Position numbers and translations under genes: made by a program. The notes beneath the pieces were generated by a model. The model worked only from the letters and a program-made list of their open reading frames with translations. It did not search any database and had not been told where the DNA came from. 28,037 nt of DNA from a virus, in IMG/VR virus record IMGVR_UViG_3300006919_000318, positions 1-28,037 of that record. One strand, 5' to 3'. This document shows, piece by piece, positions 1 through 28,037 of the stretch; position 1 is the first letter of the stretch, and the number at the start of each line of letters is the position of its first letter.

Positions 1-1362
1 ATCGAAAACTTCCCCTTTAACAAAGTGCTTCCGCTTCGTTGCGTAGCAAGGGATAACTGAAAAGCCATTTAATTCACTCAGCCGATCTGAAAACAAGATA
101 TCCCCTACCAATTTCCCTACCCAATATTCCGTAACTGTACGCTCAACCTTTTCGAATCCGGGGATTGTTAGTATTTCTTTTTTAATTTTAGAGTCCAGTA
201 ACCATGACGGGATTGTCCCTTCGTTCCCGTCAAGATAATACTTATCATCGGGATTAAATATAACCGTTCTTTTTTTATACTCTTTTTTTGTGACTGTCAT
301 TAGTTTGTATGTTTTATTTTCGATGTCATTGAATTTGAAATTTGAAATATTGGGAATTATTGTATTTACATGCGTTAGTAAATTTTGAGATGGCTCAAGC
401 CCTTCGATTAGGCTCAGTTTATCTTTTGGGACAATCATTTTTAAATAATCTTTTGATACCCACTCCCACTCACACACACCCTCGCAATCGGATAAATCCA
501 ATTTATTATGAGGCATGTAAGTGACTTGATCCCACTCCACCTTAGATAACATGATGTCACCTTCTGGATTTATTGATGTATTTAATTTTAATCCTAAGTT
601 TCCTCTACCACCAATCGTTTGGTCAGCATTGATTTCTTTTTGTAGCTGCGGATAGTTATTCCTAGATAGAGTATGTGTATTCAATGTATTAATGATATCC
701 ACCACACCACTATCGGATGTCTCGGTAGGACGGCATTTTGGAGATGTTGGGCGAGATCCAAATATACCTATCAGGCTATTTACCTTTGACTTGACCAGAT
801 TGAAGGATAGGGCTGGGGCACCCCTTGACTTTAACCTAGCTAAAGCCTCATCCGGCCATTGATGCTCACCGCCACGATACAACGCCTCAGCTTTTTCCGC
901 CTGATCCAAATAGAATGAGTTGTCATAGTCGTATGAATTAATTGCAACTTTTAAATACTGGGATGTTCTTGAACCCTCCTCTTCATCAAAATCATCCTTT
1001 TTAATTTTTTCTCTTTTTGAAGGATCAAGTTGTAAATAATCCATTTCAATATTATGAGTGTGGCCATTTTCAGACTCCTTTCCAATATAATATGTTTCAG
1101 GTGTCATTTGGGGTTCACCTGTCTGAGGGTTAATGAGGGGTTGCCCCGTTTTTGGGTCAATGACAAACCTAGATGGAGCGAACCATACCTCATGGTGATG
1201 GCCATTAACCTTCGATGTCATCCCAACAATCCCATGTCCTTTACGATCACCTGTTTTCAGTATTGAACTAGGCTCAACTTTTGTTCTTATATACACAATA
1301 TGCTTGTGTCCATCCTCATTCTCAACACCGTCTTTTATTTCACCACTAGTTAGCTTTAACAT
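1..1362 (-). CDS. Portal protein, P22-like (partial, cut by left edge)
   Basis: An open frame of 454 codons runs without a stop from the ATG at 1362 to the window edge, so the C-terminus is missing. A strong AAGGAGAG Shine-Dalgarno lies just upstream, and the gene starts 12 bp after the terminase stop. Residues ~135-260 (YLDQAEKAEALYRGG, QWPDEALARL, GAPALSFNLVKSKVNSLIG, then QTIGGRGNLGLKL) resemble the conserved portal core of P22-type phages: a DQW-like start, a 'PALxxN..K..V....G' segment and the following G-rich stretch. The portal is the dodecameric head channel for DNA packaging and ejection. Odd: the first ~110 residues carry three GHxH motifs (DGHKH 17-21, NGHHH 53-57, NGHTH 99-103), which I do not know from classical portals. 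The position directly after the large terminase supports the call. Confidence 0.8.
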   Translation of the reverse strand, partial: MLKLTSGEIKDGVENEDGHKHIVYIRTKVEPSSILKTGDRKGHGIVGMTSKVNGHHHEVWFAPSRFVIDPKTGQPLINPQTGEPQMTPETYYIGKESENGHTHNIEMDYLQLDPSKREKIKKDDFDEEEGSRTSQYLKVAINSYDYDNSFYLDQAEKAEALYRGGEHQWPDEALARLKSRGAPALSFNLVKSKVNSLIGIFGSRPTSPKCRPTETSDSGVVDIINTLNTHTLSRNNYPQLQKEINADQTIGGRGNLGLKLNTSINPEGDIMLSKVEWDQVTYMPHNKLDLSDCEGVCEWEWVSKDYLKMIVPKDKLSLIEGLEPSQNLLTHVNTIIPNISNFKFNDIENKTYKLMTVTKKEYKKRTVIFNPDDKYYLDGNEGTIPSWLLDSKIKKEILTIPGFEKVERTVTEYWVGKLVGDILFSDRLSELNGFSVIPCYATKRKHFVKGEVFD

Positions 1363-1374
1363 TAATCTCTCCTT

Positions 1375-3009
1375 TTAATAACTCATCCAAGCATAAGCAT
1401 CTAGCTGACTCATTCTTGAATCCATATCTTCATTAACCCCATGATTTTTTTCCCTTTTTATATTTAATGACACCTTGTAATCACGGTAAAAACACTGCAT
1501 TAGGGCATCAAGCTTATTTGGAGACTCATACCCTACTTTCCCTCTCATTTCAGACCTAAACTTAGCATTTCTTTTTGATAATAATTTAAACTTGCCACTA
1601 CTATGCTCTTTATCTTCTTGCATTAGTGTTATTTCGTGGATTAACTCTTCATCTTCTGGGATATATATACTCCCCTCCTCAAATGCGTCCCTTAACTTGT
1701 ATGCTAATTCATCCCTTAGCCTGTGATAAGCATCGCTATTTGAGGCCATCTGCATTTTTAGCCCCTTAACCTTATGCCCGTCAGCACGTAACTTATCATA
1801 AACGCCCTGACCAATAGCGTTGGCATCCACATAAACTTCATCTGGCTCCCACTGAACTATAAGCTTTTGAAACCAATTAGCGACAACCTCAGTTGATGGA
1901 TTTGAGTTTTTGATAAACTCAATAATTTTCCGTCCATGCATTACGATAACCATGCTATTATCACCACCGCCACCGACATCTAAAGAAAGTATTAGTGGAG
2001 AATCAGCTTCCGGCTCATAATCACTGTAGCTATCCACTGACGACCTTATCCATTGATATGAAATAAAACTACCGTCATCATTTAATGGCGGTAAACCAAG
2101 AACCTCCACACGATAAGTGTTTGAATCAACCCCATAACGCTCTTTTTTGTACTTAATTGACTCAGGAGTAACAAGTGATGAATTTGCAGAGTTAATTTGA
2201 TGAGTTATCCAAAAATGCTTCATTTTTTCCGAATGAGCCTCAATTGCCCAGCCCGTGTTTTTGTTTGGATTAAATATACTCAAAATAAGATTATTGTGCT
2301 CAGTACAAGTACCTGTAATAACTTCGAATATGTTCTCAGGTACAGCTGGGGACTCATCTATTATGAATAGCATGTTTGATGCGTGAAGTCCCTGACTCGT
2401 CGCTTTTTGCTTTGCCTCTTCCGATGATGAACTAAATGTGAGGATCTTTGCGCCCCATACCTTCGTCGCTAGAACAGCAGGGTCCAAATCTTTATAAATT
2501 ATTTCGTCAGCCCCCACATGCAATAGCTTTTTAATTAAACTTCGATCACCATACACCTCAATTGATCGAGCAATCCATTTCCCAATTTCTGCAAACAGCG
2601 CCTTTTTAACTTGTTCATATTTTGGGCCGACAAGAAAAACCTTTGAATACGGATACGAAATAACAAACCATAGCGAGGCCATGCTCGCAATGGTTGTTTT
2701 ACCACACCCCTTACCTGCCTGTGTTGAAACACCCCTTTTATCAACATACTTTGACTCATTTTCTGTTAATTCAATCCCCCTAGCTTTTTTGTGCTTAATT
2801 GCAGATAGCCCGGCAAGGCTATCAAGAATACCTATCTGTAACGGATCCAATAGATAGCGTGAATTAACCGCGCCAGGCTTTGTTCCAAATTTCTCTCCAA
2901 TTACATTTAACTCGTCTTGGGTTAAATGAAAGCCGAGAACCTGCTGAATAAGAGATACGGGGGATACTTGCCAATTATAACGAACCTGTGCCAAATCGAT
3001 GTTAGACAT
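1375..3009 (-). CDS. Terminase large subunit (packaging ATPase/nuclease)
   Basis: 544 aa, full length for the family. The N-terminal ATPase has Walker A AGKGCGKT (98-105) and Walker B MLFIIDES (D218-E219). The C-terminal RNase H-like nuclease has LSLDVGGGGDNS as the first acidic motif, VYVDANAIGQGVYD as the second and SPNKLDALM as a plausible third. The protein cuts concatemeric phage DNA and pumps it through the portal encoded immediately downstream. The ATG at 3009 overlaps the end of the 67-aa gene by 8 nt, which suggests translational coupling. The call is secure at family level; whether packaging is headful (pac) or cos is not visible, but P22-like neighbours favour headful. Confidence 0.95.
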   Translation of the reverse strand: MSNIDLAQVRYNWQVSPVSLIQQVLGFHLTQDELNVIGEKFGTKPGAVNSRYLLDPLQIGILDSLAGLSAIKHKKARGIELTENESKYVDKRGVSTQAGKGCGKTTIASMASLWFVISYPYSKVFLVGPKYEQVKKALFAEIGKWIARSIEVYGDRSLIKKLLHVGADEIIYKDLDPAVLATKVWGAKILTFSSSSEEAKQKATSQGLHASNMLFIIDESPAVPENIFEVITGTCTEHNNLILSIFNPNKNTGWAIEAHSEKMKHFWITHQINSANSSLVTPESIKYKKERYGVDSNTYRVEVLGLPPLNDDGSFISYQWIRSSVDSYSDYEPEADSPLILSLDVGGGGDNSMVIVMHGRKIIEFIKNSNPSTEVVANWFQKLIVQWEPDEVYVDANAIGQGVYDKLRADGHKVKGLKMQMASNSDAYHRLRDELAYKLRDAFEEGSIYIPEDEELIHEITLMQEDKEHSSGKFKLLSKRNAKFRSEMRGKVGYESPNKLDALMQCFYRDYKVSLNIKREKNHGVNEDMDSRMSQLDAYAWMSY

Positions 3010-3205
3010 TATTTTTTTTGTACTTTAAACAGGTTTCTGTAGAAGGTTTTATCTTTAATACTGATGGCTTCCCATTATCGATTTTCATACTATATGAAAT
3101 ATTGATCTCCCCATACCCCGTATGTATTTCCGATATACATGATTTTAAATACCGCTCAACGGCTAAATAAGCATTTTCGTTTAAAACATCCTTATTTTCT
3201 CGCAA
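3002..3205 (-). CDS. Small protein upstream of terminase, unknown
   Basis: 67 aa with a TTG start; GGGAGG lies ~6 nt upstream, which fixes the start. It sits in the late operon, 22 bp after the recombinase-like gene, and overlaps the terminase start by 8 nt. The middle (EIHTGYGEINISYSMKIDNGKPSVLKIKP) predicts beta strands. No family recognised. Tight coupling to the packaging genes suggests a role in packaging or head assembly, but that is inference only. Confidence 0.65.
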   Translation of the reverse strand: MRENKDVLNENAYLAVERYLKSCISEIHTGYGEINISYSMKIDNGKPSVLKIKPSTETCLKYKKNNV

Positions 3206-3227
3206 TAAAGCCTCCCGTGACTTTCAA

Positions 3228-3875
3228 TCAACGTTTCTTTTTCTTTTTTTCTTCATTGCGATACCATTTACGGACTGTCTCCATGGTCACTTTCATGCCC
3301 ACTTCAAGGTCCAGTATTTTGGCGATTGAATTATAAGAGAAACCTCCCTTACGACCAATTGGCTTATACTTTAACATTATATCTCTATATTTGTCAAGTT
3401 TCGAACCCCTAGGACGACTGACTGGGTTTCCCCATGGCTTACCCTCAGCAATTCGTTGATTATAGAGATCCTTAATTGCATCAGACCTCACCTTTTTTTG
3501 CATCTCCTGGATCGCTAATATATTTTTCACAAATGAATTTGATACGGGGTTGTCCTTCTTGGCAGGGTCAATGTCAAGATTGTTTTTTATAAAGATGGCC
3601 CGAATGCCTCTCTTATCAAATAATTTCAACAGTTCTATTAATGTCGCTAGGCCAAGTCCTAAACAGCTTAATTCTGATGATATTAAAATGTCACCTCGCT
3701 CTAACCCTTGAAAATCATCTAACCTATGGCTGTTTTTAGTGTTAATCGAAAGGCTCTTTATTTTGACGAAGTCATCTACCTCCATGTTGTTCTTTCTACA
3801 ATGCTCCAATATTAACTCTGTCTGAAATATGTTATCACGTGTACCCAATGTATCCCTTACATATGCTGTTATCAT
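3228..3875 (-). CDS. Serine recombinase-like protein with lost catalytic residues
   Basis: 215 aa. The fold signature of small serine recombinases is visible: MITAYVRDT at the N-terminus, a GDILISSEL strand, LATLIELLKLFDKRGI, and a C-terminal HTH (GFSYNSIAKIL ... TMETVRKWYRN, ~175-208). Catalytic positions are changed. The nucleophile in YxRxS is Thr9 (YVRDT), and the DRLGR box that carries two essential arginines reads SCLGL (70-74). Strand cleavage is therefore unlikely and the protein is better seen as DNA-binding. It lies between the small-terminase candidate and the large terminase on the same strand, so a role in DNA recognition for packaging or in late regulation is possible. A run of lysines ends the protein. 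An active recombinase of unusual subfamily cannot be fully excluded. Confidence 0.7.
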   Translation of the reverse strand: MITAYVRDTLGTRDNIFQTELILEHCRKNNMEVDDFVKIKSLSINTKNSHRLDDFQGLERGDILISSELSCLGLGLATLIELLKLFDKRGIRAIFIKNNLDIDPAKKDNPVSNSFVKNILAIQEMQKKVRSDAIKDLYNQRIAEGKPWGNPVSRPRGSKLDKYRDIMLKYKPIGRKGGFSYNSIAKILDLEVGMKVTMETVRKWYRNEEKKKKKR

Positions 3876-4046
3876 TTTTTTCTCCTTTTTATTTTTTTTT
3901 ACTTTTTTAATAAATTATCGAGGGGGTGCCTAGACCGATTGATAGAGATGTAGGGTTGTTCATAATAATGAGGGAACCGGAAAAAAAATACCGGGGGGGC
4001 ACCCCCCCCCTATTCGTTCTGACCTGTCCCATAAACGACCGTTTGC
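3876..4046. other. Non-coding leader of the late packaging genes
   Basis: No supported gene. A 112-codon frame on the minus strand (3907-4245) has poor composition and no ribosome site. The stretch holds the G/C hairpin and, next to the recombinase-like gene, AAAAAGGAGAAAAAA as its ribosome site. Confidence 0.4.
3981..4011 (-). terminator. G/C-tract hairpin with T-run (minus-strand terminator or attenuator)
   Basis: On the minus strand a run of G is followed by TG and a run of C, then GGTATTTTTTTT. The 7-bp all-GC stem with T8 fits an intrinsic terminator or attenuator between the small-terminase candidate (ends 4252) and the recombinase-like gene (starts 3875). The loop is only ~2 nt if all G-C pairs form, so a few end pairs must open. 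Homopolymers of this length are prone to sequencing error. Confidence 0.5.
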
Positions 4047-4164
4047 GTGACACTTTTTTGCTTTTGTTTTTGATTGTGTCGTTACTGCGTGGGTATGTGT
4101 AACATAACTTAATAACATAAACTAATGTAACACAACTATATATTTTATCGATTATGTGACACAT
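4047..4164. promoter_or_regulatory. Cluster of TGTGACACA-like operator motifs
   Basis: Five related motifs lie in a 370-bp gap without a credible gene: GTGACAC (4047-4053), GTGTCGTTAC (4076-4085), TGTGTAACA (4096-4104), TGTAACACA (4126-4134) and the perfect palindrome ATGTGACACAT (4154-4164). Spacing is roughly 20-30 bp. The cluster lies between the small-terminase candidate and the downstream late genes. It could bind a regulator or act as a packaging-recognition (pac) site. No protein is assigned. Confidence 0.4.
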
Positions 4165-4251
4165 CATAATATATATACCCAATCTATTTACTTTTATTAT
4201 TAGAATGTTTTTATTTGAAATAAGTTTATTTAAATTGATAATCAAAAATAG

Positions 4252-4719
4252 TTAATTATCTTTAATGATTATTTCCTTGTTTTCAATTGCTGAAACGTCA
4301 GATGCCAACTCATGGAAGTATTGAGTGGATTTATTTCCCGCATGTTCGTTGATTATTTGTGTGGAATTGTTTAATACTTGAGTGGCGTGGGATAGGGCTT
4401 TTAAATAGTTGGATATATCCAACATTCTGATATCTGGTGAATTTTGCAGTAATTCGTTACCTTTTCTTATTGTGGCTTGGATTGCGTCGGTTGTCATGGC
4501 GGTAGTTATACTTATTTTGTGCCGGTAATCGTCCGCTAAAGGTTGCACTATGTCGGGATTCTCCCGATCTTTCCTGATTATTGCCTGCACCTGCTTTGAT
4601 TCCAAACCATACTTGACCGCTATTGCATCGACCTCAACCCCTGAAAAATACAGCTCAATTATACCGTGATTCCGCTGTTGCCTCTCGATCGCTTTATTTG
4701 TTTTTGGGGATATAGTCAT
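4252..4719 (-). CDS. HTH protein, probable terminase small subunit
   Basis: 155 aa. Residues ~15-50 (GIIELYFSGVEVDAIAVKYGLESKQVQAIIRKD) form a clear helix-turn-helix like those of small terminases and sigma-type HTH proteins. The rest is helical, with an oligomerisation-like stretch (ISNYLKALSHATQVLNNSTQIINEH). Small terminases bind the packaging site with an N-terminal HTH and form rings through a helical core, and this gene precedes the large terminase on the same strand. The start overlaps the 59-aa HTH gene by 26 nt and has no strong Shine-Dalgarno, consistent with coupling. An alternative is a transcriptional regulator. Confidence 0.6.
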   Translation of the reverse strand: MTISPKTNKAIERQQRNHGIIELYFSGVEVDAIAVKYGLESKQVQAIIRKDRENPDIVQPLADDYRHKISITTAMTTDAIQATIRKGNELLQNSPDIRMLDISNYLKALSHATQVLNNSTQIINEHAGNKSTQYFHELASDVSAIENKEIIIKDN

Positions 4720-4873
4720 AATCGTATTTTATTTTTTCATTGTAATTTCTCGACACCCACCGAACCAAAGAAGAACTATTGTCTATGCCCACGGCCTCGG
4801 CAACCTCACTCCAGGTCATCCCTTTATTCCTTAATTTTTTATATTTATTTATATTGTGCTTATATTTTTTCAT
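4694..4873 (-). CDS. Small HTH protein, 59 aa
   Basis: An open frame from the ATG at 4873 to the TAA at 4694-4696. The protein has a very basic N-terminus (MKKYKHNINKYKKLRNKG) followed by an HTH-like segment MTWSEVAEAVGIDNSSSLVRWVSRN (~19-43), a good match to short phage DNA-binding proteins. It overlaps the next gene by 26 nt and is the first gene of the leftward late cluster. No strong Shine-Dalgarno is visible, so the start may be leaderless or wrong. It may act with the following gene in DNA recognition. Confidence 0.55.
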   Translation of the reverse strand: MKKYKHNINKYKKLRNKGMTWSEVAEAVGIDNSSSLVRWVSRNYNEKIKYDYDYIPKNK

Positions 4874-5002
4874 TATATATATATTACAATATATTGCTCA
4901 GGATGTCCATACACAATACATATATCAAGAAATTTCGATTTGTAATAATGTCTAACAATAGTACATAATCAATGCATACCAGAAATAAAGAAAGGAAAAA
5001 AA
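4874..5002. other. Divergent control region between late (leftward) and early (rightward) genes
   Basis: AT-rich with TA runs next to the leftward start. No hexamer pair good enough to name a promoter was found. AAAGAAAGGAAAAAAA at the right end is the ribosome site of the first early gene. Confidence 0.4.
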
Positions 5003-5110
5003 ATGAACATACAGGAAATTGTTGAGGGAACATTAATCTATGGTGATGATATGTACGAAAATGACGACATCACGTTATTAATTGAAAGAATAAACAAAAT
5101 AAATGGATAA
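5003..5110 (+). CDS. Mini-protein, 35 aa, paralogous to the next gene
   Basis: Preceded by AAAGAAAGGAAAAAAA, the same ribosome-site pattern used by the genes that follow. The peptide MNIQEIVEG...YGDDMYENDD.ITLLIERINK is acidic in the middle. Its second half (GDD...DDIT.LIERINK) matches the 52-aa protein at 5191-5349, so the two are probably a tandem duplication. It is the first gene of the rightward early region; function unknown. Confidence 0.5.
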   Translation: MNIQEIVEGTLIYGDDMYENDDITLLIERINKING

Positions 5111-5190
5111 AATCATAAATAGTCTGAATTTAATCATATATATAACAGTCACGATCTATTTATATTTAAAATTAGAAGGAATTTAAAAAA

Positions 5191-5349
5191 ATGAAAATAA
5201 AAAAGATTACAAAAGTGAGGAGCCATACAGACAGTCTCCAATATCGGCAAAAAATGAAAATAAAAGATATTATTGAGTGGTTTATATTGTGTGGTGACGA
5301 CGATGAAGACATTACGTCATTAATTGAAAGAATAAATAAACATAAATAG
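5191..5349 (+). CDS. Mini-protein, 52 aa, paralogous to the previous gene
   Basis: ATG with AGAAGGAATTTAAAAAA upstream. A basic N-terminal stretch (MKIKKITKVRSH...) is followed by KIKDIIEWFILCGDDDEDITSLIERINK, which aligns with the 35-aa protein just upstream. An internal ATG at 5254 would give a 31-aa form closer in length to its paralog. It precedes ardA by 27 bp. Function unknown. Confidence 0.5.
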   Translation: MKIKKITKVRSHTDSLQYRQKMKIKDIIEWFILCGDDDEDITSLIERINKHK

Positions 5350-5376
5350 ATAAAATAACAGAAAGGAATTTAAAAA

Positions 5377-5874
5377 ATGATAAACGACAATCCAAAAATC
5401 TATGTAGGCACATACAAGAAATACAATGAAGGTAGTCTTTATGGGGCATGGGTTGACCTAACAGAATTTGAGAATAAAAAAGAATTTATAAAACACTGTA
5501 AAAAACTACATAAAGACGAAAAGGAGCCAGAGTTAATGTACCAAGACTTTGAGTGTTTTCCGGACGCTATGTATTCGGAGTGCCACATACATGATGAGTT
5601 ATGGGACTGGATGGAGCTGAACAAAGACCAAGCGGAAATTCTTGAGGCGTTCATGATTCTTTTTTGCCCGAATTTCAAAGAGGCTTTGGAGGGCTATGAA
5701 GAATGCTACATGGGTAAACACAATAGCTTTAGAGCATTTGCGAAAGAACGTTTTTTTGATTTAAACGAGATTCCTGAACACTTGGAGAGTTATATCTGTA
5801 TCGACAGGGTCGAGAGAGAATACAGAATAGACTATAGTGAACATAATGGACACGTTTTTTACAGCAATTACTAG
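5377..5874 (+). CDS. ardA: Antirestriction protein ArdA
   Basis: 165 aa, the usual ArdA length. Recognisable features are the N-terminal IYVGTYKKYNEGSLYGAWVDL (ArdA: IYVA.L..YN.G.LHG.W.D), the central acidic segment MYQDFECFPDA (family pattern E..I.DYEGFP), AFMILFCPNFKEALEGYEECYMGKHNSFRAFAKE, and a C-terminal segment ending in GHVFYSNY (family: ..G..VFV....). ArdA is a DNA mimic that inhibits type I restriction enzymes and is carried by plasmids and phages. AGAAAGGAATTTAAAAA gives a clear ribosome site. It sits at the head of a block of unknown genes, consistent with early expression for counter-defence. Confidence 0.88.
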   Translation: MINDNPKIYVGTYKKYNEGSLYGAWVDLTEFENKKEFIKHCKKLHKDEKEPELMYQDFECFPDAMYSECHIHDELWDWMELNKDQAEILEAFMILFCPNFKEALEGYEECYMGKHNSFRAFAKERFFDLNEIPEHLESYICIDRVEREYRIDYSEHNGHVFYSNY

Positions 5875-5896
5875 AAAGAAAGAAAGGAATTAAAAA

Positions 5897-6715
5897 ATGC
5901 AAAAAGAGATATACACAATAAACAAAGAAGCAAAAAGATTAAGGGATAAATTGAATGTTATATGGGAGATATCGGAACAACTGGACACCGGAGATCAACC
6001 CAATCAAGTTGAATGTATTGAAGATTGGGGAGTAGACGAAGAAATAGGACGGGTCCTAGACGGAACTCCGTTCTTACATCCGTGCCCATATGACGGGAAA
6101 CTATACCCAACGTGGGCGTACGAAAGATATCTAAATTCGGAAATAACAAAACAGTCGAGTAGGTATATTGAGTACGATGAAAATGGAGAGGACTCTGACG
6201 GATATACTGAAGAAGACCACGAAAAAGACCTTGAGGAAATGGAAAATGAATTAAAAAAAATAAGGGATAAAATAAACAATACATATGAATATAAATTTGA
6301 AATTAAATGTCAAATTAACGACCTCTATAAATTAAAAGAAAACGTTTTAAGTATTCTGATTAAAAAAAATGAGGCAAAAATCATTGGCTACCACACGTTT
6401 ATTACAGAAATTAAAAACACATCCAATACAACCTACAGAGATTTAATTCATGGTGATGCCGTGGATGATATGGACGACGACTATGATGCGGACCATGAGG
6501 ATCGTGAAGGTGAGGATTTGGAGAAACACACAAGTCGAAAAGTTGTTGAATATAACGGGTTCAGGTTCCACTATAAACTTGTATCGGATGATGAGGAAAT
6601 AAAAGATTTGGGCAAAATTAACGGTGAAATATCGTCGAAAAATGAACTTGTTGACGGTCCAACCGTCGAGGAATCAATAGAAAAGCTAAAAAATTTCATT
6701 AAAAAGGAGAAATAA
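5897..6715 (+). CDS. Unknown acidic protein, 272 aa
   Basis: Starts 22 bp after ardA with an AGAAAGGAATTAAAAA ribosome site. The protein is strongly acidic, with clusters YDENGEDSDGYTEEDHEKD (~94-112) and DDMDDDYDADHEDREGEDLE (~189-208). Between them lies a helical, probably coiled-coil stretch (LEEMENELKKIRDKINN). No domain recognised. Acidic clusters next to ArdA make DNA mimicry a possible role, but this is inference. Residues 6-13 are encoded by a sequence that recurs outside any gene at 7840-7862 (22 of 23 bases), which suggests a past rearrangement. Confidence 0.7.
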   Translation: MQKEIYTINKEAKRLRDKLNVIWEISEQLDTGDQPNQVECIEDWGVDEEIGRVLDGTPFLHPCPYDGKLYPTWAYERYLNSEITKQSSRYIEYDENGEDSDGYTEEDHEKDLEEMENELKKIRDKINNTYEYKFEIKCQINDLYKLKENVLSILIKKNEAKIIGYHTFITEIKNTSNTTYRDLIHGDAVDDMDDDYDADHEDREGEDLEKHTSRKVVEYNGFRFHYKLVSDDEEIKDLGKINGEISSKNELVDGPTVEESIEKLKNFIKKEK

Positions 6716-6718
6716 AAA

Positions 6719-7144
6719 ATGCAAAAAGTATATACAAAAATTACTACTCCCGGGCACGGATACCTAAGTGTATCAATCAAAGAAATAAAAAGACTCGACT
6801 TAGTGGGTAGAATCAGCTCATTTTCTTATATCGATCTTACTAGAATTTATCTTGAAGAGGATCTTGATTTACAACATTTTATTGAAGCTAAACTTGATTT
6901 CGGTGAAAAAGTTAAAATAAATCACTCTTACCGAGATTGTGGCACACTTCTCCCCGGTGGGAATTATAACCCGTCCTACATAGACAGCCCTTTAATGGTC
7001 GGATCGACCGTTATTGCAAACGATAAAGAATTTGAGATTATAAGGCTGGATTCAAAAATAGTGGTCCGACAAAAAGATAACGTCTACAAGGAATTCACGG
7101 TACCAAAAAGCAATCCCTACGCATACATTCAACCTAAGGAGTAA
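6719..7144 (+). CDS. Unknown protein with PGHGYLSV motif, 141 aa
   Basis: ATG 3 bp after the previous stop, with AAAAGGAGAAATAAAAA upstream. The N-terminus (KITTPGHGYLSVSIKEIKRL) has a pattern I associate with uncharacterised proteins of phages and plasmids, but I cannot name a family. A later segment (VGSTVIANDKEFEIIRLDSKIVVRQK) looks like a small beta domain. Position in the early block after ardA suggests host takeover or counter-defence; no function is shown. Confidence 0.7.
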   Translation: MQKVYTKITTPGHGYLSVSIKEIKRLDLVGRISSFSYIDLTRIYLEEDLDLQHFIEAKLDFGEKVKINHSYRDCGTLLPGGNYNPSYIDSPLMVGSTVIANDKEFEIIRLDSKIVVRQKDNVYKEFTVPKSNPYAYIQPKE

Positions 7145-7147
7145 AAA

Positions 7148-7504
7148 ATGAATAAAAAAATATATTACGCAACAAAAGACTATGATGAAACAATAAATAA
7201 AAACGCTGATATTTATAGATTTAATTCCTATGAAGAAATGGAAACATATCTACGTGAACAGTTTAGCTTTGAGGATCAATCAAACATAGAAATTAAAACT
7301 ATGGAATTTGATGAGTACTGGATTGAGTCGCATGAAAAAATACATGTTGGAAACCAATATATATATCAACCATTCACTTATAATCAATTGTCAATAAATA
7401 ACTCCCCTCCAAGCGGCTCTGACTCCACATGGATTACACCAACCCATGTTGACGTGTACGTAGCCACGTACACCGAAGATTATTTAAATCAACAAGATAT
7501 TTAA
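7148..7504 (+). CDS. Unknown early protein, 118 aa
   Basis: ATG 3 bp after the previous stop, with AAGGAGTAAAAA as ribosome site. Mixed alpha/beta, slightly acidic, rich in Tyr and aromatic residues (DEYWIESHEKIH, YIYQPFTYNQ, HVDVYVATYTEDY). No motif or family recognised. Expressed with its neighbours as an operon judging by spacing. Confidence 0.65.
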   Translation: MNKKIYYATKDYDETINKNADIYRFNSYEEMETYLREQFSFEDQSNIEIKTMEFDEYWIESHEKIHVGNQYIYQPFTYNQLSINNSPPSGSDSTWITPTHVDVYVATYTEDYLNQQDI

Positions 7505-7531
7505 AAAATTTTAAAAGAAAGGAAATAAAAA

Positions 7532-7846
7532 ATGGAAAATAAAAATGTAATGAAATTCCCAAAACCTAAATATGTAAAAATAGTAGTTAAAAACTATAAA
7601 GCCCCCATCAAACCAATAGAATTAGAGGTTAAATGCAGTATGGATAATTATGAATGGGACTCATGGTTAGACTTTGATTTGAATTACCGTACAGTAAGTC
7701 AGTTTATACGTCTAATGAAGTGTAATACACATACTTATGGGGACATCACTTATATTCCCGTATACAAATTTCGACATAAAACCCCTTCATGGTCAAACAT
7801 ATTCGAATTTCAAGAAAACCTTAATTCTATGGAGTCCCAACAATAA
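7532..7846 (+). CDS. Unknown early protein, 104 aa
   Basis: ATG with AAAAGAAAGGAAATAAAAA upstream. The N-terminus is basic (KFPKPKYVKIVVKNYKAPIKP), followed by an aromatic, acidic middle (CSMDNYEWDSWLDFDLNYRT). No family recognised. Short early phage protein in the ardA block. Confidence 0.62.
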   Translation: MENKNVMKFPKPKYVKIVVKNYKAPIKPIELEVKCSMDNYEWDSWLDFDLNYRTVSQFIRLMKCNTHTYGDITYIPVYKFRHKTPSWSNIFEFQENLNSMESQQ

Positions 7847-7874
7847 ACAAAGAAGCGAAAAGGAGTTTAAAAAA

Positions 7875-8291
7875 ATGAACAAGCAAGAAATAATAGATTT
7901 ATTAAAAAGCGATATTAAGAAATTCAATAAATACAAAGAAAAGAATAAAGATATTTGTTTGGATTTACGAGGGACTGATTTACGAGGTGCTGATCTGCAG
8001 GGGGCTGATTTGCGTGATATTTATTTACAGAAGGCTGATTTACGTGGTGCCGATTTACTATGTTGTGATTTGCGTGATATTTGTTTACGGAAGGCTGATT
8101 TACGTGGTGTTGATCTACGAGGGGCCAATTTACGTGGTACGGATTTGCTAGGTGCGGATTTACGGGGTGCTGATCTATGGGAGGCTGATTTACGGGGTGC
8201 TGATCTGCGGGGGTCTAATTTAAAGGGTGCCAATTTAATTGAGGCCAATTTAAAAGGGGCAAAACTTGACAAACAAGGAGAAGAAAAATGA
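7875..8291 (+). CDS. Pentapeptide-repeat protein
   Basis: 138 aa from the ATG at 7875, chosen because AAAAGGAG lies at the right distance; the longer frame from 7737 runs through the previous gene and lacks a site. After ~30 residues come about 20 A(D/N)LRG-type pentapeptides (RGTDLRGADLQGADLRD...GANLIEANLKG). These fold as a right-handed quadrilateral beta-helix, and some relatives mimic DNA and block gyrase or other DNA-binding enzymes. There is no evidence here for the target. The repetitive DNA gives long open frames on the other strand, which are shadows. It overlaps the next gene in an ATGA junction. Confidence 0.85.
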   Translation: MNKQEIIDLLKSDIKKFNKYKEKNKDICLDLRGTDLRGADLQGADLRDIYLQKADLRGADLLCCDLRDICLRKADLRGVDLRGANLRGTDLLGADLRGADLWEADLRGADLRGSNLKGANLIEANLKGAKLDKQGEEK

Positions 8292-8557
8292 TAGATAGAA
8301 AAATAGGATTTAAAGTAATACAAAATGGTGAGGACAAACTACACGCAATAAAAAAGGGCAATGTCGTGTGGCTTATTAACAAGGAAGAAATGTGTAAATC
8401 TAATGGACGAACATTGTATAACTATTGGATATATATAAATGACTACTTAACGCTTTATTTGGATGACGGTGAATACTCCTCATTCCTTGAAATAGCGTCT
8501 CCTATTAAAGAAATGGCTTTTAAAGGGAGTATGACCTATGCCCACGACTTAAAATAG
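8288..8557 (+). CDS. Unknown protein, 89 aa
   Basis: ATG overlaps the stop of the pentapeptide gene (ATGA), with AAGGAGAAGAAAA as ribosome site inside that gene, so the two are translationally coupled. Alternating beta-type pattern (KGNVVWLINKEE, YNYWIYINDYLTLYLDDGEY). No family recognised. Last gene of the early block before the resolvase. Confidence 0.62.
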   Translation: MIDRKIGFKVIQNGEDKLHAIKKGNVVWLINKEEMCKSNGRTLYNYWIYINDYLTLYLDDGEYSSFLEIASPIKEMAFKGSMTYAHDLK

Positions 8558-8596
8558 CTTTACGCAGTCAAAATATAAAATGAGAGAGGCTATAAA

Positions 8597-9175
8597 ATGA
8601 AAATAGGTTATGCACGCGTATCAACAGAGGATCAGAATTTAGACGGACAAGTGGACGCATTACAAAAAGTGGGTTGTGATGAGATTTACAAGGAAAAGGC
8701 ATCGGGAGTGAGCGAGCGAGCGGTGCTGGAGGAAGCGATCCGTTACTTAAGAGCCGGGGATACGTTGGTGGTAACGAAGTTGGATCGATTGGGACGAAGC
8801 TTAAAAAAGTTAATCGCATTGATTGAGGAATTGAAGGATCGAGGGATTCACTTTGAGAGTATGGACGATGGCATTGATACAAGTACCAGTGTGGGGACAT
8901 TCTTTTTTCAAGTGATTGGTGCGTTTAGTGAACTTGAGAGGAATTTAATCGTTGAACGAACCAAAAAAGGGCTTGAGGCTGCAAGGCGTAGGGGGAAGTT
9001 TGGTGGCCGACCAAAAACCCATAACGAGAATAAAAAAGAAATTGCATATAGAGAAGTGATGGAAAATAAGAAGAGCATTAAAGAGATTGCTGACAGCTTG
9101 GGGATGAGTCGGATGACGATTTATCGGTACATTGAAAAGAAAAACGAAAAACCCGTCCAAAATGAGCATCGTTGA
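8597..9175 (+). CDS. Serine resolvase/invertase (Tn3-resolvase family)
   Basis: 192 aa, full length. Catalytic domain intact: YARVSTEDQ with Ser9, and KLDRLGRS with D63, R64 and R67. ELERNLIVERTKKGLEAARRRGKFGGRP forms the E-helix and hinge, and a C-terminal HTH (SIKEIADSLGMSRMTIYRYI) binds DNA. Such enzymes resolve plasmid or phage multimers or invert segments. With ParA and Rep nearby, multimer resolution of a plasmid prophage is the natural guess. The start has GAGAGG 8 nt upstream. Codon use and slightly higher GC differ from the preceding AT-rich genes, so separate acquisition is possible. The other serine-recombinase-like gene in this window (3228-3875) lacks these catalytic residues. 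Confidence 0.93.
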   Translation: MKIGYARVSTEDQNLDGQVDALQKVGCDEIYKEKASGVSERAVLEEAIRYLRAGDTLVVTKLDRLGRSLKKLIALIEELKDRGIHFESMDDGIDTSTSVGTFFFQVIGAFSELERNLIVERTKKGLEAARRRGKFGGRPKTHNENKKEIAYREVMENKKSIKEIADSLGMSRMTIYRYIEKKNEKPVQNEHR

Positions 9176-9194
9176 GAGGCTTGACGGGCGTTTT
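9152..9194 (+). terminator. Possible terminator of the resolvase gene
   Basis: CCCGTC (9152-9157) pairs with GACGGG (9183-9188), followed by CGTTTT. The loop is long (25 nt) and includes the stop codon, so this is a weak intrinsic terminator. It would also read as a hairpin for minus-strand transcripts leaving the repeat region. Confidence 0.35.
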
Positions 9195-9204
9195 CCATTA
9201 TAAT

Positions 9205-9246
9205 CTCAAAATAATTTGAGAACTGTAATCTACGGAAGTAGAAATT
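9205..9246 (-). ncRNA. Solitary Cas12a-type CRISPR repeat unit 1 (predicted small RNA)
   Basis: Minus-strand core TAATTTCTACTTCCGTAGAT (9228-9247): stem UCUAC/GUAGA with loop UUCC, the crRNA handle recognised by Cas12a (type V-A). The predicted +1 is the A at 9246. Extra pairing GTAA/TTAC flanks the handle, with a 2-nt bulge. A second hairpin CTCAAA-TTAT-TTTGAG (9205-9220) follows 8 nt after the handle, but only ATTATAAT comes next, so termination is uncertain. There is no second repeat at spacer distance. The loop differs by one base from units 2 and 3. Confidence 0.75.
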
Positions 9247-9252
9247 ACATCC

Positions 9253-9281
9253 AATTTAACATCTTAAATTGAATTAGGCAA
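9253..9281 (-). promoter_or_regulatory. Promoter of repeat unit 1
   Basis: Minus strand: -35 TTGCCT (9276-9281), 17-bp spacer, -10 TAAATT (9253-9258), then exactly 5 bp to the repeat core. Each hexamer matches consensus at 4 of 6 positions. A stronger -35 TTGACA (9304-9309) with TACTAT (9281-9286) lies upstream and would start about 25 nt earlier. Confidence 0.5.
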
Positions 9282-9306
9282 TAGTATAAAAAGTAGTATT
9301 TGCTGT

Positions 9307-9381
9307 CAATTACCCCCTTAATTGTGCTAAGGAGATAATTGTTTAAAAATTTAACAGCTATAATCTACTGAAGTAGAAATT
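9307..9381 (-). ncRNA. Solitary Cas12a-type CRISPR repeat unit 2 (predicted small RNA)
   Basis: Minus-strand core TAATTTCTACTTCAGTAGAT (9363-9382), predicted +1 at 9381 (A). Handle stem UCUAC/GUAGA, loop UUCA. It shares 29 nt (one mismatch inside) with unit 3, including the TATANCTGT after the handle. A 14-bp hairpin (arms 9307-9320 and 9328-9341, 7-nt loop) follows about 21 nt later. On the minus strand all 14 pairs form, two as G-U; on the plus strand two positions are C-A mismatches, so the minus-strand RNA is the likelier functional one. No T-run follows, so the 3' end is uncertain. Confidence 0.78.
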
Positions 9382-9387
9382 AAGTAT

Positions 9388-9416
9388 AGAATATATGTTT
9401 TTTTAAACTTGGTCAA
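9388..9416 (-). promoter_or_regulatory. Promoter of repeat unit 2
   Basis: Minus strand: -35 TTGACC (9411-9416), 17-bp spacer with an A-tract, -10 TATTCT (9388-9393), then 5 bp to the repeat core. Same geometry as units 1 and 3. Confidence 0.62.
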
Positions 9417-9469
9417 CTGTTATTGACACATTAAACACTATTTTTGATTTGTGGTGTCTCCAAATTTGA

Positions 9470-9492
9470 GTGAGTGCCTGAGAAGTACTCAC
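9470..9492 (+). other. Hairpin H1 of a tandem hairpin pair
   Basis: GTGAGT (9470-9475) pairs with ACTCAC (9487-9492); G-U and C-G can extend it on the plus strand. The loop contains GCCTGAGAA. AAAAAATTTTTT follows. It aligns with H2 (9505-9538) over 22-23 nt, with compensatory stem changes. It could be a terminator or a protein-binding RNA/DNA hairpin. Confidence 0.5.
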
Positions 9493-9504
9493 AAAAAATT
9501 TTTT

Positions 9505-9546
9505 ATTTAAGTGGGAGCCTCAGAAATCCCACTTAAATTCTTTTGT
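9505..9546. terminator. Hairpin H2 of a tandem pair, probable bidirectional terminator
   Basis: A 12-bp perfect stem (9505-9516 with 9527-9538) and 10-nt loop GCCTCAGAAA. TTCTTTTG follows on the plus strand. On the minus strand AAAAAATTTTTT follows, so termination in either direction is possible. It separates the resolvase side from the structured RNA and partition side. Confidence 0.55.
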
Positions 9547-9645
9547 CATGAATTTAACAAAGTGCATTATAGGAGTCACCCTATTTAACACTGAATGCAT
9601 CATAACAGATTGATCTCCTAATATCAATAAGGCTCTATTCGAACT
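9541..9645. other. Non-coding stretch with weak dyads
   Basis: No open frame with a start signal. Short inverted repeats are visible: ATAGG/CCTAT (around 9570-9585), TAGGAG/CTCCTA (about 43 nt apart) and TGCAT/ATGCA. It lies just beyond the terminator of repeat unit 3. No function assigned. Confidence 0.3.
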
Positions 9646-9665
9646 AAAAGCCCCCATTTGGGGGC
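9646..9665 (-). terminator. Intrinsic terminator of repeat unit 3
   Basis: Minus strand: GCCCCC-AAAT-GGGGGC (9650-9665) followed by TTTT (9646-9649). The plus strand lacks a T-run after the stem (AATCC), so it is directional. It begins 15 nt after the Cas12a handle, leaving no room for a normal spacer. Confidence 0.8.
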
Positions 9666-9699
9666 AATCCTACAGATATAATCTACTGAAGTAGAAATT
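9646..9699 (-). ncRNA. Solitary Cas12a-type CRISPR repeat unit 3, complete mini-gene (~54 nt RNA)
   Basis: Minus-strand core TAATTTCTACTTCAGTAGAT (9681-9700). Promoter TTGACG-N17-TAATAT lies 5 bp upstream and the intrinsic terminator starts 15 nt downstream. The predicted RNA begins with AAUUUCUAC, the mature 5' end of Cas12a crRNAs, and would need no processing. The 15 nt between handle and terminator (TATATCTGTAGGATT) are too short for a guide of ~20-24 nt unless the terminator stem is included. The best reading is a crRNA mimic that occupies Cas12a, like the solitary repeat units called RNA anti-CRISPRs; a one-spacer mini-array is the alternative. Confidence 0.82.
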
Positions 9700-9705
9700 A
9701 AAAAA

Positions 9706-9734
9706 ATATTACCCAATTATTATAAATCCGTCAA
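9706..9734 (-). promoter_or_regulatory. Promoter of repeat unit 3
   Basis: Minus strand: -35 TTGACG (9729-9734, 5 of 6), 17-bp spacer, -10 TAATAT (9706-9711), then TTTTT and the repeat. The best of the three promoters. Confidence 0.7.
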
Positions 9735-9800
9735 CAGATAAAAAATAACAGACCAATATCATACTATTAATGACATTTATATTAGACCATGTAGATAAAC

Positions 9801-10140
9801 GCCCCCTAACCCCACGGGTAGTGGGAAACCGGACGTAACGCCACTCACTTCTTTATAGTCCTATGTGTGAGTCCAGGCACCTCTGCGGTGGTTACCCCTG
9901 TCCTGAGGACTCGATACACGATTATCAGTATTTGCTGATCATAACTCCACGGCGTATTGCAAGCGATGGATAGTGTATCTAGGCAATAGTAACTCAGCTT
10001 ATCTTGGGATCGGTGCCATAAACCGTCCACTGAGTGCAGTTTCCTGCGCTAACCACTTTAGGCTGGTAGCTAAATCAGACCATTTTGCGCCTATTTCCTC
10101 ATTGGCTCCCATGTCTTTCATTGCTGAATTAGGGCGGGCC
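9801..10140 (+). ncRNA. Candidate large structured RNA (~340 nt), class unknown
   Basis: The stretch is clearly richer in G+C than its surroundings and has no credible gene. Its ends pair: CCCTAA (9804-9809) with TTAGGG (10129-10134), extendable by GCC/GGC. Inside are many nested helices: CCCAC/GTGGG (9811-9825), ACTCAC/GTGAGT (9843-9872), GAGTCC/GGACTC (9869-9912, alternative), TATTGC/GCAATA (9955-9988) enclosing TGGATA/TATCTA, ACTCAG/CTGAGT (9992-10035) enclosing GGATCGGT/ACCGTCC, GCAG/CTGC (10036-10047) and GCTAACCA/TGGTAGC (10048-10070). The TGGATA/TATCTA helix has a G-U pair on the plus strand, favouring that strand. A weak promoter ATGACA-N16-TAGATA precedes it. I cannot match it to RNase P, tmRNA or an intron. 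It could instead be a structured replication region. Confidence 0.55.
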
Positions 10141-10216
10141 AAGGATTGTTTAAGACATTATAATAATATCTAAAAAGTAGATGTGGTGTCAAATTTTAAT
10201 TAATATATATGTGTGT

Positions 10217-10305
10217 GTGGGTGTTGAGTGGGTGTTGGATGGGTGTTGAGTGGGTAAATTCGTGCCTAGGGAGTGGGTGTTGAGTGGGTGTTGAGTGGGT
10301 GTTGT
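10217..10305 (+). repeat. 11-bp tandem repeats GTGGGTGTTGA (putative parS/operator)
   Basis: Two clusters. Copies at 10217, 10228 and 10239 are followed by a degenerate one at 10250; after a 12-bp gap containing CCTAGG come copies at 10273, 10284 and 10295. The 11-bp period places each copy on the same DNA face. The last copy overlaps the -35 box of the parA promoter. In type Ib-like partition loci, such repeats upstream of parA are centromere and autoregulatory sites. Confidence 0.7.
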
Positions 10306-10330
10306 CAATTGTTTATCGATAGGTAATAAT
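10302..10330 (+). promoter_or_regulatory. parA promoter
   Basis: TTGTCA (10302-10307), 17-bp spacer, AATAAT (10325-10330). The -35 box overlaps the last 11-bp repeat, so a repeat-binding protein could repress the operon. The ribosome site AAAGGA is at about 10361-10366. Confidence 0.6.
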
Positions 10331-10374
10331 GATTCATACCATAAAAAAACATATTAAGTGGAAAGGATAATAGC

Positions 10375-11169
10375 ATGAAAGTAATAACTATAACAAATCA
10401 CAAAGGGGGAGTTGGTAAAACAACCGTTACCTGCAATCTAGCCTCCGGTATATCAAGACTCAAAAAAAGCAATGGCGATCCTTACAATTTATTAATATTA
10501 GATCTGGACCCTCAAGGCAATGCAAGTCAGACAATGCTTAAAAAAGGGGAGAGCGCAACAAATACATTAACGGAGGCATTGGCCGGAACGCCCATAATGG
10601 AATGCATATACCCAACTGTTCAAAAAGGGCTGTCTATTATACCTTCCAACCTTGTTCTGTTTCAGGAGGAGATTAAAATGCTTAGTTCACCGAGTTGCGC
10701 CCTTTTTATCAAGGACTTGTTTTCACTAAATAAGTCTTACCTAAAGAGATTTGATTACATAATTATTGATTCTCCACCAAATTTAGGGCCATTCATGATG
10801 AACGCAATTGCTGTATGTCATTACTATATCGTCCCACTTGAGATGGGATCGTTATACAGCCTTCTCGGTATTAATAATTTAGAGGAGCGTGTTCTTGATG
10901 TCCAGCGAGGGACAGGGACCAAAGGAAAGTTATTAGGCTACCTTCTGAATAAGTATGACGGGAGGACATCAGCCGGTCAGCAAATGAAGAGCCAGGTTAA
11001 GCATTTTTACAAGGATCAAGTATTAGACACTGTAATTAGAAAAAATACGACGATCGAGAGAGCTCAGTCGTCAAATAAGAGCATCTTCTCGTTTGACCTT
11101 TCGAGCTATGGGGCCAAAGACTTTTCAGCCTTATCCAATGAGGTAGTAATGAAGATAGAGTCTCGCTAA
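10375..11169 (+). CDS. parA: ParA-family partition ATPase
   Basis: 264 aa. Deviant Walker A NHKGGVGKTT (8-17, signature Lys10 and Lys15), Walker A' LDLDPQGNASQ and Walker B FDYIIIDSPPNLGP. There is no N-terminal HTH extension, so it is closer to type Ib ParAs. ParA moves low-copy replicons on the nucleoid using a centromere-binding partner and a parS site; here parS is probably the repeats at 10217-10305. The next gene starts inside its stop codon (TAATG). No standard ParB is visible, so the partner may be the next protein or an unrecognised small one. It marks this phage as a likely plasmid prophage. Confidence 0.92.
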   Translation: MKVITITNHKGGVGKTTVTCNLASGISRLKKSNGDPYNLLILDLDPQGNASQTMLKKGESATNTLTEALAGTPIMECIYPTVQKGLSIIPSNLVLFQEEIKMLSSPSCALFIKDLFSLNKSYLKRFDYIIIDSPPNLGPFMMNAIAVCHYYIVPLEMGSLYSLLGINNLEERVLDVQRGTGTKGKLLGYLLNKYDGRTSAGQQMKSQVKHFYKDQVLDTVIRKNTTIERAQSSNKSIFSFDLSSYGAKDFSALSNEVVMKIESR

Positions 11170-12461
11170 TGACTAAAAAGAAAGAAGTTATTGATTTTAT
11201 GTCTGTCATGTCCAAAAAAAACCATAAAAGCTATGATTTTTCAGATTATTTCTTCCCAAAAGGATCGAAAGATATTGATGGATTAGAAGAGTGTGATTTG
11301 AGCGTAAATGAAGATTGTTTAGCCTCAAATGAAGGTGATGAAAAAATAGGTAACAAAAGAGGTAACAAAAGGGGTAACAAAAGGGGTAACAAAAGGGGTA
11401 ACAAAATAGGTAACAAGACAAATAAAGGGGTAACAAAAGAGGTAACAAAAACGTTAAAAGAGGCAACAAAAACGTTAAAAGGGGTAACAAAAGAGGTAAC
11501 AAAAGGGGTAACAAAAACGTTAAATAGCAATTTTGATTTTACCTTTTTTGATGTGAGTGAACAACAAAAAAGTATTTTAATATTTATATTCCATGAATGC
11601 TCAAAAATAAACCCTCACAAAACAGGTAAGATCACCTTGAAAAATATGCGCTATTCAATCGGCATATCCGAAGGCTCAATCAAGCAACAATTATTAAGAC
11701 TATTTAAGACGGGGTTAATTGCCGTCAATGATAGTGAGATAGGGCGCAAGGGATGGCGTATAATTGAAATGGAAAAATGTTGCTATGATGACATCTTTTA
11801 TTTTCTAACCAAAAATAATTTTAGTAAATTAAAGGGGGAACAAAATAGGGAACAAAATAGAGAACATAGTAGTAGTGGTTATATATATAATAATACTACT
11901 ACAAAAAAGTTCTTATTTGGCGAAAATCAGGCTTTGTCCAATTCTGATACGGAGGGGTTGACAGATCTGCCCTTGGGTTGGGATGATGTCAGCCATGAAG
12001 AACTCAACAAACTTGGCATCGATTTCAAAAAAACCCACATTGCCCAGATATACCAACAGCGACAATCCAAAGAGTTTAGCCACCACCATCTTCAATCGTC
12101 CATCGACGGCTTTGTATGGGATCTCAAAAACAGACATCAGTCTATTAAGCGATTTAAGAACCCGGTTGCTTTCCTCCTAAAGATATCAATCGCGGGAAAA
12201 CCTTACATACCACACCCATCATATCAAGATAGCATAAGACGACAGCTTGTGCAGTCTAAGGCGTATTCGGATGAGCGGAAGAGAATAATGGATGATATCA
12301 TTCAGTCTAAATTCAACACATGGCTATCAGAGAGGTCCAAGGATGAACGTTTATCCATTTTATCTATGACTAGAGATGAGCTGGATAAACTAAGGCCAGA
12401 GATGATTAAATCCATATTTTTTGAGCATTACAAGCAAAAGGTTGAGCCGTACGAGTCATGA
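11169..12461 (+). CDS. Probable replication initiator with in-gene iterons
   Basis: 430 aa, ATG overlapping the parA stop. Residues ~60-117 are a low-complexity stretch (GNKR repeats, then VTK repeats) encoded by 12-bp DNA repeats. Residues ~120-215 form a winged-helix-like domain (QQKSILIFIFHEC, KITLKNMRYSIGISEGSIKQQLLRLFKTGLIAV, KGWRIIEM). The C-terminal half is helical (GWDDVSHEELNKLGI, HHHLQSSIDGFVWDLK, RFKNPVAFLLKI) and resembles C-terminal regions of plasmid and phage replication proteins. Iterons inside an initiator gene next to parA recall lambda O and many rep genes, so replication initiation is the best call. A ParB-like partner role is the main alternative. Confidence 0.65.
   Translation: MTKKKEVIDFMSVMSKKNHKSYDFSDYFFPKGSKDIDGLEECDLSVNEDCLASNEGDEKIGNKRGNKRGNKRGNKRGNKIGNKTNKGVTKEVTKTLKEATKTLKGVTKEVTKGVTKTLNSNFDFTFFDVSEQQKSILIFIFHECSKINPHKTGKITLKNMRYSIGISEGSIKQQLLRLFKTGLIAVNDSEIGRKGWRIIEMEKCCYDDIFYFLTKNNFSKLKGEQNREQNREHSSSGYIYNNTTTKKFLFGENQALSNSDTEGLTDLPLGWDDVSHEELNKLGIDFKKTHIAQIYQQRQSKEFSHHHLQSSIDGFVWDLKNRHQSIKRFKNPVAFLLKISIAGKPYIPHPSYQDSIRRQLVQSKAYSDERKRIMDDIIQSKFNTWLSERSKDERLSILSMTRDELDKLRPEMIKSIFFEHYKQKVEPYES
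11349..11518 (+). repeat. 12-bp iterons GGTAACAAAAGR inside the initiator gene (putative origin)
   Basis: GGTAAC copies begin at 11349, 11361, 11373, 11385, 11397, 11409, 11429, 11441, 11483, 11495 and 11507, plus GGCAAC at 11462. Most are 12 bp apart. AACGTTAA blocks separate some copies. The first six are read as Gly-Asn-Lys and the rest as Val-Thr-Lys, so the DNA rather than the peptide is conserved. AT-rich DNA follows (about 11568-11592), as expected for an unwinding element. Confidence 0.75.
11836..11871 (+). repeat. Second set of 12-bp repeats, GGGAACAAAATA
   Basis: Three adjacent units at 11836, 11848 and 11860 (the last is GAGAACATAGTA). They resemble the upstream iteron (GGTAACAAAAGR) and have the same 12-bp period. 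They directly abut the dyad at 11869-11902. Confidence 0.55.
11869..11902 (+). repeat. Dyad with AT-rich centre
   Basis: GTAGTAGT (11869-11876) and ACTACTAC (11895-11902) flank TTATATATATAA-rich DNA. Within the initiator gene, next to the second repeat set; possibly a melting or regulatory site. Confidence 0.45.
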
Positions 12462-12516
12462 TGAAAGAATTGCAGTTAATACAAAACCATTGTAGTTTTT
12501 TCATGGTGATTTCTTA

Positions 12517-12558
12517 TTGACTATAGTGTTAGAATAAATACTATCGCAAAAGTACTAT
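12517..12558 (+). promoter_or_regulatory. Promoter with ATAGT/ACTAT operators
   Basis: TTGACT (12517-12522), 16-bp spacer, TACTAT (12539-12544). ACTATAGT (12520-12527) covers the -35, ACTAT (12540-12544) the -10, and a further ACTAT (12554-12558) lies downstream. This looks like a repressed phage promoter. The broken HTH gene at 12769 may once have supplied its repressor. Confidence 0.5.
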
Positions 12559-12578
12559 TACCAGGGAAGGTTATTAAT

Positions 12579-12587
12579 ATGAATTAA
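12579..12587 (+). CDS. Two-codon minigene (Met-Asn-stop)
   Basis: ATG AAT TAA preceded by GGGAAGG at a good Shine-Dalgarno distance, just downstream of the 12517 promoter. Such minigenes are known from lambda bar sites, where they tie up peptidyl-tRNA, and as regulatory leaders. It may also be chance. Confidence 0.25.
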   Translation: MN

Positions 12588-12630
12588 AAAATACTTATAT
12601 ACAAAAAAGTTAAAAAAATAAAAAGTAGTC

Positions 12631-12665
12631 GCCTGTGGCTTGACCGTCCAAAGTTAGCCACAAGC
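12631..12665 (+). other. Hairpin in leader RNA
   Basis: GCCTGTGGCT (12631-12640) pairs with AGCCACAAGC (12656-12665) at 9 of 10 positions, with a 15-nt loop. It lies between the operator-bearing promoter and the 26-aa gene, so it could be an attenuator or sRNA domain. No T-run follows. Confidence 0.4.
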
Positions 12666-12684
12666 ATAATAGAAAGGAAATCAA

Positions 12685-12765
12685 ATGATTTCGTATTCAA
12701 GTAATAACACAATATGTGACAAAGATAACACCTTTGCTCGATGCTTGTCAATGGGGGATTTATAA
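12685..12765 (+). CDS. Possible 26-aa peptide
   Basis: ATG with AGAAAGGAAATCAA upstream, the same ribosome-site pattern as other genes here. The peptide MISYSSNNTICDKDNTFARC... shows no motif. It ends 3 bp before the ATG of the HTH pseudogene, so it may be a coupling leader. Confidence 0.35.
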   Translation: MISYSSNNTICDKDNTFARCLSMGDL

Positions 12766-12768
12766 AAA

Positions 12769-13059
12769 ATGGTAAAAAATAGCAATTTCAAAAAAACAAT
12801 CGATAATGCCTTATCCCAAAAAAAGTACAATATAACGGGTTTTTGAAGAGAGGTTAACGTTGACCGCAAAACGGTGTATGAATGGGTGGGTGGCGAGAAG
12901 CTACCCAAAACAGATAAATTATTGAATATATGTAGCGCTTTAGGTATCAATGAACCAAAAACTAGGCGTGATCTAATAATATCCTGGATCAAAGATCAAA
13001 AACTATCTCCGATCCTATCCGAATATTTAAACTTATCCGTCATGAACGATCTGAATTAG
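12769..13059 (+). pseudogene. Cro/CI-like HTH regulator interrupted by in-frame TGA
   Basis: ATG at 12769. Codons 1-25 (MVKNSNFKKTIDN...YNITGF) are followed by TGA (12844-12846), then the same frame continues to TAG at 13057-13059 with REVNVDRKTVYEWVGGEKLPKTDKLLNICSALGI. Together they make a 96-residue XRE-type HTH in which the TGA falls at the start of the second HTH helix, where Ser or Ala is usual (compare TGFSREV). TGA is a normal stop elsewhere here (8289-8291, 9173-9175), so recoding is unlikely. It is either a nonsense mutation (TCA to TGA), a readthrough site or a sequencing error. A restart inside would lose half the HTH. Confidence 0.7.
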
Positions 13060-13176
13060 ACATTAAATAGCCCGTGGCCGTTAGGTGACATATTAATAAC
13101 TATCAATGTATTAATGCCTGAAAAAACCCTTTAATTTGCAAAATATTAAAATAGTGTGAATTGAAGGGTAACGGGG

Positions 13177-13557
13177 GTGCGAGTGTATTGTTTGTACATG
13201 GAGAGAACAAATAATAAATATTTTTTAATAAACAGCCAGCTTGATAATATTATTTACTGGTGTCATCAGATACTTATTGAGTCTGCCGACTACCAAAAAA
13301 ACAAAAAAGAAGAATATAGGGAGAATGTAACTAAAATGTCGTCGAGGCTTTCAATTAAAATAAGCCAATTTCGTCAGTTTGACTTTGAGGACTTTCAAAA
13401 AGATGAGTTTATTCAAATATCAAATCTTATTGATTCTCTTGAAGATGAAATCGACAAGATCATTTTTCAGAATGACTCTGGTGAATTTTATGATCCAACC
13501 AATTCTATTGAGATAGCTGTTAATAATTTCAATAAATCAATTGGTGACGAAAGGTAG
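13177..13557 (+). CDS. Unknown helical protein, 126 aa
   Basis: GTG at 13177 with AAGGG ~10 nt upstream; an ATG at 13198 (MERTNNKY...) is an alternative without a good site. Mostly helical with charged heptads (YQKNKKEEYRENVTKMSSRLSIKISQF, NLIDSLEDEIDKIIF), so a coiled-coil or small helical bundle is likely. It begins the DNA-metabolism operon, 8 bp before the nuclease. No family recognised. Confidence 0.6.
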   Translation: MRVYCLYMERTNNKYFLINSQLDNIIYWCHQILIESADYQKNKKEEYRENVTKMSSRLSIKISQFRQFDFEDFQKDEFIQISNLIDSLEDEIDKIIFQNDSGEFYDPTNSIEIAVNNFNKSIGDER

Positions 13558-13565
13558 GGATAAAA

Positions 13566-14402
13566 ATGAGAAAGCACTTATCATTTTCACAATTAAATAC
13601 ATATTTAGGTTGCGGTGAGTCATATCGACTTAGTTATATTGAGGGTAATCGTTCAGCTCCGAATATTGCCATGGTTAAAGGGACATCCTTTCATCGTGTG
13701 GCTGAGATTAATAACACTCAAAAGATGACATCTAAAAAGGATATGCCACTTGAGGAGATGCTAGATATAGCTAGTTCTCAAATCGACAAAGCGTTTAAAT
13801 TAGATTTGTACTTAAAATCTAGCGAGAAATCAATGTCGAAGAAATCCCTACACGGAGAAGCTAAAGACTCTTTGCTTGCTACGATTCCCGGACTTCACAA
13901 ACACAGTCAGGGTATTCAGCCGATTGCAATTGAGAAAGAATATGACATAAAGATACCTGGTGTGGATCGTCATATAAAGGCATTTATTGATCTTATTACA
14001 GATGATAATCGTGTCATCGACTACAAGTTGACCGCTAAAGCTAAGAGTCAGTCAGCTACAGAGAACGATCTTCAATTAGCTTTATATTCACTGATACATA
14101 AAGTTTATCATGGAAGTTTCCCTAGGGTTCAGTTCCATAATTATGTCTCGAAAAAAAGTAAAAAAACAGGAGAGCACGCTTATTCATTCAATATACTCGA
14201 GACGGAAGATATTTATTGTGAGAGTAAATTACAACCTTTGTTATCAACAATTAAGACTGTTGAAGAGTCAATTCAAAAAGGTGTTTTTTTGCCTGCTGAG
14301 TCTGGCTCATGGCGATGCTCCCCTAATATGTGTTCACACTATCAGTCATGTAAATACGTAAAACAAGAAAATAATTTTTCGAGGATATCCGTTCCGGGGT
14401 AA
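13566..14402 (+). CDS. Cas4/RecB-like PD-(D/E)XK nuclease with Fe-S cysteines
   Basis: 278 aa. Start of family pattern: SFSQLNTYLGCGESYRLSYIE, then GTSFHRVAE (motif I His43). The catalytic core is FIDLITDDNRVIDYKLTAK (D...DYK). Four cysteines, C16 plus C251, C256 and C262 (WRCSPNMCSHYQSC), match the Fe-S cluster of Cas4/AddB-type nucleases. Phage members usually process DNA ends in recombination and replication together with an SSB-like protein, as here (15531-16118). A link to CRISPR adaptation is not supported because no cas1 or cas2 is present. AGGGATAAAA lies before the ATG. Confidence 0.85.
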   Translation: MRKHLSFSQLNTYLGCGESYRLSYIEGNRSAPNIAMVKGTSFHRVAEINNTQKMTSKKDMPLEEMLDIASSQIDKAFKLDLYLKSSEKSMSKKSLHGEAKDSLLATIPGLHKHSQGIQPIAIEKEYDIKIPGVDRHIKAFIDLITDDNRVIDYKLTAKAKSQSATENDLQLALYSLIHKVYHGSFPRVQFHNYVSKKSKKTGEHAYSFNILETEDIYCESKLQPLLSTIKTVEESIQKGVFLPAESGSWRCSPNMCSHYQSCKYVKQENNFSRISVPG

Positions 14403-14404
14403 TC

Positions 14405-14920
14405 ATGACAATTTCAGAAATAAAGAAAATAGTTGATTCTAATGAGTGGTTAATGACCATTCCAGCAAGTACATGTGAAGCGAAAATAGATATTATTATA
14501 AATAAATCTCATTTAATGTCTAAGGCAGACCTTATGAAGCGTTGGGGGTGGACGAGAGACAGAGTCAGGTGGCTATTAAATAGGTTTCCAAGCAATAAAA
14601 AAGATAAGAAATCCAAAGAATTAACCGAGCCAATAAAGTCTTTTAAGGAGACATATGGGCTTGAACACATAATAAAAATAAAATTAACAGAAAATGATTA
14701 CGAAAAACTTGTTAATAGGTACGGCGTGGGTGTTGTACACAGTAAAATAATTGCTCTTGAAGGCTCTGTTCACATAAATAAAAAAGTCAATCATTACGCT
14801 ACCCTTGTTAATTGGATTCAGAGAGAGAATATTAAGAATAAGCAGGAAAGTGCCTCATATAAAGATCAGGCTCACTTGTCTTTTTATTCTGCCGTGAAAG
14901 GAAAAGTAGATGGAATTTGA
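14405..14920 (+). CDS. Probable replication-associated protein, 171 aa
   Basis: ATG 2 bp after the nuclease stop. Residues ~38-60 (SKADLMKRWGWTRDRVRWLLNRF) are a winged-HTH-like segment. The C-terminal part (KLTENDYEKLVNRYG...KIIALEGSVHINKKVNHYATLVNWIQRE) matches the pattern of a small C-terminal domain found in phage replication proteins (L....Y..L...YG...V...I..L......K....HY.TI..W). Its role is probably in phage DNA replication. Exact family uncertain. Confidence 0.6.
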   Translation: MTISEIKKIVDSNEWLMTIPASTCEAKIDIIINKSHLMSKADLMKRWGWTRDRVRWLLNRFPSNKKDKKSKELTEPIKSFKETYGLEHIIKIKLTENDYEKLVNRYGVGVVHSKIIALEGSVHINKKVNHYATLVNWIQRENIKNKQESASYKDQAHLSFYSAVKGKVDGI

Positions 14921-15491
14921 AATAGCTTATCAAAAACTATGTTTATCCAAAAAAGAGGTTCCATCAGTGATTGAATGCGAAACATTTAAAAGTGACCTTG
15001 TTGAGAAATTTAAAAATTTACCGGCTGTAAATGATGGATTAACATACATGGACATTATTATTATGGGGTTATCGCAAGCTAAGGAAATGAAATTCCTTAA
15101 AGCTGTACACAAAGACAAGTCAGGTCATTTATGTGAAATACCCAGGACACCGACATACGATGAATTATGTCAAATTATAATAGAAATCCACCGCAACCGA
15201 GCCCCAAACCAAAAGGCGTTAGGCGAAAGCCGGGAAAAGCGAAACGCCTATTCGCTAATGGGTCAGCTGGGTATTCGTCTTGTCGGTGGATTTGGTCTTT
15301 GCAGTAACTACGTCTTTGATGCTATCGATAAAGGCGAGCTTAAACTCCCCCCAGGGTTTGATGAGAAGTTCAATGAATTTAATTCTTCATCACACCAAAA
15401 GGATAAGATGAACAGACTCATAAAATGCAGTCTTTCAGAGTTTATTAAAAATGCTCCAAAGATGAAAAGGGGGGGTGATTTAGTGAAGTAA
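14910..15491 (+). CDS. Unknown protein, 193 aa, replication region
   Basis: Overlaps the previous gene by 11 nt, with GAAAGGAAAAG upstream. Helical throughout; a basic central stretch (EIHRNRAPNQKALGESREKRNAYSLMGQLGIRLVGGFG) may bind nucleic acid. No known helicase or loader motif. Its position after a replication-type protein suggests a helicase-loader-like or replication accessory role, which is inference. Confidence 0.6.
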   Translation: MEFEIAYQKLCLSKKEVPSVIECETFKSDLVEKFKNLPAVNDGLTYMDIIIMGLSQAKEMKFLKAVHKDKSGHLCEIPRTPTYDELCQIIIEIHRNRAPNQKALGESREKRNAYSLMGQLGIRLVGGFGLCSNYVFDAIDKGELKLPPGFDEKFNEFNSSSHQKDKMNRLIKCSLSEFIKNAPKMKRGGDLVK

Positions 15492-15530
15492 ATCTATGGG
15501 GGGTTATTAATAATTTAAGGAGTAAAAAAA

Positions 15531-16118
15531 ATGCAAAACATTGACGATATAATTGTAAGAGAAGAAAAAAAATCTGATTATGAATACCCAACACCGGGTA
15601 TGGTTGATGCCATCTGTTGTGGTATTTGGAATGTTGGTGTCCAAAAAACAGAGTACATGGGAGACGTAAAATATCGAAATAAAATCGTAATCGGCTTTAT
15701 TTTAGATCAGGTGTCTGAAAAAACGGGAGCCCCTATGATTCAATATGAAGCTGTTGGACTATCACTTTTCGAGAAATCAAAGTTATACCAGATCATTAAA
15801 TCTTGGACATCTAAGACCATTCCAGATGATGAGCGACCCAACTACGATCTAAAGCCTTTTGTTGGGAAAAGGGCAACATTAAATCTAGTTCAGAATAACG
15901 AATATATAAATATTGGTGCCGTTTTACCTCCTCAGCAATCGAATAAAGTTGAGCTTATTGATCCATTTAATGGTGAAACCCACCCATTCGTGCGTAAAAT
16001 GCTTGAAAAATCAGCTCAGGCCGTTCTTGAAAAAGAAGCTATTGAGGCAAATAAAAAAGTAAACTTATCAGAAATTAAACCACTTGATTCTGATAAAAAT
16101 AAAAAGGCTCCATTCTAA
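15531..16118 (+). CDS. Probable phage single-stranded DNA-binding protein
   Basis: 195 aa, with TTTAAGGAGTAAAAAAA upstream. The N-terminal beta domain reads PTPGMVDAICCGIWNVGVQKTEYMGDVKYRNKIVIGFILD, the pattern of OB-fold SSB-like proteins of phages (PxxG.y.a....i..lG.q...y.G....k.kv...Wel). The C-terminal third is charged and flexible and ends KKAPF, a hydrophobic tip as in SSB tails. Adjacent nuclease and RuvC-like genes fit a recombination and replication set. Confidence 0.68.
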   Translation: MQNIDDIIVREEKKSDYEYPTPGMVDAICCGIWNVGVQKTEYMGDVKYRNKIVIGFILDQVSEKTGAPMIQYEAVGLSLFEKSKLYQIIKSWTSKTIPDDERPNYDLKPFVGKRATLNLVQNNEYINIGAVLPPQQSNKVELIDPFNGETHPFVRKMLEKSAQAVLEKEAIEANKKVNLSEIKPLDSDKNKKAPF

Positions 16119-16351
16119 TGGAGCCAAAGCCAATTTATGGAGAAGTCATCACCGTCAAAAAAAATGGGTATGGATTTATTTTATATATCGATGAAAATAA
16201 TATGCCTAAAAATATATTCTACAATGTGAATGACTGTGTTAAGGAAAAAAACCTAAAAGAAGGTGATAGGGTGTCTTTCCTTATTTGCGATGACGACAAT
16301 AAGGGACTCAAAAAAAGAAAGGCTGTATATGTCAAAAAAGACGAAAATTGA
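16118..16351 (+). CDS. Cold-shock-domain protein
   Basis: 77 aa, start overlapping the SSB stop (TAATG). It has the CSD order: GEVITVKKNGYGFILYIDE (RNP1-like NGYGFI), then NIFYNVNDC (RNP2-like), then LKEGDRVSFLICDDDNKGLKKRKAVYV. Cold-shock proteins bind ssRNA and ssDNA and act as RNA chaperones. Its place in a phage recombination operon suggests an ssDNA or RNA function during infection. Confidence 0.8.
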   Translation: MEPKPIYGEVITVKKNGYGFILYIDENNMPKNIFYNVNDCVKEKNLKEGDRVSFLICDDDNKGLKKRKAVYVKKDEN

Positions 16352-16577
16352 TTTCTTGAACGAGCATATTGGTCTTACTATAAAATGGAAAGACTCAAAA
16401 ATGTCACATTATTACCAGGCCAAGGTTTTAAGATTCTTTGAGGAGGACGGCAAACATATGGCCCTCATTGAACTTTGTGATTTTTGGGATCCTAATTACA
16501 AAGCTAAGGTTAAAGTTACAACCGAAATGAAAAAACAATTAGTTTTAGAAAAGAAAAGGTTGAGTTGGTCAAAATGA
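16329..16577 (+). CDS. Unknown protein, 82 aa
   Basis: ATG at 16329 chosen because AGAAAGG precedes it; it overlaps the cold-shock gene by 23 nt. A longer frame from 16263 lies inside that gene. The pattern GLTIKWKDSKMSHYYQAKVLRFFEEDGKHMALIEL suggests a small beta-barrel. Unknown function in the recombination operon. Confidence 0.6.
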   Translation: MSKKTKIDFLNEHIGLTIKWKDSKMSHYYQAKVLRFFEEDGKHMALIELCDFWDPNYKAKVKVTTEMKKQLVLEKKRLSWSK

Positions 16578-17014
16578 GCAAGATAATTATGGGGATCGAT
16601 CCCGGCGTTAAAGGAGCTTTTTGCTCTATGCCAATTAAGGATGCCAGCCTTGATAATGTAGTTATCACAGAATTTAAAAACTTAACCGATCATGAAATCA
16701 TTGAAGCCATAAAAGAAATCATGCCAGATGTTGTTTATCTTGAAAGTGTTTTTAGGGTGGATAAATTAGTTGAGCATCGTGGCTTTTTGAGGGGAATATG
16801 CAAAGGGTTTTACCTCCCGGTTCATAGTGTTCGTCCTCAGGAATGGAAAAGGCTTCTGAAAATACCTATGAATAAGAGTTTGACGGATGCCCAAAAAAGG
16901 AAAGATGAGCTGAATTTTGTTCATAATACGTATCCGTTTTTAGATGATGCGAATCGTGAAAACTCTGCCTCTGTATGTATTGCAGAGTATGGACGGCGAA
17001 AGGAGATGATGTAA
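16565..17014 (+). CDS. RuvC-like Holliday-junction resolvase
   Basis: 149 aa. Motif I MGIDPGVKGAF (first acidic residue), VVYLESVF (second, Glu), GFLRGICKGF and HSVRPQEWKRLL (RuvC pattern), and a C-terminal ANRENSASVCIAEYGRR (family: DAADALAIA.YG). The last acidic residues are partly replaced (Asp in LDDAN, Glu in RENSA). It cuts branched DNA before packaging. The start is TTG 16565 (AAAGG upstream) or ATG 16574. It is followed directly by thymidylate kinase. Confidence 0.82.
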   Translation: MVKMSKIIMGIDPGVKGAFCSMPIKDASLDNVVITEFKNLTDHEIIEAIKEIMPDVVYLESVFRVDKLVEHRGFLRGICKGFYLPVHSVRPQEWKRLLKIPMNKSLTDAQKRKDELNFVHNTYPFLDDANRENSASVCIAEYGRRKEMM

Positions 17015-17665
17015 ATGTTTATTACTTTTGAGGGAATTGAGGGGGCCGGAAAATCAACACAGGCGAACCTATTGGCGAATTATTTAAATGACAAAAAAAT
17101 ACCATTCGTCATAACTCGTGAACCCGGAGGTACTCAGCTTGGGGAATATCTTAGGGCGTTGGTTTTATCTGGCTCTCCATCACCCAACTCTGAGTTATTT
17201 TTATTTATGGCGGATAGGGCTGAACATTTGGAGCGTGTAATAAAACCCGCCCTTGATTCAGGAAAATGGGTTATTTGTGATCGGTACATTGATTCAACCT
17301 ATGCCTACCAGTACGGAGGAAGACAGAGGTCTCGTCAGACAGTTTTGGACGCAATGCAACTGACTAATCCGGTCATTCCAGACATGACCTTTTACTTAGA
17401 CGTGTCTGTTGATGATGGACTGAAAAGGGCAAGGGATAGAGGGGATTTGGATAGTTTCGAATCGGAGGCTATGGAGTTTCATATTCGTGTTAAGCGAGCA
17501 TATAAAGAAAGGCAGGATGAAAATAAAAATCGCATAAAGACGATAAACTGCCATAACCACCAACCTGAATATATATCTAAAGAGATAATAAATAAAGTTA
17601 TATCTTTTTGTCGGTGCGTAAAAAGTGATAGCGTTTGCCGTAAAATATCAAGAGGTGCATCATGA
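17015..17665 (+). CDS. tmk: Thymidylate kinase (dTMP kinase)
   Basis: 216 aa. P-loop FEGIEGAGKST (5-15), the TREPGGT substrate loop, LFLFMADRAEH and CDRYIDSTYAYQ (DRY motif) are all intact, and YLDVSVDDGLKRARDRGDLDSFE is the lid region. The enzyme phosphorylates dTMP to dTDP and supplies dTTP for phage replication. AAGGAGATGATGTAA places the start at 17015, one base after the RuvC-like stop. A phage copy is notable since hosts have their own. The last ~15 residues (SDSVCRKISRGAS) extend beyond the usual end. Confidence 0.95.
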   Translation: MFITFEGIEGAGKSTQANLLANYLNDKKIPFVITREPGGTQLGEYLRALVLSGSPSPNSELFLFMADRAEHLERVIKPALDSGKWVICDRYIDSTYAYQYGGRQRSRQTVLDAMQLTNPVIPDMTFYLDVSVDDGLKRARDRGDLDSFESEAMEFHIRVKRAYKERQDENKNRIKTINCHNHQPEYISKEIINKVISFCRCVKSDSVCRKISRGAS

Positions 17666-18045
17666 TTGTTTTTCGTGCATGGGATTCTAAAAATAAAGAG
17701 ATGTTATACCCAAATAATGAAAATGTATTCTCTTCTGGCCATCGCAATAGTTTTGTTATCGGGGGGGGCGGGAAGGCTTTTTGCTTATCAAAAAGAACCG
17801 AGGTTCTAGGAGTTAAAATTATTCAGTCAACTGGATATGATGATGCTACGGGCGAAGATATTTATGATGGCGACATTATTGAATCGGCATTGAAGTACCT
17901 TGTTTTCTATGATTTTGATAGTGCGATGTTTAGGGCCTCCTACGGCGTGTCCATATCTGACCTAATGTATATTATCGAATCGGATATTAAGCCGAGAGTT
18001 ATTGGGAATAAATATGAAACACCGGACTTATTAAAAATAACATAA
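17662..18045 (+). CDS. YopX-like phage protein
   Basis: 127 aa, ATGA overlap with tmk. The N-terminus IVFRAWDSKNKEMLYP, the middle IIQSTGYDDATGEDIYDGDIIE and the C-terminus PRVIGNKYETPDLL are the three hallmark blocks of the YopX family (FRAWD...., QSTG..D..G..IYEGDI, ..IGNIYE.PEL). Common in phages and prophages; biochemical role unknown. Confidence 0.88.
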   Translation: MIVFRAWDSKNKEMLYPNNENVFSSGHRNSFVIGGGGKAFCLSKRTEVLGVKIIQSTGYDDATGEDIYDGDIIESALKYLVFYDFDSAMFRASYGVSISDLMYIIESDIKPRVIGNKYETPDLLKIT

Positions 18046-18062
18046 ATGGGTGATTAAAAAAT

Positions 18063-18227
18063 ATGGATAAATACATACAGGAAATAAACCGTCTTAAATT
18101 GTTAAACAAAAAAAGGAGGAGAGCAATAAGTAAATTAAAAGAAAGAATAAATTTTTTAAATAATAAGTATATTAAGATAAGCAATCAAATTCCTGGGTCT
18201 ATAAAAAATGAAAATACATCCAAATAA
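18063..18227 (+). CDS. Small basic coiled-coil protein, 54 aa
   Basis: ATG at 18063, AAATGGGTGATTAAAAAAT upstream (weak site). MDKYIQEINRLKLLNKKRRRAISKLKERINFLNNKY is a basic helix with leucine-type heptads. It overlaps the next gene by 20 nt. Function unknown. Confidence 0.5.
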   Translation: MDKYIQEINRLKLLNKKRRRAISKLKERINFLNNKYIKISNQIPGSIKNENTSK

Positions 18228-18402
18228 AAAATATATATTGGACGATGGTTTTACATATGAATGTATAGGTATGACATCTAGCCATTCTAGGGGCCAGAAA
18301 ATGGCTGTTTTTGTTGATCGGTCTAGGTGGGTTAGGAGGAGGCTGAGGGTTGCTGAGGCTGAATTATTTGTAAAAGAATTAAAAAAGGAGAAGGGTAAAT
18401 GA
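18208..18402 (+). CDS. Unknown basic protein, 64 aa
   Basis: ATG 18208, TCCTGGG upstream. Short beta-type N-terminus (KKYILDDGFTYECIGMTSS) and a very basic middle (RSRWVRRRLRVAEAELF). ATGA overlap with the holin. Unknown function. Confidence 0.55.
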   Translation: MKIHPNKKYILDDGFTYECIGMTSSHSRGQKMAVFVDRSRWVRRRLRVAEAELFVKELKKEKGK

Positions 18403-18884
18403 TTAATATTATGAAGTTTTTACCAGTTTTGGGTAAAGCGATTCAGGGAGATGTCGGAGGTGCGCTTAGTGAGGGTATGCAAGCTATTGGGTTAAAACCT
18501 TCTGGCGATTCGGATAAAGATAAAATTAAATTCGATAAGGCTATTGAGTCGGCGACACCAGAGCAATTGAAGGCTTTAAAAAAGCTTGAATATGACTTTG
18601 AGATTCAAATGGAAAAGATGGCTTCTGATGACAGGGATTCGGCAAGAAAAAGACATCTAACAATGAAGGACTCAACTCCTGCAATCATTGGAATATCACT
18701 TGTTTTTGGATTTTTTGCGTTACTTGCAACTTTGATATTCACTGAAATCCCGATACATAACCAACAGATATTGAATATTATGTTAGGCTCGCTTGGAACT
18801 ATGACAACGGCTGTTGTTACGTATTACTTTGGTTCATCGAATGGCTCATCTAAAAAAGATGAGATGCTGAGATCAATAAAATAA
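18399..18884 (+). CDS. Holin (three-TM, GTA-type family)
   Basis: 161 aa. The N-terminal part is amphipathic (FLPVLGKAIQGDVGGALSEGMQAIGL). The middle has FEIQMEKMASDDRDSARKR, the conserved E...ASDRDSAR pattern of three-TM holins. Two clear membrane segments follow, PAIIGISLVFGFFALLATLIF and ILNIMLGSLGTMTTAVVTYYFG. It should open the inner membrane for the endolysin encoded next. The start overlaps the previous gene (ATGA) with AAGGAGAAGG upstream. Confidence 0.82.
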   Translation: MINIMKFLPVLGKAIQGDVGGALSEGMQAIGLKPSGDSDKDKIKFDKAIESATPEQLKALKKLEYDFEIQMEKMASDDRDSARKRHLTMKDSTPAIIGISLVFGFFALLATLIFTEIPIHNQQILNIMLGSLGTMTTAVVTYYFGSSNGSSKKDEMLRSIK

Positions 18885-18894
18885 GGAGTTAAAA

Positions 18895-19308
18895 TTGAAA
18901 GTAAGTAATAATTTTCACCTAAAAGAATTTGTTTCCCCAATACTGTATGATAAATATGGGGATAAATCTCTTTGGTTTATTGACCAAAGAATTATTAAAT
19001 CAGCACAAGATTTGAGAGACAACCTTGGCGTATCTTTAACCATTAATAATTGGCATTATGGAGGAGAAAGGTATATGTCTGGATTGCGAACATCTGAGAT
19101 GAAGATATACCGTCCGTTTAGTCAGCATTCTTTTGGGCGTGCGGTAGATATTGTTAGCGATAAAATAGCAGCCGATGAAATGAGGGAGCATATTTTAAAT
19201 AATCAAGAAAAATACCCATACATAACAACACTCGAGGGCAATGTTAGCTGGCTTCATATGGATTGTCGGAATAGGAGTGAGGAAGATATCCAAGTCTTTC
19301 TCCCGTAA
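18895..19308 (+). CDS. Endolysin, M15-type peptidase
   Basis: 137 aa with a TTG start and AAGGAG 7 nt upstream. Zinc-peptidase motifs of the M15/VanY-like group are intact: SQHSFGRAVDIV (H...xxxD) and SWLHMDCR (WxH.D). FHLKEFVSP at the N-terminus matches the F.l.Ef.s pattern of Peptidase_M15 lysins. It cleaves peptide cross-links in peptidoglycan at lysis. No signal peptide, so it depends on the holin just upstream. No spanin pair was recognised. Confidence 0.85.
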   Translation: MKVSNNFHLKEFVSPILYDKYGDKSLWFIDQRIIKSAQDLRDNLGVSLTINNWHYGGERYMSGLRTSEMKIYRPFSQHSFGRAVDIVSDKIAADEMREHILNNQEKYPYITTLEGNVSWLHMDCRNRSEEDIQVFLP

Positions 19309-19332
19309 ATCAAGATAGAAAGGAATAAAATA

Positions 19333-20217
19333 ATGAATTTATTTCAAGAAATTATTAGTGGAAATGTAAAAAATGTAAAAGAATTAATTGATAATGGGGG
19401 CGATGTCAATGAAGCCGATAATAATGGGTGGACCCCACTATTGGTCGGAGCAATAAACGGCCACTTGGATGTCGTGAAATTCTTAATTGAAAACGGGGCC
19501 AATATCAATAAAGCTGACAACAATGGTACCACGCCCCTGTATGTTGCATGTAAAGATGGCCACCTGAATGTGGTTAAATTCTTAATTGATAAGGGGGCCG
19601 AGATCAATCAATCGAATAAAGATGGTTCGACTCCCCTTTGTGCGGCATCCTTTAGGGGCCATCGGGATGTGGTTAAATACTTAATTGAAAAGGGAGCTGA
19701 TATCAATAAGGCTGATACTAAATATGGGGCCACGCCTCTTTATATTGCATCTGCCAACGGCCATCTGGAAGTGGTTAAATTATTGATTGAAAAGGGGGCC
19801 GATATCAATGAAGCGAATAAATGGGGTGTGACACCCCTTTGTGCGGCATCCTTTAGGGGCCATCGGGATGTGGTTAAATACTTAATTGAAAAGGGAGCGG
19901 ATATCAATGAAGCTGATAACTATGGGTATACGGCTCTCAATCAAGCCTCAGAAGCTAACCGTTTGGATATCGTGAAGTTTTTGATTGATAAGGGGGCCGA
20001 TATCAACAAAGCAAATAAGTATGGGAAGACCCCCTTGTATACTGCATCTTATTATGAGCATTGGGATGTTGTGTTTTTTTTAATTGAAAAGGGTGCGGAT
20101 ATCGATGGGTATATTAGTGCAATCAAAGATTTGATTAAGGAAGAAGTAAGTGTGGGTGAATACCTTGATGTTTTCAAATTAATTGTAAATAAATTGAGAA
20201 AAGGAGCGAAACAATGA
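19333..20217 (+). CDS. Ankyrin-repeat protein, 294 aa
   Basis: About eight ankyrin repeats of 33-34 residues with the pattern G.TPL..A...GHLDVVKFLIEKGADIN, from residue ~1 to 260, then a short helical tail. It lies after the lysis genes, a usual place for moron genes. Ankyrin proteins mediate protein-protein contacts, so modification of host or competitor proteins is possible, with no target visible. Two segments of 65 bp (19633-19697 and 19834-19898) are identical, a sign of recent internal duplication or gene conversion. AGAAAGGAATAAAATA is the ribosome site. Confidence 0.9.
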   Translation: MNLFQEIISGNVKNVKELIDNGGDVNEADNNGWTPLLVGAINGHLDVVKFLIENGANINKADNNGTTPLYVACKDGHLNVVKFLIDKGAEINQSNKDGSTPLCAASFRGHRDVVKYLIEKGADINKADTKYGATPLYIASANGHLEVVKLLIEKGADINEANKWGVTPLCAASFRGHRDVVKYLIEKGADINEADNYGYTALNQASEANRLDIVKFLIDKGADINKANKYGKTPLYTASYYEHWDVVFFLIEKGADIDGYISAIKDLIKEEVSVGEYLDVFKLIVNKLRKGAKQ

Positions 20218-20501
20218 ATTTATTTGAAGAAATTATTGATGGAAATTTAGAGGGATTAAAAAAACTAATCGAGAACGGAGAGGATATCAATCAAGTCAGA
20301 TACAATGATTGTACGCCACTGTGGGTTGCATCTTATTATGGCCATCTGGACGTGGTGAAATTCTTGATTCAGAAAGGCGCTGATATCAATAAAGCCAATA
20401 AAGATGGCGAGACACCTCTGCATACCGCTTATTTAAATGAAAATATGGAGGTGGTAGATTACCTTATTTATCAAGAAACGATTTCAAATAAAAAACGATG
20501 A
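20214..20501 (+). CDS. Short ankyrin-repeat protein, 95 aa
   Basis: ATGA overlap with the larger ankyrin gene. The N-terminus MNLFEEIIDGN is nearly the same as that of its neighbour (MNLFQEIISGN), followed by about two repeats (CTPLWVASYYGHLDVVKFLIQKGADIN and a shorter one). Probably arose by duplication and deletion of the larger gene. Confidence 0.85.
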   Translation: MNLFEEIIDGNLEGLKKLIENGEDINQVRYNDCTPLWVASYYGHLDVVKFLIQKGADINKANKDGETPLHTAYLNENMEVVDYLIYQETISNKKR

Positions 20502-20533
20502 GGTTAATTAAATTTTAGAGGTTCAGTATAAGA

Positions 20534-20603
20534 CACCCTTGGCCATATGTTACGCAAACGTTTAAATCTACCAAAAATAAAGAAAGCATTATAGGCCAAG
20601 GTG
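20534..20603. terminator. Inverted repeat between converging genes
   Basis: CACCCTTGGCC (20534-20544) and GGCCAAGGTG (20594-20603) pair over 10 bp with one bulged C, around a 49-nt loop that contains AAACGTTT. It separates the rightward ankyrin genes from the leftward late genes. It may be a long-loop bidirectional terminator, a recombination site or a folded RNA. No clear T-run. Confidence 0.4.
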
Positions 20604-20630
20604 ATTCGTAAAATAAATTTATAAAAAATT

Positions 20631-20888
20631 TCAATCTTTGTCAACACTACTATTTATTGGGCCAAGATCAAGCCCTATGACCTTATCGCTATCAGACTTC
20701 AAGGATTTAACAATATCCCTATAAGCCTTTTTGAATGTCACGGCCTCACTTATCTGCATTTGAGATAGTATCTGAACAGACTTAGACATAGATAGCAAAA
20801 GCGGAACAGCGTCTTTAAAAAACTTATCATGAGCCAAAACCTTACTATCTATCTCTAAAAACTTGGCTACAATTTCCTCTGAGTTCAT
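20631..20888 (-). CDS. Unknown helical protein, 85 aa
   Basis: Start set at ATG 20888; a TTG at 20930 would extend it by 14 residues. Helical, with FFKDAVPLLLSMSKSVQILSQMQISEAVTFKKAYRDIV as a moderately hydrophobic centre. Last gene of the leftward late cluster, after a small membrane protein. Unknown function. Confidence 0.6.
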   Translation of the reverse strand: MNSEEIVAKFLEIDSKVLAHDKFFKDAVPLLLSMSKSVQILSQMQISEAVTFKKAYRDIVKSLKSDSDKVIGLDLGPINSSVDKD

Positions 20889-20902
20889 AGTGTACAATCT
20901 AC

Positions 20903-21229
20903 CTACTTTTCTCTTTTCTGTAAATTCCAATGCGTCTCAACAGTGGCCTGTAAAACGGCTGTGGACTTAGCTACATCTCTCGACGCTTTTGTTAAATCAT
21001 TAACGTTTTTTTGAATATCTTCCTGATTAAGCCTTAAGGCCATAATACTTTTCTCATTTGACTTTCTATCACCTTCAATGACCGAGTGAACCACTTTTAT
21101 TTTATTGTTTACCCACGGTTTTGTTGCGATAAATTTATTAAAGGTGTACGAAAAAAATAGGGTCAACCCTATTAAAAACAAGGATGGATGATTCTCATAA
21201 GTTAGGACCAATAAGTCTTCACTCACCAT
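20903..21229 (-). CDS. Membrane-anchored coiled-coil protein, 108 aa
   Basis: One N-terminal transmembrane segment (SLFLIGLTLFFSYTFNKFIA), then a long helix (IEGDRKSNEKSIMALRLNQEDIQKNVNDLTKASRDVAKSTAVL). The topology resembles Rz-type spanin or ejection-accessory proteins, but there is no specific match. Follows the 921-aa ejection-type gene. Confidence 0.6.
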   Translation of the reverse strand: MVSEDLLVLTYENHPSLFLIGLTLFFSYTFNKFIATKPWVNNKIKVVHSVIEGDRKSNEKSIMALRLNQEDIQKNVNDLTKASRDVAKSTAVLQATVETHWNLQKREK

Positions 21230-21282
21230 TCTACTTTCTTTTTTTCACTTAAATTACCATAAAGCCATACCATGATTATCTC

Positions 21283-24048
21283 CTATCTTAGCTTTTCTCT
21301 TGCTTCACGCTGCTGTTTTTTTGCGTAAAGCCTTTTCTTTTTATATAAAATCATAAGTTGCTTAATATCTCTTTTATTTACACGCTCCTTTTTTGGATCT
21401 TTCTTTATTTCTCTTTTAAGCTGATTTATTTGGTATTTTATTCCACGAGCTTCCTCTTCTGTTAATCTGTCAAATTTTTTCAATAAATCATTAACATCAT
21501 ACTCATATATTTTTCCACCAACTCCCAAATTCAAAAATTTCTCAAACGAATCCTGACCACTGCTTCTGCGCCCAATAATCTTATCTATTTCAGATAAAGG
21601 GCGATACAGTCTAGCTAAATGCTCTAACCGTCCCGGTATCCTTGTGAACAAGTAGTCTCTTTCACCATAGCCCAAAAACCCTTTAACGCCTTTTTGCCGA
21701 GTAAGCGGTTGTCCAAAAAAGAAGTTCTGATTCGTCAATTGCTCAATTGGAGCTTTCAGTAAAGGCGTAAAGTTGTTGATCATCTCTTGAGCAGGATTGC
21801 TTAATCTGTTCAAGTCAGCCGTGGGTAAAAAGCCCTCAAGCTTAATATATCTAACCTTACCGTCTTTACTTCCAATAAATACAGGGCTTGCCTGCTTTAA
21901 ATATTCTGGTAATATCTCACTAGTCTTATCTTCACCCGAATAAACCTCTACATTATTTTTAAGTTTAATCAACTTGGATTGTCGAGAAGGGTCTTTAATC
22001 AGTGTCTCAATTTGAAGTGGGATATTTTTTCTACTAAACGTATAGAATGGAGCTAGTCTTTTAAACACATCCTTTTCAACTCTCGTTAAATCTCCGTAAT
22101 CAAAAAGGTATTTCTTTACTGATCGCCCAGCCTCAAATGGTGACAAACCCTCATTTCTTTTAGCGATAAAATGAGCTATTTTTGCGTTATTCTCTACGGC
22201 ATTACCCACGGCTCCACTCGCTTTATTCATTCCGGTAAGGGCTGTTTTTCCTGTAGCTTTGGCTTTTCCGTAAATACCACTTGATGACTTTATTTTTTTA
22301 GCTTCATCAAAAAATGAATTAATTTGAGCCTCTAATGACTCCTCAATGTCGCCACTGAAATGCCCCGTTGTATCAAGCCCCTGAGACCTATACTCTTTCA
22401 TTGTTTTTTGGTCTTCGGGAGATAGGTTATCAATGCCTTTCCTTGAACCTATCTGTATTCGAGATGCTCTCAAATAGTCGGCAGGGTTATCAACTCCTGC
22501 TAATGAGTTTTGCCAAACATTGGATATTCCATTCCGAGTATGAAAAGCTACATTCCAGAATGTAGCAGATGTTTTCCAAGCATTTTGAATCTTGTCATAT
22601 TTTGACATAAAATCATTTACGGCTTGAGGTTTTAGCGACTCATACGTTTTGTCGATATGCTTAACAACCTCTGGATTAAAATACAGCCCCTTCAATTCCG
22701 GGGCGGTAGACTCAATCATTCCTTTTTTAGGAACTCTTTTCCCTACTTTTTGCACCTCTTTGAAAAACGTGTCTCCACCAACGACTTTTGCGGTTCTCAT
22801 CCCCTGAATAGCCATCAACTTTGGTAGTGATGATGAAAAAACGATATCTCCGTAACCTTTATTAATATCGGCGATACTTGCTTGAGATACGCTATCTGGG
22901 TCTAGTTCACTTAATTCTTTGGCGGTCAACTTCCCCTTTAGCTTTCCGTTTTGATAATATTTCCCCGTTTTTTCACTTAAAATAAACTCCTCTCCACCGT
23001 CAGTGTATTTAAGTATTGTTCGTGAAATATCAGATGGGCTAGATGTGGTAAAGTCACGCTTATTGTAACCAAGTGCATCCTGATATTTTTTTGACTTTGT
23101 TTCTAGTACATGAGGAACATAATCAATATTATCATCGTCAATAAGGCTCTTACCCGACGGACCAGTTTTTGAGTACAACTCTGACATTTCATCGCTAAAC
23201 TCTTTCGCTATTTTGCCTCCAGTGCTAGTAATCGTTTTTTTAGTTTCTAGCTGGTTCGTAATATTGGCAATATCGTCATCACTTAACCCCTCATCCCTAA
23301 ACGCTTTTTTAATTTGTCGAGATTTCTCTATAGTATCCAATTCTATATTTGATCGTATATTTTTTGCTAAATCTTTTGCCCTTAATATTTTCTGCCATTC
23401 AATTGGGTCAATATTCATCGGCCGAAACTTTGTTGATACAGTTTCCCCAACAGAGTTTAAAACATCAGATATTGGACCAAGATCATTTTTTAATTTTCCC
23501 GATATTTTCCCTAGGCCCTTTGCGATAGGCTCCGCAATTATATCACTTCCGGGAATAACCTTTTCTTCAAACTTTATTGGCTTTAGTGGGTTCTTTCTAA
23601 TTCCAGTGGGAACAGACGCTGTGAAAACCCTTTTTGATTGGCCTGTATCTCCAGATGCTCGAACAGCTTTAGCCATTCTTTTCGCTTCGGTGCCACTCTT
23701 TAATAGTTTTCCTGATTTACCAACAAGGCCAACACCTGTATATGTTAAAGGGTCAGTTAGAATGTCACCAACAAAACCTGCGGTGCCAACAGCGAGTTTG
23801 CCCATCTTTGAGTCTGGCTCAACAATTTCTCTAAGAGTATCTCCTACAGACCGCTTTTCTTTTAATGTAAACCCGTCCCATAGTGACTTGCCTAGCTTGG
23901 CATCATCATCAGTGTATGCTTGATAAATGGCATTGGCTACTGCGTACTGAGGCTTATTTATAAAATCAAGTGCCTTAAAAAGCATACTTTGATCTTTACC
24001 GCTATCCTCTTTCTTTTTTTGATATTCTTCAATTGGAACTAATGGCAT
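21283..24048 (-). CDS. Large virion (ejection-type) protein, 921 aa
   Basis: Contains WNVAFHTRNGISNVWQNSLAG (~494-514) and EKDVFKRLAPFYTFSRKNIPLQIETLIKDP (~652-681), a pattern frequent in very large internal virion or polyvalent proteins of podoviruses (..R.l.PFy.w.r.NiPlq.). The N-terminal 130 residues have alternating hydrophobic stretches (VGTAGFVGDILTDPLTYTGVGLVG). The C-terminus is highly basic and helical. By gene order (gp10, small, gp14 position, gp7, gp20, gp16) it occupies the place of P22 gp16, an ejection protein that enters the host with the DNA. No lytic-transglycosylase motif seen. Confidence 0.7.
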   Translation of the reverse strand: MPLVPIEEYQKKKEDSGKDQSMLFKALDFINKPQYAVANAIYQAYTDDDAKLGKSLWDGFTLKEKRSVGDTLREIVEPDSKMGKLAVGTAGFVGDILTDPLTYTGVGLVGKSGKLLKSGTEAKRMAKAVRASGDTGQSKRVFTASVPTGIRKNPLKPIKFEEKVIPGSDIIAEPIAKGLGKISGKLKNDLGPISDVLNSVGETVSTKFRPMNIDPIEWQKILRAKDLAKNIRSNIELDTIEKSRQIKKAFRDEGLSDDDIANITNQLETKKTITSTGGKIAKEFSDEMSELYSKTGPSGKSLIDDDNIDYVPHVLETKSKKYQDALGYNKRDFTTSSPSDISRTILKYTDGGEEFILSEKTGKYYQNGKLKGKLTAKELSELDPDSVSQASIADINKGYGDIVFSSSLPKLMAIQGMRTAKVVGGDTFFKEVQKVGKRVPKKGMIESTAPELKGLYFNPEVVKHIDKTYESLKPQAVNDFMSKYDKIQNAWKTSATFWNVAFHTRNGISNVWQNSLAGVDNPADYLRASRIQIGSRKGIDNLSPEDQKTMKEYRSQGLDTTGHFSGDIEESLEAQINSFFDEAKKIKSSSGIYGKAKATGKTALTGMNKASGAVGNAVENNAKIAHFIAKRNEGLSPFEAGRSVKKYLFDYGDLTRVEKDVFKRLAPFYTFSRKNIPLQIETLIKDPSRQSKLIKLKNNVEVYSGEDKTSEILPEYLKQASPVFIGSKDGKVRYIKLEGFLPTADLNRLSNPAQEMINNFTPLLKAPIEQLTNQNFFFGQPLTRQKGVKGFLGYGERDYLFTRIPGRLEHLARLYRPLSEIDKIIGRRSSGQDSFEKFLNLGVGGKIYEYDVNDLLKKFDRLTEEEARGIKYQINQLKREIKKDPKKERVNKRDIKQLMILYKKKRLYAKKQQREAREKLR

Positions 24049-24056
24049 AATAATTC

Positions 24057-25139
24057 TTAATCAACAATAAATATCTCTCCATTAACATTCACTTTTGATC
24101 CTTTGGGTATTAACCCATTCCTATCGGCCTCCTCTGCGGATTTGGCATCATTGAAATTATACGTTTTTGAGCCACTACCCCTTTTCTTTTTATATGACTT
24201 TATTTCTGACCTTAATGCATTAATTTTGTTTTTATACTCATTTTCATGTCGCTTGTAAAGGATACTGTCTGGGCCGGATGTCCTGAGCTTCTTTTTTTCG
24301 TACTTTTCTTTTAATGAGCTTATTTTATTTTTAAAATCAACATCGGGGTCAGGCTCCGTGGCCTCCTCCTGATTAAAAGACTCACCTAACTCTGACTCGA
24401 AAAACGACTCAATATCATCTGGTTTACCGGGTGATTCTGCAAATGATGTGCCACTTACTTGTGCAGGCTCAGGAGTAGATCGATTTGAAAAACTACTATC
24501 GAAATCTTTTAGCATCGACTTGGCCACTTTATCCGCTTTTTCTGCGGGAAGTCCCGAATCCACAAGCGTCTTAAAAACACTGCTATAGTTTGTCGCACTT
24601 GGCCTTTTTTTATCCATGGAATCTTCATTAACAGGCTCCAATGAATCTATATTTATTTGCCCATTTTCACTAATATATCCAGATGCCTCCACATCTTGAT
24701 TGTTATTCATTATATATTCTCTGACTCTGGCATCTGTCATTGTTTGAGCGTTATTTTTGTTATATATTTGACTAAATCTAATCTTACGATCCTCAAACAT
24801 AAATTTAACGCCCTTGTAATTCTCATTAGCCTCTGGGACTGAGCTTAAAACCCCCTCCATCCTTTTAGATTTCTCTTCTGATGTTAGTGAGGAATCATTT
24901 CTAAGAACCTCTAATGCTGGCTTAATAATATTATTTGTTTGCGTTTGAATAAGGGAGGCTCTCTTTTTATCTTCATACCTTTTTTTATCGAATGCAAGTT
25001 GCTCTCTAGCTAACTCCGTTTGCCCCTCTCTATACTCTCTCGCACTTTTCATTTCAGAACCTTTTAAATAAGAACCAATTGGATTTGGACCGGAAGGGTA
25101 CTTAACCTGACCTATATATGATGAAATATCTATTGCCAT
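24057..25139 (-). CDS. Probable ejection protein in gp20 position, 360 aa
   Basis: Charged and helical. N-terminus MAIDISSYIGQVKYPSGPNPIGSYL, a coiled-coil AREYREGQTELAREQLAFDKKRYEDKKRASL (~34-64), an acidic middle and a basic end. No motif recognised. Placement between the gp7-like and gp16-position genes and the coiled-coil content fit a P22-type ejection protein. Confidence 0.6.
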   Translation of the reverse strand: MAIDISSYIGQVKYPSGPNPIGSYLKGSEMKSAREYREGQTELAREQLAFDKKRYEDKKRASLIQTQTNNIIKPALEVLRNDSSLTSEEKSKRMEGVLSSVPEANENYKGVKFMFEDRKIRFSQIYNKNNAQTMTDARVREYIMNNNQDVEASGYISENGQINIDSLEPVNEDSMDKKRPSATNYSSVFKTLVDSGLPAEKADKVAKSMLKDFDSSFSNRSTPEPAQVSGTSFAESPGKPDDIESFFESELGESFNQEEATEPDPDVDFKNKISSLKEKYEKKKLRTSGPDSILYKRHENEYKNKINALRSEIKSYKKKRGSGSKTYNFNDAKSAEEADRNGLIPKGSKVNVNGEIFIVD

Positions 25140-25142
25140 TAT

Positions 25143-26273
25143 TTAAACTCCACCCATAAGACTACCAGCCAACTGTGATCCTGAATTAACTAAATTGTCA
25201 TACGACCCAGCAATGGCATTGTGGTAATTTGCATTAGCAGCACCCTCACCAATTGAAAGATTCGCTTGATCCGTTCCGTATTGATATTGCATATTTGCCT
25301 GATCTTGTGAAAGTCCAGCAAGCTGGCTACCGCCCATTTGGTAGATGCCGGCCATATTGTTGTTCGCACTCATCTGATTAGCACCTAACTGCATCCCTGC
25401 GTTATACGATGTGGTTCCCATTAAATTATTTCCCTTCATTAGATTATTCCCAACCTGGGATTGCAGGTTGGCCTGATTCGATGAGGCATTGTAGCCATAG
25501 TTTATTATTGGGTTTAAACGGTTAAAATAATCGTTGTATTCTTGAGCCATCAAATTCTGTTGAGCGGGAGCAAATGTTGACTCAATTGATTTCATCGAAC
25601 CGCCTCGTCCAGTCTGAGCCATCTGAGTAGCAATGGCCTTATTCATCTGTTGTTGTTTGGCCTTAAATATAGGAGAGTTCAATATACTGGAACTCCCATC
25701 TCCTGAAAACGTGTCCATGTACATCGAAAGAGCCTTATTACCAGCTTTTGCGTAGGGTTCATACCTGTCAATAGCCCCTTCGTACTGGCCTGACATTTGA
25801 TCCATACCCTTTTGTATTGATCCCAATGCATCGTCACGACCCTTTTCAATGTCACGAATGGAATTATCAAGACCTTGCTGGGTGTATTCTAACGCACCGT
25901 CACGCGCATCAATAACTCGATTTTCTGCGTCCTGCACGTATTGGTCATAACCTTTTTCGTCAATGACCTCCTCTGGATTAAGCTTTGCTAATTTATCTTC
26001 AATTGGCTCAAACATATCAACAATACCAGTTCCATCTTTTGAGAATGCTGGCTTTTGTTCCGACTTGATGTATTCAACGGCCTCATCATAACCTACTTTT
26101 TTCCCGTCTGGTAATGTGTATTGTGTTTTATAGGTTCCCTTTTTAGCGTCTTCGAGATTACTCTTTCCTGCATCTATTCCTTTTAGCTGTGATTTTTTCG
26201 CCTTTTTTTTCTCTTCATTAGATAAGACAACCCCTCCCAGAACTGCTCCACCTATAATTGCTGATGCTGCCAT
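25143..26273 (-). CDS. Probable ejection (DNA-transfer) protein in gp7 position, 376 aa
   Basis: Hydrophobic N-terminus AASAIIGGAVLGGVVLS. YEPYAKAGNKALSMYMDTFSGDG (~169-191) matches the P...aG..AL..... pattern of podoviral injection proteins. GRGGSMKSIESTFAPAQQNLMAQEYNDYFNRLNPIINYG follows, as in that family. The C-terminal third is rich in Gln, Asn, Gly and Ala (NNNMAGIYQMGGSQLAGLSQDQANMQ). It is thought to form part of the conduit that carries DNA into the host. Stop and start are 3 bp from the next gene. Confidence 0.7.
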   Translation of the reverse strand: MAASAIIGGAVLGGVVLSNEEKKKAKKSQLKGIDAGKSNLEDAKKGTYKTQYTLPDGKKVGYDEAVEYIKSEQKPAFSKDGTGIVDMFEPIEDKLAKLNPEEVIDEKGYDQYVQDAENRVIDARDGALEYTQQGLDNSIRDIEKGRDDALGSIQKGMDQMSGQYEGAIDRYEPYAKAGNKALSMYMDTFSGDGSSSILNSPIFKAKQQQMNKAIATQMAQTGRGGSMKSIESTFAPAQQNLMAQEYNDYFNRLNPIINYGYNASSNQANLQSQVGNNLMKGNNLMGTTSYNAGMQLGANQMSANNNMAGIYQMGGSQLAGLSQDQANMQYQYGTDQANLSIGEGAANANYHNAIAGSYDNLVNSGSQLAGSLMGGV

Positions 26274-26274
26274 T

Positions 26275-26733
26275 TTAACTTAACCTCCGAATAAAATTTA
26301 TGTCTGATTTTTTATAGTTTTTATTTTCCAAATATTTAGATATATCGTATTTTGGCATAATACTTATGCCTACCAAATCAACCTTTTGATCTTTAGCTAC
26401 ATCCTCTAAAGCATCAATTAATTTTACAATAACCCTACCCTGTTTAATATCCGATAAATCAGGATCAGCCTGCATTGAAAACTCTTGAATGATATAACTT
26501 TTTGAGTAGAGCTGTGGATAGCAAGTAGCTAGTAGTCCGCCTAATATTTTTTTATTTTCCACACATTTTAAAACAATAAGATATTCACTTTGTATGTATA
26601 GCTTCATATTATTTAAAAACGTCTCCGAGCTATACTCAATACCAATCTCCTCTAAACCCATTTTTTTATAACTCTTTTTTCCGATGGCCTCCATTTCATA
26701 AATATCTTCCATCTGAGCGTTTAAAACATTCAT
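26275..26733 (-). CDS. GNAT-fold protein in gp14 position, 152 aa
   Basis: GNAT-like order: N-terminal MEDIYEMEAIGKKSYKKMG, YLIVLKCVENKKILGGLLATCYP (strand pair before the acetyl-CoA loop), YIIQEFSM (central strand), QGRVIVKLIDALEDVAKDQ (in place of the Q/RxxGxG/A pyrophosphate loop; here QGRVIV) and LVGISIMP. The cofactor loop is poorly conserved, so activity is doubtful. In P22-like phages this position holds a head-assembly gene. ATGA overlap with the gene upstream. Confidence 0.65.
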   Translation of the reverse strand: MNVLNAQMEDIYEMEAIGKKSYKKMGLEEIGIEYSSETFLNNMKLYIQSEYLIVLKCVENKKILGGLLATCYPQLYSKSYIIQEFSMQADPDLSDIKQGRVIVKLIDALEDVAKDQKVDLVGISIMPKYDISKYLENKNYKKSDINFIRRLS

Positions 26734-26924
26734 CTTCCCATCCTCCTATCAATACTTTCAATGGACTCAATAACTAAATTTAATTGCTCCCGAATATTTA
26801 TTTCATTTTCAAGAACATATCCTTTTAACTGATTTATCAAAGTTATCGCTGTATTTAAATCTGTTGCATCAGGATAATCAGTTGTAGAAATTTCTGGTAA
26901 TTTATACGGGATGATTGCTGGCAT
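26730..26924 (-). CDS. Small late protein, 64 aa
   Basis: ATG at 26924 chosen because GGGAGG lies 7 nt upstream inside the gp10-like gene; the junction is TAATG. Helical C-terminus (TDLNTAITLINQLKGYVLENEINIREQLNLVIESIESIDRRMG) with a coiled-coil pattern. It could be a short needle or tail accessory protein in the P22 gp26 position, but it is much shorter than gp26. Confidence 0.65.
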   Translation of the reverse strand: MPAIIPYKLPEISTTDYPDATDLNTAITLINQLKGYVLENEINIREQLNLVIESIESIDRRMGR

Positions 26925-28037
26925 TAAAATTCCTCCCACATCCCACTCAATACAAATGGTGCTGGATCTGGCATCTTTATGTGATATTGCCGTGTATAGT
27001 AACTCGATGCTTGAGTATATAAATTTACCTTAAACTCTGTGTCTCCCACTTTCCCTAGATCAACCTCCTTAAAATTTGACCATGTGCCACCATTGTCACG
27101 ATGCCTAACCAATATTCTTGGAGAGTCATACATATTTGCTTCTTTTCCCACTCCACGCTTTATCCTCGCACATACAGACCTCGGCTTTTTAAGCACCGCA
27201 TCAGATCCATAATTAATGTGACCAGTAATTATTTCTGCATTAATTGTATTTGAGTCGTCGCTATAATGATCGTTATCTAAAGAGTATAGTTTTCCGTTAT
27301 CAATATCTCCAATAATATGTTTATTCCACGTAGAACAATACGCATAGCAGTTCGCTCTAAATAATGATCTTGTAGCAGTCTCTTCATTGTAATTAGACCA
27401 CTTGTAAAACGATTTGGATACGTAGTCATATAAAAATGTTTTCTTCTCTTGTGGAAAGTTTAAAACAAGAAATTGCTTCCCATCAATTGCAATATTGAAC
27501 GCAATAGCATCATCAACTACACTTAAGTTTTGTATTTCTTTGTTGATTGGTAACCCCATATCCACATAAGACGCACCTTGTAAAACTACTAATCTTCTTG
27601 CCTTATCTAAAAAAATCATTTTGTTGCCGTCAATAACAACACTGGCATAAGGACTGGCTAACCCTATTTGTGCATATTCGGCTTTGACTGGACTTAAAAA
27701 CGGGTCAGTAAAAGATCGCGAATTGCCCCATATATCCAATGTGGACTTGGAGCAAACCAAAAATGATGATGACCCTTTGTATATTCCCTCAACATTTTCC
27801 TGGCTTGTTATATCGTAACTATCCGCTGCATCCCATTGAAATGGATTCCCAGGATAGCTAAATTTCCACGCCATGTCACCTTTTTGATTTCCAATAAGAT
27901 AACTATAAAACTGTATTAAATGTGTGCAATTCGATGGTGGACTACCAGTGCCTGTTAAAGGAGGCGTGCTTGTCGTGCTTAATATTTGTGTATTCGTTGT
28001 GTAATTAGTGAATACAGGCGCAGAGTTAGCCACCATA
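26924..28037 (-). CDS. Packaged-DNA stabilisation protein, P22 gp10-like (partial, cut by right edge)
   Basis: 371 codons visible and open at the edge. The Met near 28036 is probably internal, because P22 gp10 is about 470 aa and the first ~100 residues seem to be missing. Recognisable pattern: GDMAWKFSYPGNPFQWDAADSYDITSQEN...IYKGSSSFLVCSKSTLDIWG (gp10: d.gdfyWs......Wda.dfa.aE..pd.i.g.......l.lfG..siE.W), a beta-propeller-like body, and a C-terminus PFVLSGMWEEF typical of the family. It closes the portal channel and links to the tail needle. Confidence 0.82.
   Translation of the reverse strand, partial: MVANSAPVFTNYTTNTQILSTTSTPPLTGTGSPPSNCTHLIQFYSYLIGNQKGDMAWKFSYPGNPFQWDAADSYDITSQENVEGIYKGSSSFLVCSKSTLDIWGNSRSFTDPFLSPVKAEYAQIGLASPYASVVIDGNKMIFLDKARRLVVLQGASYVDMGLPINKEIQNLSVVDDAIAFNIAIDGKQFLVLNFPQEKKTFLYDYVSKSFYKWSNYNEETATRSLFRANCYAYCSTWNKHIIGDIDNGKLYSLDNDHYSDDSNTINAEIITGHINYGSDAVLKKPRSVCARIKRGVGKEANMYDSPRILVRHRDNGGTWSNFKEVDLGKVGDTEFKVNLYTQASSYYTRQYHIKMPDPAPFVLSGMWEEF

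Follow-up and report, generated by a model that had tools for sequence, protein, structure and literature searches.

RNA inhibitors of type V-A CRISPR-Cas systems have been described in RacrVA1-3, which are V-A repeat mimics from mobile elements that inhibit Moraxella bovoculi Cas12a (PMC10651486). The search for solitary repeat units reported by Camara-Wilpert in 2023 took repeats that were not associated with other repeats, and since it was limited to such isolated repeats, clusters of them may have been skipped (PMC10651486). In AbiF systems, the RNA RCd22 bears the abiF motif and neutralises AbiF in trans by protein binding (PMC12373285). An abiF sRNA has also been reported in cyanophage S-CREM1, and the available part of that report attaches no anti-defence reading to it (PMC9964418).

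Here, we analysed a virus record from IMG/VR that is 28,037 bases long (the window) and carries genes for portal, large terminase, head, tail, ParA, and endolysin. Judged from its sequence, the region at 9.1–9.7 kb looks like an RNA anti-defence cluster, in which three Cas12a handles and an abiF RNA lie 3.3 kb from the gene of an ArdA antirestriction protein. Similar to RacrVA1-3, the handles are V-A repeat mimics on a mobile element, have a promoter (predicted here) close upstream, would follow the same decoy logic, and are without cas genes, none being recognised among the window proteins scanned (PMC10651486). The locus differs from RacrVA1-3, as compared by description and not by sequence, in that three copies are found in 472 nt, a predicted terminator lies directly 3' of one copy, and the abiF RNA lies beside another (PMC10651486). 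In the literature consulted, we found no description of such a cluster, with three V-A mimics and an abiF RNA sharing a strand close to ArdA. The best-supported explanation is that the handles are Cas12a RNA decoys, namely a type V-A RNA anti-CRISPR (Racr), to which we assign a probability of roughly 0.72; this is a known kind of element, because V-A repeat mimics have already been tested and inhibit Cas12a (PMC10651486).

Arrangement of the three Cas12a handles

The handle cluster is located between the resolvase gene and the ParA and replication-like genes, with all three handles on one strand (Table 1). Comparison of the three copies revealed that 16 of the 16 non-loop handle positions are canonical in each, while the flanks have diverged. 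Copies 2 and 3 have in common TTGAC, a 17-nt spacer, and a distance of 6 nt from the −10 to the handle, and this common spacing places the expected start at the handle's first base, which in copy 3 is the first A of the handle. The promoter of copy 1 is a better match, but its 5' leader folds into a hairpin. Each handle unit stands alone, yet the three occur close together. A CRISPR mini-array was considered and rejected, with irregular handle intervals of 135 and 318 nt and no Cas gene recognised among the proteins scanned.

Table 1. Coordinates of the RNA elements and of the antirestriction gene in the window
Feature	Position	Strand	Remarks
ArdA antirestriction protein	5377..5874	+	PF07275, E 5.8e-21
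abiF RNA (RF03085)	9151..9188	-	Rfam 41.5 bits, cut-off 37
Copy 1 Cas12a handle	9228..9246	-	loop TCC; predicted hairpin either side
Copy 1 predicted promoter	9281..9309	-	TTGACA-N17-TACTAT
Copy 2 Cas12a handle	9363..9381	-	loop TCA; then long hairpin (about 9358-9302)
Copy 2 predicted promoter	9388..9416	-	TTGACC-N17-TATTCT
Copy 3 intrinsic terminator-like stem-loop + TTTT	9646..9665	-	GCCCCC-AAAT-GGGGGC-TTTT; stem-loop GCCCCCAAATGGGGGC at 9665-9650, TTTT at 9649-9646
Copy 3 15-nt segment, guide position	9666..9680	-	TATATCTGTAGGATT
Copy 3 Cas12a (type V-A) handle	9681..9699	-	AATTTCTACTTCAGTAGAT, 19 nt, loop TCA
Copy 3 predicted sigma-70-type promoter	9706..9734	-	TTGACG-N17-TAATAT; -35 TTGACG at 9734-9729, -10 TAATAT at 9711-9706, 17 nt between; handle spacing recurs at copy 2

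A chance origin of the cluster was rejected by the handle and stem statistics. Three exact handles were found, where 3.4e-5 were expected in the window under a first-order Markov model; a search with up to 3 mismatches returned the same three only, with a shuffle mean of 0.56. Terminator-grade stems, for which we required a T-run and 6 or more uninterrupted base pairs, 5 or more of them G-C, occur at 3 distinct sites in the window, compared with a shuffle mean of 0.03. The promoter of copy 3 has 9 of 12 matches, an ordinary −10/−35 score, and promoter-like sites number 12 observed against 5.1 expected; by itself, this promoter is weak evidence. The position between the resolvase gene and the ParA and replication-like genes would suit structural control RNAs of the replication/partition region, in which the likeness to the Cas12a handle is accidental. 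This explanation is highly improbable, as the predicted transcription runs away from ParA and is not antisense to it, and exact handle identity by accident has an expectation of about 3e-5.

As to the host, a search of the genome collection for prophage relatives returned none by TerL, the named phages related to this virus are distant ones only, and the ParA and Rep matches were uninformative. In the close relative L124, no handles were found, but the contig stops short of this region, and the absence was dropped as evidence for that reason.

Anatomy and predicted fold of copy 3

The sequence-only reading had described copy 3 as a complete mini-gene, and the order of promoter, handle, 15 nt, stem, and TTTT is indeed present on the minus strand at 9734-9646. 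Its length of 54 nt is borne out when counted from the handle through TTTT, and the T-run of the terminator, which consists of only four T, is found on the minus strand only, as had been proposed. The −10 is separated from the handle by TTTTTT at 9705-9700; the gap of 5 bp given previously is correct when TAATTTC is taken as the beginning of the handle and becomes 6 nt when AATTTC is.

Analysis of the predicted ensemble of the 54-nt RNA gave the terminator stem a probability of 1.0 and the handle stem one of only about 0.36. The low value of the latter arises from a competing duplex between UUCUAC of the handle and GUAGGA in the 15-nt segment, most of whose pairs are at about 0.55–0.59. The expected fold, an unchanged handle plus a terminator stem, is thus certain for the terminator, while the handle is unchanged in the minimum-energy structure only. 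The handle core stem of copies 1 and 2 is predicted at about 0.96–1.0, and for copy 3, Cas12a may capture the minority fold. The proposal of a minimal decoy RNA, whose structured 3' end may protect it from exonucleases, is partly supported: a handle-only RNA with a predicted promoter and terminator fits the published V-A RNA anti-CRISPRs (PMC10651486). It is weakened by the ensemble, in which the competing pairing that disrupts the handle stem is preferred, and by the start of the 15-nt segment, which is common to copy 2.

Recurrence of the design in other viral contigs

Viral contigs were scanned for the handle and for handle-N20-50-TTTTTT, which gave at least 121 distinct instances, the window's included. 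The handle followed by N20-50 and TTTTTT is present in 24 viral contigs, and a control in which the handle was reversed and the tail kept gave 0. Among the matches listed, a terminator occurs within 70 nt of 16/60 intergenic handles (2–3 in control stretches) and of 6/61 in-ORF handles (0–1 in controls), a rate that is slightly inflated because a few loci came from the tail-selected scan. Promoter-like sequences are also enriched among the intergenic matches listed: a Bacteroidota-type TAnnTTTG ends directly at the handle in 11/55 (0.7% of control positions), and a sigma-70-like promoter abuts it in 5/55 (about 1%). A hairpin occupies the guide position in 16 of the 22 terminator-bearing cases and in 7 of 53 handles in ORFs among the matches listed. 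The enrichments of terminator, promoter, and hairpin indicate a design that recurs, in which the RNA begins with the handle and is closed by hairpin and terminator; copy 3 is a minimal form of it that lacks the extra hairpin. A looser TTTG promoter test was unconvincing (13/55 vs 9/55).

Because the same design recurs among unrelated viral contigs, it is quite unlikely that the handles were inserted by chance or persist as functionless remnants of a captured CRISPR fragment. Conservation was not found at the locus, where no relative covering the handles was found, and the altered loop of copy 1 would be in keeping with decay; against this, the 16 non-loop positions have been kept in three copies despite the diverged flanks, and predicted promoters and a terminator are appended to them.

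The exact TTCA-loop handle gave 14 single matches in the genome collection, none of them within an array, which counts against the decoy reading. The family of copies 2 and 3 was found in one viral contig only (L066), where it belongs to an ordinary array, namely a type V-A array at 351-754 (-) that has seven repeats and regular spacers. Composite RNAs were observed in L034, L047, L076, L102, and L278, and also in L121 and L281, where a type I-C-like repeat end, a small hairpin, the Cas12a handle, a hairpin, and a terminator follow one another in one predicted unit. The I-C-like repeat end reads GTGGATTGAAAC, with GTGGATTTAAAC or GTGGATTCAAAC in L121 and L281.

The 15-nt segment in the guide position

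A segment of 15 nt is below the length for efficient Cas12a cleavage, and it is enough for target binding. CreR-type Cas-regulating guides are short regulatory crRNAs that can silence the host cas promoter; copy 3 resembles them in having a repeat and then a short guide-like segment, and differs from them in that no target was found within the window. By analogy, the segment could be a truncated guide with which Cas12a binds a target without cutting, for example to silence a host cas promoter. The length sufficient for binding agrees with such a role, as does the start TATAnCTGT at the seed position of both copies 2 and 3 (TATAGCTGTTAAATT in copy 2 and TATATCTGTAGGATT in copy 3), a likeness that shows the segment not to be wholly unconstrained. 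We nonetheless consider a truncated guide unlikely, since a search of the window for sites next to a TTTN PAM that differ from the segment at no more than 3 positions gave nothing, and a hairpin closes the guide position in many viral handles. Duplication of the promoter-handle unit also explains the common seed letters; as the copies look like duplicates, these letters alone are no argument for a guide.

The abiF RNA beside handle 1

The abiF RNA starts 39 nt downstream of handle 1 on the same strand and was the only match in a permissive Rfam search of the region. Its stem and U-run resemble a terminator too. Folded as one 135-nt RNA, positions 9274-9140 are predicted to form a leader hairpin, the handle, a hairpin, and the abiF stem, and handle 1 and the abiF RNA probably belong to one transcript. 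The RNA is like the RCd22 antitoxin (RF03085) in its Rfam match above the cut-off and in its motif (PMC12373285). RCd22 has two motifs and adjoins its toxin gene, whereas one motif and no toxin gene were found here (PMC12373285). Abi_2 (PF07751, the AbiF toxin) was absent from the window and from two relatives; as a detection control, the same method finds PF07751 in 2 of 9 bacterial genomes. The relative G002 carries an abiF RNA at 18631-18668 (+), and no Abi_2 gene was found in it.

A scan for the abiF core returned at least 120 viral stretches, with the abiF stem present, by a stem test, in most of the matches listed. Rfam confirmed abiF at all 16 loci sent, 15 from the scan and one in Aeromonas phage PZL-Ah8. 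Abi_2 was absent in 50/50 stem-bearing viral records tested among the matches listed, an absence that is a lower-grade fact than a presence because many of the records are fragments.

In viral contigs (L144-L263), solitary abiF RNAs are frequent, and they also turn up in gaps without annotation in the genomes of named phages, PZL-Ah8 among them. In L149, L161, L168, L193, L206, and L213, they lie beside or near phage tRNA gene clusters. Within the window, the resolvase gene (+) runs at its 3' end into the abiF RNA (-), the two sharing 9151-9175, and the last codons of the gene are antisense to the RNA.

Proposed mechanism of the putative RNA decoys

As a Cas12a decoy, copy 3 would most likely give rise to a short RNA of about 54 nt, extending from the handle's first base to the intrinsic terminator. 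The host Cas12a would bind its handle as though it were a mature crRNA, and the RNA would offer at most 15 nt ahead of a very stable stem. We propose that, with this stretch too short for efficient target cleavage, Cas12a would be occupied unproductively. Copies 1 and 2 would act likewise through longer structured RNAs, and the abiF RNA could neutralise a host AbiF toxin.

A broader and more tentative proposal, which we regard as possible and somewhat doubtful, is a modular cassette that combines CRISPR repeat mimics with an RNA antitoxin mimic, one pair of them probably co-transcribed, to titrate Cas12a and neutralise AbiF, with the solitary abiF RNAs as a general class of RNA anti-abortive-infection elements. 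If the decoy reading is right, RNA decoys would be stacked elements and not isolated curiosities, the mimics of distinct host RNAs being placed next to one another in the vicinity of an antirestriction protein, and copy 3 would be a minimal natural Cas12a decoy of about 54 nt. It would also open a route to anti-defence genes that are invisible to gene callers, which miss them because no protein is encoded.

Other features of the region

Several further elements were observed around the cluster. Two hairpins at 9470-9492 and 9506-9539 have in common the loop motif TTCTSAGGC (minus strand), which is absent from the relatives searched, and they come after a promoter-like site at 9627-9599. The stretch 9791-10150 has a GC content of 49% (genome, 37%), is non-coding-looking, and gave no match in an Rfam search; the region's best minus-strand promoter match (10192-10163) is located at this stretch. 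The ORF 7737-8291 (+) contains pentapeptide-like repeats in its translation. Short tandem repeats are present before ParA at 10210-10310 (GTGGGTGTTGA) and within the replication-like gene at 11340-11535 (AAAAGGGGTAAC).
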